Assembly (NCBI GenBank): GCA_022014155.1
Contig: JAKLLS010000004.1
Location: 1-63,623, forward strand
From: Marinobacter sp.
GTDB lineage: Bacteria; Pseudomonadota; Gammaproteobacteria; Pseudomonadales; Oleiphilaceae
Direction: 5' to 3'
DNA: 63,623 bases
Shown here: one piece after another, positions 1 through 63,623 of the stretch
Layout of the letters: each line of letters starts with the position of its first letter
Position numbering within the stretch: the first letter of the stretch is position 1
The notes under the pieces: model-generated
Told to the model about the DNA's origin: nothing
The model's input: the letters and a program-made list of their open reading frames with translations, nothing else
Database searches by the model: none
Program-made: the position numbers and the translations under genes

Positions 1-1455
1 TTTCACGCAGATGTTTTTCATCTCGGTGTAGAACTCCAGGGAGTGCACACCGCCCTCGCGGCCAATGCCGGACTGCTTGCTGCCACCAAACGGTGTCCGC
101 AGATCACGGAGGAACCAGCTGTTGACCCAGATAATGCCCGCTTCAATCTGGCCAGCTACCCGATGGGCACGGGTGATGTTCTCGCTCCAGATCGCCGAGG
201 CCAGCCCGTAAGGAAGACTGTTGGCCAGTTCAATCGCCTCTTCCTCGCTGTCGAACGGACACAGGTGGACACAGGGGCCGAAGATCTCGTCGGTAATCAC
301 CGCGGAATCTTCCGGCAAACCGGTCCAGATCGTGGGCTGAACCCAGGCACCGCCGGCCAGTTCTTCGGGCATTTCCGGAACACCACCACCGGTGACCACG
401 GTGGCACCGTCGTCCACGGCTTTCTGGTAGTAGGAAAGGACTTTCTCGCGGTGTTTGAGACTGACCAGCGGGCCCAGGTTCGCTTCGGCATCATCCGGCG
501 GACCGATCTTCAAACCTTCCGCCGCTTCTTTCAGGCGGCCGACAAACTCGTCGAATATGGAGCGCTCGACATACACCCGCTCGGTCCCCAGGCATACCTG
601 TCCACAGTTGGCGAAGGCCGAGCGCATGGTGCCCTCGATGGCCTTGTCCATGTCGCAGTCAGCAAACACCAGGCCGGCGTTCTTGCCGCCCAGCTCCAGG
701 GAAATGTCCCTGATGCCCCTGGCGGCTGCTTTCATGATCACTTCGCCAGTACCGGTTTCGCCGGTAAAGGTGAAGCCATCCACCAGCGGATGCTCGGTGA
801 GGAATGCACCTGCTGAATTACCACCGAAGCCATGAATGACATTGAACACCCCATCCGGCACGCCGGCGTCTTTCATCACCTCGCCCAGCAGGGCGGTGGT
901 GGTGGGGGTTTCCTCGGAAGGTTTGACGACCACAGTATTGCCACACGCCAGGGCGGGCCCTACTTTCCAGGTCATCAGCAGCAACGGCAGGTTCCAGGGG
1001 CTGATCACGCCAATCACGCCTTTGGGGCGGCGAACAGCGTAGTTCAGCGCACCCGTACCATCCGGTGTCGGCATTTCAAAGGATTCCGTGGGCACGTTCT
1101 TGATCATGTCCGCGAACACCTTGAAGTTGGCCGCGCCCCGGGGTATGTCGATGTGGCTCGCCATGGATTTGGGTTTGCCGGTATCGAGGCATTCCGCTTC
1201 CAGGAACTCATCGAACCGGGCTGTGATGCCGTCCGCCACCTTGTGCAGGATGCGGGTACGTTCTTCCAGCGTCATCTTGCCCCAGGGGCCACGCAGTGCA
1301 GTTTTCGCTGCCCTGACCGCGGCATCCACTTCTTCCCGACCGGCCTCGTGAACCTTGCTGATCACTTTGCCGTTTGCCGGGTTAACGTTGTCGAACAGCT
1401 TGCCGCTGGCGGAACCAACATACTGCCCGTTGATGTAGTGTTTGATGTCTTTCAT
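1..1455 (-). CDS. dmpC: 2-hydroxymuconic semialdehyde dehydrogenase, C-terminus cut by window edge
   Basis: NAD-dependent aldehyde dehydrogenase that oxidises 2-hydroxymuconic semialdehyde, the ring-cleavage product of catechol, to 2-hydroxymuconate (oxalocrotonate branch of the meta pathway, cytoplasmic). It is absent from the ORF track because it runs off the left edge; I translated it from the ATG at 1455. It begins MKDIKHYINGQYVGS, has SPWNLPLLLMTWKVGPALA, the glycine motif FTGETGTGE, ELGGKNAG, and the catalytic cysteine in FANCGQVCLGTERVYVE. 485 codons are visible against about 486 in the family, so only the last residue or so is missing. It is the last visible gene of the dmpKLMNOPQBC order, 46 bases after dmpB. 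The assignment to the hydroxymuconic semialdehyde subfamily rests on sequence style and context. Confidence 0.93.
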   Translation of the reverse strand, partial: MKDIKHYINGQYVGSASGKLFDNVNPANGKVISKVHEAGREEVDAAVRAAKTALRGPWGKMTLEERTRILHKVADGITARFDEFLEAECLDTGKPKSMASHIDIPRGAANFKVFADMIKNVPTESFEMPTPDGTGALNYAVRRPKGVIGVISPWNLPLLLMTWKVGPALACGNTVVVKPSEETPTTTALLGEVMKDAGVPDGVFNVIHGFGGNSAGAFLTEHPLVDGFTFTGETGTGEVIMKAAARGIRDISLELGGKNAGLVFADCDMDKAIEGTMRSAFANCGQVCLGTERVYVERSIFDEFVGRLKEAAEGLKIGPPDDAEANLGPLVSLKHREKVLSYYQKAVDDGATVVTGGGVPEMPEELAGGAWVQPTIWTGLPEDSAVITDEIFGPCVHLCPFDSEEEAIELANSLPYGLASAIWSENITRAHRVAGQIEAGIIWVNSWFLRDLRTPFGGSKQSGIGREGGVHSLEFYTEMKNICVK

Positions 1456-1501
1456 TGCTGCCTAATCCTGTTCTGTATGGCCCTGTTGAGCTGTTGAAAC
1501 G

Positions 1502-2425
1502 TCAGGTCAAAACCGTAAGGAACCGTTCGTTCAGTACCCGGTCGTGGTAGAAGATGGCCTTACCCAACTGCTCGGCCTGCCAGGTCACCGGCTTGTGGTC
1601 CGGGTAGGTGTAGTCGCCACCACAGAACACTTCATTGCGGTTACCGGACGGATCGAAGAAGTAGATGGTCTTGCCGTGGGTCAGGCCATGACGGGTCGGG
1701 CCGATATCAATGGAGGTATCGGTCATGGAGATCAGGTCCGCGGCACGCAGGACGTCTTCCCAGGTCTCCAGGAAGAAAGAGGCGTGGTGGAACTTGCCCG
1801 GTTCTTCATGATGAATGAACGCGATGTCGTGCTCTTTCATGGACACCGTCAGGAACTGGGCAATGCGAGTGCCATCTTCGGCCAGAACCTGTTCGGCCAG
1901 ATGGAAGCCCAGCACGTTGACGAAAATGTCGTAAGTCGCTGCCAACTCCGGTCCATACAACAGGCAGTGGTCAAAACGAACCGCCTTCATGCCGTCCAGG
2001 CCACGGGGCCAGGCTTCCGGGTTAACCTCGGTAACACCCCACTTACCGGTGTACAGTTTGTCTGCGAATAACTCGAAGGAATGACCAGATGGCGCCGTGA
2101 AGCGAACCCGGCGGCCACAGTCTTTCAACTCGCCCCCGGGGATCTGCTCGATGTCCACTCCGAAGTCCACCAGATCCTTCTCCAGCTGAACCAGCGTTTC
2201 TTCATCAACGACCTTGAAAGCCATGAAGTCGCAGCCGGGCTCGTCCGCTTCGCGCAGAACCACAGAAAACTTGTCCACTTCGGTCCAGGCCTTCAGATAC
2301 ACCCGGCCCTGATCATCGCGGTCGGTTTCGATCAGACCCAGCAGGTCCACGTAGTGTTTGACGGCTGCATCCATATCGAGTACTCGGATCTGGACGTGGC
2401 CGGGACGCATTACACCTTTTCTCAT
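1502..2425 (-). CDS. dmpB: catechol 2,3-dioxygenase
   Basis: Extradiol (type I, vicinal oxygen chelate fold) dioxygenase that opens catechol to 2-hydroxymuconic semialdehyde. The ORF track starts at 2494, but the real start is the ATG at 2425 ([15 protein letters not shown]), preceded by GAGGTAATTGTC; this gives 307 residues, exactly the XylE length. The Fe(II) ligands are visible in order: His in [10 protein letters not shown] (about residue 153), His in [10 protein letters not shown] (about 214), Glu in NEVFCGGD (about 265). Two glyoxalase-like domains occupy roughly residues 1-145 and 146-290. It starts 6 bases after the ferredoxin that keeps this oxygen-sensitive enzyme active. Confidence 0.97.
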
Positions 2426-2430
2426 GACAA

Positions 2431-2763
2431 TTACCTCAACGCTGTTGTTTTTGTTTGCCTGTTTGAAAGCCCGGCCGCCGGTTGCGGCAGGCACTCGATG
2501 GTCAGGTCAGTCAGGGGATAGAGTCGGCAAGCCAGCACCTCCCCCTTTTCAATGGCTTCTGACGGAACATGGGCCTTGCTCATCTTTCCGCACTCGAACT
2601 CGCCCTCAACCACCTTGATCTTGCAGTAACCGCAACCGCCACCGCGGCATCCCACGGGAACGCACTTCAGCCCTGTCTGCTCCATTGCCTTGAGGACACT
2701 CTGGTCGTCCTGGCAACTGAAGCGGTCTCCCGTTGTCTGGTTGAAAACCTGGAACGACGCCAT
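2431..2763 (-). CDS. dmpQ: plant-type [2Fe-2S] ferredoxin reactivating catechol 2,3-dioxygenase
   Basis: XylT/DmpQ-type ferredoxin of 110 residues. In this family the protein re-reduces the active-site iron of catechol 2,3-dioxygenase after oxidative inactivation by substituted catechols. Cluster cysteines are seen in [16 protein letters not shown] and, further on, in VLACRLYPL. The start is supported by GGGAGAACAACC before the ATG. It lies between dmpP and dmpB, as in the known phenol and toluene meta operons. The tail after about residue 95 ([16 protein letters not shown]) is polar and unlike the conserved core. Confidence 0.93.
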
Positions 2764-2777
2764 GGTTGTTCTCCCGG

Positions 2778-3839
2778 TTAAATCTTCTTGAACAGGGCTG
2801 AACGCTGGGTTTCTTCCGCACCGTCTGCCGCCGTCAGGAATTTCTCCATGAAGATGTCCCGCTCAAACAACCGGCCCTGCATCAATGCCGTAATGGCGGC
2901 ATCGATCATCGGCGGCGGCCCACACAGATAAGCTTTGTGCTCAGAAAAACGACCACCGAAGTGTTCCCTGGCCGCGTCATGCACATAGCCCCGGAACCCA
3001 GACCAATCACCGTCTTCGTCCGCCTGGCTTAGCGCCGGCACATAGGTGAAGTTGTCATTGTCCCGGGCCAGACCTTCGAACAGCTCATGGTTGTAGAGTT
3101 CGGCCAGGTTACGGGCCCCCTGGAACAGAGTGATCTGACGATCGTCGTCCTGCTCCAGCAGATCGATGATCATGGATTGCGGACTGGAGAGACCGGAGCC
3201 GCCGGCAATGAAAATCAGGTTGCCTGGCTGCGAGCTGCGTACGAAAAACTGGCCGTAGGGACCAGACAGATGCAGCTGCTCACCCACCTTCAGTTGCTGA
3301 TGGATGTAAGTGGTGGCCGCGCCGCCCTCGACCAGACGGACGTGAAGCTCCACTTCATCAGCCTTGCTGGGTGGATTCGCCAGGGAGAAGGCTCTTGGCC
3401 CTTCCACCCCCGGCAGCTCGATATTGATGTACTGGCCGGCCTGAAAGGTCATCGGGCGATCCAGTTTCAGATGAATGCCCTTGATGGTCGGGGACAGCTC
3501 GACGATATCGCTGACGGTCGCGGTATAGTCCTCAACCGGATAGCCCTCGAAGTCTTCATCAACATCAATATCTGCCTCAATGGTGACGTCGCTTTCCACG
3601 GTGGCGCAGCAGGCCAGCACCTTGCCTTCGTCCCGTTCGACATCCATCAGGGCAAAAGGCGAGGCATCGCCGATTTCAACATCGCCCTCGACAACCTGAA
3701 CCTTGCAGGTGGCGCAGGTGCCATGGCCGCAGGCAAAGGGCAGCCAGACCCCCTGGCGGAGAGCTGCCTGGAGGATGGTCTGGCCTTCCTCCACCTCAAT
3801 CTGTTCGCCAATTGGCTCGATCGTTACGGTATGACTCAT
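2778..3839 (-). CDS. dmpP: phenol hydroxylase P5, NADH reductase component
   Basis: Electron-transfer component of multicomponent phenol hydroxylase; passes electrons from NADH through FAD and a [2Fe-2S] cluster to the diiron oxygenase. 353 residues, the usual family length. The N-terminal ferredoxin domain carries Cys37, Cys42 and Cys45 in PFACGHGTCATCK plus a fourth Cys in KVLACCATV. The ferredoxin-NADP reductase-like part follows with the flavin motif RAFSLANPP (about 150) and the nucleotide motif GGSGLSSPQSM (about 215). Ends with the common FMEKF-LTAAD region. AGGATACTGCC precedes the ATG. It is 10 bases from dmpO. Confidence 0.96.
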   Translation of the reverse strand: MSHTVTIEPIGEQIEVEEGQTILQAALRQGVWLPFACGHGTCATCKVQVVEGDVEIGDASPFALMDVERDEGKVLACCATVESDVTIEADIDVDEDFEGYPVEDYTATVSDIVELSPTIKGIHLKLDRPMTFQAGQYINIELPGVEGPRAFSLANPPSKADEVELHVRLVEGGAATTYIHQQLKVGEQLHLSGPYGQFFVRSSQPGNLIFIAGGSGLSSPQSMIIDLLEQDDDRQITLFQGARNLAELYNHELFEGLARDNDNFTYVPALSQADEDGDWSGFRGYVHDAAREHFGGRFSEHKAYLCGPPPMIDAAITALMQGRLFERDIFMEKFLTAADGAEETQRSALFKKI

Positions 3840-3849
3840 GGCAGTATCC

Positions 3850-4209
3850 TCAGGATGCGGAGCCGGCGATGCCGTCCAGCCCTTTGGTGGTAACAGTCAA
3901 CATGCTCTTGTGGTCGATACCGCAGTCCTTGAGCGTGGCGGAGGCATCGGGCGTGAACGGCTCACCATTCAGCTGCCACTCGGCCGCCAGGAAATCCGCC
4001 TGTGGCGCATCCGGGTGGTCTGCAGTCGCCGGTTTGAGAACCTCATCCACAAAAGCGCCGAAGGTCATGTCTGGCTGCACCAGCATCGCAAAGGGCGAGC
4101 AGTACATCAGGTGGTGCGGCCAGTAGACATACAGCAACTGCATGCCATGAAAGTTTTCAACTTTGTCTCGGGGTTCAAACTTGTAGTCGTATAAGGCATT
4201 TACACTCAT
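3850..4209 (-). CDS. dmpO: phenol hydroxylase P4 subunit
   Basis: Small subunit of the phenol hydroxylase (alpha-beta-gamma)2 oxygenase, the gamma subunit. The ORF track runs back to 4545 into a non-coding reading of dmpN; the real start is ATG at 4209 (MSVNALYDYKFEPRDK), six bases after AAGGTG, giving 119 residues as in DmpO. A second in-frame ATG at 4215 sits directly against the ribosome-binding site and is less likely. Conserved core VYWPHHLMYCSPFAMLVQPD is clear. It is followed by a C-terminal ubiquitin-like stretch DCGIDHKSMLTVTT. Confidence 0.95.
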   Translation of the reverse strand: MSVNALYDYKFEPRDKVENFHGMQLLYVYWPHHLMYCSPFAMLVQPDMTFGAFVDEVLKPATADHPDAPQADFLAAEWQLNGEPFTPDASATLKDCGIDHKSMLTVTTKGLDGIAGSAS

Positions 4210-4273
4210 GATCATCACCTTGTTGTTTTTGGGGCGATGCGCCCGGCGCCAATTGGCCCGCGCGCTTCCGGGA

Positions 4274-5821
4274 TCAGGCAGCGTCCTGTTTGGCGCTGTC
4301 GGCCTTGGTGTCGGATGACTTGCCCTTGATGGACAGCCAGCGCTTGTGATCCGGGGACCCGATGTACTCGAAATTGTCCTCGCCGATGTTGATGTGGTAG
4401 TACTTCGACACCACTGTCTCGACGTCGCCACCTTCACAATTGCCTTGGTAGATTTGATGTACCGGCAGCCAGGCCTGCACGTACTTCTCTGGCTCGTGCT
4501 TGAAGATGTCGCAGCAACCATCGGAGCAGAAGTGATAGCGCTCACCCTCGTGCACGATCTGTCGGTGGCTGAGCGCCGTGGGATCTTCCTTCTCGGTGAA
4601 GATGGTCGGGATCTGGCACACCTGGCACAGTTGCGGCAGGGTGTTGTTGTAGAAACGACGACCCTCAGCGTGTTCCTTCGCCCAGTGCTCGAAACGCGGG
4701 CGGTAGTACTTGTCGAAGGTGTCCGGGTACTTCTCGGACAACCAGTCCATCTCTTCCTTCTCCGGCATCCAGGTGTGGAAGTTGGTGGCTTGGCTGTACT
4801 GGTAGAAGGTGCTCCAGGCCTGATGGCTCACATGGTGCTTGGCATCGTTGGCGATGTCCTGATACTTGGGCGGGCGAATGCCATAACGCTCAAGGTCCTT
4901 GAACAGCGCGCCGCCGTTCTGCTCGTAGTACACCTCCCACGCTTCGGCCCAGGACATGACCTTGTTCGGCAGCATGTAGTCCATCATCATTCCCACCAGA
5001 CTCAGCAGGCGGAAACCGCGCCAGAACCATTTGTCGATCCAGCGCTGGACGATGGGGACGTTGTCCTCGTGCTGCTCAAGGATGAACTTGATCACCTCGA
5101 GGCCCAGGGTCATGTGCCGTGCCTCGTCGGACTGGGCCGAGAAACCGAAAGTGACGGTGGCCATATCGCCGTTGTAGGCGGCGCCGGACATGAACGGCAC
5201 GAACAGCAGGTTGGTCAGCACGTACTCGAAGGAGAACGAGATCGCGGTCAGGAACTCGAACGGCCCTGCGGAGCGGGCGTCGTCGAAGAACGACTTGGGC
5301 ACGGAAAGGAACCACACCCGGTCGTGCATGTGCGCGGCATCATGCAGGCCGTTGAAGTGCTTGTTGTAGTGGCTCATGGCGTGCTGCTGGGTCTGGGAAT
5401 GACGAAGCTCGTCAATGGCCTGCATCTGGCAAGCGACCCTGGCTCCGGCACCGCTGAACTGGCGACCCACTTTGGCGTAGCCCTGGAAAGCCGCGTGCTC
5501 AAGGGGCGAAACGCCACTGAGGAACAGTTTCAACGCATTCACATAACGGGCGTCCGAGATGTTCTGGTGACCGTTGTTCTGCGCAAAGGCATCAAAAATG
5601 GCGTACAGCTTTTTCTCTTTTTCGGCCTGGTACTTCCAGTAGGCGTCCATGGTCAGACGGAACGGGTCCTCCCACTGGGACCAGTCGGTGATCTTGATAC
5701 CTTCAAAATCCTCATCCGGAAAAATGTCTTTCTTTTTCTGGTAGGTTGGTTCCCAGGCCATGTCCCGGGTCAGATATTGGTACTTGTCTTTGAGATTCAG
5801 CTTCTTGTTTTTAACAACCAT
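4274..5821 (-). CDS. dmpN: phenol hydroxylase P3, large diiron oxygenase subunit
   Basis: Catalytic alpha subunit of the soluble diiron monooxygenase that hydroxylates phenol to catechol. The track ORF (to 6184) fuses in an out-of-frame reading of dmpM; the true start is ATG at 5821 (MVVKNKKLNLKDKY) behind GGGAGATCTATC, 515 residues against about 517 in DmpN. The two Glu-x-x-His iron motifs are present: DELRHSQTQQH (about residue 135) and SDEARHMTLG (about 230). The C-terminal domain holds a Cys cluster CQVCQIPTIF and FCSDGCCDIF typical of the phenol hydroxylase subgroup. It is 14 bases downstream of dmpM. Confidence 0.97.
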   Translation of the reverse strand: MVVKNKKLNLKDKYQYLTRDMAWEPTYQKKKDIFPDEDFEGIKITDWSQWEDPFRLTMDAYWKYQAEKEKKLYAIFDAFAQNNGHQNISDARYVNALKLFLSGVSPLEHAAFQGYAKVGRQFSGAGARVACQMQAIDELRHSQTQQHAMSHYNKHFNGLHDAAHMHDRVWFLSVPKSFFDDARSAGPFEFLTAISFSFEYVLTNLLFVPFMSGAAYNGDMATVTFGFSAQSDEARHMTLGLEVIKFILEQHEDNVPIVQRWIDKWFWRGFRLLSLVGMMMDYMLPNKVMSWAEAWEVYYEQNGGALFKDLERYGIRPPKYQDIANDAKHHVSHQAWSTFYQYSQATNFHTWMPEKEEMDWLSEKYPDTFDKYYRPRFEHWAKEHAEGRRFYNNTLPQLCQVCQIPTIFTEKEDPTALSHRQIVHEGERYHFCSDGCCDIFKHEPEKYVQAWLPVHQIYQGNCEGGDVETVVSKYYHINIGEDNFEYIGSPDHKRWLSIKGKSSDTKADSAKQDAA

Positions 5822-5835
5822 GATAGATCTCCCAA

Positions 5836-6105
5836 TTAGGTCCACTGAAGAATGAAGTGGTCGTCGTCTTCGTCGACATTGCCGCCGATACTGATCACGT
5901 CGATAAGCATTTCCTGAACGTCCCAGTCGCGACCGAGCTTCTCTTCCATCGTTTCCCGGTTGATCACCAGGCGCTTTTCTGCCTGTATCCGGATCATTGC
6001 CGGCTGATGCTGGACTTCCGCTTCCGGGTTGTCCTCGGCGATGGCTTCCACCAGGTAGCGGGCGTTGTCGTTGTCCTGAAAGGCAATAAATACGAGCTGA
6101 CTCAT
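5836..6105 (-). CDS. dmpM: phenol hydroxylase P2, regulatory coupling protein
   Basis: Cofactor-free effector protein (MmoB/DmpM family) that binds the oxygenase and couples NADH use to hydroxylation. 89 residues, matching the roughly 90 of DmpM. Recognisable by SQLVFIAFQDNDNARYLVEAI at the start and the acidic end GGNVDEDDDHFILQW. The start codon overlaps the dmpL stop in an ATGA, which suggests translational coupling. Confidence 0.96.
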   Translation of the reverse strand: MSQLVFIAFQDNDNARYLVEAIAEDNPEAEVQHQPAMIRIQAEKRLVINRETMEEKLGRDWDVQEMLIDVISIGGNVDEDDDHFILQWT

Positions 6106-7103
6106 GCGGATACTCCCTGGCTCTGCAGTTGGAATTTCTTAAGACGGATGGAGAGTTGTGCCCGGATTTCATCCAGGGCCTCAATGCCGGTGCTGGCCTC
6201 GGCCAGTGGCTTGAGTGCGTTGTAAGCCCGTGGTTCCCACTGGTCGATCCAGGCCTGTAGCTGTTCGCGGTTGGCGTCGCTTTCCGCCGCCACGACTTTG
6301 ATCATGGCATTGGTCCAGCGCAGGGATTCCTTGTACCAGTCCCGCATGAATTCGGTAAGCATGGAGACATCTTCGGCGTCTTGATCGCCCAGCCACTGGT
6401 CCATCTTTTCGTACACCAGCGGGAACAACAGACCATCCATCAGCACGTTCTGGACCAACGTCAGCTCAAACCAGTCGTCCACCACCAGAGTGTCTTCCAC
6501 CAGCTTGCGCATGGGTTGCCACAGCTCGTCATCCATCCAGTAACCCTTGGATTCATCCAGGGCCGCGCCGGTACTGCCGTCCAGCATCAGCGCAATGCGA
6601 GACAGGTACTGGCCGATGCCCAGGCGATCCATAGCGGTATAGATGTGCATTTGCGAGACCGTCGTGGCGTTGACATCCCCCGCAATCTTGCTGTTGTTCA
6701 TGTTGGCGCCCAGCTCCACATGGCGCAGGGGTACCAGCAGCCTCAGGATCTGCTTCTGAGTGGTTTCGGGCAGGCGGGTCAACAGGTTGCGCTTTTCACA
6801 GAACCCGAAACTGGTCTCGGCTGCTTCCTGCATTTTGGCCCGGTTACCGACGTAGGCGCCGTAGTAAAACTGGCGTGGGTCAGTGATCGCGTACCAGTCT
6901 TCCATGCGGATTGCCGTGCGCATGGGATCATTCAGCGTGTGCTTTGAATCCCACAGCGGGCGGTAGTGAAAGTTGGTTTTGGCTTCCAGGTCATAGCTGG
7001 CTTCCTGGTAACGGGACGCCGGCTTGTCGCCGAAACGACGGGCGATGTGCCCGTATGTCTGGCGGATGGGTTCCACCGAATTGGTTTTGATCTCAATGCT
7101 CAT
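6102..7103 (-). CDS. dmpL: phenol hydroxylase P1, beta subunit of oxygenase
   Basis: Structural beta subunit of the phenol hydroxylase oxygenase; ferritin-like helical fold without the iron ligands. 333 residues, normal for the family. It starts MSIEIKTNSVEPIRQTYG and contains NFHYRPLWDSKHTLNDP and GANMNNSKIAGDVNATTVSQ, typical of DmpL/TomA1. Second gene of the operon, 49 bases after dmpK, and overlapping dmpM by four bases. Confidence 0.96.
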   Translation of the reverse strand: MSIEIKTNSVEPIRQTYGHIARRFGDKPASRYQEASYDLEAKTNFHYRPLWDSKHTLNDPMRTAIRMEDWYAITDPRQFYYGAYVGNRAKMQEAAETSFGFCEKRNLLTRLPETTQKQILRLLVPLRHVELGANMNNSKIAGDVNATTVSQMHIYTAMDRLGIGQYLSRIALMLDGSTGAALDESKGYWMDDELWQPMRKLVEDTLVVDDWFELTLVQNVLMDGLLFPLVYEKMDQWLGDQDAEDVSMLTEFMRDWYKESLRWTNAMIKVVAAESDANREQLQAWIDQWEPRAYNALKPLAEASTGIEALDEIRAQLSIRLKKFQLQSQGVSA

Positions 7104-7152
7104 ATCAACTTACCGTTTTGTTGTTTTGAGTGGATGATCGATTTGATGACGT

Positions 7153-7404
7153 TCAGCGGCGACCCTTCTCGCCGAAACGCCACTTGATCATGTCCGCATC
7201 AATCTCGCGGATCATGTCGGAATCCATGTGAACGACATTGTTGTGCCTGCAGAAGATCTCGAACGCTTCGCGGGGAAGGACAAGCTCAACAAACAGTTCG
7301 GGATGGCCGATGGCGAAATCGAACTCTATGAATCTGTCTTCAGGTCCACTTCGGACCCGGATGTAACGGGTCAGCTCATCGAAGCTTTTCGCTTGGTTGG
7401 TCAT
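7153..7404 (-). CDS. dmpK: phenol hydroxylase P0, assembly subunit
   Basis: First gene of the phenol operon. DmpK is not needed for catalysis in vitro but helps assemble active oxygenase, probably by aiding iron insertion. The track begins at 7449, upstream of the likely transcription start; the ATG at 7404 (MTNQAKSFDELTRYIRV) gives 83 residues, slightly short of the usual 90 or so. Core GPEDRFIEFDFAIGHPELFVELVLP is conserved. No strong Shine-Dalgarno is seen before this ATG. The next upstream element is the -24/-12 promoter at 7445-7460. Confidence 0.92.
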   Translation of the reverse strand: MTNQAKSFDELTRYIRVRSGPEDRFIEFDFAIGHPELFVELVLPREAFEIFCRHNNVVHMDSDMIREIDADMIKWRFGEKGRR

Positions 7405-7444
7405 TGTTGGCACCGTTGTGTTTGTTATCGGTTGCCATGACCTG

Positions 7445-7460
7445 AGCAACGGCTGTGCCA
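7445..7460 (-). promoter_or_regulatory. sigma-54 (-24/-12) promoter of the phenol operon
   Basis: On the minus strand TGGCAC-AGCCG-TTGCT matches the consensus TGGCAC-N5-TTGCW at every defined base. It stands about 40 bases before dmpK, leaving a short leader. In the classical dmp operon the Po promoter is of this type and is driven by DmpR with phenol as effector; the same arrangement is inferred here because a DmpR homologue is divergently encoded. The AT-rich stretch 7491-7540, between promoter and activator sites, could hold an IHF bend, but I see no good IHF consensus. Confidence 0.93.
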
Positions 7461-7591
7461 GACTCTGGCAACAGCTTCTCAGGAAAATCCTATTGCATTG
7501 TTTTTATTGGCTTTTATTCAGCACTAAAATAACTTTCGGCGACAAGTCATCGGCCTGAAGAGGAACAGGATATGCGTGGGTTTTTCACTAT

Positions 7592-7677
7592 TTGATCAAC
7601 TCAACATCGTAAACTGAGCAAATGCTCAGCTCGTCAGACGACCACCGCGTTTGTCTGAAATTTCATCATTTGATTGA
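7592..7677. promoter_or_regulatory. upstream activating sequences for the DmpR-like activator
   Basis: Intergenic region 7405-7788 holds three candidate activator sites, 130-220 bases upstream of the -24 element. They are TTGATCAACTCAACAT (7592-7607, 12/16 to the XylR-type site TTGATCAATTGATCAA), the perfect palindrome CTGAGCA-AA-TGCTCAG (7614-7629), and TTCATCATTTGATTGA (7662-7677, 12/16). DmpR and XylR sites normally lie about 120-180 bases upstream, so the first two fit best; the third is weaker. The promoter of dmpR itself must also lie in this region, but I cannot pick out its -10 with confidence. Confidence 0.7.
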
Positions 7678-7788
7678 TTTTCGACAAGGATAGGGTGTTA
7701 GATAAAAGAAGGTGGCGTTCCGCTGCCTTCGCACTGGAAAACCTCTCCCGGATGCGACCCCATACAATTACAAACGGGGCTCCTGAGT

Positions 7789-9495
7789 ATGGCGATTACC
7801 TATAAACCACAACTGCAGTATGTGGATTTTCAGGATCTTACGGAGCAGATCCGATTCCAGAGCACGGAAGGTAAAATCTGGTTTGGCGAGCAGCGCATGC
7901 TGCTTATGCAGGTCAGTGCCATGGCGGCCTTTCGCCGTGAAATGGTAAATACCATGGGCATTGAGCGAGCGAAGGGCTTTTTCCTGCGACTGGGTTACCA
8001 GTCCGGGCTGAAGGACGCTGAACTGGCCCGCAAGCTGCGTCCCCAATGCAGCGAGCTGGATATTTTTCTCGCGGGCCCGCAATTGCACTCACTCAAGGGA
8101 ATGGTCAAGGTTATTCCCATGGAGATCGACATCGATCACGAGACCGGCAGCTTCTACGGCGAACTCGAATGGGTCGACTCCTTCGAAGTGGATATCTGCC
8201 AGACTGAACTGGGCCAGATGGATGAGCCTGCCTGCTGGTCCCTGCTGGGGTACGCCTGTGCCTACACCTCTTCTTTTATGGGCCGTGAAATTATCTTTCG
8301 TGAGGTCAGTTGCCGAGGTTGTGGTGACGACAAATGCATGATCGTGGGTAAACCCGCAGAAGAATGGGAGGATGCCGCCGAGTTTGCCCAATACTTCAAA
8401 GCAGACACCATCATGGAGGAACTGTACGACCTTCAAAGCCAGATCAGTTCGTTGCGCAGTAGCCTGGAAAAACAGCAGGGCCAGTATTACGGCATCGGGC
8501 AATCCACCTCCTACAACAAGGTCTGCAAAATGATCGATAAGGCCGCACAGGGTAAAGTGTCGGTCCTGTTGCTGGGTGAGACCGGCGTGGGCAAGGAAGT
8601 GATTGCCCGCAGCGTGCACCTTCGCAGCGAACGTGCTGAACAGCCGTTTATCGCCGTGAACTGCGCAGCCATCCCTCCCGACCTGATCGAAGCTGAGCTT
8701 TTCGGTGTTGAGAAGGGGGCCTATACCGGTGCAAACCAGTCACGGTCAGGTCGCTTTGAGCGTGCAAACACTGGCACCATATTTCTTGACGAAGTGGTGG
8801 AACTGACACCCCGGGCCCAGGCGACATTATTGCGAGTATTGCAGGAAGGGGAGCTGGAGCGTGTTGGCGACAACCGTACTCGGGCAGTGGATGTCAGGGT
8901 TATTGCAGCCACCAATGAAAGTCTGGAAAAGGCCGTGGAAGATGGCCGCTTCCGCTCCGACCTGTTTTACCGGCTCAATGTGTTTCCAGTGAAAATTCCA
9001 CCGCTGAGGGAACGGTTGGAAGATTTACCGTTGCTGGTCGAACACTTCCTGAAGAAATTCCATTCAGAGTACAGCAAACGCACGCTTGGCCTTTCAGACA
9101 AAGCCCTTGAACTCTGCCTGCATTACCACTGGCCGGGCAACATCCGGGAGCTGGAAAACGTCATTGAGCGTGGTGTGATCCTGACCGACAACAACGAATC
9201 CATCAGCCGTGAATCTCTGTTTGCAGGCCTACCCGAATCCCAGTCCAACCAGCCCCAGGGCGTTGTCGACAGCCACGGCCAGCTTGTTGAGGAGGCTTGT
9301 GGAGAATCCGGAGGCGATTGGGCCACCCAAATACTCGGGAATGGCATCAGCCTGGACGATGTGGAAGAAATATTGATGCGGCGTGCGATGGAAGAGGCAA
9401 ACCAGAATGTTTCAGGGGCGGCCCGAATACTCGGCCTGACCCGACCTGCACTTGCCTACAGGCTCAAGAAATCCGGCATTCTGACGGAGAGCTAA
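7789..9495 (+). CDS. dmpR: sigma-54-dependent phenol-responsive activator, DmpR/MopR type
   Basis: Cytoplasmic enhancer-binding protein of 568 residues. An N-terminal aromatic sensor domain (about 1-210) begins YKPQLQYVDFQDLTEQIRFQS and ends in the V4R zinc region with SCRGCGDDKCMIVGK. A linker follows at about 211-240, then the AAA+ domain (about 241-470) with Walker A GETGVGKE, sigma-54 contact loop GAYTGA (Tyr in place of the common Phe), Walker B GTIFLDEV and an arginine finger in FRSDLFYRLNVFP. The C-terminal Fis-like helix-turn-helix is AARILGLTRPALAYRLKK. In this family phenol binding relieves repression by the sensor domain and permits oligomerisation. It is divergent from dmpK. No strong ribosome-binding site precedes the ATG, but the N-terminus aligns in style with DmpR. 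Confidence 0.96.
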   Translation: MAITYKPQLQYVDFQDLTEQIRFQSTEGKIWFGEQRMLLMQVSAMAAFRREMVNTMGIERAKGFFLRLGYQSGLKDAELARKLRPQCSELDIFLAGPQLHSLKGMVKVIPMEIDIDHETGSFYGELEWVDSFEVDICQTELGQMDEPACWSLLGYACAYTSSFMGREIIFREVSCRGCGDDKCMIVGKPAEEWEDAAEFAQYFKADTIMEELYDLQSQISSLRSSLEKQQGQYYGIGQSTSYNKVCKMIDKAAQGKVSVLLLGETGVGKEVIARSVHLRSERAEQPFIAVNCAAIPPDLIEAELFGVEKGAYTGANQSRSGRFERANTGTIFLDEVVELTPRAQATLLRVLQEGELERVGDNRTRAVDVRVIAATNESLEKAVEDGRFRSDLFYRLNVFPVKIPPLRERLEDLPLLVEHFLKKFHSEYSKRTLGLSDKALELCLHYHWPGNIRELENVIERGVILTDNNESISRESLFAGLPESQSNQPQGVVDSHGQLVEEACGESGGDWATQILGNGISLDDVEEILMRRAMEEANQNVSGAARILGLTRPALAYRLKKSGILTES

Positions 9496-9565
9496 ACACC
9501 ATTCTGACAAGGACGTCCCACGCCCCTCATCCCCTTTTCACTATATCAGCAAGCGTCTTTTCCAC

Positions 9566-9581
9566 TTGATCATTTGATAAA
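9566..9581 (+). promoter_or_regulatory. candidate DmpR activator site for the transport operon
   Basis: TTGATCATTTGATAAA agrees with the XylR/DmpR-type site TTGATCAATTGATCAA at 14 of 16 positions, the best match in the window. It lies about 100-115 bases upstream of the second -24/-12 promoter and about 70 bases beyond the dmpR stop. Binding by the neighbouring DmpR-like protein is an inference. Confidence 0.62.
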
Positions 9582-9680
9582 AATCAACCTCTCCAACAAC
9601 GCCTGAAGGCATCAACCCGCCACCTGAAAACACCAGCATTTCCCAGATTTTTCATACAGTTAAAAGCACACCACCGGGTG

Positions 9681-9696
9681 TGGCACACGCGTTGCT
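9681..9696 (+). promoter_or_regulatory. sigma-54 (-24/-12) promoter of the envelope transport operon
   Basis: TGGCAC-ACGCG-TTGCT is a full match to the sigma-54 consensus, in the intergenic gap between dmpR (stop 9495) and the lipoprotein gene (start 9746). A transcription start near 9708 would leave a leader of roughly 40 bases. Confidence 0.9.
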
Positions 9697-9745
9697 AAAT
9701 CACTGTCAGTCGCTTTATCCACAAAAACAAAGACGGTGACATACA

Positions 9746-10735
9746 ATGCGAAATGCCCCCCTGCGCACATGGCGCACCACTGGCAAAGCCGTGTCCCTGG
9801 CAGGACTGTCGTCGCTTCTGATGACGGGCTGCGAAGCCCCCCTGAACCTCGAAGCGGTTCGGGAGCAGTCGCAACAGGCTGTCAAACGGACAGACTTCTA
9901 CCAGGCAATGGCCCGCAACGAAAAGGTTATTGTTCTCGCTGGCAATAACGGCGTTGTGCTGGTGAGTTCCAACAACGGAGAGTCCTGGAGCCGGCAGACG
10001 CCGAGCTCAGACAGCTTCCTGGCACTGGACGTCTGCCCCGACAACAGCTTCATAGCACTGACCTTCGACAACAAAATATGGCACGGCGATGCCAGCGCTG
10101 AAGACTGGACAGCGCACCCCCTGCCCAGCCAGGAGCAGATGATGACTGCGGCCTGTGCCCCCGATGGGAGCTGGTGGGCCGCCGGCAGCTTCACCACCAT
10201 CCAGGGCAGCGCCGATCAGGGTGAGAGCTGGACTGAAACCTCCCTCAACGAGGACGCCATCCTCAACAACCTGCAGTTCGTCGATTCCAGCAAGGCCTTC
10301 GCCACGGGTGAATACGGCCTGGTGCTCACCACCGAAGACGGTGGCGACAACTGGGACTATGCCGGCTACCTGCCGGAGGAGTTCTATGCCCATGCCAGCC
10401 ACTTCCGCTCAGCGGAGGAGGGCTGGGTTGGCGGCCTTAACGGTTTTATCTACCACACCACCGACGGTGGCGAAAGCTGGGAGAAATCCCCCACCGGAAT
10501 CAATGCACCAATCTTCGGGTTTGTGTCCGGCGTCTCCGGTCTATACGCCCTGGCGGATAATGCGACCGTGCTGAGGCACGTCGATCAGTCCTGGCAGAAG
10601 GTTTCCACTTCCGACCAACCCCTGTATTTGCGCAGCGGCCTTTTGCTCACTGATCACCGGCTGCTCGCCGCAGGTGGTCGTGGCCTTCTGCTGAACCTTG
10701 AACTTCCCGCGGCCCTCTCGGCCAGCACTGACTGA
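9746..10735 (+). CDS. YCF48/BNR-repeat lipoprotein of an MMPL-DUF1302-DUF1329 cluster
   Basis: 329-residue envelope protein. A signal peptide ends in the lipobox LLMTGC, predicting an acylated Cys at about residue 28. The rest is a beta-propeller of BNR-like blades, seen as the repeated motif S-x-D-x-G-x-x-W: SSNNGESWSRQ, GSADQGESWTET, TTEDGGDNWDYA and TTDGGESWEKS. This is the YCF48/HCF136-like family named after a photosystem assembly factor, but here it accompanies an RND transporter and two outer-membrane-type proteins. A role as a periplasmic assembly or docking partner for them is inference. First gene after the sigma-54 promoter; GGTGAC lies shortly before the ATG. Confidence 0.85.
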   Translation: MRNAPLRTWRTTGKAVSLAGLSSLLMTGCEAPLNLEAVREQSQQAVKRTDFYQAMARNEKVIVLAGNNGVVLVSSNNGESWSRQTPSSDSFLALDVCPDNSFIALTFDNKIWHGDASAEDWTAHPLPSQEQMMTAACAPDGSWWAAGSFTTIQGSADQGESWTETSLNEDAILNNLQFVDSSKAFATGEYGLVLTTEDGGDNWDYAGYLPEEFYAHASHFRSAEEGWVGGLNGFIYHTTDGGESWEKSPTGINAPIFGFVSGVSGLYALADNATVLRHVDQSWQKVSTSDQPLYLRSGLLLTDHRLLAAGGRGLLLNLELPAALSASTD

Positions 10736-10746
10736 GGAACTCCGCC

Positions 10747-13212
10747 ATGCCTGGACTGCATCGCTTTACCCACCTCCTGCACCAGCTGGAGCTCTGGATT
10801 TTTAACAACCCGCGCAAGGTGTTGAGTGTTCTTGCCATTCTCACTCTGGCATTTGCACTACGCATTCCCGGACTGAAAATCTATACCGATTTTGCCGACC
10901 TTCTGCCGCAACAGCACCCCTACATTGAGCTGCACAACAGCATCAAGGACAGCTTTGGCGGTGCGAATGTTCTTACGGTCGGTATTGAGTTCGACGAAGG
11001 CGACATCTTTACCAATGAGAATCTCGCCAAGATAGACCGGATTACCCAGGCAGTGGACAGCCTCCCCGGGGTCAACCACAACCTGGTGTCGAGCGTGACT
11101 CACCGCAATTCCCGCAAGATCTGGCTGACGGAAGTCGGCAGCATCAACTCGGAGCCCTATTACGACTCCACCTCCGGCGAGTACTCACAGGCAGCACTGG
11201 CTGCCATGAAAGCCGATGTAGCGGCCAATCCACGAGTGTATGGGCCCCTGGTGTCTCCGGACATGAAGATGGCCCTGATCAAGGCGCAGTTGATTGAAGG
11301 CAAGCTGGATTACGAGAAAACGTTTGCACAGCTACAGGCACTGCGCAACACAGAGGAAAGTGTCGGCGTTGAAATCTACGCCACAGGGCAGCCAGTCCTC
11401 GTGGGCTGGGCCTACACCTACATGGAACAGATTCTCCAGATCTTTATTTTCACCGTGCTCACAATGTTGGCCTTGCTCGTTTTCCATTTCCGTAAGGCCT
11501 ACGGCGTTCTGATCCCCCTCGGTGGCGTTATGGTCTCCACGATCTGGGGCCTTGGGATCATCAGCCTGCTCGGCTACAACCTGGATCCACTTGGGCTGGT
11601 GATCCCCTTTTTGATTGCAGCCAGGGCCATGAGCCATGGCGTACAGCTTGTTGAACGCTACTACGCGGAAACCTGCGAATTGGGTAGTGGCCCCAAGGCC
11701 GCGAAAGCCACGTTCGACAGCCTGTTCCGTCCCGGCTCGCTGGGCGTTGTGTCCGATGCTATCGGCCTGTCTCTCATTGCCATTGGCTCCATTCCTCTGA
11801 ACACCCATCTGGGCATCTATGCCTCCCTGTGGGCCATCACCGTGGTATTCACCGTACTCATCGGCGTTCCCCTGCTGTTGTCCATTCTGCCGACGCCCAA
11901 GAACCCCGAGATCCGCGAAACCGCCTTGCGCCATATCGGCGCCAGTTGTTCACGCACGGTTACCCGACCCGGCGCGGCGAAAGTCATTCTGGGCACAGCC
12001 GCCGTTGCGATGGTCGCGGGACTTTTGGCGGCATCCAACGTGCAGATTGGTGACTCGGAGCCGGGCTCGCCCATCCTGTATCCCGATCACGATTACAACA
12101 TCTCGTCACGCATTGTGAACGACCGCTTTCCGGGCTCTGAAGAGCTCTACATCGTGGCGGAAACGGATGAAAAAGGAGGCCTGAAGCGTCCGGAAGTACT
12201 GGCCGCACTGTCAGATCTCCAATCCCATATGCTGCGGGACCCGGAAGTAGGTGGCAGCAAGGGCCTGCCTGATCTGGTCAAACAGGTTAATCGCCTGATG
12301 CACAATGACGACCCCCGCTGGTTCCAGATTCCTCACGATGCGGGCTACGTCGGCGGCCTGATGTTTACCTACATGGCATCCAGCCCGATTCCGGGGGCTC
12401 TCGATGAATTCAACGATACCGACGACCGCGTTGCCAACCTGGTGTTCTATTACAAAGACCGCCAGGGCGAAACCATCCGCCGGGCCATTCATATGGCGAA
12501 GGAATGGATCGCAGAGAATGGTGACAGCGTTGAGGGGCTTACCATCCGGCTCGCCGGTGGGACTCTTGGTGTTGCCGCCGCAATGAACGAATCAGCGTTT
12601 GAGACCAATGTAATCGTTCTGCCGCTGGTTTTTCTGCTGATTTTTGCTTTTGTCATGCTGTTCTACACCTCCCTGCACGCCGGTCTGATGATGCTGTTCG
12701 CGATGCTGTTCGCGACCACTCTCACCTACGCCTACATGGGCCTGAATGCGCTCAACATAGACATCAATACCGTGCCGGTGATTGCTGTCGGTATCGGTGT
12801 CGGCATCGATTACTCCATTTACATGATGGATCGGATCCGGGAGGAAATGGCCCGGCTGGGTAACCTCCGCGATGCCGTCCGACGCGCCATATCCACGACC
12901 GGCATGGCGATCAGTTTCACCGCACTCACACTGATGGCCGGCATCATTATGTGGGTCATCTTTTCAGACCTCCGATTCCAGTCGGATGCGGCATTGCTGC
13001 TGTGCGTCATGATCGTGATCAACGGCATCGCAGCCATGCTCCTTGTGCCCTCCTGGGTGCTGGTATTCAAGCCTCGCTTTGTGACGGATGTCTATGCCGA
13101 TGAAGACGGCATCCTGCATTCAGACAACCGTACGCCTACACCATCCCCATCATCTGCGCCTGAACAGCAAGAGGATGATGGATTCGTGCCGGGAGAGCCG
13201 TACCGGGCCTGA
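10747..13212 (+). CDS. MMPL/RND family transporter
   Basis: Inner-membrane RND-superfamily protein of the MMPL/hydrophobe-exporter type, 821 residues. Two halves are visible. Each has one leading membrane helix (about 20-40 and 405-425), a large periplasmic domain, then a block of five helices (about 225-380 and 610-770). The second block holds the family motif GIGVGIDYSIYMMDRIREE, whose Asp is the likely proton-relay residue. The C-terminus is a polar tail rich in Pro, Ser and Glu. It begins 11 bases after the lipoprotein gene. Substrate is unknown; relatives move lipids, hopanoids or other hydrophobic molecules. Confidence 0.9.
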   Translation: MPGLHRFTHLLHQLELWIFNNPRKVLSVLAILTLAFALRIPGLKIYTDFADLLPQQHPYIELHNSIKDSFGGANVLTVGIEFDEGDIFTNENLAKIDRITQAVDSLPGVNHNLVSSVTHRNSRKIWLTEVGSINSEPYYDSTSGEYSQAALAAMKADVAANPRVYGPLVSPDMKMALIKAQLIEGKLDYEKTFAQLQALRNTEESVGVEIYATGQPVLVGWAYTYMEQILQIFIFTVLTMLALLVFHFRKAYGVLIPLGGVMVSTIWGLGIISLLGYNLDPLGLVIPFLIAARAMSHGVQLVERYYAETCELGSGPKAAKATFDSLFRPGSLGVVSDAIGLSLIAIGSIPLNTHLGIYASLWAITVVFTVLIGVPLLLSILPTPKNPEIRETALRHIGASCSRTVTRPGAAKVILGTAAVAMVAGLLAASNVQIGDSEPGSPILYPDHDYNISSRIVNDRFPGSEELYIVAETDEKGGLKRPEVLAALSDLQSHMLRDPEVGGSKGLPDLVKQVNRLMHNDDPRWFQIPHDAGYVGGLMFTYMASSPIPGALDEFNDTDDRVANLVFYYKDRQGETIRRAIHMAKEWIAENGDSVEGLTIRLAGGTLGVAAAMNESAFETNVIVLPLVFLLIFAFVMLFYTSLHAGLMMLFAMLFATTLTYAYMGLNALNIDINTVPVIAVGIGVGIDYSIYMMDRIREEMARLGNLRDAVRRAISTTGMAISFTALTLMAGIIMWVIFSDLRFQSDAALLLCVMIVINGIAAMLLVPSWVLVFKPRFVTDVYADEDGILHSDNRTPTPSPSSAPEQQEDDGFVPGEPYRA

Positions 13213-13255
13213 AAACCCGGTACGGAACTCCATCAAACCTGTAAGAGGACCTGCC

Positions 13256-15157
13256 ATGCAAACAACAATAAAAGGCCTGCGATTCTGGTGCCTTACCCTC
13301 GCGGGTAGTGCCAGCCTGGCGCTGATTCCCATAACCACGACCGTTGCAGCGGAGACCACCCGCGTCAACGGCTTTGCCGAGAACGCGACGTTTGTCAGGG
13401 ACGACATCGGCCTGTCGAAGTTCCGCAACACCCTACAACTTGAAGCCGAGAAAAGAGCCGGAGACGTCGGCATTTTCAGTAACGTTTCCGTTAATGCGAC
13501 CTTGCGTGGCACCTATGACGGTGTCTATGACCTCAACGATGATGAGTACGGTCGCAATGCCGGCGGCCCGATACAACTGGAGAACCGGGTAGCGGGCCCC
13601 AATGCCACCGTTCCCCATGGCGGTGGTCTGAAACTGCCCAATTCTTTTGATGAAGCCAATAACCCCAACGAAGGCATGATTGTGTTGGGCGAAAACCTTC
13701 ACGATACTGATGGCGGCGTTGGTTTTGGCGTTCCGGTCCGACCCTGTGATAAAGACGACAGGGGCTGTATTGACGGCTATCTGGATAAGGACTCCAATGA
13801 AATGCGGTTCCAGGAGTTCAATGACCGCGCCGACTTTATCCGCGAACTCTATGTGGATTTCGATTACAACTTCGACAATGGCGATATCCTGACGACCCGG
13901 CTGGGCAAACAGCAAGTCGTCTGGGGGCGCACCGACCTGTTCCGGGTTCTGGACGTTATCAACCCGGTGGATTTCTCACGCAACAATATCTATGCCGAAC
14001 TGGAGGACGTCCGGATTCCCATGTGGATTCTGCGGACCGACTACCGGATGGGCCCGACCGAGGTTTTCGACGGCCTCGCGTTTGACGATCTCAATTTCCA
14101 GCTGGTGTGGAACTTCGACAAGTTCCGTCCCCATGACATCGGCCAGTGTGGTCAGCCCAACGTCATCCTTGACGCTGGTTGCTTCTTCCGCGGCATGAAC
14201 AGTCTCTGGGAAAACGGCGGGACCGTGTCCAACTTTGCCAATGGCGAAATAGCCACCGACTTCGGTCCGGGACAAATTGGTATCCGCGAAGCCCACATGC
14301 CCAGCTGGAGCCTGGCGAATACCCAGGTCGGTCTGAAGATGGAAGGTGTCTACGGTGATCTCGGCTTCTCACTGAATGCCCTGACCTATCGCTCCCAGCT
14401 GCCGTCACTTCGGGGTGGAATCCCGGCCCAGAATGGCTTCACCGGCGAAACCGGCGTCTGGCCCAGTCTGATTGCCTTCGACATTCACTTTCCGAGGGTC
14501 AACCTGTTCGGCGGTTCCCTGGACTACTATGCCCAGGGCATCGATACCGTCTTCCGGGTTGAGACCGCCTATACCACCGGTGAGGAGTTTGCCAACACCC
14601 TGGAAGAAGACCTTTATTCTGAAAGCGATGTGGTCCGCTACGTAGTCGGCGCCGACAAGAATATCTTCATCCCCTTCCTCAACGAGCGTCAGGCGTTCCT
14701 GTTCTCGGGACAAATCTTCGGTCAACACATTCTGGAACACGAGCGTGAACAGCGTCTGCTGGGCGAGGCTGGCATGCCGGACTGGGAAGAAAACTGGATC
14801 GGTACTCTGCTGGTCAAAGGCTTTTACATGAACGGCCGCCTCAGCCCGCAGATCATTACCGCCCATGACTTCCGCGCAGGCGCCACTGCCATAGCACCGT
14901 CCATTGAATGGCTGGTCACCGACAACTTCCGCGTGACAGCAGGCGCCAACGTCAAAGTTGGCACCGGCGCACGCAAATTTGATGACTGCCGCACCTGCAA
15001 CCCGTGGGACCCATTCACTGCTGCCTACCCCGGACAGCCAGCCGGAGAATCGGCGGGTCTGGGCGGATATGAGCCACTGGGTCGCTTCCAGTCTGGCCCG
15101 ATCGGTATGGCACAAAAAGAAGACGAAATTCAGCTGACCATGCGTTACAGCTTCTGA
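13256..15157 (+). CDS. DUF1302 family outer-membrane-type protein
   Basis: The track ORF starts at 13088 inside the transporter gene; ATG at 13256 (MQTTIKGLRFWCLTLAG) follows AGAGGAC and yields 633 residues. A typical signal peptide ends near TTTVAAETTRV. The mature part has many alternating beta-strands with aromatic residues and ends in an aromatic C-terminus (QLTMRYSF), as expected for a beta-barrel. The stretch DILTTRLGKQQVVWGRTDLFRV (shown here only as WGRTDLFRV) is characteristic of the family. DUF1302 genes are usually found next to DUF1329 and an RND protein, as here. An outer-membrane channel role for hydrophobic compounds is inferred. Confidence 0.9.
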   Translation: MQTTIKGLRFWCLTLAGSASLALIPITTTVAAETTRVNGFAENATFVRDDIGLSKFRNTLQLEAEKRAGDVGIFSNVSVNATLRGTYDGVYDLNDDEYGRNAGGPIQLENRVAGPNATVPHGGGLKLPNSFDEANNPNEGMIVLGENLHDTDGGVGFGVPVRPCDKDDRGCIDGYLDKDSNEMRFQEFNDRADFIRELYVDFDYNFDNGDILTTRLGKQQVVWGRTDLFRVLDVINPVDFSRNNIYAELEDVRIPMWILRTDYRMGPTEVFDGLAFDDLNFQLVWNFDKFRPHDIGQCGQPNVILDAGCFFRGMNSLWENGGTVSNFANGEIATDFGPGQIGIREAHMPSWSLANTQVGLKMEGVYGDLGFSLNALTYRSQLPSLRGGIPAQNGFTGETGVWPSLIAFDIHFPRVNLFGGSLDYYAQGIDTVFRVETAYTTGEEFANTLEEDLYSESDVVRYVVGADKNIFIPFLNERQAFLFSGQIFGQHILEHEREQRLLGEAGMPDWEENWIGTLLVKGFYMNGRLSPQIITAHDFRAGATAIAPSIEWLVTDNFRVTAGANVKVGTGARKFDDCRTCNPWDPFTAAYPGQPAGESAGLGGYEPLGRFQSGPIGMAQKEDEIQLTMRYSF

Positions 15158-15172
15158 TACAGGGGAAATAAC

Positions 15173-16501
15173 ATGACCAAGAGAACAGACAACACAGTCA
15201 CTCGCTTTCTGGCCGCGGGCCTGACGGCGGGCATCCTCTCTTCCGGTGCCTTTGCCGATGAAGGGATCATCAATCAGTCGTTCCATCCCTACGCGCAGGA
15301 CCTTCCATCCCATGAAGGTCTGAATGCAGGAATGACAATTGATCAATCCAATGTGTCCCAATTCAAGGATATTATTGATCCAGCGTTCTATGGCTTTATC
15401 GAGAACGGTTGGACCTCGATCACCGTTGGAGAAACTACCTCGTTTGATCTGCATCCCGCCTATGTGGACGCAACCCGCAACTCTCTCGGCAACGTTTCCC
15501 TGGGTGACCAGGTCGGTGAAATCAACGGCTGGAAAGCCGGCCGACCGTTCCCGCAGGAACCCGAGGCGGATGACCCGCGCGCCGGGGAAAAACTGGCCTG
15601 GAACTACAAGTACGGCTACAACTGGGGCGACAGTGCCGCTATTTACCCGTTCTACTGGAAGTACCGGGATATGGATTCAGGCAAAGTAGAGCGGACCATC
15701 AAGTTCAACTTCCACTTCCTGAACTACAAGGGCCGGGTGATTCAGGAACCAACACCGGAAATCACCCCCAACCCGTCCGACCTGTTCCGTGCCATCTACG
15801 TTCAGGTGCTGGACCCGGCCGACGTGCGTAATACCCAACTGCTGATCCACCGCGCTGCGGATGACCTCAAGCGGGACAACTCCTGGCTCTATCTGGGCTT
15901 CCAGCGCCGCGTACGCCGCCTGGCGACCGGACAGGTCACCGATGCGTTCCTCGGATCGGACCTGATGATCGAGGACTTTGAGGGCTACAACGGCCGCATC
16001 TCTGATATGGACTGGACCTACAAGGGTACCCGTTACATGTTGATGCCGTTCTACAACCACAACGAACTGGCGCTCGACCAGGAAACCCACAGTGACAGTG
16101 ACGGATACCAGGTGGTGGCGTTCAACGGCCAGGGCGGCTGCTTCCCGGATATTACCTGGCAGCTGCGCAAGGTTTATGAGGTTGAATCCGTGCCCGTCGA
16201 CGAAAGTCATCCACTTTCCAAGCGGGTTCACTACATGGATGCACAGACCTTCACCATTCCCCGCACAGTGTCTTACGACCGCAAGGGCAGCCTGTGGAAG
16301 ACCTTCACTATTGGCCAGGCCCATCCTGACCATCACCTGCCCAAGAACAAGGGCACCGGTGTCTCTATCGACGACAGCTTCAGCATGATCGATGTGCAGG
16401 CCAGCCACTGCACCACCGGCCAGTTCAAGGGCCAGGTTGATCCCGAGCTGTCACGCCCCAGTATGTTCAACGTTCAGCATCTCCGCGCAACCGGCAGTTA
16501 A
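15173..16501 (+). CDS. DUF1329 family periplasmic protein
   Basis: 442-residue exported protein with signal peptide ending around SSGAFADEG. Homologues are described as LolA/LolB-like, with a large curved beta-sheet that could hold lipid; that is family knowledge, not visible here. Recognisable by KLAWNYKYGYNWGDSAAIYPFYW and RDMDSGKVERTIKFNFHFLNYKGR. It sits 15 bases after DUF1302 and is the last gene before a strong terminator. With the RND pump, the barrel and the lipoprotein it could form a trans-envelope path. Confidence 0.9.
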   Translation: MTKRTDNTVTRFLAAGLTAGILSSGAFADEGIINQSFHPYAQDLPSHEGLNAGMTIDQSNVSQFKDIIDPAFYGFIENGWTSITVGETTSFDLHPAYVDATRNSLGNVSLGDQVGEINGWKAGRPFPQEPEADDPRAGEKLAWNYKYGYNWGDSAAIYPFYWKYRDMDSGKVERTIKFNFHFLNYKGRVIQEPTPEITPNPSDLFRAIYVQVLDPADVRNTQLLIHRAADDLKRDNSWLYLGFQRRVRRLATGQVTDAFLGSDLMIEDFEGYNGRISDMDWTYKGTRYMLMPFYNHNELALDQETHSDSDGYQVVAFNGQGGCFPDITWQLRKVYEVESVPVDESHPLSKRVHYMDAQTFTIPRTVSYDRKGSLWKTFTIGQAHPDHHLPKNKGTGVSIDDSFSMIDVQASHCTTGQFKGQVDPELSRPSMFNVQHLRATGS

Positions 16502-16518
16502 GGCTGGTGCTACCCCTT

Positions 16519-16544
16519 GGGCCCGCTTTGCGGGCCCTTTTTTT
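16519..16544 (+). terminator. rho-independent terminator after the DUF1329 gene
   Basis: Perfect hairpin GGGCCCGC-TTT-GCGGGCCC followed by seven T. It closes the sigma-54 transport operon 17 bases after the stop codon. The next gene starts only 20 bases beyond the T-run. Confidence 0.95.
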
Positions 16545-16564
16545 CATTTCGGAGGATGACCAAG

Positions 16565-18172
16565 ATGTCCCAATATGAGCATTTGCCCGACCCCCACCAG
16601 GCAGATGACCAGCTTCTTGTGCTGACCGACAGCAAAGGTGAAATCACCTACGCCAGCATGGCATTCTGCCGGTTGAGCGGTTTTTCTGAGGAGGAACTGA
16701 GAACCGGCTCGTTCAGCAGACTCAGACACCCCGGGATGCCCAAGGGGCCATTCAATGATCTCTGGGAAACCGTTGGCCGTGGCGAATCCTGGATGGGCAT
16801 GATCCGCAACCAGAAGGCCGATGGAACTGACTGGTGGCTAGACGCGTTTATCAGTCCCATTACAGACACCGATGGCACCGTACTTGAATACCAGGCGATT
16901 TACCGGCTACCTGATGCCGACACCATTCGGCGTACCGAACAGGTTTACCAGGCCCGCAGCAAAGGCCGACAGCCGTTGCTCCTGAGAATCCCCAGGTTTG
17001 CTCCAGCCACCCTGCAATGGCTGTCTGCCACCCTCTGTCTGGCCCCGTCTCTGACAGCAGGAATGGCTGGCAGGCCAGAACTGTCCGCCACCCTGTTTGT
17101 CCTGGGTAGCGCCGTTTCTTTTGCCGCCCTTTACGTTTTCAATCGTCCCCTGACACGGCTGTTCTATCGTTGTCGCGGCATAGTGAACCACCCGATCAAG
17201 CAACTGGTCTATACCGGCAATGCCGGTGTGGTGGGTCAGATCGAGCTTGCCATGCGGATGATGGAGGTTCGGCTCGAAGTCATGGTGGCCCGGATTCGCG
17301 ACAGTGGCCGCCAGATTGAAGACAATGTGCTTCGGGCCAACGGCTTGTTGCAGGGAAGTACCGATGCATCCGAACAGCAGCAATTGGCTCTGTCTACCGC
17401 GGCCACATCCATTGAGGAATTCACTGCAACCATCCGGGATGTTTCGGAAAATACCCAGCAGGCAGCTGCCCTCAGCACCCGCAACCGGGAATCCGGAGAG
17501 GACAGCGCCCGCTCTGCCGCAGCCGCCCTGGACAGTATTCACACGCTGGCGCATGAACTGGAGGAATCCAGCCGGATTGTGGCCAGGCTTGACCAGAACA
17601 GTCAGTCTATTGGCCGGATTCTGGATGTGATCGTTGCCATTGCGGAACAGACCAATCTGCTCGCCCTCAACGCAGCCATAGAAGCTGCCCGGGCCGGTGA
17701 AAGCGGGCGCGGATTTGCAGTGGTTGCCGACGAGGTCCGCTCCCTTGCCCAGCGAACCCAGGCATCCACAGACGAGATTCAGGAAATGATTACTGCTCTT
17801 CAGGAAGGCTCCCACCAGGTAGTAGAATCCATCGAAAAGGGCAAACAGCAGTCAGCCATCAGTGTTGAGCAGGTATCGGCCAGCGCCGACGCGATCAGGA
17901 ATATCGTGGCAGGCATCACTGAAAGCGACGGTCTCAATCAGCAGATCGCCGCCGCCAGCGAGCAGCAGAGCCAGACTGTATCGCAGCTTAACGAGGAAGT
18001 TCACGGCATCCATCAGCTTGCCATCAAAACAAGTGGGCAGCTTCTGGATACTGTCAAAGCAGGCGAGGCCGTTGGCTACCATTCAGGCCGACAGCAACTG
18101 GTGATAAGACACATCATGCCAGCCTCCGCCAAAGGCGTTCGCAAGGTGCAACAATGGGAAGACAGTCCATGA
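16565..18172 (+). CDS. PAS-domain methyl-accepting chemotaxis protein, Aer-like
   Basis: 535-residue chemoreceptor. The start at 16565 ([12 protein letters not shown]) has GGAGG nine bases upstream; the track start at 16517 lies in the terminator. An N-terminal PAS domain (about 10-120: [19 protein letters not shown], then [16 protein letters not shown]) precedes two close membrane helices (about 155-200). A short HAMP-like segment and the signalling coiled coil follow, with hairpin tip [37 protein letters not shown]. The layout resembles Aer energy-taxis receptors, where PAS binds FAD. There is no room for a promoter between the terminator and this gene other than within the hairpin region, so expression by read-through from the phenol-linked operon is possible. 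Confidence 0.93.
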
Positions 18173-18753
18173 CCGAGCATACACACGCCGAAACCACCTC
18201 GCCCCTGACCGTGGTGGTTTCCCGAAGGGTTAAAAAGGGTCAGGAGGCCGAGTTCGAGAAGCTGAGCAGCCAGATGACCGAAAGGGCATCCGCTTTCCCG
18301 GGTTACCTGGGCGCCGCCATGTTTCGCCCCTCGTCCGCAGACGACCCGGAATACCGCATTGTCTTCAAGTTCCGCGACCGGGACACCCTGACTGCCTGGG
18401 AAGAGTCCGCGGAAAGGGCGGAACTGCTGGAGCAGATTGAAAGCCTGCTGGTTCAGCCCAGCGAGCGGGAAGTCACCTCGGGCATTGTGACCTGGTTTAC
18501 CCTGCCCGGCCAGAACCCGGTAACGCCTCCCCCAAAATGGAAGATGACCATCGTCAGCTGGCTGGCGCTCTATCCGGCGGTCACCTTGGTGTTCGTGCTG
18601 TTCGGAGACTTGCTGGCCAGTGTACCCCTGCTGCTCAGGACACTGATCGTCACCGTTGTGGTCATGCTGTTGATGACCTATGTGCTGATGCCGCGAATGA
18701 CCCGCTGGTTCTCGTTCTGGCTGTTCCCCAAAAACAAGGGGCAAAGCCGCTGA
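18169..18753 (+). CDS. membrane-anchored antibiotic biosynthesis monooxygenase (ABM) domain protein
   Basis: 194 residues from the ATG at 18169, which overlaps the chemoreceptor stop as ATGA; an in-frame ATG at 18154 is less likely. The N-terminal half is a ferredoxin-like ABM domain ([19 protein letters not shown] ... [19 protein letters not shown]). The C-terminal half has two membrane helices (about 128-150 and 155-178) and a basic end. Similar two-part proteins occur widely as uncharacterised ABM proteins. Translational coupling ties it to the chemoreceptor, but no functional link is known to me. Confidence 0.85.
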
Positions 18754-18763
18754 CCAGGCAGTT

Positions 18764-20854
18764 CTAGAGATGGCGCATCAGGGCGCGGATTTGACGGTTG
18801 TCGGGAAACCGCTTCAGCAGTGATTCGGTAATCTCCCTTGCCTTTTCCCTCTCCCCCAACTGGTACAGGGCGACTGCGTAACGATACCCGAACAGCCACT
18901 GGCCGGGTTCAAGCCGTGCGGCCTGTTCCAGGTTCTCCAGGGCGGTGGCATAGTCTTCCAGCTTGAGATTGATCAGCCCCCGGAGATGAATCAGCCTGGC
19001 GTCATCCGCCGATGCCGTCAGTGTTCGGTCAATAACGCGAATGGCTTCGCGATTCCGGCCTCCCGAACGGAGGATCTCTGTCAACTGGATGGCCGCCGGC
19101 ACATAACCACGATCTTTTCCCAGCGCAACGTTCAGTTCCTTCTCAGCCTTGTAGACCATGTCATTTGCCAGAAGGTACCGGGCCTTCAGAACCCGCCCGG
19201 ACGGCAGGTCCGACTGAAGTTCCAGAAAGTGTTCATACTCGTCACGAGTGTTCTTCCAGGCGTCGGAGTCGAGCTTTACGCCCAGCCTTACCAATGTCTC
19301 GAATGCGGCGATGCGTACGGCAAGTTTCGGATCAACAAGCCCCGGCTCCGCCAGCTTGCGAATCGAATCCGGGGCGCCGTGCCGCAACACCCGGTAGCCG
19401 CTTTCGCGGATCACTGCGTGCTCGCTGTGCAGCAACTGTTCCACGACCGGTAACCTGCTTCCAGCCAGTGCCTCGCCCCGTTGTTCCAGCAGCGTTGCAC
19501 GACGAAGTGCTGGCTGACCACTGTCTGTCAGGTAATTCGCCGCCTCTGCCAAACCCCGCTGCTGCACATGGTGCCAGGTATCGGCCTTATAGAGCCCCGG
19601 AGCCCAGTCTTCAACCGTTTCGGCAGACCAGTCACGATCACTGTCAGTGTGGCAACCGAGGCACACATCCGGGCTGCCACTGTCTTTCGCGACATCCGGC
19701 CGGGGCACCATGAAACTGTGCTCGCGGCGATCGTCGATCTTCATGAAGGTGCTTTCCGGCATGTGACAGTTGACGCAGTCAGCCCCTTCACTACCGTCCG
19801 GGTGGTGATGGTGCTCCGGCGTATCGAAATCGCCGGCGTTGTGGCACTGGGCACAGACGGCATTGCCTTCGGCCTTGAGCTTGCCGCTATGGGGATTGTG
19901 GCAGTCGCTGCACACCACGCCGGCCTGGAACATTCTACTCTGCTCGAAAGACCCGAGCACGAACACTTCTTCCCGTACCCGACCATCGGAGTAGTACAGT
20001 GGCTGTTCAAGCCGGCTCAGGCTGAACTGGTCATGAACCTGGCCGCCCTTGTTGTCCGCCAGGCTGGTCCGTAACGAATGGCAGCGCCCACAGGTGGGCA
20101 CTTGGGCATCACTGGAAGCGGGCCCCTGGTGCACTGGTGGGCGCTCCCCTTCGCTGACCAGCCAGGCACCCATAGCTGCCAGATCAACGCCGGCGCCATA
20201 GGAGTTTCCCTGCTTTCTGGCCTCAGCGTGTTCCTGTGCCGTTTCATGGCAGGCACTACAGCTTACGGCAACATGATCCCAGGTGGTGTCATAGGTATCG
20301 CTTTCGGCATCGTAGTTGCGCTCCAGCCCGGTAGAGTGACAATCCGCGCACTGGTTGTTCCAGTTCTGGTAGATGCCGGTCCAGTGCATGGCGTCTCCCG
20401 GGTGACTCTCCCCCGGTTGATCCAGCCGGAACCAACGCTGTCCGCCTTCGGAGGCCTCCCGGGAATCCCAGGCAATATTGAACGCCTGGAGCCTGCCATC
20501 GCCGGTATCAATGAGGTACTGCTGCAGCGGATAGACGCCAAAGGTGTATCGCACTGTCCATTCCTGTGTTTTCCCGGCCTCAGTGGTGCGGATCACGTAA
20601 GTATCGCCATCGCGCATGAACCTGACTTGCACCTGGTCATCGCTGTAGGTGGCACCGGAAAAGTCACCGGATACAGCGTCCGGGCTGGCAGGGGCCATCG
20701 CCGCCGCGTGTTGCGACTTGCTCCATTGTTCAACTTCATCGGCATGACAACCGGCGCAATCTGCCGGCTCCGCCACTACAACAGCGCCCGTCAGTGCCAG
20801 AATAAAGAATACCAACAAGCTCCGGACCGGGTTGATCATATCGTTCAATCTCAT
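18764..20854 (-). CDS. multiheme c-type cytochrome with TPR domain
   Basis: Exported 696-residue protein. The signal peptide ends at about AVVVAEPADC. Eight CxxCH heme motifs are visible in order: CAGCH, CADCH, CSACH, CGRCH, CSDCH, CAQCH, CVNCH and CLGCH, all within the first 400 residues. The spacing and the SDCHNPHSGKL stretch resemble the cytochrome c-554/doubled-CxxCH group. The C-terminal third has HEAT-like and TPR repeats (for example AIRVIDRTLTASADDARLIH and ALENLEQAARLEPGQWLFGY). A periplasmic redox protein with a protein-binding tail is implied; the electron donor is unknown. It is convergent with the ABM gene (10-base gap) and divergent from the AraC gene. Confidence 0.9.
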   Translation of the reverse strand: MRLNDMINPVRSLLVFFILALTGAVVVAEPADCAGCHADEVEQWSKSQHAAAMAPASPDAVSGDFSGATYSDDQVQVRFMRDGDTYVIRTTEAGKTQEWTVRYTFGVYPLQQYLIDTGDGRLQAFNIAWDSREASEGGQRWFRLDQPGESHPGDAMHWTGIYQNWNNQCADCHSTGLERNYDAESDTYDTTWDHVAVSCSACHETAQEHAEARKQGNSYGAGVDLAAMGAWLVSEGERPPVHQGPASSDAQVPTCGRCHSLRTSLADNKGGQVHDQFSLSRLEQPLYYSDGRVREEVFVLGSFEQSRMFQAGVVCSDCHNPHSGKLKAEGNAVCAQCHNAGDFDTPEHHHHPDGSEGADCVNCHMPESTFMKIDDRREHSFMVPRPDVAKDSGSPDVCLGCHTDSDRDWSAETVEDWAPGLYKADTWHHVQQRGLAEAANYLTDSGQPALRRATLLEQRGEALAGSRLPVVEQLLHSEHAVIRESGYRVLRHGAPDSIRKLAEPGLVDPKLAVRIAAFETLVRLGVKLDSDAWKNTRDEYEHFLELQSDLPSGRVLKARYLLANDMVYKAEKELNVALGKDRGYVPAAIQLTEILRSGGRNREAIRVIDRTLTASADDARLIHLRGLINLKLEDYATALENLEQAARLEPGQWLFGYRYAVALYQLGEREKAREITESLLKRFPDNRQIRALMRHL

Positions 20855-21012
20855 GTCGTGAACGCCAAATTTTTACCAGATGCTTAACCAATCATCGATT
20901 CGGTTACCGCCTGGAATACCTCAGTGGCTTTCATTGCCTTTGCCCTGCAAGGCCTAGCTCCGAACTCCGCAACGGCTGGCCTGTCACTTGCTTGTAATAC
21001 TCAACTAACTGG

Positions 21013-22047
21013 ATGAAAATTCCTGAACAGCGCATACAAAAACAACGATATTGCCCTATGAAGAAAGACAACGTTCCTTTTTTCCACAACATCGGCGTTC
21101 AATCTTCCGATTTCGAGGAAGCCCGTTGCTTTATCAACTCCCGCATTGATGACCGGGAGGTGTCACCGCTTTCCGCCAGCGGAAGTGCCGAGAACCTGTT
21201 GACCTGGCAACCTCTGGGCGGTACCACCCTGTTTGGTGCCCAATGGTCGGAGAAAGTCCATATCCAGTCGGACACACAGTCGACCTTCCATGCGGTGCTG
21301 GTACTATCCGGCAGCATTCGTTGCAACACCCTTAACCAGGATATTACCGCCAACAGCCTGCTTCTGATCGCGCCGGGCAAGCTGGCTGACCTGGTCTGGG
21401 AAAAATCCACCAAAGCAGTAGTCATAAGCCTCTCCAGGCAATCGTTGATTGATCACCTGGGCGTTCCAGGCCTCGAACTCCTGCGTGACACCACGACCCT
21501 TGTGCCAGACAACCATCAGGATGCCCAACTGGTGAAAAATGGCATCGAATGCTTGGCGCAGCAACATCAGATTTGCCGGGGTAACATTGACATTTCGATT
21601 CAAAAACAATGGGAAAACCTTTTACTGGCTCAGCTCTCGAACCAGCTTCACCGGCCCGGGATGGAGAACCCCACCATTCTGCCGGGCCGTATCCGGCTTG
21701 CAACGGATTGGATATTGGCTCATATCAAAGAGCCCATGTCAGTGTGTGATCTGCTTCGTATTACCGGTGCCAGCAGACGTTCGCTGGAATCCGGATTCCG
21801 CACCTACCTGAACACCACCCCGGCAAAGTTCATTCTTTGTCACAAGCTCAAAGGGGTACGGGAAATACTGAGGTCTAACCCGGACATCAGCATCGGTGAT
21901 GCTGCTTTCTCCTACAGCTTCAATCACCTGAGCCACTTTACGCGCCAATACCAGGAAGCTTTTGGCGAGCTGCCGTCGGAAACCTTGCGGCAGTACCGGG
22001 AAGTTACCTGCATTCTGCCCAAAAAGGCCCGGCGTCGGGCGGTATAG
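21013..22047 (+). CDS. AraC family transcriptional regulator
   Basis: 344 residues if the first ATG is used; an alternative ATG at 21058 (MKKDNVPFFHNIGVQ) would give 329, and neither has a clear ribosome-binding site. The N-terminal half looks like the AraC-binding-like (cupin-related) sensor domain. The C-terminal hundred residues hold two helix-turn-helix units: MSVCDLLRITGASRRSLESGF and ISIGDAAFSYSFNHLSHFTRQYQEAFG. Targets are not known; the flanking cytochrome gene (divergent, 158-base gap) and the sulfatase-porin operon (convergent) are candidates. Confidence 0.9.
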   Translation: MKIPEQRIQKQRYCPMKKDNVPFFHNIGVQSSDFEEARCFINSRIDDREVSPLSASGSAENLLTWQPLGGTTLFGAQWSEKVHIQSDTQSTFHAVLVLSGSIRCNTLNQDITANSLLLIAPGKLADLVWEKSTKAVVISLSRQSLIDHLGVPGLELLRDTTTLVPDNHQDAQLVKNGIECLAQQHQICRGNIDISIQKQWENLLLAQLSNQLHRPGMENPTILPGRIRLATDWILAHIKEPMSVCDLLRITGASRRSLESGFRTYLNTTPAKFILCHKLKGVREILRSNPDISIGDAAFSYSFNHLSHFTRQYQEAFGELPSETLRQYREVTCILPKKARRRAV

Positions 22048-22079
22048 TCCGCCACCGGCCGGGCAAGGCGCTTTCATAT

Positions 22080-23078
22080 TCAGAAGGTCAGATTAAAGCC
22101 CATCGCGTAGTTGCTCGGCAGGACGTCGTACTGACCGGTCTCGGCCCAGACCTTGACCTGTGGCGCAACCCGCTGTTCCACTTTGAGGGTGTAGACACTT
22201 TCATCTGCAGCCTCGTAGTCGTGGTTCTTTTCCTTGTAACCGATAGCCACTCCGGCACCACTGTCTGCCACGTAGTTGGCGGAGACGCCATAGGAGTCAA
22301 AGTCTGCCTTACCATCAGGAGCCAGGGGGTAGGGAGAGTTGCGGTTGTTTTCCCATACCGCACCCAGGGTCAGCCCGCCCAGGCTATAGCTGGCTCCAGC
22401 CGCAGATATCTGGTAATCGTCCGTGGCGAACGGGGGGAGTTGCTCCTGCATCAGCAACGTTGTTCCAATTGCAAAATTCAGGTTGTCGCCCTTGTGAACC
22501 AGGCGAATGGCCCTGCCGTCCACATCCTGGTCGTTGCTGTCATTCAGCGTGATGGCAGCTGCGACCAGTTTCGTTTTCATGAACCAGGGTGTGTGGTAGG
22601 CGAAGGTGCCAGAGGTTCTGTCCGGCTGGGCGAATATGCCATCGGGGTGAAGATCCGCGTGGGGTTCATTGTATTCGTAATGGTTAATAGGCCCATAGAT
22701 GTCTACCCATTGCCCGCTCGTACCACGCGGTGCCACTACGAACATGCCGTACTGTGTCGGCAGCCAGAACTTGGCTTCCTTGACGTGCACATCGGCTTCA
22801 CCATCACGACCGGTTGCGGGATCATCGGAACTGTTGGCGGCGCCCGCCAGATCCACTTCAACGGCATAGTTCAGGTTCAACCCTTCATCGAGGATCACCT
22901 TGCCCCGCAACCCCAACTCGAGCTCAAAAGCCTCGGCCTCGGCATCCGCGCTTTCGATCTTCAGGGCGCCTGCACTCAGGTCACCGTATGCCTCCGGCTT
23001 CTCAAGTTCCACCGCCAGGGCGGGTGTCGCGACTGCTGCGGAAACCGCAGCAGTCAGAATGGTTTTACGCAACGTCAT
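22080..23078 (-). CDS. outer-membrane porin
   Basis: 332 residues from ATG at 23078 (MTLRKTILTAAVSAAVATPALA), which has AGGAG seven bases upstream; the track start at 23123 lacks one. A clear signal peptide is followed by alternating beta-strands and a terminal Phe (MGFNLTF), the usual signature of trimeric gram-negative porins. The loop-3-like region GTSGQWVDIYGPINHYEYN is visible. It starts 34 bases after the sulfatase stop, so the two probably form one operon and the porin may admit the sulfated substrate. Confidence 0.87.
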   Translation of the reverse strand: MTLRKTILTAAVSAAVATPALAVELEKPEAYGDLSAGALKIESADAEAEAFELELGLRGKVILDEGLNLNYAVEVDLAGAANSSDDPATGRDGEADVHVKEAKFWLPTQYGMFVVAPRGTSGQWVDIYGPINHYEYNEPHADLHPDGIFAQPDRTSGTFAYHTPWFMKTKLVAAAITLNDSNDQDVDGRAIRLVHKGDNLNFAIGTTLLMQEQLPPFATDDYQISAAGASYSLGGLTLGAVWENNRNSPYPLAPDGKADFDSYGVSANYVADSGAGVAIGYKEKNHDYEAADESVYTLKVEQRVAPQVKVWAETGQYDVLPSNYAMGFNLTF

Positions 23079-23112
23079 ACTATTTCTCCTGCCTGTGATT
23101 GTGAGGGCGCGC

Positions 23113-24798
23113 TTATTCAACACACTTGCCGTACAGGCAGGTAGTGAAGCTGTAACCCACTTTCCTCATGTCCGCAGGATCGGCGGGAATCACGCCGTTG
23201 CGACGAATGTATTCATCCCACTCCACAAGCATTTCCTTGAGTTTTTCCGGCTGTTTGGCCGCCAGGTCGGTTGTTTCGGCAGGATCTTCTGCCAGGTTGA
23301 ATAATTGCCACTCACCCGGCCCGTATGGCTCTTCCAGCAAACGGATTTTCCAGTCGCCCTTGCGCACGGCGGCACGGCCCAACAACTCCCAACCAACAAC
23401 GCGGTTTTTCTCGGCTTTACCATTCAGGCCCGGGAGCATGGAAACGCCCTGGATATCGAAGATTTCACGTCCGTTGTAGGTACTTGTGGGCGATTCAATA
23501 CCCGCCAGCTCCAGGAAGGTGGGCATGACATCCATCACGTGGAAGAACTCGTGGTTGATTTCACCACCGGATTCACCCGGCAGGCTGAGAATGGCAGGAA
23601 CCAGCAGGCCGCCCTGGGACGGGTAAGCCTTCCACATGGGGTACGGCGCCGCACTCACCTGCCCCCACTGGGCGCCATACCAGATATAGGAGTCCGGACG
23701 GCCGATATTCTCGTAGCTGTTGTCGTACTCGGAGGCAATCCATTCCTCATTCCTTGGCAGTACTTCCGGGCTGTTGCCGTCGGCACCGTTATCGGATATG
23801 AACAGCACCACGGTGTTGTCCAGTTCACCGGATTTCTCCAGGTGACTCATCACACGACCGATGTTGTGGTCCATGTTGTCCACCATGGCCGCGTACACTT
23901 CCATCTTGCGGGCTTCGATCTTGCGCTGTTCGTCGGTCAGCTCGTCCCAGGTGGGCAGCTCATCGAACGGAACATTGGCTGCAAGCTCATGCCCGACCAG
24001 GCCCATTTCCTTCATCCTGCCCAGCCGCTGCTGGCGAATGGCCTCGTAGCCCTCGTCATACCGGCCTTCGTATTTGTTGATGTAGGATTCTGGAGCCTGT
24101 AGCGGCCAGTGCGGTGCGGTAAAAGCAAGAAAGGTAAAGAACGGCTTGTCTTCAGCTGCGTCGATATATTCGATGACCTTGTCTGCATAGAAGTCAGAAG
24201 AGAAGAAATCCTCGGGTACTTCAACCTGCTTGCCATCTTCAAGATAGATAGCCTTCGGATCGACACCGATAATGGCCCTGCCATCATCAAAATGGCTGGC
24301 ACCGCCCTGCACGAGAACGTAAGAATGGTCGAAGCCACGGGCAGCAGGGCTCAGCTCTTCGGTCCGGCCGAGGTGCCATTTGCCCGCCATGGAGGTGCTG
24401 TAACCGTTGTCACGGAGCACTTCCGGAAGCGTGGCAACAAGATCGTTCAGGTAGCCCTCGTAACCGGGCTTGCCTTTCTGCTCCGCAGTGAGCAATTCCG
24501 CCATGTTGCCGATACCGGCCTGATGGCTGTCAGCACCAGACAGCAGCATGGAGCGGGTTGGTGAACAGGTAGGTGCGGTGTGAAAATTAGTCATGCGGAT
24601 ACCTTCATCCGCCAGCGCATCCAGGCTTGGGGTTTCTATTTCCCCGCCGTAGGTGCCGATGTCCGAGTAGCCCAGATCATCGGCCACAATCAGAAGGAAG
24701 TTGGGTTTGTCGGCATTATCGGCGGAAGCCGTCATAGAGGCTGCCATCAGCCCCAGAGCCAAACCCAACCGACGAAGCAGTGCATTGTTGTTGTACAT
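23113..24798 (-). CDS. periplasmic arylsulfatase-type sulfatase
   Basis: 561-residue type I sulfatase with a signal peptide ending near MTASADNADK. Metal-binding Asp pair is in LLIVADDLGYSDIGTYGG. The formylglycine site is PTCSPTRSMLLSG (C-x-P-x-R), so activity needs conversion of this Cys by a formylglycine-generating enzyme, which is not in the window. Further family marks are SMAGKWHLG and FISDNGADGNS. Substrate cannot be told from sequence; it would release sulfate from an organic sulfate ester in the periplasm. Upstream gene of the porin pair. Confidence 0.93.
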   Translation of the reverse strand: MYNNNALLRRLGLALGLMAASMTASADNADKPNFLLIVADDLGYSDIGTYGGEIETPSLDALADEGIRMTNFHTAPTCSPTRSMLLSGADSHQAGIGNMAELLTAEQKGKPGYEGYLNDLVATLPEVLRDNGYSTSMAGKWHLGRTEELSPAARGFDHSYVLVQGGASHFDDGRAIIGVDPKAIYLEDGKQVEVPEDFFSSDFYADKVIEYIDAAEDKPFFTFLAFTAPHWPLQAPESYINKYEGRYDEGYEAIRQQRLGRMKEMGLVGHELAANVPFDELPTWDELTDEQRKIEARKMEVYAAMVDNMDHNIGRVMSHLEKSGELDNTVVLFISDNGADGNSPEVLPRNEEWIASEYDNSYENIGRPDSYIWYGAQWGQVSAAPYPMWKAYPSQGGLLVPAILSLPGESGGEINHEFFHVMDVMPTFLELAGIESPTSTYNGREIFDIQGVSMLPGLNGKAEKNRVVGWELLGRAAVRKGDWKIRLLEEPYGPGEWQLFNLAEDPAETTDLAAKQPEKLKEMLVEWDEYIRRNGVIPADPADMRKVGYSFTTCLYGKCVE

Positions 24799-25068
24799 AC
24801 TGTGCCCTCAGTCAGTTTTTTGTTGTGCCACCGGTGTGTGGTCAACATTATTCTGCTGAGGGATTTGGTGTAGGGGTTATCCCGTATGCGCACTGATTGT
24901 AAGAATTGCGCAACAAAGTGAGGTCTCAGGGGCAAATTAACCAGTCGCGCCTGGACTAAAACCCCTGGGCGAATGTTTTGGTTTCAAGGAGGGCGTCAAT
25001 ACCATTGAGCAGCCGTTCACCCACGCCATGCCCGGGATTTTTCTTTGAATGGCATCTGTACAATCAAG
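24799..25068. other. non-coding gap between sulfatase and DcaP-like porin
   Basis: The gap must hold the sulfatase promoter (minus strand). I see no convincing -35/-10 pair or sigma-54 element, only an AT-rich patch around 24847-24860. The short plus-strand reading frame 25045-25566 mostly runs antisense to the porin and is not coding. Confidence 0.4.
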
Positions 25069-25093
25069 AAGGCCGCACGATTCGTGCGGCCTT
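25069..25093 (-). terminator. terminator hairpin after the DcaP-like porin gene
   Basis: Perfect 12-bp inverted repeat AAGGCCGCACGA-T-TCGTGCGGCCTT, 27 bases beyond the porin stop on the minus strand. The downstream tract (CTTGATTGTAC) is only moderately T-rich. Confidence 0.75.
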
Positions 25094-25119
25094 CCTTCTA
25101 TAGCGGAACTGCAACAGGA

Positions 25120-26256
25120 TCAGAAGGCGTACTGCGCCATACCCTGCAGACGGAGGGCATTACCACTATCGCCGCTCCAGATTTCCCGCTCGTGGTAAGC
25201 CGCTTCCACGCCGAAGGTAATCTTATTCACCGGCGACCAGATGTAGTTCAGGTGGGTGGAGCGAAACTCTTCGTTGGCGTTTGTGGCGCCAGCCAGTCCA
25301 TCTTCCACCGCATCATCCCAATCCGCCTTGGCGATGGCTGTACCCAGAGTGATGGCTCCCGGACCCACTTTCAATGTAGCCGCCAGAGTGCCGCCAGTAG
25401 CTTCAATAGTTTCGACATCGCCACCGGCAGTCACGTAGGCCGGGGCACCCGGGTTCTGGTTCAGATACCCACCGACACCATCACCGTGAACGACACTGGC
25501 ACGCAGGGTCAGGGCGCTGGTTACCTCTTGGGCAATGCCGAAAGATACCCCCCAACCGAAAGCTGAATCATCTTCAGAGCCATCGTCAACCGCCAACTGT
25601 CGCATCACAGCAGAGGCATGGTAACTGGTGGCACCACGAGTTGCGTAACGAACGGTGAAGTCAGGCAGGCCGTTCTTTGCGTTTGCCGCGTTAACACCAA
25701 CTTCTTCCACAACCTGGCCACCAAGCTTGCCGGATTCCTCCAGCGCTACCGACAGGTTGCCAGTGGTATAACGCAGCTGCGCCTGACGGGTATTGGAAGT
25801 ACCCACCGGCACCCGGAAATCAACCGTTCGGTAAATGCCGGTAAAGCCCGGGAAGTTGGTCCAGGTCTGGCCAGCCAGAATACCCTTCCACTTACCGTAA
25901 GCGTGACGCAGGCGTAGGTTACCTGTGCCAAAAAAATCACCTTCAATGACGGTCTTCAGCTTACTGCCATCGGCCAATTCGGTAACTGTGGACAGGCCAA
26001 GACGAGACTCATAAGCGTCTGCCTGAAAATGCCCTTCTGAGGAACTGTCGCTATCAAGCGCAATATTGCCCGGCGATAACAACGGCCCCAGGTTTGCGTC
26101 TTTGTCATAAATCATGTTGAGCTCAGCATAGCCATAAAGGCTCGCAGTGGTGCCGGCAACATTCAGATCAACTGCGGCAGCACTGACACTCACAGCCATC
26201 AAGGACAAGCCAGCAGTACAGCCAACAAGAGCACGGGATTGAGAGATAGATTTCAT
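25120..26256 (-). CDS. DcaP-like outer-membrane porin
   Basis: 378 residues from ATG at 26256 (MKSISQSRALVGCTAG), with GGTGA just before; the longer track start adds a non-signal N-terminus. Signal peptide ends near VSVSAAAVDLN. Family marks are the early SLYGYAELNMIYDKD and KLKTVIEGDFFGTGNLRLRH, then GKWKGILAGQTWTNFPGF, which match DcaP-type porins that admit dicarboxylic and aromatic acids in Acinetobacter. C-terminal LQGMAQYAF is typical of a barrel. It lies just downstream of the TRAP operon, so the pair could serve outer- and inner-membrane uptake of the same acid. Confidence 0.85.
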   Translation of the reverse strand: MKSISQSRALVGCTAGLSLMAVSVSAAAVDLNVAGTTASLYGYAELNMIYDKDANLGPLLSPGNIALDSDSSSEGHFQADAYESRLGLSTVTELADGSKLKTVIEGDFFGTGNLRLRHAYGKWKGILAGQTWTNFPGFTGIYRTVDFRVPVGTSNTRQAQLRYTTGNLSVALEESGKLGGQVVEEVGVNAANAKNGLPDFTVRYATRGATSYHASAVMRQLAVDDGSEDDSAFGWGVSFGIAQEVTSALTLRASVVHGDGVGGYLNQNPGAPAYVTAGGDVETIEATGGTLAATLKVGPGAITLGTAIAKADWDDAVEDGLAGATNANEEFRSTHLNYIWSPVNKITFGVEAAYHEREIWSGDSGNALRLQGMAQYAF

Positions 26257-26379
26257 AAAGTCACCATCAGTTTTATTTATTGGGAGTATCAAGTTGATTT
26301 GTTTTTATAATTCTATTGGCAAGACGATATCCTGGAGAGTCCCCTCCTGGTTTTGTTGAAATTGGTTTGGGTGGAGAAA

Positions 26380-26396
26380 GGGCGGCAAAGCCACCC
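26380..26396 (-). terminator. weak terminator-like hairpin after the TRAP operon
   Basis: On the minus strand GGGTGGC-TTT-GCCGCCC (one G-T pair) followed by TTTCTCC, six bases past the dctM stop. Short stem and weak T-run; may act as a partial terminator before the porin gene. Confidence 0.45.
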
Positions 26397-26402
26397 GGGT
26401 GG

Positions 26403-27698
26403 TTAGCCAGACAAAATCATCACGAACTCCGGTGCGAGCACCATGAGTGCAACGATAAACAGGTCCGCCACCAGAAACAGAGTGACGCCCCGGAAGATGT
26501 CGACCAGTGAGGCATATTTCGCGGCAACGCCACGGATCACGAAAATGTTCATACCGACCGGCGGAGTGATCATGCCGATTTCCAGAAGCTTAACCACCAG
26601 AACGCCAAACCAGATCAGCGATACCTGAAAGCTGTCCAGAATTGGCAGGAAGATGGGCAGGGTAATGAGCATGGCACCGAACGGTTCCATGAACAGACCC
26701 AGCACAAGGTAGACCACGACAATCATCAGCATCAGCTGCAGGAAACTCAGGTCCCAGGCAGCCAACAGGTCACCGACGGCACCCGATACACCACTGAGGC
26801 TGAGGAACACGGTAAACATGCTGGCACCGATACCGATGATCAGCAGCGACGATGTGGTGGCCAGCGTCTCCAGCAGCGCTGTTTTGAAGATACTCAGATC
26901 CAGCCGACGCAACATCAGGGAAATGATGATGGCGCCACCCGCGCCAATGGCCCCTGCTTCGGTGGCGGTGAAGACACCAGAGAACATCCCGCCAAAGATA
27001 ATCCCGCCAAGCACAAGTACCGGCCAGATTTCACGGATAGCCTGGGCAACGGTGTAGTCCAGTGCACCGTTCTCATGCCGGGGCACGATATCCGGTCGGA
27101 AAAAACTCACCAGCATAACGACCAGACTGTAGGCCACGGCAGTGACCAGGCCGATCACGATGCCACCCAGGAAGATATTGGTAATCGAGGTCTGGGTGAA
27201 GGTGCCGTAGATAATCATCAGAATACTTGGTGGAATCAGCGCACCGATGGTGCCACCAGCCGCGATCGTGCCGCAGGCAAAGCTGGGCTTGTAGCCGGAA
27301 CGCACCATTTCAGGAATGGCAATTTTGCCCATGGCGGCAGCGCAGGCCACACTGGAACCGGAAACGGCAGCAAAGCCGGAACTGGCGAAAATACTGGAGA
27401 TAGCCAGTCCACCCGGCAGCCAACGGAAAACCACTTTGGCGGCGTTAAACAGCCCCGCGGTCAACCCTGTGTGGTAACTGACGAACCCCATCAGCAGAAA
27501 CATGGGTACCGCGCTAAGCGTCCACTTGGACAGGAAGTCATAAGGTTTGGAGGCCAGCATACTGACCGCCACATCCGCCCCCATCATGGATGCGATACCA
27601 CCAAGCGATACGCCAATTAGGGCAATCGCCACCGGAACCCGCAAAATCAGCAGGGCCAGCAGAATACCAAGACCGATCAGACCTGTTTCGAGAGACAT
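26403..27698 (-). CDS. TRAP transporter large permease (DctM type)
   Basis: 431-residue inner-membrane protein of about 12 helices, the ion-coupled translocation subunit of a TRAP transporter. Family marks are SGSSVACAAAMGKIAIPEM and the reentrant-loop region GTIGALIPPSILMIIYG, plus MITPPVGMNIFVIRG near the end. Last gene of a dctP-dctQ-dctM set, 10 bases after the small permease. Substrate is inferred from regulation (see operator at 29605) to be a hydroxyphenylpropionate-like acid. Confidence 0.94.
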   Translation of the reverse strand: MSLETGLIGLGILLALLILRVPVAIALIGVSLGGIASMMGADVAVSMLASKPYDFLSKWTLSAVPMFLLMGFVSYHTGLTAGLFNAAKVVFRWLPGGLAISSIFASSGFAAVSGSSVACAAAMGKIAIPEMVRSGYKPSFACGTIAAGGTIGALIPPSILMIIYGTFTQTSITNIFLGGIVIGLVTAVAYSLVVMLVSFFRPDIVPRHENGALDYTVAQAIREIWPVLVLGGIIFGGMFSGVFTATEAGAIGAGGAIIISLMLRRLDLSIFKTALLETLATTSSLLIIGIGASMFTVFLSLSGVSGAVGDLLAAWDLSFLQLMLMIVVVYLVLGLFMEPFGAMLITLPIFLPILDSFQVSLIWFGVLVVKLLEIGMITPPVGMNIFVIRGVAAKYASLVDIFRGVTLFLVADLFIVALMVLAPEFVMILSG

Positions 27699-27708
27699 AG
27701 CGAATTAC

Positions 27709-28215
27709 CTACGCGGCGTCAGGAGCCGATTGCGGGAACAACAGAAGCGGTATGCGAATCAGGCAGACCAGAGCGGCCAGACCGAAGCCGAAAGGCAAAG
27801 CGAAATAACCCGGCCAGACGATGATCTGGGTGTCCAGCGCGACGATGTAGGCACCCACATCGAACTGCTCCATGGCTTTGTCCCAGGTGCTGATAGCCAG
27901 CACGGTGTACACGCCTATACAGACCACCGCGACCAGCACATCCACGATGCGCAAACCGAGCTTGCCGAACACGCTGGAAAATGCCTCAACAACAATCATC
28001 AAACGCTTACTTTCGACCCACGCCAGCGGTAACAGAACCAGCATAAGCATGTAGTAGCGGGTGACCATTTCCAGGGTGGCCGGCACCGATACTTCGAACA
28101 CCGTGCGGGCAATCACGTCGGCACAGATATGGACCATCATGGCCAGAATGCCGATCATGCCGAAGTACGACAGGAACCCTGTGAGCTTTTCCACTAGCCG
28201 GAATAGAGTGTTCAT
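27709..28215 (-). CDS. TRAP transporter small permease (DctQ type)
   Basis: 168 residues with four membrane helices (about 13-35, 50-68, 90-112 and 130-155), matching DctQ size and topology. The motif RTVFEVSVPATLEMVTRYYM is family-like. It joins the large permease in the membrane complex that receives substrate from the DctP protein. Confidence 0.9.
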   Translation of the reverse strand: MNTLFRLVEKLTGFLSYFGMIGILAMMVHICADVIARTVFEVSVPATLEMVTRYYMLMLVLLPLAWVESKRLMIVVEAFSSVFGKLGLRIVDVLVAVVCIGVYTVLAISTWDKAMEQFDVGAYIVALDTQIIVWPGYFALPFGFGLAALVCLIRIPLLLFPQSAPDAA

Positions 28216-28275
28216 AACGCCCTCAGCCTCACTTTGGAATAAAGGCCACCGCGATGATGGCCGCCCGGGAGTGGT

Positions 28276-29415
28276 TTACAGGCCGTATGTTGTCGGGTCG
28301 ACCTTGGAGAGGATCTCGGATTCGTACAGCGCCACAATGGCCTCTTCACTGCCTTCAGACTCTGCAATCAGCCGTTCCCACTTATCAACCAGAGCTTCGA
28401 AACGGGCAATCTTTTCTTCCGCACCCACAATATCGAAACGCTCTTCTGAGCTGGCGGCCGCAGTCACGAGATCCTGCGCCTTGAACTCATCGGTACTGGC
28501 AATCAGTGCATCGGAAGGCTCAACAATTTTCAGGTCATTCTCACGGGCAACAGACTTACCTTCTTCAACCATTTCCACCCAGCGAGCAGTGGTTCTCACG
28601 TTGGCTACGATTGACGCTTTCATCAATGCCTCGCGATCATCCACTGACAGACCTTGCCAGACATTGTTCTTGACTGAATGATTGGCCAGAGAATGGAAGG
28701 TACCCATGTCCAACAGGGTGATGTGCGAGATGACTTCGCCCAGATTGAAGGAAATCACATCAGAGATAGACGTCACCGTGCCGTCAATGACACGCTGGGA
28801 CAACGCCTCGAACGCCTCGCCTGTCGTCATGGTGACCGCTTTGCCACCCATGGCCTCGACCCAGCGCGCATGTTGCGGTGTTGCAGTGCGCAGGCGCAGT
28901 CCATCCAGGTCTTCCGGCTTGGTCACAGGAGCTGTCGTCAGGAGGCTGTAGGGGTTGGCGTGGGAGTTGGTGTAGACCACACCCAGTTTCTTGAATTCGC
29001 TTTGGCAATCATCACAGGTAACAACGTATTCCGTCATCGCGGCCGCGGTCACCTGGGGATTGCGGTGTCCCATCATGGACAAATCACCCACCAGATTGAA
29101 ATTCGGCAGGTCTGCCGGGAAATAAGATGGCAAGAAAAGACCAACTTCCACCATACCGCTAAGAATTGCAGCACGCATATTGCCCAGAGTGGTAATTTCG
29201 GTGCCGAACAGACGACCACTCAGGTTGCCGTTCGAGTACTCCGGCAACAGTTCCTGGAAATCTGTATACAGCGGATCATGGGCAGGATGAAGGGGCGGCA
29301 AACCGGAAGCTAAACGAAGCTCCCTGGCGGAAACACCTGAAACGAGGGTTGCTGCAAGGACGACACCGCACAGTATGTTGGCGGCAGTTTTCATGGAAGG
29401 TAATGTTATTGTCAT
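28276..29415 (-). CDS. TRAP transporter solute-binding protein (DctP type)
   Basis: The track ORF starts at 29598, across the promoter and leader. The better start is ATG at 29415 (MTITLPSMKTAANILCG), with GGTGA five bases before it; 379 residues. A signal peptide ends near VSGVSARELRL. The carboxylate-binding Arg of the family is expected in LDGLRLRTATPQHARWVEA; the motif GEAFEALSQRVIDGTVTS is also typical. It captures an organic acid in the periplasm. Its own promoter carries an MhpR-type operator, so the likely ligand is 3-(3-hydroxyphenyl)propionate or a related phenylpropanoid (inference). Confidence 0.92.
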   Translation of the reverse strand: MTITLPSMKTAANILCGVVLAATLVSGVSARELRLASGLPPLHPAHDPLYTDFQELLPEYSNGNLSGRLFGTEITTLGNMRAAILSGMVEVGLFLPSYFPADLPNFNLVGDLSMMGHRNPQVTAAAMTEYVVTCDDCQSEFKKLGVVYTNSHANPYSLLTTAPVTKPEDLDGLRLRTATPQHARWVEAMGGKAVTMTTGEAFEALSQRVIDGTVTSISDVISFNLGEVISHITLLDMGTFHSLANHSVKNNVWQGLSVDDREALMKASIVANVRTTARWVEMVEEGKSVARENDLKIVEPSDALIASTDEFKAQDLVTAAASSEERFDIVGAEEKIARFEALVDKWERLIAESEGSEEAIVALYESEILSKVDPTTYGL

Positions 29416-29558
29416 AATGGTCACCGAGTATAGAAATTCAGTATTGATTGTCTTGTCAGGCCAGCCTGGCGCTCCCAATTTGACCGTCGTCAAGGCAACG
29501 GAGATTCTTTTTCCGTAACCTGCCAAATACGTGTATATCCCTATCCTTTGCTGTCTGC

Positions 29559-29588
29559 AGTATAAGAACTGACAAAAGTCAGGCTCAA
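29559..29588 (-). promoter_or_regulatory. promoter of the TRAP transporter operon
   Basis: On the minus strand TTGAGC (29588-29583), 18 bases, then TATACT (29564-29559). The -35 sequence, spacer length and -10 are the same as in the mhpA promoter (TTGAGG-N18-TATACT). Predicted transcription start is near 29552, giving a leader of about 137 bases before dctP. Confidence 0.75.
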
Positions 29589-29604
29589 TAAAAATCACTT
29601 GCTA

Positions 29605-29621
29605 TGTGCACCTGATGCACA
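29605..29621. promoter_or_regulatory. MhpR-type operator upstream of the TRAP operon
   Basis: TGTGCACCTGATGCACA matches the E. coli MhpR operator as I recall it (GGTGCACCTGGTGCACA) at 15 of 17 bases. Its centre lies 51.5 bases upstream of the centre of the -10 hexamer, about -61 from the predicted start. This is exactly the same distance as at mhpA. Position near -60 suits activation by an IclR-type regulator with cAMP-CRP or alone. Confidence 0.78.
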
Positions 29622-29636
29622 GCATTTCCCGTGGAC

Positions 29637-29670
29637 AAAAAAAGGGCCAGTTGGACATGTCCAACTGGCC
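29637..29670 (-). terminator. rho-independent terminator of the mhp operon
   Basis: Perfect palindrome GGCCAGTTGGACATGTCCAACTGGCC followed on the minus strand by seven T. It ends the mhpABCDFE transcript 30 bases after the mhpE stop and separates it from the TRAP promoter. Confidence 0.92.
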
Positions 29671-29699
29671 AAACGAGGGGTCACAACAACGCCTCTTAC

Positions 29700-30728
29700 C
29701 TACTTCTCGCTCTGCTTCAGCAGGTCCAACGCAACATCCACAATCATGTCTTCCTGACCACCCACCATGCGGCGGCGGCCAAGCTCCACCAGAATGTCCA
29801 CGGTTTTCAGGCCGTATTTCTGTGCGGCCACCTCGGAGTGGCGCAGGAAGCTGGAGTAAACACCGGCGTAGCCCAGGGCCAGGGTTTCACGATCCACACG
29901 CACCGGGCGATCCTGCAGCGGTCGTACGATGTCATCAGCGGCATCCATCAGCTTGTACAGGTCCGTGCCGTGCTCCCAGCCCAGCTTGTCAAAGGCCGCA
30001 ATGCACACCTCCAATGGAGCGTTACCGGCGCCAGCGCCCTGGCCCGCCAGGGAAGCATCGACACGGTCACACCCTTCTTCTACCGCGACGATGGAGTTGG
30101 CCACACCCAACGCCAGGTTGTGGTGGGCATGAATACCGGTTTCGGTTCTAGGATCCAGCACATCTTTCACGGCCCGGAAGCGGTCGCGGATATCGTTCAT
30201 GTTCATGGCGCCGCCGGAGTCCACCACGTAGATGCAGGTGGCGCCGTAGCTTTCCATCAGCTTCGCCTGCTCAGCCAGACCTTGTGGAGTCTGCATGTGG
30301 CTCATCATCAGAAAGCCCACAGTGTCCATGCCCAGTTTGCGGGCGTGTTCAATGTGCTGTCTGGAGACGTCCGCTTCGGTGCAGTGGGTCGCCACGCGCA
30401 CGATGCGTGCACCGGCGTTGTAGGCGTTGTCCAGGTCGTGGACGGTGCCAATACCGGGCAGCAGCAAGGTCGCGATCCGGGCGTGCTGGATGACTTCCGC
30501 GACCGCCTCGATCCACTCCAGGTCGGTATGAGCGCCAAAACCGTAGTTGAAACTGGAGCCCTGCAGGCCGTCGCCATGGGCTACTTCAATGCTGTCGACT
30601 TTGGCCTGATCCAGCGCCCGTGCGATGTCCTGCACGTTCTTGATGGAGTACTGATGGCGAACGGCATGACTGCCGTCTCGCAGAGTCACATCGGAGATGG
30701 TGAGTTTTTTGCCAGGATTAAAGGTCAT
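29700..30728 (-). CDS. mhpE: 4-hydroxy-2-oxovalerate aldolase
   Basis: Mn-dependent DRE-TIM aldolase splitting 4-hydroxy-2-oxovalerate into pyruvate and acetaldehyde; 342 residues, normal length. The catalytic and metal motifs are [16 protein letters not shown] at the N-terminus and [15 protein letters not shown] near residue 200. In this family it forms a channelling complex with the acylating acetaldehyde dehydrogenase encoded just upstream (12-base gap). GGAG precedes the ATG. Last gene of the operon. It could equally be named dmpG, since the phenol pathway ends in the same step. Confidence 0.96.
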
Positions 30729-30740
30729 TTGTCAGTCTCC

Positions 30741-31676
30741 TCAGTTGATCAGTGACTCGGCGATGCGCTCGGCAGTGCCAAGGGCTGCGGAGGTCATGAT
30801 GTCGAGGTTGCCGGCGTAGGCCGGGAGGTAATGGGCGGCGCCTTCCACTTCCAGGAACACGGAGGTTTTCAGTCCGCTGAAATGACCAAGCCCCGGTACG
30901 TTGATGGGCTGATCTTCCGGGATCTCGTCAAACTGCACCTTCTGCTTCAGGCGGTAACCCGGAACGTAACTCTGTACAGCAGCGGCCATCTCCTCTACAG
31001 ACTTTTCAACTTCGGCCTTGTCGGCAGCGTCGGACAGCACGTAGACGGTGTCCCGCATCAACAGCGGCGGCTCAGCCGGGTTGAGAATGATGATGGCCTT
31101 GCCCTTGCGGGCACCACCGACCACCTCGATGGCTTTGGAGGTGGTTTCGGTGAACTCGTCGATGTTGGCACGGGTACCCGGGCCAGCGGACTTGCTGGAA
31201 ATCGAAGCGACGATTTCGGCGTAATGTACCTTCGCGATTCGTGACACCGCCGCCACCATGGGAATGGTGGCCTGGCCACCGCAGGTGACCATGTTCACGT
31301 TGCCTTCCTGCAGGTTCTGCTCCAGGTTGACCACCGGTACACAATACGGGCCAATCGCAGCAGGCGTCAGATCAACGATCTTGATGCTTTCCTTGTGGCC
31401 ACGCAGGAACACTTCGTTGTGCCTGTGAGCGCCAGCGGAGGTGGCGTCAAACACGACATCAATGTCGGCAAACTCCGGCATCTTCACCAAGCCGTCCACA
31501 CCCTCGTGGGTGGTGGCCACGCCCATGCGTCTGGCACGGGCCAAGCCGTCGGATTCCGGGTCGATACCTACCATGGCGCCCATCTCAATGTTCCGGCCAT
31601 TGCGCAGGATCTTGATCATCAGGTCGGTACCAATGTTGCCAGAGCCGATGATCGCGGCTTTGATTTTCTTGCTCAT
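30741..31676 (-). CDS. mhpF: acetaldehyde dehydrogenase, acylating
   Basis: Converts acetaldehyde plus CoA and NAD to acetyl-CoA; partner of MhpE. 311 residues. NAD-binding motif is [18 protein letters not shown] at the start; the catalytic Cys lies in [13 protein letters not shown] (about residue 130). AGGAAAC precedes the ATG. Gene order mhpD-mhpF-mhpE is preserved as in E. coli. Confidence 0.96.
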
Positions 31677-31706
31677 AACTCGTTTCCTCAGAATATCCAG
31701 TGGGCT

Positions 31707-32501
31707 TTATTCAACACTGAACGACACGCCCACCTGGCCAATGCCTTCAATCACGGCCTCAAACCGGTCACCGGCTGCTACGGGCGACATAGGCCCCAGG
31801 GCACCGGTCAGAATGATGTCGCCTTTACGCAGCGGCTCGCCCAGGGCAGCCATCTTGCGCGCCAGCCAGACGGCAGCGTTGAGCGGGTTGCCCAGGCACT
31901 CTGAACCGTCGCCGGCAGACACTTCTTCGCCATTACGGGTCATGCTCATGGCGGCCTTACGCAAATCCACGCCATCAATACGGCGCGCCGGACCACCCAA
32001 TACAAAGCAACCACTGGAGGCGTTATCCGCCACGGTATCCACAAAACGGATGTTCCAGTTCTCTACCCGGCTGCCGACAATTTCCAGGGCGGGCATGACC
32101 CAGTCCACCGCAGCTACCAGGTCAGCCAGCCCGGTGTCTTCCCGGGTCAGATCATCAGCTAGCACCAGAGCGATCTCCGCCTCCACTTTCGGCTGCAGCA
32201 CCCGGTCAATCGGGACTTCTTCGTTATCGCCGTAGGCCATATCGGCATACAGGGTGCCGAAGTCCGGCTGATTCACACCCAGCTGAGCCTGAACCTTGGG
32301 ATTGGTCAGGCCGATCTTGCGCCCAACCACGCGTGCCCCGTTGGCGCAGGCGTGAGCCACGTTCAGCCGCTGGATCTGATAGGCTGCTTCGGCGTTGTCT
32401 TCGCCAATGCGCTCACGCAGTGGGGCGATCGGCTCGCCGGTCTGCTCGGCGATTCGAAGAGACTCGGCAATCACCTCCAGAGCTTTGCTATCAATAGTCA
32501 T
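31707..32501 (-). CDS. mhpD: 2-hydroxypenta-2,4-dienoate hydratase
   Basis: Adds water to 2-hydroxypenta-2,4-dienoate, forming 4-hydroxy-2-oxovalerate; 264 residues of the fumarylacetoacetase-like hydratase/decarboxylase family. Recognised by [19 protein letters not shown] and [13 protein letters not shown], with the metal-binding acidic residues in the latter segment. The related oxalocrotonate decarboxylase (DmpH) shares the fold; position between mhpC and mhpF and the MhpD-like sequence favour the hydratase. This step is common to the phenol and phenylpropionate routes. Confidence 0.93.
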
Positions 32502-32548
32502 AGTGTTCCCCGGTGGACAAAACCTTCAGTGAATGAAATTCCCGCACC

Positions 32549-33415
32549 TCAGATACCGTGCTTGAGGAAATCCAGAACCATGCGATTGAACTTGTCGGCG
32601 TACTCCCACTGCACCCAGTGGCCGCATCGGTTGAAGATGTGGAGTTCGGCACGCTGAAGTCCGTTGACCAGGCGAATACCGGTGTCCATGGGTACGAAGC
32701 GATCATCGCGGCCCCAGACGATCAGGGTCTCATTGGCGATCTCGCCCAGTCGGTGTCCCACATCCGGGAATTGCTTCGGGTTGGCCTGAGAGCTCTTCAC
32801 GAAGTTCTCCAGGTGATCCCTGCGGGCCAGGATGTTGTCCAGGCGCGTCTGGAACAGTTCTTCGGTCAGATTGCTGGTATCGAACACGAAGATGTCCATC
32901 ATCTCCTTGAGGTTTTCCATGGTCGGATCACGGTACAGCTTGCCGATACGCTTGATGCCCTCTGCCGGCATGGGCGTGAACAGACTGCCACCACCAGTAC
33001 CGCCCCCCATCAGGATCAGCTTGTCCACGTGCTCCGGGTACTCCAGTGCAAACGCCACGGCACTGTGACCGCCCATGGAGTTACCGATGATGTGAATCCT
33101 GTTCAGATCCAGAGCATCCACCAGCCCCTTCAGAACGCGGGCATTGAGATGTGAACGGGAGCTGTCGTTGACGATGGTGTCACTCTTGCTCCAGCCCGGG
33201 CTGTCCATCAGGATCACCCGATAGCCGGCGTCGGTCAGCGGCTGGATATTGCGGTTGAAGTTGGCCCAACCACTGGCACCCGGCCCGGAGCCGTGCAGCA
33301 TCACCACAACTTCTTCACCTGATTCGGTGTCGTTGTAGTGGATGTTCAGGTCGGCATCGCCTTCCCTGATGGATACAAATTTACTGGTGCCTTCTTCGGT
33401 CCATTGCTGAGTCAT
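32549..33415 (-). CDS. mhpC: 2-hydroxy-6-oxonona-2,4-dienedioate hydrolase
   Basis: C-C bond hydrolase of the alpha/beta fold that cleaves the meta-ring-fission product of 2,3-dihydroxyphenylpropionate into succinate and 2-hydroxypentadienoate. 288 residues, the same as E. coli MhpC. Nucleophile Ser in [12 protein letters not shown] (about 110), acid in [12 protein letters not shown] and His in [12 protein letters not shown] (about 267). The oxyanion segment [15 protein letters not shown] (here [16 protein letters not shown]) is typical. GAGGTGAGTAAAC lies before the ATG. Confidence 0.96.
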
Positions 33416-33460
33416 GTTTACTCACCTCGTATCTGGTATGTGTCGCCGCTTGACCGTGCC

Positions 33461-34402
33461 TTACACCATCGTGGCGCTAAGCGCTCCGAATCCTGCAATC
33501 CACTCAGGAATCGGGCGGTAGTAACGTGCGCTTTCACGGTAAGGACCAATAGCGGCCATGGCGGCGGCTGCCGCTACCCAGGCCTTGACCTCGTGGGTGG
33601 ACTTGCCGGCCTTCTCGGAAACCTCCTGATTGCTCACCGAATCCAGTTCGAACGTTCGATTCGCCCCCAGAAGGTCTAGGAACCACTGATCCCACTCCGG
33701 ATTCAGCGGATGGAGCGTGTTCTGATCTTCAGTAAAACGACGGGCAGCCTCGATGACCCGTTTGGTACGGGCTTCCCGCTCCTTCGCCGGAAGATCCCGA
33801 CCACTGCCCAGCAGGCGGTCTTTCATGTGGTCATTGGCCGTTGCCAACTCCGGCACTGGCGGCTGATGGGACAGACCACCGGAACCAATGATCAGCACCC
33901 GTTTGTGCAATGACGCTGCGTAGCGACCCAGGGCATCACCCAACAGGCGTGCACGCTCGAACGACGGCAATGGCACGGCCACCGAGTTGATAAACACCGG
34001 AATCACCGGGACCCTGTCCAGTCCGCCCAGCAAAAACTCAAGAGGCTGCGCAAATCCGTGGTCCACCTGCATCTTGTGAGACAGGGCCACATCCACACCG
34101 GCATCCATAACAGACTGTATGGCAGCCTCGGCCAGATCACCCGGCACCGACAGTTCACCCTCGGCAGAGCCAAAGTCACCGATGGCATAGGCACGGGTGC
34201 CAATACAGAACGGCGGCATGATGTCGTAGAAGAATCCGTTGTAATGATCCGGAGCAAACAGAATCACCAGTTCAGGATCAAATTCTGCAATCTGTTCCCG
34301 CGCCGTTGCCACCACACCGCTGACTTCGTCGAGTACGGACTGTTCCGGATCAACAAAGCCCACCAGGGGGGTGTGAGACAAGCACTGCAAAAGTGCCGAC
34401 AT
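33461..34402 (-). CDS. mhpB: 2,3-dihydroxyphenylpropionate 1,2-dioxygenase
   Basis: Fe(II) extradiol dioxygenase of the LigB (class III) type, unrelated in fold to the catechol dioxygenase at 1.5 kb. Start at ATG 34402 ([17 protein letters not shown]), one base after the mhpA stop; 313 residues against 314 in E. coli. Catalytic His in [12 protein letters not shown] (about 115) and in [13 protein letters not shown] (about 179); metal site near [13 protein letters not shown]. The C-terminal [13 protein letters not shown] matches MhpB closely. Confidence 0.96.
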
Positions 34403-34403
34403 A

Positions 34404-36083
34404 TCAGGCCACCTCACTATTGGGTGACCGATCGGTGCTTTTCGCATGTTGCGGCAATGCCTTGAGCACACTCAGGTATTCGTCGGTCACATCGCCCAGT
34501 GTCTGGGGAATCGCTACCGCGCCCACGAAACGATCCGGTCGCAATACGGCCACCGAAGCGGGGAACCGGCCAAACCATTCCTTGAGTCGACCCTGAGTGT
34601 CACCGACACGAATCACTTCGTCAGAGACATCACTGGGGCAACGCAGCTGAACGTCGGGCACCACCTGGATAAAGCGGGTTCCCAGGGCCTTCCAGGCATC
34701 CACCTGCTCCCGGGTCAGACCCCAGGTAGGGTCAGCACCCCAGGCAATAACCGCAAAACCATCGCCGATAACATCATCCAACAAGCCTTCCTCGCCGGAC
34801 TCACGGACAACACGGGGCTGGATAAACATCTTGCCCACGGGGGAATCCTTGACACCCTTTTTAACTTCCACCTGGGCGCCGTTCTCATACTTGGGCATCG
34901 GCTTGAAGCGCATCTCAAGGAAATATCGTTTTACCGGGGGGATATACCCCATCATCCAGGACAGCCCGTCACGCAGCGCCCCCTGCCAACGCTTGGGAGG
35001 AGCCAGCACATGACCCGCCATGACCGACAGGTCGATCATCGCCCGGGCATGATCCCTACGCTCGATCTCATACGTGTCGAGCAGCTCGGGGCCGGCCTTG
35101 CCCTGGACCACCAGCGACAGCTTCCACGCCAGGTTGAAAGCATCCCGCATACCACTGTTGTAACCCTGCCCCTGCCAGACCGGCATGATATGGGCCGCAT
35201 CACCTGCCAGCAGAATCCTGTCCTTGCGGAACTGTCCGGCAAGGCGGGCGTTATGGGTGTATACGCGGCTTCTGATCAGTTCAACGTTATCGGGGTTCGG
35301 GATGACCTTGCGCAACAGTTCACGCATGTTCTCCGGTTTACTGAGCTGCTCTTCCGTTTCACCCGGCATCACCATAAATTCAAAGCGACGGGTAGCGTGG
35401 GGCAACGCTGCAGATACATAAGGCCGCTCCGGATCGGCGCACAGATAAACGTTTGGCGTTGCCAGAGGATCGTTTGCGATATCCACCACGATCCACTGGT
35501 TCGGTGCGGTTTTACCGTCAAAGCTGATGCCCAGGGCGCGGCGCACATAACTATTGCCGCCATCACAGGCAATCAGGTAATCGGCCCGAATCGATTCTTT
35601 CTGGCCTTCGGGACCGTCAGCGACAAGCGTTACGCCGTCGGCATCCTGCTCAAACTCCTGGACATCCCGCGAGAACAGGACCTGCACATTCTCAAAACGA
35701 CCCAGGCCGCGATGCAGTACCGCATCCACCTGCGGCTGGATAAACGCATTCCTCCGGGACCAACCGAACTCGTCGGTCATCGGCTGAATATCCGCAAAAC
35801 AGCGCCCCTTCGGCGTCAGGAACCTCATGGCATGGTAAGGTGTGGTGTGAGGCAACACGTCATCAATCAGCCCGATGGACTGAATCGTGCGCAGTGACTC
35901 ATCATCGATACCAATGGCCCGGGGGTAATCGATCAGCTCGTCGAGCTTTTCAATCACCACGACCTCCACCCCGGCCTGGCCAAGATAGTTGGCGATGGTC
36001 AGACCAACGGGACCGGCACCCAGGATGGCCACTTTGCCGGTATAATCGGGAGAAACCTTGCTTGTTTTTTGGGAACTTTTCAT
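34404..36083 (-). CDS. mhpA: 3-(3-hydroxyphenyl)propionate hydroxylase
   Basis: FAD and NAD(P)H aromatic hydroxylase that forms 2,3-dihydroxyphenylpropionate; 559 residues, first gene of the operon. FAD motifs: [21 protein letters not shown] (dinucleotide fold, about 18-38), the DG-type motif [16 protein letters not shown] and the GD motif [19 protein letters not shown] (about 290). A C-terminal thioredoxin-like domain follows. AAGGTG stands five bases before the ATG. The promoter and operator lie 110-175 bases upstream. Confidence 0.95.
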
Positions 36084-36195
36084 AAGAACACCTTGCTAAG
36101 CAGAAGCTCGAGAGCTCTGGATTTGGCTACCCAGCCCGAGGTCCGGGTTTGCTCGCTGAGTTAGGCTAAAATTGTCATTTGTCATTGTCGCAAGC

Positions 36196-36225
36196 AGTAT
36201 AAAAATCAGTCTGAACTGCCCTCAA
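36196..36225 (-). promoter_or_regulatory. promoter of mhpA operon
   Basis: Minus strand TTGAGG (36225-36220), 18 bases, TATACT (36201-36196); predicted start near 36189, so the leader is about 105 bases. The operator centre is at about -61, close to the -58 described for E. coli mhpA. Confidence 0.75.
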
Positions 36226-36241
36226 CGAAAACCAGAGGCTC

Positions 36242-36258
36242 AGTGCACATAGTGCACC
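36242..36258. promoter_or_regulatory. MhpR-type operator between mhpR and mhpA
   Basis: AGTGCACATAGTGCACC; read on the minus strand GGTGCACTATGTGCACT, 13 of 17 to the E. coli site. The two GTGCAC half-sites are intact. It lies 30 bases from the -35 of mhpA and only 22 bases before the mhpR ATG, so MhpR binding could also restrain its own gene. Confidence 0.78.
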
Positions 36259-36280
36259 GGCCCATCAGGTCGAAATCCGA

Positions 36281-37078
36281 ATGGAACCGAGATCAACTGC
36301 CAGCTACAAAACTGTCCGCGGGCTGACCCGGGGACTGACCCTACTTAACGCTCTCAACCGTGAGCTGGTGGGCGCCACACCATCACGACTGTCAGAAATG
36401 ACAGGCATACACAGGACAACCGTGCGGCGACTGCTGGAGACGTTGCAAAGCGAGGGCTATGTTCGCCGTAGCCCGTCCGATGACACCTATCGACTGACCA
36501 TGCGGGTGCGGGAACTGAGCGAAGGCTTCAGGGATGAACACTGGATATCCGCCGTGGCGGCTCCGTTACTGGGGAAACTGCTCAATGAAGTGCTGTGGCC
36601 AACGGATCTTGGCACACTGGATGTGGACGCGATGATCATCCGGGAAACCACCCACCGGTTCAGCCGGCTGTCCTTTCACCGCTCCATGGTTGGTCGACGA
36701 CTTCCCATTCTGGAGACAGCCCTGGGGCTGGCTTATATCGCCTTCTGTCCAGAGAAAGAACGAAAAGAACTCATCGCCTTGTTAGCCAGCCGTGATGACC
36801 GGGAAGGAGAGATCGCAAGAGACGCCAGGGCCGTTGAGAACCTGATTCTCAGGACCCAGCGCAAAGGCTTCGGAGAGAACTTCATGAACTGGAGCGAGGA
36901 GGAAAGAATAGCCTCCATTGCCATCCCCATCCGGTCAGGAGAAGAGGTGCTGGCTTGTCTGAATCTTGTTTACATTGCTGAAGCAATGTCCATTGATGAA
37001 GCCGCCAAAAAGTACCTTCCTGCAATGGAGAAGATCAGAGACAAGATTGAACGCAAGTTATCGAGCCCACCGAAATGA
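36281..37078 (+). CDS. mhpR: IclR-family activator of the mhp operon
   Basis: 265-residue IclR-type regulator. Winged helix at about 10-75 (LTLLNALNRELVGATPSRL and TGIHRTTVRRLLETLQSEG), effector domain at about 85-260. The segment RETTHRFSRLSFHRSMVGRRLP is nearly the same as in E. coli MhpR, whose effector is 3-(3-hydroxyphenyl)propionate, acting with its hydroxylated product. Divergent from mhpA, as in E. coli. Most likely activates both mhpA and, from the shared operator, the TRAP operon. Confidence 0.95.
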   Translation: MEPRSTASYKTVRGLTRGLTLLNALNRELVGATPSRLSEMTGIHRTTVRRLLETLQSEGYVRRSPSDDTYRLTMRVRELSEGFRDEHWISAVAAPLLGKLLNEVLWPTDLGTLDVDAMIIRETTHRFSRLSFHRSMVGRRLPILETALGLAYIAFCPEKERKELIALLASRDDREGEIARDARAVENLILRTQRKGFGENFMNWSEEERIASIAIPIRSGEEVLACLNLVYIAEAMSIDEAAKKYLPAMEKIRDKIERKLSSPPK

Positions 37079-37110
37079 GCTCAGCAATAACAATTGTGTA
37101 CTGAGGGGAC

Positions 37111-38418
37111 TCACCCCTCACTCGTCAACCGCGCAACCACCGCCGCCAGATCCGTCATGCCTTTCTCCACCTGCTGAATGCCGCTGGCAACGCCAGATAT
37201 CTCGCCGGAACTGCGGCGGGACAGTTCGGACACCCCAGCCATACTGGAACGCAAAGACTCAATCAAATGGCTGTTCTTGCCCACCACTGCGGATATCTCT
37301 TCCAATGAATGGGCGGTTTTGGCCGCCAGTTGACGCACCTCGTCCGCGACCACCGCGAAGCCCCGGCCCATTTCGCCGGCACGGGCGGCTTCAATGGCTG
37401 CGTTCAACGCCAACAGATTGGTCTGTTCTGCCACGGTGCGGATGGTGCTGACGATGTTGCCAATCTGTTCGGCCTGGGCTTCCAGATCCCGACTCACTCC
37501 GGCGGCGCTGGACACTTCCGCCAGGGTGGACTCCGAGGTTTCCACAGCGACAGCAAGGGCACGGTTTGCCTCAGCAGCGATCTGTGACGTTTCTTCAGAT
37601 GTGGACGCTGCAACTTCAGCAGCCTCCCGGGCGTTGTTCACCCGGGCGGTGATGTCAGCGGCGAATTTGATCACCTTGTAGACCTGTCCGCCGGCATCCA
37701 CTACCGGGCTGTAAGTCGCCTCCAGCCAGATACTTCGCCCGCTTTTGTCCCTGCGTTCAAACTGACCGGAAAAATTCTCTCCCCGAGCCAGGCGGCTCCA
37801 GAAATCGGGGTTGTCGCGATAGAAGTCATCGAAACAGAACATCTTGTGATGCTGATGGAGGATTTCGTCTCTGCTGTAGCCGGTGGTGGTCAGAAAATTG
37901 TCATTGGCTTCCAGTATCTCACCATCTGGCGTGAACTTGATCACCGCCATATAGCGGTTAATCGCTTCCAGCATGGCGCTGTCATCCGCGACTTTATCCT
38001 GTGCCGCAGTGGCGTCACGAGCAATTTTGACGACCTTGCAAACCTGCCCGTCCTCACCTGTTACGGGGAAATAAGTGGCCTCCAGCCACACCCGGCTACC
38101 GTCTTTGGCGTAGCGGGGGAATATTCCCTGCTGCGAGATACCTCGCCCCAGATCATCCCAGAAGCGTTTGTATTCCGCGGATGAGGCATAACTGGAATCG
38201 CACAACAGACGGTGGTGCTTACCAGTCAGATCCTGGCGCTGGTAACCCACAACGGACAACAGGATATCGTTGGCCGACTCGACAATCCCGGAACGACTGA
38301 ATTCGATGTACCCGATCTGAGAGCTGATGGCATCCAGGATCTGCTTCATCCTGGTGTAGTCGTTCCGCGAAACTTCCAGCTGTTCCGTCAATTCTGCAAT
38401 GCGATGGCGACCGAACAT
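37111..38418 (-). CDS. soluble PAS-PAS chemoreceptor, BdlA-like
   Basis: 435 residues without membrane helices. Two PAS domains (about 25-135 and 145-260) share the repeated block [30 protein letters not shown] and [29 protein letters not shown] (each quoted only in part: [18 protein letters not shown]). An MCP signalling domain follows with [19 protein letters not shown] and [14 protein letters not shown]. The layout and length match BdlA of Pseudomonas aeruginosa (about 417 residues), which controls biofilm dispersal; functional equivalence is not established. The hairpin TGAGGGG-ACTCA-CCCCTCA at 37102-37120 overlaps its last codons and may be a weak terminator. Confidence 0.9.
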
Positions 38419-38568
38419 GTCGTGCCCTCCGTGATTAATGTGAGAAATCCATTGATTCCAATATAACCACTAAGTAGGGGAAACTACGTAGCTTAAAGTA
38501 GGTGTCGCGATACGAATTGTAAACAAAGACGACAGTTCTTCAGTGCAACCAGATGTTCGCCAGTCGCT

Positions 38569-40371
38569 TCAGGCATACAGCGACTCAATCACAACGCTGT
38601 ACTTCTCATAAATATTGCTGCGCCGCACTTTCATTGTCGCGGTCACTTCATCATCGTCGTGGTCCAGCTCCTTGGTCAGCAGGTGGAAGCGCTTGATCTG
38701 CGCTACCTGGGGCAACTGTTCGTTGCCCCTGTTCACCTCTGCCTGAATCAGCTCATTGACCCGTTCATGCTCGGTCAGGCTGCGGAAGGTAGTGTAGGCA
38801 ATCCGCTCCTGTTCAGCCCATTTGGCGACGGTCTCGAAGTCAATCTGGATCAGGGCAGACACAAACTTTCGGGCCTCTCCGATGACAATGCACTCCTTGA
38901 TGTAAGGGCTGGCCTTGATGGTGTTTTCAATTTCCGTGGGAGAGAGGTTTTTGCCGCCGGCGGTGATCATGATGTCTTTCAGGCGATCGACAATCTTCAG
39001 CTGACCATCCCGCCATTCGCCCACATCGCCGGTGTGCAACCAGCCATCCTTCAGGGTGCTGAGGGTGGCATCATCATTCTTGTAGTAGCCCTTGAACATG
39101 CTGCCACCACGCATGATGATCTCATTTTGCTCGCCCAGTTTGACCTCAACCCCGGCAATCGCCTCGCCAACGGTACCCAGGTGAACGTTGTCCACGCGCT
39201 GGGCCGTTGCTACGCCGGTGCTCTCGGTCTGGCCATAGACTTCCACCAGGGGAATGCCGATGGTGCGGAAGAACGTCAGAATACCGGTGGCAATGGGTGC
39301 AGCGCCGGTAAGCGCGATGGTGCAGCGACGAAGCCCGATGAAGTTCTGCAACGCGCGGAACACGGTCCAGTAGCAGACACCAAACACCAGCCGCTCCATC
39401 AGGTTCCAGCTTGCCCGCGGTTTGGTGGCCAGTGGCTCACAGACGGTCATTGCCCGCTTGAACAGACCCTGGCGCCAGCGACCGGTTTCCTGGATCTTGA
39501 TGTAAATGGAGGAATGAAGCTTCTCCCAAATCCTTGGCACCCCGAGGAAAAACGTCGGCGCGATTTCCCGCAGGTCTTCCTGCACGGTCCGCAGGCTTTC
39601 GCCAAAACTGACCGTGCTGCCCACATAGATCGGGGCAATATTGGTGAATGCCTGCTCGGCAATATGGCACAGCGGCAGGTAGGACAAACTGGAATCATGT
39701 TCGCCCACGCCCAGCAGTTCAATCAGTCCCGGCGCGGCGGCGTGGAGGTTATGCCAGCTGACCATCGCGCCCTTGGGGCGACCGGTGGAGCCGGAGGTGT
39801 ACACCATCAACGCGGTGTCTTCCATGCGCTGTCGATCCAGAAGGTCATCGATCAACTGCGGATGCTGTTGCTCGAACTCCCGCCCCTTTGCCTCTATATC
39901 CTCAAACGCGGACGGTGGCTCGGGGTAATGCCGCAACCCTTTCATATCGATCACGATGTTATGCTTCAGTTGCGGTAACTTTGGCCAGGCTTCCAGTACC
40001 TTGTCCGTCTGCTCCTGGTCTTCACACACCACCATTTCGGCGTCGCTGTGCTCCAACACATAGGCCACCTCGTTCCAGGGACTGGTGGGATACACCCCCA
40101 CGCAAATACCCCCGACCATGCCGATGCCCATCTGCGCGATCACCCACTCCACCCGGTTCTCCGCGATGATGGCCACATGGCCACCCTCGGAAAGCCCAAG
40201 GGCGCGAAGTCCCAGCCCGAAATGGCGGGCGCGCTGGTAGTAGTCCTGCCAGGAGAAGGCCTGCCAGATACCAAAGTCCTTCTGGCGCAATGCCGGGCCA
40301 TCCGGCCGCTCACGAGCGTGGGCTCTCAGCATCTGGGTCAGGGTCAGGTCGGGAATTGCGGGTGTCGTCAT
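38569..40371 (-). CDS. long-chain acyl-CoA synthetase (AMP-forming)
   Basis: 600-residue adenylate-forming enzyme. ATP motif LMVYTSGSTGRPKGAMVSW (about 195), then VEVYGQTESTGVA and the hinge region GWLHTGDVGEW ... IMITAGGKNLSPTEIEN. The start ATG at 40371 overlaps the LivF-like stop as ATGA, preferred to the upstream GTG used in the track. Embedded in a Liv-type ABC operon, it probably traps imported carboxylic acids as CoA thioesters. Sequence style is of the FadD15/long-chain type, but an aromatic acid substrate is possible. Confidence 0.9.
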   Translation of the reverse strand: MTTPAIPDLTLTQMLRAHARERPDGPALRQKDFGIWQAFSWQDYYQRARHFGLGLRALGLSEGGHVAIIAENRVEWVIAQMGIGMVGGICVGVYPTSPWNEVAYVLEHSDAEMVVCEDQEQTDKVLEAWPKLPQLKHNIVIDMKGLRHYPEPPSAFEDIEAKGREFEQQHPQLIDDLLDRQRMEDTALMVYTSGSTGRPKGAMVSWHNLHAAAPGLIELLGVGEHDSSLSYLPLCHIAEQAFTNIAPIYVGSTVSFGESLRTVQEDLREIAPTFFLGVPRIWEKLHSSIYIKIQETGRWRQGLFKRAMTVCEPLATKPRASWNLMERLVFGVCYWTVFRALQNFIGLRRCTIALTGAAPIATGILTFFRTIGIPLVEVYGQTESTGVATAQRVDNVHLGTVGEAIAGVEVKLGEQNEIIMRGGSMFKGYYKNDDATLSTLKDGWLHTGDVGEWRDGQLKIVDRLKDIMITAGGKNLSPTEIENTIKASPYIKECIVIGEARKFVSALIQIDFETVAKWAEQERIAYTTFRSLTEHERVNELIQAEVNRGNEQLPQVAQIKRFHLLTKELDHDDDEVTATMKVRRSNIYEKYSVVIESLYA

Positions 40372-41177
40372 GAAAGCCACCGTTTACGGCGTTTGTAATG
40401 CTTGATGTCGCGGTAACTGCGGGCCTCGCCTCCGGCGCCGCCAACCCCGAGGTAAAATTCCTGCACATCTTCATTGGCAGTGAGTTTGTCGGCCGGGCCG
40501 TCAATCACGATCTTGCCGTTTTCCATGATGTAGCCATAAGAAGCAATCGCCAGGGAGACCGCGGCATTCTGCTCCACCAGCAGGATGGCTGTGCCCTGCT
40601 CACGATTGATACGGGCCACGATGGTGAAGATTTCCTCCACCAGCAACGGCGCCAGCCCCAGGGAAGGCTCATCCAGCATGATCAGGTCCGGCTGGGCGAT
40701 CAGGGCGCGGCCCAGTGCCAGCATTTGCTGCTCCCCGCCAGACAAATACCCGGCCAGTTGCTTGCGGCGTTCCCTCAGGCGCGGGAAGTAGTTGTAGACC
40801 AGTTCATAACTGTCGCTCAGGGACGTTTTTTTGCCGGATAAGGCGTAGGTCGCAGCGATCAGGTTTTCCTCAACCGTCAGGTCCTCGAAAACCCGACGCC
40901 CCTCCATAACATGAAACAGACCATTTCGGACCAGTTTCTCCGGCGCGGTGCCTTTCACATCGGCACCGCGGAAACGCACCTCACCGGCGGTTACCTCGCC
41001 GTCTTCAAGGTCCAGCAAACCGGAGACGCTTTTCAGGGTGGTGGACTTGCCGGCGCCATTGGAGCCCAACAACGCCACAATGGCGCCCTTCGGCACCCTC
41101 AGTGACAGGCCCCGGAGGACCTGCACCGACTTGTTGTAGACCACCTCGATATTATCGATTTCCAGTAAGGCTTCCAT
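40368..41177 (-). CDS. ABC transporter ATP-binding protein, LivF type
   Basis: 269 residues from ATG 41177 (MEALLEIDNIEVVYNKS); the track extends it without support. Walker A LLGSNGAGKSTT, signature LSGGEQQMLALGRAL, Walker B LIMLDEPSLGLAP. It has a longer basic tail (DIKHYKRRKRWLS) than amino acid LivF, a feature of the subgroup associated with acyl-CoA synthetases. Second ATPase of the transporter, paired with the LivG-type protein. Confidence 0.92.
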   Translation of the reverse strand: MEALLEIDNIEVVYNKSVQVLRGLSLRVPKGAIVALLGSNGAGKSTTLKSVSGLLDLEDGEVTAGEVRFRGADVKGTAPEKLVRNGLFHVMEGRRVFEDLTVEENLIAATYALSGKKTSLSDSYELVYNYFPRLRERRKQLAGYLSGGEQQMLALGRALIAQPDLIMLDEPSLGLAPLLVEEIFTIVARINREQGTAILLVEQNAAVSLAIASYGYIMENGKIVIDGPADKLTANEDVQEFYLGVGGAGGEARSYRDIKHYKRRKRWLS

Positions 41178-41185
41178 ACAGCCCC

Positions 41186-42406
41186 TCAGTCGAGGTGAAT
41201 CCAGTCCGATACCGGCTCGTAACGGCCCTCGTCGGCGTTCACCCGCCAGATACGACCGACCGGGAATGACATGTCCCGCACCGTCACCGGAATACCGATA
41301 ATACCGCCGGTGTCCCAATCCTCGATGGAGGCCAGCGACGCCGCCATGTTCTCGGCAGTCAGCTCCTTGCCGGCGTCCAGCGTGCGCTTGATGACTTCGG
41401 TCCAGACCATGGCATTGAACCAGCCCTGCATGTAGCCAGTGGGGCGATAGCCCGCTTCCGGATCACTCTTCTCAGCCTGGGCACGGAGCGCATCCAGCAT
41501 AGGGCCGCTCTCTTCGCTGTCGTAGTAGTTGTAGGGCATCACACCCATATAGCCGTCGGCATCCGCTCCCATCTTGTCGATGATCAGCTTGTCGGAGGAC
41601 CAGAAAGTGCCCATGAACTTGGTGTCCAGGCCCATCTGGCGCATCTGCACCATGAACTCATTGATGGGTGACAGCACATAACCGTGGAACACCACATAAT
41701 CGGGGCGAACCCGGCGCAGCTTCAGCACTTCCGCCGATACGTCCACGCTGCCCGGCTTGGTGACGATCTCCTCGACCACTTCAATCCCCAGCTCCGCGGC
41801 GCGGGCTTTGCCATTTTCGATCGGATCCTTGCCGAACTCGGTATCGCTGTAGACAAAGGCCAGTGTCGGCTTGTCGCCCTCTCCGGTCTCGGAAGCAATG
41901 TACTCAAGGATGATGCCGAACATCTGGCTGTAGTTCGGGCCCGGAATGAACTGGAACGGGTACTGCTCGTTGTCGGTCAGCGCGGTTGCGAACGAGGCGC
42001 CGCTCATCAGCGTGTTGCCCTGGCTGTTCAGTTCCGCGGCAATGGCTTTCATGAAACCGGTGCTGTCACCGTAATACACCGCCGGTGAGTCGCTGCCGGA
42101 AATCTTTTTGAACGCGGCCACCGAACGATCCACCTCGTAGGCCGTGTCTTCCATCACGTACTCCACCGGGTGCCCATTGATGCCGCCTTCGCTGTTGATC
42201 CAGCTGGTGTAGTCGGTCAGGCCGGCGTGGATATGCACCCCGGCAAAGGCAAATACACCCGACAGTGGAATCGAACCGCCGAACACGATGGGTTCCTTGT
42301 CCTGCGCCATGGCGGGCGCGGTCATTGTCAGTGCCGCGACCAGACCACCCAGCCCTGCGAGCTGACGGCCTTTTCTGAAGCCTGAACTGAATAGGTTTCT
42401 GAACAT
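41186..42406 (-). CDS. ABC transporter substrate-binding protein, Liv type
   Basis: 406 residues from ATG 42406 (MFRNLFSSGFRKGRQ), preceded by AAGGAG; signal peptide ends at APAMAQDKE. Periplasmic-binding-protein type 1 fold: PIVFGGSIPLSGVFAFAG at the start and LAFVYSDTEFGKDP in the middle. Ligand unknown; the fold is shared by proteins for branched amino acids, amides and aromatic acids. Confidence 0.9.
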   Translation of the reverse strand: MFRNLFSSGFRKGRQLAGLGGLVAALTMTAPAMAQDKEPIVFGGSIPLSGVFAFAGVHIHAGLTDYTSWINSEGGINGHPVEYVMEDTAYEVDRSVAAFKKISGSDSPAVYYGDSTGFMKAIAAELNSQGNTLMSGASFATALTDNEQYPFQFIPGPNYSQMFGIILEYIASETGEGDKPTLAFVYSDTEFGKDPIENGKARAAELGIEVVEEIVTKPGSVDVSAEVLKLRRVRPDYVVFHGYVLSPINEFMVQMRQMGLDTKFMGTFWSSDKLIIDKMGADADGYMGVMPYNYYDSEESGPMLDALRAQAEKSDPEAGYRPTGYMQGWFNAMVWTEVIKRTLDAGKELTAENMAASLASIEDWDTGGIIGIPVTVRDMSFPVGRIWRVNADEGRYEPVSDWIHLD

Positions 42407-42465
42407 GAGTCTTCTCCTTGCTGCGTCTTGTTGTTGGTGTTGCAACGGGTCGCGTGACAGCGCGA

Positions 42466-43509
42466 TCAGGTACGGAATGGCCACAGCCGGAAGAACCGCC
42501 GGATGCGATGCCAGATCTCGGCCAGGCCATGAGGCTCAAATATCAGGAAGCCCACGATCAACGCCCCGAAAATGATTTCCAGCATCGGCGACATGAACAC
42601 CGGCGCATTGGGGTAAAACGGCGTCAGCGCGGACGTCAGCAGTTTGAGCGCCTCCGGGATCAGCGTCATGAACGCCGCACCCAGAATGCCGCCCAGCAGG
42701 TTGCCCATACCGCCCACAATCACCGCCGCCAGATAGAAAATGGACATGGACAGGGGAAAGCTTTCCGGCGTCACCACCCGGTAAAAATAGGCAAACAGGC
42801 CGCCAGCCACCCCGGCATAAAAGGAACTCAGCGCGAAAGACATCAACTTATAGTGCAGCAGGTTGATACCCAGGATTTCAGCGGAAATGTCGCGATCGCG
42901 TATGGCGATGAAGGCACGGCCAATACGAGTGCGGAACACATTGCTTGCCGCGAGCACCATCAGCACCGCAAGCGGCACGATGACAAAATACATCCGGAAA
43001 TCGCTCTGAAAGGTAAACCCGAACAGATGGGCGGGCTCCAGACTAAGCCCCCCCATGCCACCGGTGACCGGCTCCCACTCAGCAAAGATAAAGTGCAGGA
43101 ACACGCTTGCCGCCAGGGTCGCGATTGCCAGGTACAGCCCTTTGACCCGAAGGGATGGCAACCCCACCAGAATACCGACCGCCGCCGCCATCAGCCCCGC
43201 CAGCAACAGGGTAATCGGGAACGGCAAGCCGGTATTCAGCGACAGCCAGGCAACCGTGTAACCGCCGACACCCATGAACCCAGCCTGTCCCAGGGAAATC
43301 AGCCCGGTAAAACCGGTGAGAATATTCAGGCCGGTGGTGCTGATCACCGCGATACCAACCAGACACCCCAGGTACAACAGGTAGGAATTCGCGAGAAGCG
43401 GAAACACCAACAGGGCCAGCAGAAACAGAGCAAACCAGAATTTCTGGGTGGCAGTGGTCCAGATCGCCTCGTCGGACTCGTAGGTCTGCTTTGCGTCACC
43501 AATGCGCAT
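42466..43509 (-). CDS. ABC transporter permease, LivM type
   Basis: 347-residue inner-membrane permease of about ten helices. Contains GFTGLISLGQAGFMGVGGY and RIGRAFIAIRDRDISAEILG, the conserved LivM marks (the latter is the ATPase contact loop). It sits one base from the LivH-type gene. Confidence 0.92.
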   Translation of the reverse strand: MRIGDAKQTYESDEAIWTTATQKFWFALFLLALLVFPLLANSYLLYLGCLVGIAVISTTGLNILTGFTGLISLGQAGFMGVGGYTVAWLSLNTGLPFPITLLLAGLMAAAVGILVGLPSLRVKGLYLAIATLAASVFLHFIFAEWEPVTGGMGGLSLEPAHLFGFTFQSDFRMYFVIVPLAVLMVLAASNVFRTRIGRAFIAIRDRDISAEILGINLLHYKLMSFALSSFYAGVAGGLFAYFYRVVTPESFPLSMSIFYLAAVIVGGMGNLLGGILGAAFMTLIPEALKLLTSALTPFYPNAPVFMSPMLEIIFGALIVGFLIFEPHGLAEIWHRIRRFFRLWPFRT

Positions 43510-43510
43510 C

Positions 43511-44389
43511 TTATACTCGCTCTATTTCATGAGTACCGAAGAGTCCGTATGGACGAATCACCAGGATGACCGCCAGCACCAGAAACGTGGCCGGCATCCG
43601 GTATTCTCCACCGAGGTAGGCCCCGGCCACGGTTTCCAGCCAGCCGATGAACACCCCTGCAATCAGGGCGCCCAGAATGCTGTCCAGGCCACCGACAATC
43701 ACCACCACCAGCACACTGAGGCCGATGATCCCGAACTGGGGACTCAGGCCGCCAGTCGCCGCCACCAGCACACCGGCGAGGGAGGCGGCCAGGGAGCCGA
43801 ATACCCAGGCCAGGTTAAACACCCGACGCACGTTGATCCCCATGGAATAGGCCGCCGCCTGATCGGACGCCGTCGCCCGCAGTGCGACGCCGCCGCGGGA
43901 GAAGCGGAAATACAGCAGATACAGAATCAGCACCGCAGCGCCAATCAGGAAGCCGTAGGCAATTTTGGGTGCAAGATACAGAGGACCGATGAACACCGGC
44001 TCCCGGGGCAGGAAGCGGGGCAACAACTGGGGATCGGCGCTCCAGAAAAGCTCCACCACCCCCACCAGGATGCTGGCAATACCAATGGTCACCATCACCA
44101 CCGCAATCGGCGACTCCCCGAGCATTGGCCGGATCATCACCTTTTCAATGACACCACCCAGGATGCTACCCCCAAGAACCGCCAGCGGCAGCGCTATCCA
44201 GGGTGACAACTCCATCCCACCCGCGAAGGCCAGGAACAGATAGGCGGCGAACATCATGATCTCGCCGATGGCAAAATTGATCACCCGGGTGGCTTTGTAG
44301 ATGATCACAAACCCCAGAGCGATCAGGGAATAGAGTCCACCCATGGCCAAGCCAGCCAGGCTGATCTCGCCAAAGAACAACCAATCCAT
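43511..44389 (-). CDS. ABC transporter permease, LivH type
   Basis: 292-residue inner-membrane permease with about eight helices. Starts DWLFFGEISLAGLAMGGLYSL and contains ALRATASDQAAAYSMGINV, the coupling-helix region of LivH proteins. Its ATG overlaps the last base of the LivG-type stop (TGATG). Confidence 0.92.
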   Translation of the reverse strand: MDWLFFGEISLAGLAMGGLYSLIALGFVIIYKATRVINFAIGEIMMFAAYLFLAFAGGMELSPWIALPLAVLGGSILGGVIEKVMIRPMLGESPIAVVMVTIGIASILVGVVELFWSADPQLLPRFLPREPVFIGPLYLAPKIAYGFLIGAAVLILYLLYFRFSRGGVALRATASDQAAAYSMGINVRRVFNLAWVFGSLAASLAGVLVAATGGLSPQFGIIGLSVLVVVIVGGLDSILGALIAGVFIGWLETVAGAYLGGEYRMPATFLVLAVILVIRPYGLFGTHEIERV

Positions 44390-45204
44390 CAGGCGGCCTC
44401 CCCTGCCGGATTGAGTTTTGTGCGCAGGCTGTCAATGTCACTGTTGCCCAGGTACGCCTTGATGACCTCGGGATTTTTCTGGACGTCGGCAGGCAGGCCC
44501 TCGGTAACCACCTGGCCGAAATTGAGCACCGCGATGTGGTCTGAAATGTCCATCACCATGCCCATGTCGTGCTCCACCATCAGCACCGTAATGCCCCACT
44601 CTTCCCGGATATCCAGGATGAAACGGGCCATGTCCTCTTTTTCTTCCCGGTTCATACCGGCCACCGGCTCGTCCAGCATCAGTACTGTCGGCTGCATGGC
44701 CAATGCCCGGGCCAACTCGACCCGCTTCTGCAGCCCGTAGGAAAGGCTCGCTACCGGCTGGCGACGGATATGGTCAATTTCCAGGAAGTCGATAATCCGC
44801 CGTTCCACGTCCTTGCGCACCATCATCTCTTCGCGGCGGGCAGCCCCGAAATAGACGAGGGAGCCAAGCAGGCCGCTCTTCATGTGAACGTGCGCACCAA
44901 GCTTGATGTTATCGAGTACGGTCATACCCCGGAACAGGGCAATATTCTGGAAGGTTCGGGCCAGACCCAGCGAGGCCCGCTGCGGGGGTTTGATACGGCC
45001 CGAGAGCACCTCTCCCTGGTAGCTGATGGTGCCCTGCTGGGGCTTGTAAAAACCTGAAATGCAGTTGAACAACGAGGTCTTGCCAGCACCATTCGGACCG
45101 ATAATGGTGGTGACGGTGTTTTCCGGCACGCGGAAACTGACGTCCTGCAATGCCGTCACGCCACCAAAGGACAAAGACAGGTTTTTGATCTCGAGGATAC
45201 TCAC
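44389..45204 (-). CDS. ABC transporter ATP-binding protein, LivG type
   Basis: 271-residue ATPase, first gene of the livG-H-M-J-F-acyl-CoA synthetase operon. Walker A IIGPNGAGKTSL; the signature is degenerate (ASLSYGLQKRVELARAL instead of LSGGQ-type), usual for LivG; Walker B VLMLDEPVAGMN; switch His in VLMVEHDM. The gap 45205-45381 to the divergent crotonase gene must hold its promoter, but I cannot assign a -35/-10 pair with confidence. Confidence 0.92.
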   Translation of the reverse strand: MSILEIKNLSLSFGGVTALQDVSFRVPENTVTTIIGPNGAGKTSLFNCISGFYKPQQGTISYQGEVLSGRIKPPQRASLGLARTFQNIALFRGMTVLDNIKLGAHVHMKSGLLGSLVYFGAARREEMMVRKDVERRIIDFLEIDHIRRQPVASLSYGLQKRVELARALAMQPTVLMLDEPVAGMNREEKEDMARFILDIREEWGITVLMVEHDMGMVMDISDHIAVLNFGQVVTEGLPADVQKNPEVIKAYLGNSDIDSLRTKLNPAGEAA

Positions 45205-45381
45205 ATCTTGTCACGCTTAATCAGGATTATGGTTGTTGTTATCGTCAGCACTATTTACTGAACCAAGCTAAAAATAGTTCAACCTCACGACAATAGCCAA
45301 GTGACTGTCGACTACCATGGAACGAGTGGAATGGTCAGAAAGATGCAGTCGGTACAAAAAAACGGGCAGGAGGACAGAACA

Positions 45382-46176
45382 ATGACAACAGCGACCGTGT
45401 TATCCGAATTTGACCGCAGTAGCGGCGTCGCAACACTGACTTTTAACCGACCCGATTCGCTCAACGCCATCGACATCACCATGGCAAGGAACTTCCTCGA
45501 GGCAGTCAGGGGCCTGTCCGTTCAACCAGGCCTGCGCTGTGTGGTGCTCCGGGGCGCTGGTCGCGCGTTTGTCGCGGGGGGCGACATTTCCAGTATGGCC
45601 GAAGGCAGGCAGCAGGCCTGGCAAATGGTCAACACCGCCCTGGACTCGCTGAATCCGGCCATCCTTTTGCTACGGAACATCGACGCACCGATCATTGCCT
45701 CGGTTAAAGGAGTGGCAGCGGGTGCAGGTCTCAGCCTTGCGCTGATGGCCGACCTGATCGTTGCCGAGGAAAACGCCCGCTTCCTGATCGCCTACAACGG
45801 CATAGGCGCCGTCCCGGACTGCGGGGGAACCTGGTTCCTGCCTCACAAGATCGGCGCCGGAAGGGCCTCGGAAATGATGATCCTCGGACGTACCCTGAAC
45901 GCCAGGGAAGCTCAGAGCTGGGGCCTGGTGACAAGTGTTGCGGCGGAAGATCAGTTCGATGGAATGTTGGCAACCACGGTTACCAAAGCCGCTGAGGGGC
46001 CTGGCCGTGCATTTGGGGCTTTTCGCCGTCTGGTCGACCAGGCAAGCGGCACTGCATTGGCCGACCATCTGGAAGCCGAGCGACATGCCTTTCTGGAGAT
46101 GACCCAAACGGCCGACTTCAGCGAAGGCGTGTCTGCCTTCCTGGACAAACGCAAACCACGGTTTCAGGGTTGCTGA
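45382..46176 (+). CDS. enoyl-CoA hydratase/isomerase (crotonase) family protein
   Basis: 264 residues from ATG 45382 (MTTATVLSEFDRS), with AGGAGG nearby; the track start at 45301 is unsupported. Crotonase marks are ATLTFNRPDSLNAIDITM, the oxyanion-hole segments RAFVAGGDISSM and VKGVAAGAGLSLALMADL, and GAVPDCGGTWFLP. In the catalytic region only the Asp of PDCGG is seen at the Glu position used by hydratases, so it may be an isomerase rather than a hydratase. Divergent from the Liv-type operon, possibly acting on the CoA ester made there. Confidence 0.88.
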   Translation: MTTATVLSEFDRSSGVATLTFNRPDSLNAIDITMARNFLEAVRGLSVQPGLRCVVLRGAGRAFVAGGDISSMAEGRQQAWQMVNTALDSLNPAILLLRNIDAPIIASVKGVAAGAGLSLALMADLIVAEENARFLIAYNGIGAVPDCGGTWFLPHKIGAGRASEMMILGRTLNAREAQSWGLVTSVAAEDQFDGMLATTVTKAAEGPGRAFGAFRRLVDQASGTALADHLEAERHAFLEMTQTADFSEGVSAFLDKRKPRFQGC

Positions 46177-46185
46177 AAGCGGCCC

Positions 46186-46890
46186 CTACCGTTCGGCATC
46201 CACCCGGAAAAAGCCCAGATCCTGCAATGGCAGCTCCAGAACCGAATCATCCAGAATGATGGGCACCGCACGTTTTTCAGGCGTGATAATCGCGGAGAAC
46301 CGGTTTTTTACCGGTGACTCGATATCCAGATTCAGGTTCAGGGACGTCAGCAACTCGGTATCCACCGACGGCCGGACCACCTGATTAATCGCCGCCAGCA
46401 CCTCCCCACTGTATTGCAAACGCACCATGGTTTCGACGGGTACGACCATATCCACCGGCAGCTCAAACCGCACGGGCAACACACCTCTGACCGGCAGTTC
46501 CGGCAGCCAGGAATAGATCATTCCAGTGTTGGCAGAGACTTCCAGATCCGTCTCAACGGTTAAGGTGTCGCGGTAGCGGATTTCCATACGCAGCGGCACC
46601 ATGGTGTCTAGCTCCAGCTGCGTACGGTACTGCCCCTTCAAGTGCAGCGGCAGCGCTTCGTGGCGGAAAGGCACGTTCACGTCCACCTGCCCCAGTATGG
46701 TAAGCTCGGCATTTTCTTCGGTGTGGGCATCGACCCTCAGTTCTGCTGGCAACCTCAACAGTGCGAACTGATCGGTCAGGGACACACCGATGATCACCCG
46801 GGTATACAGCATGAACCCACCCAGCAAACCAAGCGCAACGACGAGTACAAACAGCCAGCCATACAGAATCCAGCGTCCAAGAGCACTCAT
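46186..46890 (-). CDS. unknown single-pass membrane protein, beta-repeat
   Basis: 234 residues, not recognised. One N-terminal membrane helix (about 8-30, WLFVLVVALGLLGGFMLY) and a long domain, probably periplasmic. This domain has short strands of the form L-P-V-x-x-x-L-P-V, such as LPVRGVLPVRFELPVDMVVP and VNVPFRHEALPLHLKG. No cysteines, no catalytic-looking motif. Its start overlaps the stop of the following paralogous-looking gene (46887-47651) by ATGA, so the two are co-translated. Strand-rich repeats suggest a scaffold or lipid-facing surface (inference). Confidence 0.75.
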   Translation of the reverse strand: MSALGRWILYGWLFVLVVALGLLGGFMLYTRVIIGVSLTDQFALLRLPAELRVDAHTEENAELTILGQVDVNVPFRHEALPLHLKGQYRTQLELDTMVPLRMEIRYRDTLTVETDLEVSANTGMIYSWLPELPVRGVLPVRFELPVDMVVPVETMVRLQYSGEVLAAINQVVRPSVDTELLTSLNLNLDIESPVKNRFSAIITPEKRAVPIILDDSVLELPLQDLGFFRVDAER

Positions 46891-47651
46891 TGCCTTGGCT
46901 GCTCCGAGGGCGTGTCGTCGTAAGGATTTGGCTCCGATTCGTCTTGCGGCGACCAGGAAAGTCCAATTTCACGAATGGGAAGCTCCAGGTCCATCTCCGC
47001 CAGCAGGGCATCCGCAGGCTCAAGGATGGTGGCGTAGGCATTGATCCGCGACCGAACCGGCACAGACATCGCGGTTTTCAGTGGAATATCCGTGGCAATA
47101 TCCACTTTCAGGGGCACCTGGAGGGATTCCAGCAGTTCAACCTGAGCGGGTGCGGTGAACTTCAGATCCACCATCTGATCAATCTCGATCTCCTCGTCCA
47201 GAGGGATGATGGCCTTGACCGGCAGCTCGCCGCGCAACGGCAATTCAAACCATTTACCGAGCGCTTTGACTTCCACGTTACCGTCAACCGAAATCCGCTG
47301 ATTCAGTTCAATGTTCTGGCGCAATGGCACCACCATCTGTATCGGTACGGCGCTATCAAAAGTGACCGACACGTTCAGGGTGTCGCGAATCGGTAGGATC
47401 AGAGTCTGGTCGATGGGTACCGTCGTGGACAGCACGGTATCCAGCTCGATATCCAGACTGTCCAGAATATCGATCCCCACGGCCATGGGCTCGGGAATGG
47501 ACACTTTCGCCTGCTGGTCACGCAACAACAGCTCCGCCCCCAGATTCTTCCACAACCAATAGGCACCGGTCGCACCCAAAACGATGGCCAGGATCAGTAA
47601 TACCCCAGCAATGGCCAACCATGTCTTACGAACCGTAATCTGTACTGCCAT
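46887..47651 (-). CDS. unknown single-pass membrane protein, beta-repeat (related to neighbour)
   Basis: 254 residues, not recognised. Membrane helix at about 10-33 (LAIAGVLLILAIVLGATGAYWLW), then strand repeats such as VPIDQTLILPIRDTLNVSV, LPLRGELPVKAIIPLDEEI and VPLKVDIATDIPLKTAMSV. The last segment is acidic and Pro-rich (ESEPNPYDDTPSEQPRQ). Similar layout, strand motifs and a shared closing element (DLELPIREIGL here, VLELPLQDLGF in the neighbour) point to an old duplication. It is 24 bases downstream of the DUF445 gene. Confidence 0.75.
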   Translation of the reverse strand: MAVQITVRKTWLAIAGVLLILAIVLGATGAYWLWKNLGAELLLRDQQAKVSIPEPMAVGIDILDSLDIELDTVLSTTVPIDQTLILPIRDTLNVSVTFDSAVPIQMVVPLRQNIELNQRISVDGNVEVKALGKWFELPLRGELPVKAIIPLDEEIEIDQMVDLKFTAPAQVELLESLQVPLKVDIATDIPLKTAMSVPVRSRINAYATILEPADALLAEMDLELPIREIGLSWSPQDESEPNPYDDTPSEQPRQ

Positions 47652-47675
47652 AGCGGATTTCCTGAGCCAGCCTCG

Positions 47676-48899
47676 TTATCCGAACATGAAGGTAAGCTGG
47701 AATACCCCCACACACAAACCCAATACCGCACCGACCGCAATCAGTATCCACTCGTCCTGTTCGAACGCCGGTCTCAGCATGCCCTCGAACTCCGAGGGTT
47801 TGAGGCTCTGCAAACGGGTTGACAGTGTATGCTCCAGGTCCAGGGCTTCATCGGCATAATCTTCGATGTGTTTCAGCGTGGCCGGCAGCCGCTGAATCAG
47901 CCGTTTGACCGCACTGGATTTCATGTCGCGGTAGTTCTGGGTGCCCACGGCAAAGGTGACGAAAGGCTTGGCCAGGTTGGTCTGCTCGTCGACCGCACGC
48001 TGTACATGGCGTCCGATCATATCGAATACCTTGTCCGCGTAGGGTCCTTTCAGAATCCCCTCGATGATGTTGGACGGGGTGAGAACGTAAGAGGACACCA
48101 GACGACCGTAATCACTGGCCACTTCATTCTGACGCTTCATGAACAACCCCTGGATATTGAACGGGCCAATGCGCATCAGTTCTTTGGGGTTGAAGATCAT
48201 CTGCAGGGCAATGGCGTTGGTGGCATAGCCCACCAGCAAACCGAAGGCAGGCAACAACCAACCCTGCTGGAAGAACAGCCACACGCCCATCTGGACCAGA
48301 CCGAACAGCAAACCGAAGTACAACCCAGACCGGCCGATAAAGCGAAATTCAGCGGCACCCACTTCCTGGAAGATCTTGTTCAACAGAGCCTTGTCACGGC
48401 TCAGGTTGGTCACCACCATATCCTCAAGATCATACATCTGGGAGATGTTGATCTTGAGCTGGTTCATGATGTCATTGATCAGTTTGGGAGCGTCCCGCTT
48501 GACCCGCTTGTAGATCTGCCGTTTGACCATTTCCGGCAAGGATTCCCAGAGCTTCGGTTCATACTCCAGCATCACCTGGTCGACGATTTCCTCGATCATG
48601 CCGTTCAACGCCGGCTCCAGCGCATTGGCCACCTTGTCGGCGTCCAGGCGGGAGAAGATCTCTTCCTGAGTAATGAGATGGGTAGTGATGGTTTCCACCG
48701 AAATAGCCGCCATTTTCGCCGCACGCCGGGGAATGATGCCCTGCCAGCCCAGGAACGGAGGCTTACCCACAAACTCCAGCGGCTGGAACATCATCTTGAT
48801 GGCTATGACGTTGGTGACATAACCAACAACACCACTAATAACCGGCATCGACAGATACAGCCACAGGTTTGACACGAAGTCATTCACTACCGCTTCCAT
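47676..48899 (-). CDS. DUF445 family membrane protein
   Basis: 407-residue protein of the DUF445/YheB-type family, function unknown. Hydrophobic helices at about 12-35, 205-250 and the very C-terminus (about 385-405), with a charged helical domain between. Family marks: VGYVTNVIAIKMMFQPLEF near the N-terminus and the matching second copy LLVGYATNAIALQMIFNPKEL near residue 225, plus GWQGIIPRRAAKMA. The two copies of G-Y-x-T-N-x-I-A show an internal duplication. First or second gene of an unknown envelope operon. Confidence 0.88.
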   Translation of the reverse strand: MEAVVNDFVSNLWLYLSMPVISGVVGYVTNVIAIKMMFQPLEFVGKPPFLGWQGIIPRRAAKMAAISVETITTHLITQEEIFSRLDADKVANALEPALNGMIEEIVDQVMLEYEPKLWESLPEMVKRQIYKRVKRDAPKLINDIMNQLKINISQMYDLEDMVVTNLSRDKALLNKIFQEVGAAEFRFIGRSGLYFGLLFGLVQMGVWLFFQQGWLLPAFGLLVGYATNAIALQMIFNPKELMRIGPFNIQGLFMKRQNEVASDYGRLVSSYVLTPSNIIEGILKGPYADKVFDMIGRHVQRAVDEQTNLAKPFVTFAVGTQNYRDMKSSAVKRLIQRLPATLKHIEDYADEALDLEHTLSTRLQSLKPSEFEGMLRPAFEQDEWILIAVGAVLGLCVGVFQLTFMFG

Positions 48900-48919
48900 A
48901 CTCGCACTTCCAATCGTTT

Positions 48920-49678
48920 TTATTGTTGGTCTGTCGCACCCGCTGACTCGTCGCTCTCACGGCAGTCGAGGGTTTTTGACCAAAGGGTTTTACCGAGATC
49001 CGAAATCGAAAAGGACAGCCGCTGAAAGCGCACTTTCATACCCGCCTGACCTTCTATGTCCGCGGTCAGGGCTCGCACTGCCAGGCCGTTTTCAATGCTT
49101 TCATAGTTCTGCAACAAGGTCTTGAACGAAGGTCCGGCTTCCACCAATCCCAGTTGGATCAGGTGGCTCAGATAGTAAGGCGCCCATTGGCCAAGCATCA
49201 GTCCGGACTCCTGGGCTATCCGGCTCAGGTGCCCCCGTAGCCGATACACCGGCTTTCCCAGCCGACCAATCACGTCCATATGACACATGGCGTGGGGCTG
49301 CTCATCCGAGACCAATGCCAGTACCCGCAGTTCGTCAGGGACCAGCTGCTGCACGATGATCCGGATCAGGTCATCGGTAGCGGACTCTTTGGTCTGGTAA
49401 ATCGAACGGTGATGCAGATCTCTGAGAATGCCTGCGGTATCGGCGGTCACCAGGGTTGGCGTGATATCGTCAGAATGTCCATGGAACAAGCCATTACCAT
49501 CCAGCTTCTGTAGCCGATTTCTGAGCGCCAGAAGTAACTGGCTTTCAACCTCCGACGCAACGGCCGCAGCACGCTGAACGGGCGGTAACTCCCCGAGTGC
49601 GGACCGAAGGCGCAGGAGGGTTCGATTGCCCGGCACGGAAGGCACCGGTAATCCTGACGTTAGCTTTCGCTTGTCCAT
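48920..49678 (-). CDS. DUF4393/Abi-alpha-like protein
   Basis: 252 residues, no signal peptide. The central part (about 110-190: LVPDELRVLALVSDEQPHA ... APYYLSHLIQLGLVEAGP) has the pattern of DUF4393, also called Abi-alpha, a family named from an abortive-infection gene. The match is from memory and moderate. The N-terminus (LRSALGELPPVQRAAAVASE) resembles the N-terminus of the divergent protein at 50008 (LQALIGKLPAAQRNLASHC). It precedes the DUF445 gene by 20 bases, so it probably belongs to that operon. Confidence 0.6.
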   Translation of the reverse strand: MDKRKLTSGLPVPSVPGNRTLLRLRSALGELPPVQRAAAVASEVESQLLLALRNRLQKLDGNGLFHGHSDDITPTLVTADTAGILRDLHHRSIYQTKESATDDLIRIIVQQLVPDELRVLALVSDEQPHAMCHMDVIGRLGKPVYRLRGHLSRIAQESGLMLGQWAPYYLSHLIQLGLVEAGPSFKTLLQNYESIENGLAVRALTADIEGQAGMKVRFQRLSFSISDLGKTLWSKTLDCRESDESAGATDQQ

Positions 49679-49795
49679 TGCGCTCGCCTGACAATCTTAT
49701 TGTTGTGAATGCTGACAATTTTCGTGACATATGTCACATTTTTAAAATAAGGTTGCAAGAGCAAATTAACAAGAACAAACGTAAAAAGGCGCACA

Positions 49796-50002
49796 ATGAC
49801 ACCCTCAGCACAACTTTCCAGCGTTCTGGACACCCTGCCCGATGAGCTCGCGGAAGCCATAAGAAACAATGCCGAGACCTCATTGGCCACACATCGCCAG
49901 GAAACAGCAAGTGAGTTGGAGCAAGCTCGCCGCCGCCTGTCTCTACCATCGCGATTGGTATTCAACATGACCACTGGCAAAGATCATCAGACAAAGGAGT
50001 AG
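49796..50002 (+). CDS. small hypothetical protein, helical
   Basis: 68 residues, not recognised; predicted largely helical and charged (LPDELAEAIRNNAETSLATHRQ ... in part). Start ATG at 49796 without a strong ribosome-binding site. The stop overlaps the possible GTG start of the next gene by one base, which suggests co-translation. Divergent from the DUF4393-like gene across a 117-base AT-rich gap (49679-49795). Confidence 0.6.
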   Translation: MTPSAQLSSVLDTLPDELAEAIRNNAETSLATHRQETASELEQARRRLSLPSRLVFNMTTGKDHQTKE

Positions 50003-50007
50003 TGGCT

Positions 50008-51450
50008 GTGAAAACATCTTCTTTGCAGATGGTTGCCGAACTGGAAAAGTTACAGGCGCTCATTGGCAAACTCCCTGCGGCGCAGCGGAATCTGGCCAGT
50101 CATTGCCAGCCTGGCCAGATTCGTGAGGTCAGGGATGCCGTTCTCGATAACCTCCACAGTGACCAGGCATCGACCTTTCGACGCCTGAGCTGCCTGGTCA
50201 GGGCACTGTCCGCAAAACATGCCGCCAGACTTGCAACCGATTGTGGCCCGGTGATCGCCGCTCGCACCCTGCCCTTTGTGGAGCCCTTGAAAGTCGGCAA
50301 AATTGCCCGCCGGTTGTCTGTGGAATTCCTCGCCGACATCACCCTCAAGGCAGACCCACGGGCACTACGAACCCTGATCCGGCACATACCCACGGACCAG
50401 ATTGCGTCAGTGGCCGTCATCCTCATCGAACAGCAACAGTATGTTACTGCCGGGCAACTGGCCGATGCCTTGCCCTCCACCGCCATTCGCCAGGTCCTGA
50501 CGCTGATCGACGATGACGTGGCCTTGCTGCGCACGGTTTTCTACATGGACGAGCCGGAACAGCTCGGAGATATCATCCGCCTGGTCGACAATGAACGGCT
50601 CAATCGCATCATTCTGGCCGGCCTCGGCAACCGCGAGACCTGGCCCATCCTGATGTGGGTGATTGATCAGGTCGGACGGGACATCAAAAGTCGGATCACC
50701 AACCTGATCGTGGAACGTGACCCCGAAACCCTGAACGAACTGATCAACGTAGCGAACAGCCAGGCGCTTTGGGGGCCAATTCTCCGCTCTCTGGATACCA
50801 TCAAGGAACGTCACCAGCGATCGCTGGTGCATTTGCAGGCCCTGCGGGACGAGCAGGTTCTGGAAGGACTGATGAAAGCCGCTTACGACGAGGGACTGAT
50901 GGCCAATACCATCCCTCTCATCGAGACAATGAACGGCGATTTGCAGGCCTTTGTCGCCAAGGTCGGCCTGCGCCAGGGTGCCGATATTCTGGAGGCTTTC
51001 ATTCGCGACGCGGTCCGTCAGAACCATGCGGCGGTCATCCTCACCCTGCTGAGCAGAATGAGCGACGAAGAAGTCAAGGAACTGACCACCCTTGGCGTGT
51101 TCAACGATAACTTCATATTACAAGCCATCGTGTCGGCAGGCATCGCGACCGGACAGATCCGCTCACTGATCCGTTTTGCCCGGCGCCTGCCCGGCAAGGG
51201 CCAGGAATTGATAGCCAGCCTGCTGGCGGCCGATCACGGTGCCCTGCTGGAGCGACTGCTTAATCGCTCTGAACTGCTGGGGGACAGCGACTGGAACGAA
51301 CTGGTCAGCCTTATTGCAAAGATCCGGATACCGGATCAGGCCAGGGAAATTGCCGACGTCATCCGCTACCAGTCACGTCAGACCGCACGTGCACTGAAAG
51401 CCCATGCCGAGAACATGGGTTCGGACCTGTTCAAGACCCTGTTGAAATAA
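50008..51450 (+). CDS. large alpha-helical hypothetical protein
   Basis: About 480 residues, no membrane helix or signal peptide, not recognised. Start taken as GTG 50008, eight bases after GGAG; GTG at 50002 is possible. The protein is a run of helical hairpins of about 35-40 residues, with recurrent R/D-L-I-R and L-x-x-L-I patterns (ALRTLIRHIPTDQIASVAV, EQLGDIIRLVDNERLNRII, ETLNELINVANSQALWGPI). It looks like a HEAT- or MgtE-N-like solenoid, so a protein-binding role is likely (inference). Convergent with lutC, 4 bases apart. Confidence 0.7.
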   Translation: MKTSSLQMVAELEKLQALIGKLPAAQRNLASHCQPGQIREVRDAVLDNLHSDQASTFRRLSCLVRALSAKHAARLATDCGPVIAARTLPFVEPLKVGKIARRLSVEFLADITLKADPRALRTLIRHIPTDQIASVAVILIEQQQYVTAGQLADALPSTAIRQVLTLIDDDVALLRTVFYMDEPEQLGDIIRLVDNERLNRIILAGLGNRETWPILMWVIDQVGRDIKSRITNLIVERDPETLNELINVANSQALWGPILRSLDTIKERHQRSLVHLQALRDEQVLEGLMKAAYDEGLMANTIPLIETMNGDLQAFVAKVGLRQGADILEAFIRDAVRQNHAAVILTLLSRMSDEEVKELTTLGVFNDNFILQAIVSAGIATGQIRSLIRFARRLPGKGQELIASLLAADHGALLERLLNRSELLGDSDWNELVSLIAKIRIPDQAREIADVIRYQSRQTARALKAHAENMGSDLFKTLLK

Positions 51451-51454
51451 CCCT

Positions 51455-52126
51455 TCAAACGTCTTCAAGGATGAGGACAATCAGCTCCTTCGGCCCGTGG
51501 GCACCGTAGGCCAGCACCTGCTCGATATCCGCCGTCTTCGACGGGCCGGACACCAGCAACACATTGGTCGGCAGACCCGCAGACCAGTTCTGGGCCGTCA
51601 TCATGTCGTACCAGTTATCGTGAATCCCGCTGGCCTTGAGCAGGGCAATATGCACCGGCGGCACCAGGCTCATCAGCCTCGGTTCGTTCCGGTCTGGCCA
51701 CAACACCAACGAGCCCGTCGCGGCGATGCCGCCAGTGGTGCCCGTCAGGCTGGCCTGCACATCATTGAAAAGCCCCACTTTCCACTCCTCAATGGGACGG
51801 TCATAGACCCGCAATTCCGGCTTCCTCGTTCCATCCTTCCAGGCGCTCGCTAGCTGCCCGCCATGAGGCGTGGCCGGGGCATACAGCAGATTCGTGATCT
51901 CCCGCTTCGCCAGCAACTCCGCGACCAGCACCGGCCAGTCATTCTGTCGCGTCTGATGCACCTCGGTATGCACCGCTTCCATCAGTTCCCGTAACCGGGC
52001 AACCCGCTCTTCCGGAGGATAGCGCCAGGGGCCTGTCACCAGGGATTCGTCGAACTCGTCCGGGCGCGGCTTGGTGCCAGCCAGACTGGTTCTGAGCTTG
52101 TTGAGGATATTGGTACGAGCGCTCAT
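51455..52126 (-). CDS. lutC: L-lactate utilization protein LutC (LUD domain)
   Basis: 223-residue LUD-domain protein, third component of the LutABC iron-sulfur L-lactate oxidation complex. Ends with the typical NVLLVSGPSKTADIEQVLAYGAHGPKEL. Its ATG overlaps the lutB stop (ATGA). The active-site details of LUD proteins are not known. Confidence 0.92.
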   Translation of the reverse strand: MSARTNILNKLRTSLAGTKPRPDEFDESLVTGPWRYPPEERVARLRELMEAVHTEVHQTRQNDWPVLVAELLAKREITNLLYAPATPHGGQLASAWKDGTRKPELRVYDRPIEEWKVGLFNDVQASLTGTTGGIAATGSLVLWPDRNEPRLMSLVPPVHIALLKASGIHDNWYDMMTAQNWSAGLPTNVLLVSGPSKTADIEQVLAYGAHGPKELIVLILEDV

Positions 52127-53583
52127 AACCTCTCCCGCCGGATGGATGAATTTTTCAGGTGATCCCGGGCAAGGTCATGGAGGGAACGTGCAGCCGGTAC
52201 CGGCGCACTGTGGTTCTCGGTCCACGGGCCCGCTTTTTTGGGCGCAAGCGCCCTGAACCGGGTCGCCCCCCACAGGAATAGCTTATAAAAGGCCGGACGG
52301 GTGTTCAGCATGACCCAGGCGCGCCACATCAATAGCTCCTTGCGGGAGTACTTGCTGCCGGCCCCTTTCACTGATACCGGCTCATGCCCCGGAGCCTGAA
52401 CATTTTCCTGTCGCAGTCGCTGCAGCAACTCCGGAATGGGAATCTTCACCGGGCAGACTTCCCCGCAGGCACCGCACAGGGAAGACGCGCTGGGATGATC
52501 CGGCACCTTGTCGAGTCCCACCATATGGGGTGTGACAATCTTGCCAATCGGGCCCGGATAGACTTCCCCGTAGGTATGACCACCCACCCTGGTGTACACC
52601 GGGCAATGGTTCATACAGGCACCGCAACGAATGCAGTTCAGGGTCTGGCGCATCTGGGCGTCGGCAAACGCGCCGGTGCGGCCGTTATCCAGCAATACCA
52701 GGTGCACTTCTTCCGGGCCGTCCAGTTCATCGGGTTTGCGCGGACCGGAGATCAGGTTCACATAGGTGGTGATGGGCTGCCCCAGGGCCGAGCGGGTCAG
52801 CAGGGACACCAACGGCACTACGTCCCGCAGGTTGGATACCACTTTCTCGATCCCGGTTACGGCGATGTGGACCGGTGGCGAAGTAGTGCTCATGCGGCCG
52901 TTGCCCTCGTTTTCCACCAGCAACAGCGTGCCGGTTTCGGCGATGGCAAAGTTCACACCGGACACCCCCACATCCGCCTCCAGGAATTTACGTCGCAGGA
53001 TGCGCCGCCCGGTCTGGATCAGCTCATCCACATCTTCGGAGACGTGTTCGCCGAGCTTTTCGTTGAACAGCGCCGACACCTGACGGGCGTTCTTGTGAAT
53101 CGCCGGCATGATGATGTGGGACGGTTTCTCATTATCAAGCTGGACGATGTACTCGCCCATATCCGATTCCAGGCATTCAATATCACGGTCGGCGAGATAG
53201 TCGTTCATCTCCATCTCTTCACTGACCATGGATTTGCCCTTCACCACCTGGCGACCGTCGTGGGCTTCAATGAGGCCGTGAACAATCTCGTTGGCTTCCT
53301 CAACCGTCTCCGCCCAATGCACCTTGATACCATTGGCGGTCAGTCTGGTTTCCAGTTGCTCCAGCAGGTCCGGCAGGTTGGAGAGCGAACGCGCGCGAAT
53401 GTGGTTGCCCAACTCCCGCAGTCCTTCCCGCTCGTCTTCGTCACTGAACGCATCCGCCCGTTTGCGCATCAGCGAATCCATGGCAGTGCGGAAGTTGGAA
53501 CGCAACTGTGAGTCGGCCAGCGCTTCCCGGGCGCGGCCCTTGAAGTCACTGGCCAGCTCAGTCACTGGAATGCGCTGGTTCAT
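52123..53583 (-). CDS. lutB: L-lactate utilization iron-sulfur protein LutB
   Basis: 486 residues: LUD domain (about 60-290, GKSMVSEEMEMNDYL, GVNFAIAETGTLLLVENEGN) and a ferredoxin domain with two [4Fe-4S] motifs, CIRCGACMNHCPVYTRVGG (about 310) and SLCGACGEVCPVKIPIPEL (about 360). C-terminal DUF3390-like tail. Links electrons from lactate to the respiratory chain. ATGA overlap with lutA. Confidence 0.95.
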   Translation of the reverse strand: MNQRIPVTELASDFKGRAREALADSQLRSNFRTAMDSLMRKRADAFSDEDEREGLRELGNHIRARSLSNLPDLLEQLETRLTANGIKVHWAETVEEANEIVHGLIEAHDGRQVVKGKSMVSEEMEMNDYLADRDIECLESDMGEYIVQLDNEKPSHIIMPAIHKNARQVSALFNEKLGEHVSEDVDELIQTGRRILRRKFLEADVGVSGVNFAIAETGTLLLVENEGNGRMSTTSPPVHIAVTGIEKVVSNLRDVVPLVSLLTRSALGQPITTYVNLISGPRKPDELDGPEEVHLVLLDNGRTGAFADAQMRQTLNCIRCGACMNHCPVYTRVGGHTYGEVYPGPIGKIVTPHMVGLDKVPDHPSASSLCGACGEVCPVKIPIPELLQRLRQENVQAPGHEPVSVKGAGSKYSRKELLMWRAWVMLNTRPAFYKLFLWGATRFRALAPKKAGPWTENHSAPVPAARSLHDLARDHLKNSSIRRERL

Positions 53584-54413
53584 TGCTCACCTCCGGGTTG
53601 CCGTTCACCGCATCGCTCCCACAGGAAACTGGCAAGATGGCGACCACGGAAAGCCTGCTGTTGCTTCTCCAGGGCGCCATTAATATTCATCAGGCAACCG
53701 CAGTCGGCACTGATGGCCTCAGCCGCGCCGGATCCCCGCAGCGCCGTGGTCTTGTCCAGCACCATGGCGCCGGAGATATCCGGCATGCGCACGGAAAAGG
53801 TTCCCCCAAAACCACAGCACTCGCTCTCATGGTCGTGATCGATACGTTCGACGTTATCGAGTTGGGCCAGCAGTTCCCGCGCGTGCAGATGGGTATTCAT
53901 CTCCCGGCGGGCGGTGCAGGAGGTGTGCAGGGCAATCTTGTGTTTCTCACCCCGGTCAACAAGCTGAACCTTGCAAACCTTGAGCAGGAACTCCGTCAGC
54001 TCGAAGGTGCGCTCGGCCAGTTCCTCGGCACGCCTCAGATTGTCGGGTTCCTCCGCGAACAGTTCCTGATAGTGATGACGAAACATGCCGGCACAGGACC
54101 CCGACGGCACCACCACCGGACGGCCGTCATCCAAGAGATCCAGCTGTGCCAGGGCTACAGCCCTGGCCTCTTCCCGATAGCCGGACGTCCAGGCAGGCTG
54201 ACCACAACAACTTTGCTGTTGGGGAAAGTGCACTTGAATGCCCTGCTGTTCCAGCAAGCGGATAGCATCCAGCCCCGCCTCCGGGAAGAACAGGTCCACC
54301 ACGCAGGTACCGAACAGCGATACCTCTGCGGGCTTGTCAGGGTAGCGACGCTCCGGTTCCCGGGCGGGAGCTACCCGGGTAGCGTTCGGGGCTGCGTCAT
54401 AGAACAGCTCACT
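53580..54413 (-). CDS. lutA: L-lactate utilization protein LutA (CCG-domain)
   Basis: 277 residues from ATG 54413 (MSELFYDAAPNATRV), with GGAGGA upstream; the track start at 54467 lies inside an operator. Two cysteine-rich CCG domains: FPQQQSCCGQPAWTSG and ESECCGFGGTFSV, which hold Fe-S clusters in heterodisulfide-reductase-like proteins. The N-terminus is longer than usual by about 30 residues. First gene of lutABC. No lactate permease gene is present in the window. Confidence 0.94.
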   Translation of the reverse strand, partial: SELFYDAAPNATRVAPAREPERRYPDKPAEVSLFGTCVVDLFFPEAGLDAIRLLEQQGIQVHFPQQQSCCGQPAWTSGYREEARAVALAQLDLLDDGRPVVVPSGSCAGMFRHHYQELFAEEPDNLRRAEELAERTFELTEFLLKVCKVQLVDRGEKHKIALHTSCTARREMNTHLHARELLAQLDNVERIDHDHESECCGFGGTFSVRMPDISGAMVLDKTTALRGSGAAEAISADCGCLMNINGALEKQQQAFRGRHLASFLWERCGERQPGGEQ

Positions 54414-54452
54414 CATTGCTAAACGTCCTCCAGACGGGGTGAAGCCAGAGAT

Positions 54453-54469
54453 AATTGGTAATACCAATT
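54453..54469. promoter_or_regulatory. LldR-type operator O1
   Basis: Perfect palindrome AATTGGTA-A-TACCAATT; agrees with the LldR/LldR-like site AATTGGNNNTACCAATT known from E. coli (AATTGGCCCTACCAATT). It lies 40 bases upstream of lutA. Confidence 0.85.
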
Positions 54470-54532
54470 TACCGATGCAGTCTGATAAGATATGTGAGTT
54501 GTTTACGGGCTGTCAAAGCTAACTGCTAATCC

Positions 54533-54549
54533 ATTGGTCTGATAGCAAT
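54533..54549. promoter_or_regulatory. imperfect LldR-type operator
   Basis: ATTGGTCTGATAGCAAT, in which the right half-site is degenerate (AGCAAT in place of ACCAAT). It sits between the two clear operators. Confidence 0.45.
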
Positions 54550-54593
54550 GGTAGAACGCCGCCCAAATTCGTCAAATGAAAAGCCAATACAGC

Positions 54594-54608
54594 ATTGGTC
54601 AGACCAAT
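54594..54608. promoter_or_regulatory. LldR-type operator O2
   Basis: ATTGGTC-A-GACCAAT, a 15-base perfect palindrome, 20 bases before the regulator ATG. It fits autoregulation and, with O1 about 140 bases away, could form a DNA loop, as described for E. coli lldR. Confidence 0.8.
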
Positions 54609-54628
54609 AACTAAAACGTGGGAATAGA

Positions 54629-55405
54629 ATGGCTATCGGTCAGATTTCACCAAAGCGCCTTGCAGATACCATTGTCGAGCAGCTGGAAACCATGATTCTG
54701 GAAGGCACGCTGCAACCCGGGGAGCGATTACCAGCCGAGCGGGCACTGGCTGAGCAGTTCGGGGTTTCCCGCCCTTCCCTGCGGGAAGCTGTTCAGCGGC
54801 TCGCCGCCAAGGGGCTTCTGGTCAGTCGTCAGGGGGGTGGGCACTATGTGGCCGAAACACTCGGCTCCAGTTTCAGCGACCCGCTGATCGGGCTGCTGGA
54901 AAACCGCCCGGACGCCCACCGCGACCTGCTGGAGTTCCGCCGCACCCTGGAAGGTGACTGCGCTTATTACGCAGCTCAAAGAGCCACGGAAGTGGACAAG
55001 GCTAAACTCAGGGAAGCCTATGAAGCCCTGCAGGCCTGCTACAGCAATCGCAACAACCAGGATGTCCAGGCAGAGGGCGCCGCCGACGCCCGTTTCCACC
55101 TGGCCATCGCCGAAGCCAGCCACAATGTCATTCTGCTACACACCATTCGCGGGCTGTTCAACATGTTGAAGAACAGTGTCGTCAACAACATCGACGGTAT
55201 GTACTCGAAGACTGTGGAAACCCGCAACGGTCTATTGGAACAACATCAACAGTTATTCGAAGCCATCATAAAGGGACGGGCCGAGGAGGCACGTGAGATA
55301 GCCGGGCGGCATATCGAGTACGTGCAGGGCGTGCTGTCAGAACAGTTTGAAAGTCACCGCAGGCTCGAGCGCTCGCTTCGCAGGGACAAGCTGAGTCGCA
55401 ATTGA
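54629..55405 (+). CDS. lldR: GntR/FadR-type lactate-responsive regulator
   Basis: 258 residues. GntR winged helix (about 5-75: ETMILEGTLQPGERLPAER, FGVSRPSLREAVQRLAAKG) and an FCD effector domain (about 95-240) with the metal-binding His pair region ARFHLAIAEASHN and, near the end, GRHIEYVQG. Divergent from lutABC with palindromes matching LldR sites between. L-lactate would be the natural effector (family knowledge); PdhR-like alternatives are less likely given the context. Confidence 0.9.
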   Translation: MAIGQISPKRLADTIVEQLETMILEGTLQPGERLPAERALAEQFGVSRPSLREAVQRLAAKGLLVSRQGGGHYVAETLGSSFSDPLIGLLENRPDAHRDLLEFRRTLEGDCAYYAAQRATEVDKAKLREAYEALQACYSNRNNQDVQAEGAADARFHLAIAEASHNVILLHTIRGLFNMLKNSVVNNIDGMYSKTVETRNGLLEQHQQLFEAIIKGRAEEAREIAGRHIEYVQGVLSEQFESHRRLERSLRRDKLSRN

Positions 55406-55456
55406 GCTGCTACTTTTAACCGCAGACCCATGTTTTCGGCTAGACAGGACACTCCC

Positions 55457-56233
55457 ATGACCGACCAACCCGTGCTCACCTCCGTGGACGATGGCATTCT
55501 GACCATCACCATCAACCGGCCTGAAAAGCGCAATGCCGTAGACAGACCGACGGCAAACGCCCTGCGCCAGGCGTTTATGGAGTTTGAACAAAACCACGCA
55601 TTAAAGGTAGCGGTGCTCTGTGGTAGTGGTGGCAACTTCTGCGCAGGTGCGGACCTGACCGCAGTGGGTGATCCTGAGCGACGCAATGAAATCGATCCCC
55701 ACGGCACCGGTCACGGCCCCATGGGTCCCACCAGAATGTCGTTATCGAAACCGGTGATTGCAGCGGTTTCCGGCTATGCGGTCGCCGGCGGACTGGAACT
55801 GGCCCTGATGTGCGATTTACGGGTCGTGGAAGAGTCCGCGGTGTTCGGCGTTTTCTGTCGGCGTTGGGGCGTACCGCTGATCGATGGCGGCACCGTACGT
55901 TTGCCCCGTATTGTCGGCCACGGGCGTGCCATGGATATGATTCTCACCGGCCGGCCGGTTCAGGCTGATGAAGCACTGGACATGGGCCTTGCCAGCCGCA
56001 AAGTCGCTGATGGCATGGCACTGGAAACCGCCCAACAAATGGCCAGGGACATCGCCGCCTTTCCCCAACAATGCCTGTTGGCGGATCGGGCGTCCGCTAT
56101 TCATCAATGGGATCTGGACATGCATGAGGCTCTGGTGGCGGAAGGCGCAGCTGGCTACCCTGTCGTGTTCGAGGAAGCCGTGGAAGGTGCAAAAAAGTTC
56201 AAGGATGGAGCCGGGCGTCACGGCCAGTTCTGA
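55457..56233 (+). CDS. enoyl-CoA hydratase/isomerase family protein
   Basis: 258 residues from ATG 55457 (MTDQPVLTSVDDG), with AGGACA upstream. Crotonase marks LTITINRPEKRNAVDRPT, GGNFCAGADLTAVG and SGYAVAGGLELALMCDLRV. The segment GVFCRRWGVPLIDGGTVRL is typical of the uncharacterised crotonases often annotated as EchA. Substrate unknown; distinct from the crotonase at 45.4 kb. Its 3' end overlaps the Nmad3-like gene by 35 bases tail to tail. Confidence 0.88.
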   Translation: MTDQPVLTSVDDGILTITINRPEKRNAVDRPTANALRQAFMEFEQNHALKVAVLCGSGGNFCAGADLTAVGDPERRNEIDPHGTGHGPMGPTRMSLSKPVIAAVSGYAVAGGLELALMCDLRVVEESAVFGVFCRRWGVPLIDGGTVRLPRIVGHGRAMDMILTGRPVQADEALDMGLASRKVADGMALETAQQMARDIAAFPQQCLLADRASAIHQWDLDMHEALVAEGAAGYPVVFEEAVEGAKKFKDGAGRHGQF

Positions 56234-57071
56234 GCAGCCCCGCAACCCAGTCCGACACTTCAGGAAAGACGCCCATATCCAGCACGAATTCCTGACCACG
56301 AGCGGCACACTCCAGGTAGCAATATGGCGGAGCAAGCCGCCAGCGGTCCGGGCGGGAGTGGTAGCTCAACGCCGGCCTGCCGTCGCCGGGGAAGAAACCG
56401 GAGGGCAGCCGCCACTGGGTGGGCAGGCGTCCGTCCGGATCACTCAGCACCAGCGGCGCATCAAGATGGGTAAACACACCGCTGCCCGGGAACGGTTTCT
56501 TATCGTCTGCCAGGGAAAACCGGTCAGAAGACACATACAGCGTATTGCCAGGGTCGGGCTCACCATGAAAATGCGGATGATAACCAGCCCAGGGCAAGGC
56601 GTCTGAAGTCAGGTCATCAATCCGGTGAACATCCTCAATGTGCAGCCAACCCCAGATAGCATGAAACGGCCGCGAGCCCGGCACAAAGCGCCAGCGTCGC
56701 TGCCATAGCTCCGCCCTGCGGAACACACCAAAGAACAGGAACATGTCCCCGGCACTCACCCCCTGATTGCGCAAATGGCCCTGAGCGGACCCCGTCTGCC
56801 CCAGCGCCGGGCGCCAACCATCCACCCGCGGAATAGCGTCAGCGATCAGGTCCGGATCCAGATGGGCGCCGTGGTTGCCACGGATTCTGCCCCGGGTCAG
56901 ATCCCGGACAATCTTTCCCAGTCTGCGCTCGCCATGGGTTACATCATCGTAGCGAATGCGGGACTGGCTATCGGGAATGGGAAGCACACACAGGGAACCG
57001 TCCGGCAGCACCGGGCTCGGGCACCCGCCGGCGGAGGAGTCAAACCCTTTTCGGCTGAGGATCAGGCGCAT
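56199..57071 (-). CDS. Nmad3-like (nucleotide modification associated) protein
   Basis: 290 residues. The N-terminus MRLILSRKGFDSSAGGCPSP with LPDGSLCVLPIPDS matches what I recall of the Nmad3 family, predicted from phage and bacterial gene neighbourhoods to act with modified DNA bases. Further conserved-looking parts are LDPDLIADAIPR and GDMFLFFGVFRRAELW. No modification or restriction genes are seen near it. Catalytic residues are not established. The C-terminal 12 residues are coded inside the convergent overlap. Confidence 0.7.
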   Translation of the reverse strand: MRLILSRKGFDSSAGGCPSPVLPDGSLCVLPIPDSQSRIRYDDVTHGERRLGKIVRDLTRGRIRGNHGAHLDPDLIADAIPRVDGWRPALGQTGSAQGHLRNQGVSAGDMFLFFGVFRRAELWQRRWRFVPGSRPFHAIWGWLHIEDVHRIDDLTSDALPWAGYHPHFHGEPDPGNTLYVSSDRFSLADDKKPFPGSGVFTHLDAPLVLSDPDGRLPTQWRLPSGFFPGDGRPALSYHSRPDRWRLAPPYCYLECAARGQEFVLDMGVFPEVSDWVAGLLRTGRDARLHP

Positions 57072-57175
57072 GGACTCACTGCAAAAATCATGGACGACAT
57101 ATCGGGGGGCAATGCTATCTTAGATTCCGGGCGATTGCTCGCAACAATTTCACACCGTCAGCCGGATAGCGAACC

Positions 57176-57805
57176 ATGAGACTTGTCTGCATTTCCGACA
57201 CCCACAGCATGCACCGCCAGATCCAGGTGCCCGATGGCGACATCCTGATCCACTCCGGTGATTGTCTCGGTGTGGGCACGCTGGATGAGCTGCAAGACCT
57301 CGACAACTGGTTCGCCGAACAGCCCCACAAACACAAGATTCTGATTGCCGGCAATCACGACTGGTGCTTTCAGGATGAACCACAGGAAGCGCGGGCCCTC
57401 GTCAGACACGCCCACTACCTGCAGGACAGCGGCCTGGAACTGGAAGGGCTGAAATTCTGGGGCAGCCCGTGGACACCGGTATTCTTTGACTGGGCCTTCA
57501 ATCTCGAACGCGGCGCAGCCCTGGCTGCGCGCTGGGCCCGAATTCCCCAAGACACCGACATCCTGATTACCCACGGGCCGCCAGCGGGCATACTCGATGC
57601 TGTGCCAACCGGTACCGGATCGCTGAATGTCGGCTGCGATGATCTCGCCAGCGCGGTTGAAACCCTCAACCCCAGGCTCCATATCTTTGGGCATATCCAT
57701 GAGGGCTACGGCCAACTGGACATTGGCAAGCGCCGGTATATCAACGCTAGTACCTGCACCGGCAGCTTCAAGCCCCTGAATCCACCCATCGTGATCGACC
57801 TTTAG
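57176..57805 (+). CDS. calcineurin-like metallophosphoesterase
   Basis: 209 residues, MPPED-like single domain. Metal ligands visible in order: CISDTHSMH (D-x-H), ILIHSGDCLG (GD), IAGNHDWCF (GNHD), ITHGPPAGILD (H) and FGHIHEGYGQ (GHxH). A soluble phosphodiesterase or phosphatase; substrate unknown. Starts 104 bases from the divergent Nmad3-like gene. Confidence 0.92.
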   Translation: MRLVCISDTHSMHRQIQVPDGDILIHSGDCLGVGTLDELQDLDNWFAEQPHKHKILIAGNHDWCFQDEPQEARALVRHAHYLQDSGLELEGLKFWGSPWTPVFFDWAFNLERGAALAARWARIPQDTDILITHGPPAGILDAVPTGTGSLNVGCDDLASAVETLNPRLHIFGHIHEGYGQLDIGKRRYINASTCTGSFKPLNPPIVIDL

Positions 57806-57835
57806 CCCAAAGGTTCGATGTTTCCGGAGCAAGAT

Positions 57836-58819
57836 ATGCCACAACGCCCGCCCTTTTCGCTGCTGGAACTGGCTTCCGTTCGCGAAGGCGACTCCGTCGG
57901 CACCACCCTGGCCAACAGCGTGGCCTATGCCCAACATGCCGAAAAGCTGGGTTTCAAGCGATTCTGGCTGGCAGAGCACCACAACATGGAGGGCATCAGC
58001 AGTTCGGCTACGTCCGTGCTGGTTGGCCATATTGCTGGCAAGACCGAATCCATACGGGTCGGCTCTGGTGGCGTGATGCTGCCCAACCACCCGCCGCTGG
58101 TGATTGCCGAGCAGTTTGGCACACTCGCCTGCCTGTATCCGGACCGCATCGACCTGGGGCTTGGGCGCGCACCGGGCACCGATCCGATCACCAGCCGGGC
58201 ACTGAGGCGTGACGGCCTTGGAGCCGAACAGTTTCCGGAGGACGTGGCCCGCCTGCAGACGCTGCTCGGGCCGCTGCAACCCGGCCAACCGGTCAAGGCA
58301 ATCCCGGGGGCCGGTACCAATGTACCGATCTGGCTGCTGGGTTCCAGCCTCTATAGCGCGCAACTCGCAGCCATGCGGGGATTACCCTATGCCTTCGCCG
58401 GACATTTCGCGCCCCGACTTTACCGCGAGGCGCTCAAAGTCTATCGCGACAATTTCCAACCCTCGGAGCAGTTGCAAGCGCCCTACTCGATGCTCGCGGT
58501 GCCCGCCATCGCTGCGGATACGGACGACGAGGCCCAATGGCTGTCCACCACCAGTTACCAACGCATCCTGGCATTGTTTCGTGGTCATCCACTGTGGATG
58601 AAACCACCGGTGGATACCATGGAGGGGCTGTGGAATGCTGGTGAAGAAGCCAGCGTTCGGGATTTCCTGGGATTGCAGGTACTCGGAGGCCCCGAGTCCG
58701 TCAGGGATCAGCTGGACCGACTGCTGAGTACCGTAGAGGTGGACGAGCTGATGTTCACCGTCGATATCTACGACCCGGTAAAACGGCGTCACGCCCTGGA
58801 CATTCTCAACCAGGCCTGA
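57836..58819 (+). CDS. luciferase-like flavin monooxygenase (MsnO8 family)
   Basis: 327 residues from ATG 57836 ([19 protein letters not shown]), with GGAG eight bases upstream. TIM-barrel LLM fold marks: [52 protein letters not shown]. The family is very common in gammaproteobacteria; in-vivo substrate is unknown. Follows the phosphoesterase by 30 bases. Confidence 0.92.
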
Positions 58820-58858
58820 CAACTCCCAGGCAATACATAAAAGGATGGATTCCGGAAA

Positions 58859-59383
58859 ATGACAGCAACGACCACCCATGTATTTCTCTCCCACGGCCTC
58901 GAAAGCGGTCCGGGAAGCACCAAAATCCAGGCCATGAAAGAAGCGGTGGAAGCCTTTCCCGGAGTTGTCGCCGTTGCGGTCGATCACCGCAGCAGCAAAG
59001 ACCCCGCTACCCGCCTGGAACAGATGCGGGATGCGATAGAGAAAGCCGGCGCCGTTCCAGAACGTACCATCCTGGCCGGTTCCAGCATGGGGGGCTGGGT
59101 CTGTGCGCAAACCAGTGCCGGTCAGCGGGTTCTGGGCTGCTTCCTGCTGGCTCCAGCGTTAGCGCTCCCCCGCTACCCACAATCGAACCCGATCATTCAA
59201 GCCGACCACACCCAGATCATTCATGGCTGGGATGATGACGTGGTTCCGGTAATGCCTGTTATTGAACTCGCGGAACACCAGAAACTTCCCATCCTGATGG
59301 TGCCGGACGGACACCGTCTGGAGAATAGCCTGGAACGGGTCGTTTCAGAGTTCCGTCAGTTTCTCGTCAGGGCTGGGTTATAG
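58859..59383 (+). CDS. small alpha/beta hydrolase
   Basis: 174 residues. Ser nucleophile in LAGSSMGGWVCAQ (about 75), acid in IHGWDDDVVPV (about 122), His in VPDGHRLENS (about 149), and an N-terminal FLSHGLESGPGSTKIQAMK. Resembles YqiA/RsbQ-size esterases; substrate unknown. Stop overlaps the META gene by 17 bases tail to tail. Confidence 0.85.
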   Translation: MTATTTHVFLSHGLESGPGSTKIQAMKEAVEAFPGVVAVAVDHRSSKDPATRLEQMRDAIEKAGAVPERTILAGSSMGGWVCAQTSAGQRVLGCFLLAPALALPRYPQSNPIIQADHTQIIHGWDDDVVPVMPVIELAEHQKLPILMVPDGHRLENSLERVVSEFRQFLVRAGL

Positions 59384-59816
59384 CTTTGAATTCCGCAAGC
59401 TCCTCGCCGTTGGCATCCAGAAGCCGAAGGTGGTGGTCCTCCATTTGAACACCGGCGGTATTTTCCAGCGCCCGGAAGAATGCCGGCTCCGGAATATCGA
59501 CATCGTGGCATGCACGGCGCGTACTGGCCATGCGACTGAACACCAGGTTCCGGTTGTTGATGACCTCATACTCCCCACGAAAGGCATTACAGCCGCTAAA
59601 GCCATTTACGACACCATCGTCCCGGAGAATCAGGTGCGCTTCACTGGCCGCACCTGCATCGGGCATTGGTGCCCCTGCAACCTCCTGAAGCTTCCAGTAT
59701 GTATTAGTCAACGGCACGTCACCGCCCCCCATCAAGGGTTGTGACATGCACCCGACCAACCCAAACAGGCAGCTGACAACAACCGGCAACCGCCACACCA
59801 TCCACGATTTGTCCAT
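59367..59816 (-). CDS. META-domain (HslJ-like) lipoprotein
   Basis: 149 residues with lipobox GLVGCMSQ (lipidated Cys at about 23). META domain marks: NTYWKLQEVAGAPMPD, VNGFSGCNAFRGEYEV and FFRALENTAGVQM. HslJ is a heat-inducible outer-membrane protein in E. coli; the exact role is unknown. The two Cys (GCN, RACHD) could form a disulfide. Confidence 0.88.
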   Translation of the reverse strand: MDKSWMVWRLPVVVSCLFGLVGCMSQPLMGGGDVPLTNTYWKLQEVAGAPMPDAGAASEAHLILRDDGVVNGFSGCNAFRGEYEVINNRNLVFSRMASTRRACHDVDIPEPAFFRALENTAGVQMEDHHLRLLDANGEELAEFKAITQP

Positions 59817-59986
59817 CCAGTTCCCTCCCTCGTAATGGAATCACTGCAATCGTTTTTCATTTCACTTCAATACGATACCGCCCAGCAATCTAAATTGGCC
59901 ATTTTCTTGCGAAAACCACGTTGTTTTGCCAGTCTTTAATAATGCAGCAAGAGTCTGGAGTAAAAAAACTAAATGGAGACAACACG

Positions 59987-61015
59987 ATGAGCAGCTTAAG
60001 CAAGTTCAAAAAACTGGCCGGAATTTCAGCGATTGCGTTCGCGGCCATGACAGCCGCAAACTCAGTCAACGCTGCCAACTGGCGCTATGCCCATGAAGAA
60101 TACGAAGGCGACGTCCAGGACGTATTTGCCTACAAGTTCAAAGAATACATTGAAGAGAATTCTGACCATACCCTTCAGATTTATCGCTTCGGTGAACTGG
60201 GTGAGTCCGACGACATTATGGAACAAACCCAGGCTGGTATCCTCAACTTTGTAAACCAGTCTCCCGGCTTTACCGGTTCCCTGATCCCGGAAGCGCAGAT
60301 TTTCTTCATTCCCTACCTGATGCCCACCGACATGGAAACCGTTGTCGAATTCTTCCGTGAAAGTAAGGCCATCAATGAAGACTTCCCGGAGCTCTACTCC
60401 GAAAAAGGTCTTGAGCTTCTGCAGATGTACCCGGAAGGTGAAATGGTCGTCACCGTCGACGAGCCGGTCACCAGCCCGGAAGGCTTCAATAACAAGAAGA
60501 TCCGGGTGATGACCAACCCGCTTCTGTCTGAAACCTATGATGCGTTCGGCGCGACCCCGACCCCTCTGCCCTGGGGCGAAGTCTACGGTGCCCTGCAGAC
60601 CAACATGATCCAGGGTCAGGAGAACCCGATCTTCTGGATTGAGTCCGGCGGTCTGTATGAAGTGTCCCCGAACCTCGTCTTTACAGCCCACGGCTGGTTC
60701 ACCACTGCCATGATGGCCAACCAGAACTTCTATGAAGGTCTGTCCGACGAAGACAAGAAGCTGGTCCAGGACGCCGCGGATTTTGCCTTCGAGGAGATCC
60801 TCGTTCATATCGACGGCCTGGCCGATGAGTCACTGGCAAAAATTCAAGAGGCCAGCGACGAGGTCACAGTAACCCGCCTGACCGATGAACAAATCGAAGC
60901 CTTCAAGGCCCGTGCGCCCCAGGTAGAGAAAAAGTTCATCGAGATGACTGGTGAGCGTGGCGAAGAACTGCTGAACCAGTTCAAGGAAGATCTGAAAGAA
61001 GTTCAGAACGACTGA
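59987..61015 (+). CDS. teaA: ectoine/hydroxyectoine-binding TRAP protein TeaA
   Basis: 342 residues from ATG 59987 (MSSLSKFKKLAGISAIAF), with GGAGACAACACG upstream. Signal peptide ends at NSVNAANW. The mature protein WRYAHEEYEGDVQDVFAYKF, GELGESDDIMEQTQAGI and QENPIFWIESGGLYEVSPN matches what I remember of Halomonas elongata TeaA almost throughout. It includes the carboxylate-binding Arg in NKKIRVMTNPL. It captures the osmolyte ectoine in the periplasm. Function by homology; first gene of teaABCD. Confidence 0.92.
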   Translation: MSSLSKFKKLAGISAIAFAAMTAANSVNAANWRYAHEEYEGDVQDVFAYKFKEYIEENSDHTLQIYRFGELGESDDIMEQTQAGILNFVNQSPGFTGSLIPEAQIFFIPYLMPTDMETVVEFFRESKAINEDFPELYSEKGLELLQMYPEGEMVVTVDEPVTSPEGFNNKKIRVMTNPLLSETYDAFGATPTPLPWGEVYGALQTNMIQGQENPIFWIESGGLYEVSPNLVFTAHGWFTTAMMANQNFYEGLSDEDKKLVQDAADFAFEEILVHIDGLADESLAKIQEASDEVTVTRLTDEQIEAFKARAPQVEKKFIEMTGERGEELLNQFKEDLKEVQND

Positions 61016-61029
61016 ACCTGAAGGAACCT

Positions 61030-61055
61030 TTCCCGCCGGCGCCGCCCGGCGGGAA
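61030..61055 (+). other. intercistronic stem-loop between teaA and teaB
   Basis: Perfect 10-bp stem TTCCCGCCGG / CCGGCGGGAA with a six-base loop, no T-run. Placed just after the teaA stop, it could protect the teaA mRNA from 3' decay and so favour more binding protein than permease. Further GC-rich palindromes follow to 61100. Confidence 0.65.
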
Positions 61056-61123
61056 GCTGTATTAACCCCGCCCCGCCGGGGACCTCCTACCGGCCGGGAG
61101 CGATCTGTTCTGGAGCAGACCCC

Positions 61124-61717
61124 ATGTCCGAGAACTCCCCGGATCTAGAAGACGATACCGGCACCTACGAGTCCGGCCTGCCCGGGTTTTTGGGAACCAT
61201 CGATGAAATCATTGCCAAGACAGAGGCCGTCATGCTTGCGGTTGGCGTGATGCTGATGGCAGTCAACACGTGCGTCAACGTTATTGCACGATTTGTCTTT
61301 GGTGAAGGCCTGTTTTTCTCCGGCGAGATCAACCGGATCCTTATTATCCTGATCACCTTTGCAGGTATTGGTTACGCGGCCCGCCATGGCCGTCACATCC
61401 GTATGTCTGCGGTTTACGATACAATTCCGCCCAAAGGAAGAAAAGTACTGATGATTTTCATTGCCCTGTTTACATCCCTGGTAATGTTTTTCCTTTGTTA
61501 CTATTCCTACGAGTACGTCGTAACCCTCTACGGCCGCGGGCGAATTCTCCCAGCGCTGGGTTTTGAGATCTGGTGGATTTACGTCTGGGCGCCTATCGGC
61601 TTTGCGATCACTGGTATTCAGTATTTCCTCACGGCCATCAAGAACTTCACCAGTAAGGATATATACCTCTCCACCGGTGTGATCGACGGCTACGCGGACA
61701 GTGAATCGGAAGTCTGA
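61124..61717 (+). CDS. teaB: ectoine TRAP transporter small permease TeaB
   Basis: 197 residues, four membrane helices (about 32-52, 68-86, 107-128 and 147-168), long hydrophilic N-terminus (DLEDDTGTYESGLPGFLGTI) as in TeaB. GGAGCAGACCCC precedes the ATG. Partner of TeaC in the membrane. Confidence 0.88.
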   Translation: MSENSPDLEDDTGTYESGLPGFLGTIDEIIAKTEAVMLAVGVMLMAVNTCVNVIARFVFGEGLFFSGEINRILIILITFAGIGYAARHGRHIRMSAVYDTIPPKGRKVLMIFIALFTSLVMFFLCYYSYEYVVTLYGRGRILPALGFEIWWIYVWAPIGFAITGIQYFLTAIKNFTSKDIYLSTGVIDGYADSESEV

Positions 61718-61751
61718 CCCCTGCAGCGGCTTTAACAAAGGATAAAAACTC

Positions 61752-63035
61752 ATGGCAACTATAATGATGGTGATCATGATCGGGCTGCTACTGCTGGGCT
61801 TCCCGATGATGGTTCCGCTGATTACCGGTGCGGTGGTCGGTTTTGTAATGATGTTCGATGGCTTCGGCCAGATGGGCACTTTCATCCAGCAAATGATGGG
61901 AGGCATCCGCCCCGCCTCGCTCATTGCCGTGCCCATGTTCATTCTGGCGGCAGATATCATGACTCGCGGCCAGTCCGCCGATCGTCTGATTCATATGGTG
62001 ATGGCGTTCATCGGACACATAAAAGGCGGGCTGGCAATCAGTACCGCCACTTCGTGCACTCTCTTCGGTGCGGTTTCCGGCTCTACCCAGGCGACGGTTG
62101 TCGCTGTCGGCTCTCCACTGCGCCCCAAACTCCTCAAAGCCGGCTATTCCGACTCGTTTTCACTGGCGCTGATCATCAATTCCAGTGACATCGCTTTTCT
62201 GATCCCCCCCAGTATCGGCTTCATCATTTACGGGGTTATATCCGGAACCTCCATTGCAGAGCTGTTTATTGCCGGCATCGGCCCCGGCATCATGATTCTG
62301 TTCATGTTCTCAATTTATTGCCTGATCTATGCCTACATTAACAAGGTTCCCACCGAGGAGAAGGCCGGCTGGAGAGAGCGGGGGGTCGCCGTCCGCGAAG
62401 CGCTGTGGCCGCTGTTCTTCCCGGTTATCATTGTGGGCGGTATCTACGGCGGCATATTCAGCCCGACCGAGGCTGCAGCCGTCTGTGTGCTTTATGCCTT
62501 CTTGCTTGAATTCGTGGTTTTCCGCTCGCTGAAACTGCCGGACATCTATCGGATCGCCAAATCCACCGGCCTGATTACCGCTGTGGTATTCATACTGGTG
62601 GCTGTAGGCAACGGCTTTTCGTGGATTATCTCCTTTGCACAGATTCCCCAGACCATACTGGAGGCTGTCGGCGTTAACGACGCCGGGCCAGTTGGCGTGC
62701 TGGTTGCGATCTGTATTGCCTTTTTCGTCGCCTGCATGTTTGTCGACCCGATTGTGGTCATCCTGGTGCTGACGCCGATCTTTGCACCGGCAATTGAAGC
62801 CACCGGCCTGGACCCGGTGCTTGTAGGGGTGCTGATTACACTTCAGGTGGCTATTGGCTCCGCAACGCCACCCTTCGGTTGTGACATATTCACCGCCATC
62901 GCCATATTCAAGCGCCCATACTGGGAAGTGATTCGCGGTACGCCACCATTCGTCTTCATGCTGGTCGCAGCAGCGGGGCTGATTATCGCCTTCCCGCAAA
63001 TCGCGCTGTTCCTGCGTGACGTCGCGTTCCGCTGA
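61752..63035 (+). CDS. teaC: ectoine TRAP transporter large permease TeaC
   Basis: 427 residues, DctM family with about 12 helices. Marks: [39 protein letters not shown] and [24 protein letters not shown] precedes the ATG. Sodium-coupled import is the family mechanism. Confidence 0.92.
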
Positions 63036-63067
63036 AGGCAGTAGAGACCAATTTCAGGGAGAAGAGC

Positions 63068-63508
63068 ATGTTCAAAAGAATCCTGGTGGCTGTTGACGGA
63101 TCCAAGTCGTCTTTCAAGGCCATGGACAAGGCCATTGCGCTTCAGAAGCTCACGGAAGCCGAGATCTATCTGCTCTGCGTTTACAAGCACCACAGCCTGT
63201 TTGAGGCATCATTGTCCATCGGGCGCCCCGACAACATGGATATTCCTGACAAGGTGCTGTCGGAGTACGCCAGGGATGTGGTCAACCACGCCAAGGAGCA
63301 TGCAATAGAACTGGGTGCCGTAAAAGTTCGGGGGTTCGTCAAGGCCGGACGCCCTTCCAGCGTTATCGTAAAGTTTGCCAAGGATAAGGAGGCAGACCTG
63401 ATTGTGGTTGGTTCCCGGGGCACACACAGTGACAAGGACGGCATGCTGCTTGGCAGCGTGTCCCACCGGGTAGCGTCCCGCGCCAAATGCCCGGTGCTGG
63501 TCGTATAA
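63068..63508 (+). CDS. teaD: universal stress protein TeaD
   Basis: 146-residue UspA-fold protein with ATP-binding loop [20 protein letters not shown] (G-x2-G-x9-G-S type) and starting [20 protein letters not shown]. In Halomonas elongata TeaD binds ATP and tunes uptake through TeaABC. The same gene order here supports that identity. GGGAGAAGAGC precedes the ATG. Confidence 0.88.
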
Positions 63509-63568
63509 AGTTTTTGAGTCTCCACACACAGCTCCGTCATTAAAGCGTCATCTGTTTGCGTTAAAAAG

Positions 63569-63606
63569 GATCCGACATTTTTTTGGAGCTGTATCAATGT
63601 CGGATC
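63569..63606 (+). promoter_or_regulatory. stem-loop enclosing a start codon
   Basis: GATCCGACAT and ATGTCGGATC form a perfect 10-bp inverted repeat with an 18-base loop (TTTTTTGGAGCTGTATCA). The second arm begins with the ATG of the next reading frame and the loop shows its GGAG. It could be an RNA hairpin that hides the start codon or a protein-binding DNA palindrome. Confidence 0.5.
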
Positions 63607-63623
63607 AATCCTCCCTTCTTGTT
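63597..63623 (+). CDS. start of a truncated reading frame
   Basis: ATG at 63597 with GGAG eight bases upstream codes MSDQSSLLV before the window ends. Such a start is common in response regulators, but nine residues do not permit a call. Confidence 0.45.

What the first reader, a model, noticed from the sequence alone, without database searches (positions are those of the whole stretch)
46186..51450. Six-gene block of unknown envelope and helical proteins
Two ATGA-coupled single-pass proteins with strand repeats, a DUF445 protein and a DUF4393/Abi-alpha-like protein run one way; two overlapping genes for helical proteins run the other from a 117-base gap. Tight packing and unknown families in all members suggest one functional unit, perhaps an envelope-linked stress or anti-phage system.
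Basis: inference. Interest (0 to 1): 0.65.

Follow-up and report, generated by a model that had tools for sequence, protein, structure and literature searches.

The report
Conserved DUF445–Abi-alpha membrane gene block
Six unstudied genes in a Marinobacter genome behave as one inherited unit under a shared, conserved switch, and their relatives occur mostly in bacteria that make storage oils and waxes, so an 'anti-phage' family protein in it probably has an everyday membrane or lipid job instead.

Summary
The six genes are real and laid out as described. The 'one unit' reading holds. In about 150 Marinobacteraceae genomes the g3-type DUF445 (g3) and the Abi_alpha protein (g4) occur in the same nine genomes, adjacent in all nine. 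The helical g6 is beside them in eight of these. The ninth, a plasmid copy in M. adhaerens, has a broken DUF445. g1 and g2 are paralogs found only in the Marinobacter core group. The divergent gap is almost invariant and carries a CRP/Vfr-type palindrome, kept in seven of eight carriers. Across 274 Gammaproteobacteria, DUF445 and Abi_alpha stay neighbours with gene order changed. All g6 carriers have a g3-like DUF445. DUF445 tracks the wax-ester/triacylglycerol synthase WS/DGAT (8 of 9 genomes, 0.56 expected). The anti-phage reading is weakened: Abi_alpha genes without DUF445 sit among known defence genes, while the DUF445-linked ones sit among housekeeping genes, and there is no phage hit. 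g6 is distantly MgtE_N/FliG_M-like. Best guess: a CRP-controlled inner-membrane module linked to neutral-lipid or acyl-chain handling. The unit is shown; the function is inferred.

The parts
46186..46890 (-). g1: 234 aa, one N-terminal TM then beta-strand-rich extracytoplasmic part; paralog of g2
   Evidence: ORF; TM; 24% identity to g2, E 1e-16; kept beside g2 in L017-L020
46887..47651 (-). g2: 254 aa, same architecture as g1, ATGA-coupled to it
   Evidence: weak LEA_2-type matches in relatives (0.009); AlphaFold model unreliable (pLDDT 42.5)
47676..48899 (-). g3: DUF445 protein, 407 aa, internally duplicated, four hydrophobic segments; the hub of the module
   Evidence: PF04286 3.4e-21; halves align E 3e-10 and hhalign 98.7%; AlphaFold pLDDT 82.7
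48920..49678 (-). g4: Abi_alpha-family soluble protein, 252 aa
   Evidence: PF14337 3.2e-16; PDB 3H35 ABO_0056 2.8e-17; PADLOC PDC-S47 1.9e-9
49679..49795 (.). 117-bp divergent promoter region, nearly invariant among the close carriers
   Evidence: mean column identity 96% over five carriers, including L020 whose g4 and g6 are only about 75-77% identical
49723..49738 (.). CRP/Vfr-type palindrome CGTGACATATGTCACA
   Evidence: 9/10 of TGTGA-N6-TCACA, 10/10 in L021, 9/10 in L022 at the same place; only such match in the window
49796..50002 (+). g5: 68-aa small helical protein, overlaps g6
   Evidence: dN/dS 0.22-0.45; equivalents in L017-L023 and short ORFs before g6 relatives in L044 and L047
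50002..51450 (+). g6: 482-aa soluble helical-repeat protein, distantly MgtE_N/FliG_M-like
   Evidence: no TM; 7 of 14 family members hit MgtE_N (best 5.2e-7), 2 hit FliG_M (4.7e-5)

Best explanation
The block encodes one co-regulated membrane module. SHOWN: g3 (DUF445) and g4 (Abi_alpha) are an obligate pair in the family sampled. g5-g6 is its partner transcription unit, divergently placed across a conserved region with a CRP/Vfr-type site. g1-g2 is a lineage-specific add-on. SHOWN BY CORRELATION: genomes with a g3-like DUF445 are overwhelmingly those that can make wax esters or triacylglycerols. INFERRED: the four-helix DUF445 protein forms an inner-membrane platform. g4, g5 and the MgtE_N/FliG-like g6 dock on its cytoplasmic side and regulate or scaffold it. 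Where present, the g1/g2 strand-rich arms reach into the periplasm. The job would be to handle neutral lipid or acyl chains at the inner membrane (storage-body formation, traffic, or protecting membrane integrity when acyl load changes), switched by carbon status through CRP/Vfr.
For: Co-distribution and adjacency in the family: g4 in 9/151 genomes, g3-clade DUF445 in the same 9, g6 full length in 8 of these, kept at four different chromosomal settings. Outside the family: DUF445 beside Abi_alpha in L065, L066, L067 and L068 with order reversed in three. g6 carriers are all DUF445+ (6/6, p 1.5e-10; G451 added). A g6 relative lies 8 bp from a DUF445 gene in L100. WS/DGAT: 8 of 9 DUF445 genomes, 0.56 expected, p 3e-10, 5.6e-9 after collapsing to genera. 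Lipid genes beside some DUF445/Abi_alpha loci: patatin, phasin and WS/DGAT in L107; a NAD_binding_4 + adh_short fatty acyl-reductase-type protein in L108; AMP-binding in L066; ECH in L067. Shared CRP-type site. DUF445 model and TM count.
Against: The g3-g4-g6 module is in only 9/151 Marinobacteraceae, although other DUF445 paralogs are in about 90%, so it is not required for storage-lipid synthesis. The WS/DGAT link is a genome-level correlation with no control for phylogeny beyond genus collapse and none for lifestyle (for example alkane use). G432 has DUF445 and g6 but no detected WS/DGAT. The window's own neighbours (Liv, ECH, Lut) differ between genomes. No structure match supports lipid binding (no hit at E <= 0.001).
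Confidence: 0.4

Rival explanations
1. An abortive-infection (anti-phage) system: the Abi_alpha protein senses infection and, with the DUF445 membrane protein, permeabilises the membrane and lyses the cell early.
For: g4 matches PF14337, the family of E. faecalis Abi-alpha, which causes premature lysis of infected cells (PMC6356687), and PADLOC candidate PDC-S47. Patchy distribution, 9/151.
Against: 75 neighbours of DUF445-linked loci hit PADLOC (first 25 families listed) mainly through housekeeping-type UvrD and TatD-like proteins, whereas neighbours of DUF445-free Abi_alpha genes hit SngABC, type I/II methyltransferases, BrxH and DruM. No phage record has a g4 relative. The linked and three of the four unlinked proteins are separated by a long, well-supported branch. 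The two-operon layout with a CRP-type site is unusual for a defence gene.
Confidence: 0.15
2. A general envelope- or membrane-stress module unrelated to storage lipid: DUF445 plus g1/g2 keep inner-membrane integrity and g4/g6 are its regulators. The WS/DGAT link reflects a shared marine, lipid-rich lifestyle or ancestry.
For: Three membrane proteins. Abi-alpha's known phenotype is a membrane/lysis effect (PMC6356687). MscS genes near g6 relatives in L044 and L045 (own reading of the sequence). Lipid neighbours are not uniform.
Against: The association with WS/DGAT holds across many families and after genus collapse, and the DUF445-free Abi_alpha genomes show 0/4 WS/DGAT.
Confidence: 0.3
3. Two independent units that merely sit together: DUF445-Abi_alpha on one side, g5-g6 on the other.
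For: Outside Marinobacteraceae g6 relatives are mostly not adjacent to g3-g4, and a short form stands alone (L024).
Against: g6 presence implies DUF445 presence in all sampled genomes. Divergent layout kept down to 31% identity (L023). One conserved regulatory site between them.
Confidence: 0.1

Closest known systems
Abi_alpha (PF14337, formerly DUF4393), E. faecalis EF2833
   Same: g4 and all DUF445-linked relatives match the family (11/11)
   Different: Not in a prophage or defence neighbourhood; paired with DUF445; no infection phenotype known
ABO_0056 (PDB 3H35)
   Same: Solved homologue covering the conserved part of g4, E 2.8e-17
   Different: Function unknown; its own neighbourhood could not be checked here
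DUF445 (PF04286) membrane proteins
   Same: g3 is a clear member with the duplicated GYxTN-type TM motif
   Different: g3 belongs to a clade largely linked to Abi_alpha, distinct from the 41-46% paralogs present in most Marinobacter
MgtE_N / FliG middle domain
   Same: Half of the g6 family members give matches
   Different: g6 has no transporter or flagellar-motor domain; P0006 itself scores below the curated cut-off
WS/DGAT neutral-lipid synthesis loci
   Same: DUF445 tracks WS/DGAT genomes and lies next to one in G362
   Different: The block holds no lipid-synthesis enzyme

Membership tests
Abi_alpha abortive infection | PF14337 domain above curated cut-off | tested here: met
   60.4 bits against cut-off 29
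Abi_alpha abortive infection | location in prophage or defence island | tested here: not met
   No phage hit; neighbours housekeeping, in contrast to unlinked Abi_alpha
Abi_alpha abortive infection | premature lysis and loss of phage yield on infection | not testable with these tools
   needs phage assays
DUF445 (PF04286) | PF04286 above curated cut-off | tested here: met
   77 bits against 33.8
MgtE_N superhelix | PF03448 above curated cut-off for g6 | tested here: not met
   P0006 12.3 bits against 25.9; relatives up to 5.2e-7
Neutral-lipid (WS/DGAT) associated genes | genome co-occurrence with PF03007 | tested here: met
   8/9 for DUF445, 5/6 for g6; phylogeny not fully controlled
Neutral-lipid (WS/DGAT) associated genes | effect on wax ester/TAG content or lipid bodies | not testable with these tools
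   needs mutants
LEA_2-like strand proteins (g1/g2) | PF03168 match | tested here: inconclusive
   4/12 members, best E 0.0094; AlphaFold model unusable
CRP/Vfr regulon | TGTGA-N6-TCACA site in the promoter region, kept across species | tested here: met
   9-10 of 10 in 7 of 8 carriers; absent in L023; binding itself not testable here

The most novel reading that the evidence does not exclude
Abi_alpha proteins exist in a second, non-defence form: with DUF445 and an MgtE_N-like superhelix protein they make a membrane machine for storage-lipid or acyl-chain handling in oil-accumulating Gammaproteobacteria, and the phage-defence Abi_alpha is a lysis-triggering offshoot of that membrane role (or the reverse).
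Probability: 0.25. Interest if true: 0.75.

Novelty: new variant of a known kind. Interest (0 to 1): 0.55.

Why it matters
It gives three uncharacterised families (DUF445, DUF445-linked Abi_alpha, g6) a shared, testable context, warns against calling every Abi_alpha gene anti-phage, and points to candidate new proteins of bacterial wax-ester/TAG biology.

Tried and rejected
AlphaFold of g2 gave an unusable model (pLDDT 42.5). Foldseek of the DUF445 model against the PDB gave only weak hits to TTYH proteins (best E 4.5e-3, TM-score <= 0.24), not used. My first reading of some lipid neighbours (SCP2 in L100, lipase in L024, WS/DGAT-like in L025) was withdrawn because Pfam gave no match at 1e-5. 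The T6SS Tse3_N match of g6 is below cut-off and covers 53 residues, rejected. The anti-phage island idea was tested and disfavoured. Literature searches for DUF445, ABO_0056, PDC-S47 and yjiN found no function. g6 was not folded because the two structure jobs went to g2 and g3.

Full report
Observation. The six ORFs are at the stated places. From the divergent gap, g4-g3-g2-g1 run on the minus strand with gaps of 20, 24 and -4 bases, and g5-g6 run on the plus strand with a 1-base overlap; the gap is 117 bases. g3 is DUF445 and g4 Abi_alpha by Pfam. g1 and g2 are paralogs (24% identity, E 1e-16), each with one N-terminal TM. g5 is a real gene: its dN/dS among relatives is 0.22-0.45. g6 has no family of its own, but half of its wider family matches MgtE_N (best 5.2e-7) and two members match FliG_M, which indicates a soluble helical superhelix.

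Is it one unit? The genome is a Marinobacter (named relatives). In samples of about 150 Marinobacteraceae genomes, g6 occurs full length in eight and as a stand-alone short relative in a ninth, G088. g4 occurs in nine. A g3-clade DUF445 (66-100% identity) occurs in exactly the nine g4 genomes; in the listed matches all others have only paralogs of 46% identity or less, or none. In all nine g3 and g4 are adjacent, and in eight g6 stands divergent to them with its small partner g5. The ninth is M. adhaerens plasmid pHP-187, where DUF445 is split into two overlapping ORFs and g6 is missing: a decaying copy. The block sits in at least four different chromosomal settings: beside Lut (window, L017, L018, L019); ParA-like/PAS-chemotaxis genes (L020); OmpA (L021, L022); gyrB/glyS (L023). 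g1-g2 are present beside the core only with the closely related versions (L017-L020), so they are an accessory pair.

Beyond the family, a sample of 274 Gammaproteobacteria gave PF14337 in eight genomes. In four (own, G248, G261, G393; five loci) the Abi_alpha gene lies directly beside a DUF445 gene, in either order. These four genomes also carry a g6 relative: elsewhere in the genome in G248, on another small contig in G261, and 8.5 kb away in G393. All six g6 genomes have a g3-like DUF445 (p 1.5e-10), and a more sensitive profile added G451, also DUF445-positive. In G432 a second g6 relative is 8 bp from a DUF445 gene. The tree puts Abi-linked DUF445s in one part of the family with two label changes.

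Regulation. The 117-bp region has 96% mean column identity among five carriers, although in L020 the flanking g4 and g6 proteins are only 75-77% identical to the window's. It holds a perfect 14-base palindrome GTGACATATGTCAC that fits the CRP/Vfr consensus at 9 of 10 positions. L021 has 10 of 10 and L022 9 of 10 at the same place in otherwise diverged sequence; L023 lacks it. It is the only such match in the 63.6-kb window, but 2.4 are expected by chance with one mismatch, so conservation, not the match alone, is the evidence. That CRP or Vfr binds is inferred.

What does it do? Two tests bear on it. (1) Defence. Seventy-five proteins around DUF445-linked loci hit PADLOC mainly through UvrD-type helicases and TatD-like proteins of housekeeping type (only 25 of 47 families are listed). 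Thirty-one proteins around the four DUF445-free Abi_alpha genes hit SngABC, type I and II methyltransferases, BrxH and DruM. No phage record holds a g4 relative. Three of the four unlinked Abi_alpha proteins are split off by a long 100/99-supported branch; the fourth, a short divergent one, falls elsewhere. So the family name 'abortive infection' (E. faecalis EF2833, premature lysis, PMC6356687) should not be carried over to g4. (2) Lipids. WS/DGAT (PF03007), the wax-ester/TAG synthase, is over its cut-off in 17 of 274 genomes. g3-like DUF445 is in nine (two further genomes with only short, weak matches were not counted), and eight of those nine are WS/DGAT-positive (0.56 expected, p 3e-10; 5.6e-9 collapsed to genera). 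Linked Abi_alpha genomes are 4/4 positive, unlinked 0/4. In G362 WS/DGAT, a patatin and a phasin flank DUF445; in G261 a DUF445 follows a NAD_binding_4 + adh_short reductase and DUF2505; AMP-binding and ECH genes adjoin the pair in G393 and G248. The p-values assume independent genomes and are therefore optimistic.

Mechanism (inferred). DUF445 is an internal duplication with four hydrophobic helices and long helices between them. g4, g5 and g6 lack TM segments and would act on its cytoplasmic face. g1 and g2 would extend outward. The most economical reading is a carbon-status-controlled membrane module for neutral-lipid or acyl-chain handling. A general membrane-integrity role is the main rival. 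The module is rare even among Marinobacter, so it modulates rather than makes storage lipid.

Noticed in passing
L042 8577-9798 (M. adhaerens HP15 plasmid pHP-187): Plasmid-borne g3-g4 pair in which DUF445 is split into two overlapping ORFs and g6 is absent; the record annotates 'Abi-alpha family protein' and 'DUF445 family protein'.
   Followed up: partly
window 37111-38418 and L020 14482-15789: A PAS/chemotaxis-type protein that directly follows g1 in L020 has a near twin about 8 kb beyond g1 in the window, suggesting the Liv-ECH segment was inserted (or lost) beside the block.
   Followed up: no
L072, L070, L069, L071: DUF445-free Abi_alpha genes in other Gammaproteobacteria have neighbours matching SngABC (Shango), type I/II methyltransferase, BrxH and DruM models: genuine defence islands.
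   Followed up: partly
L096 773-1315 (own genome C227) and L108 2657-3151: A DUF2505 gene lies near DUF445 paralogs in two unrelated genomes; another possible partner family.
   Followed up: no
L026 9088-9984, L025 9967-10779, L053 7621-8592: Distant stand-alone relatives of g1/g2: long runs of IP/VP-spaced strand repeats, no convincing Pfam family; an undescribed protein family.
   Followed up: partly
L129 5998-7227: Acinetobacter baumannii carries a g3-like DUF445 (45.5% over its whole length) with no g4 or g6 nearby; the record is a 3.66-Mb sequence labelled 'plasmid' in PLSDB.
   Followed up: partly
window 51455-55405: LutCBA (lactate oxidation) operon and an LldR-type GntR regulator directly follow the block (own reading of the sequence).
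   Followed up: no
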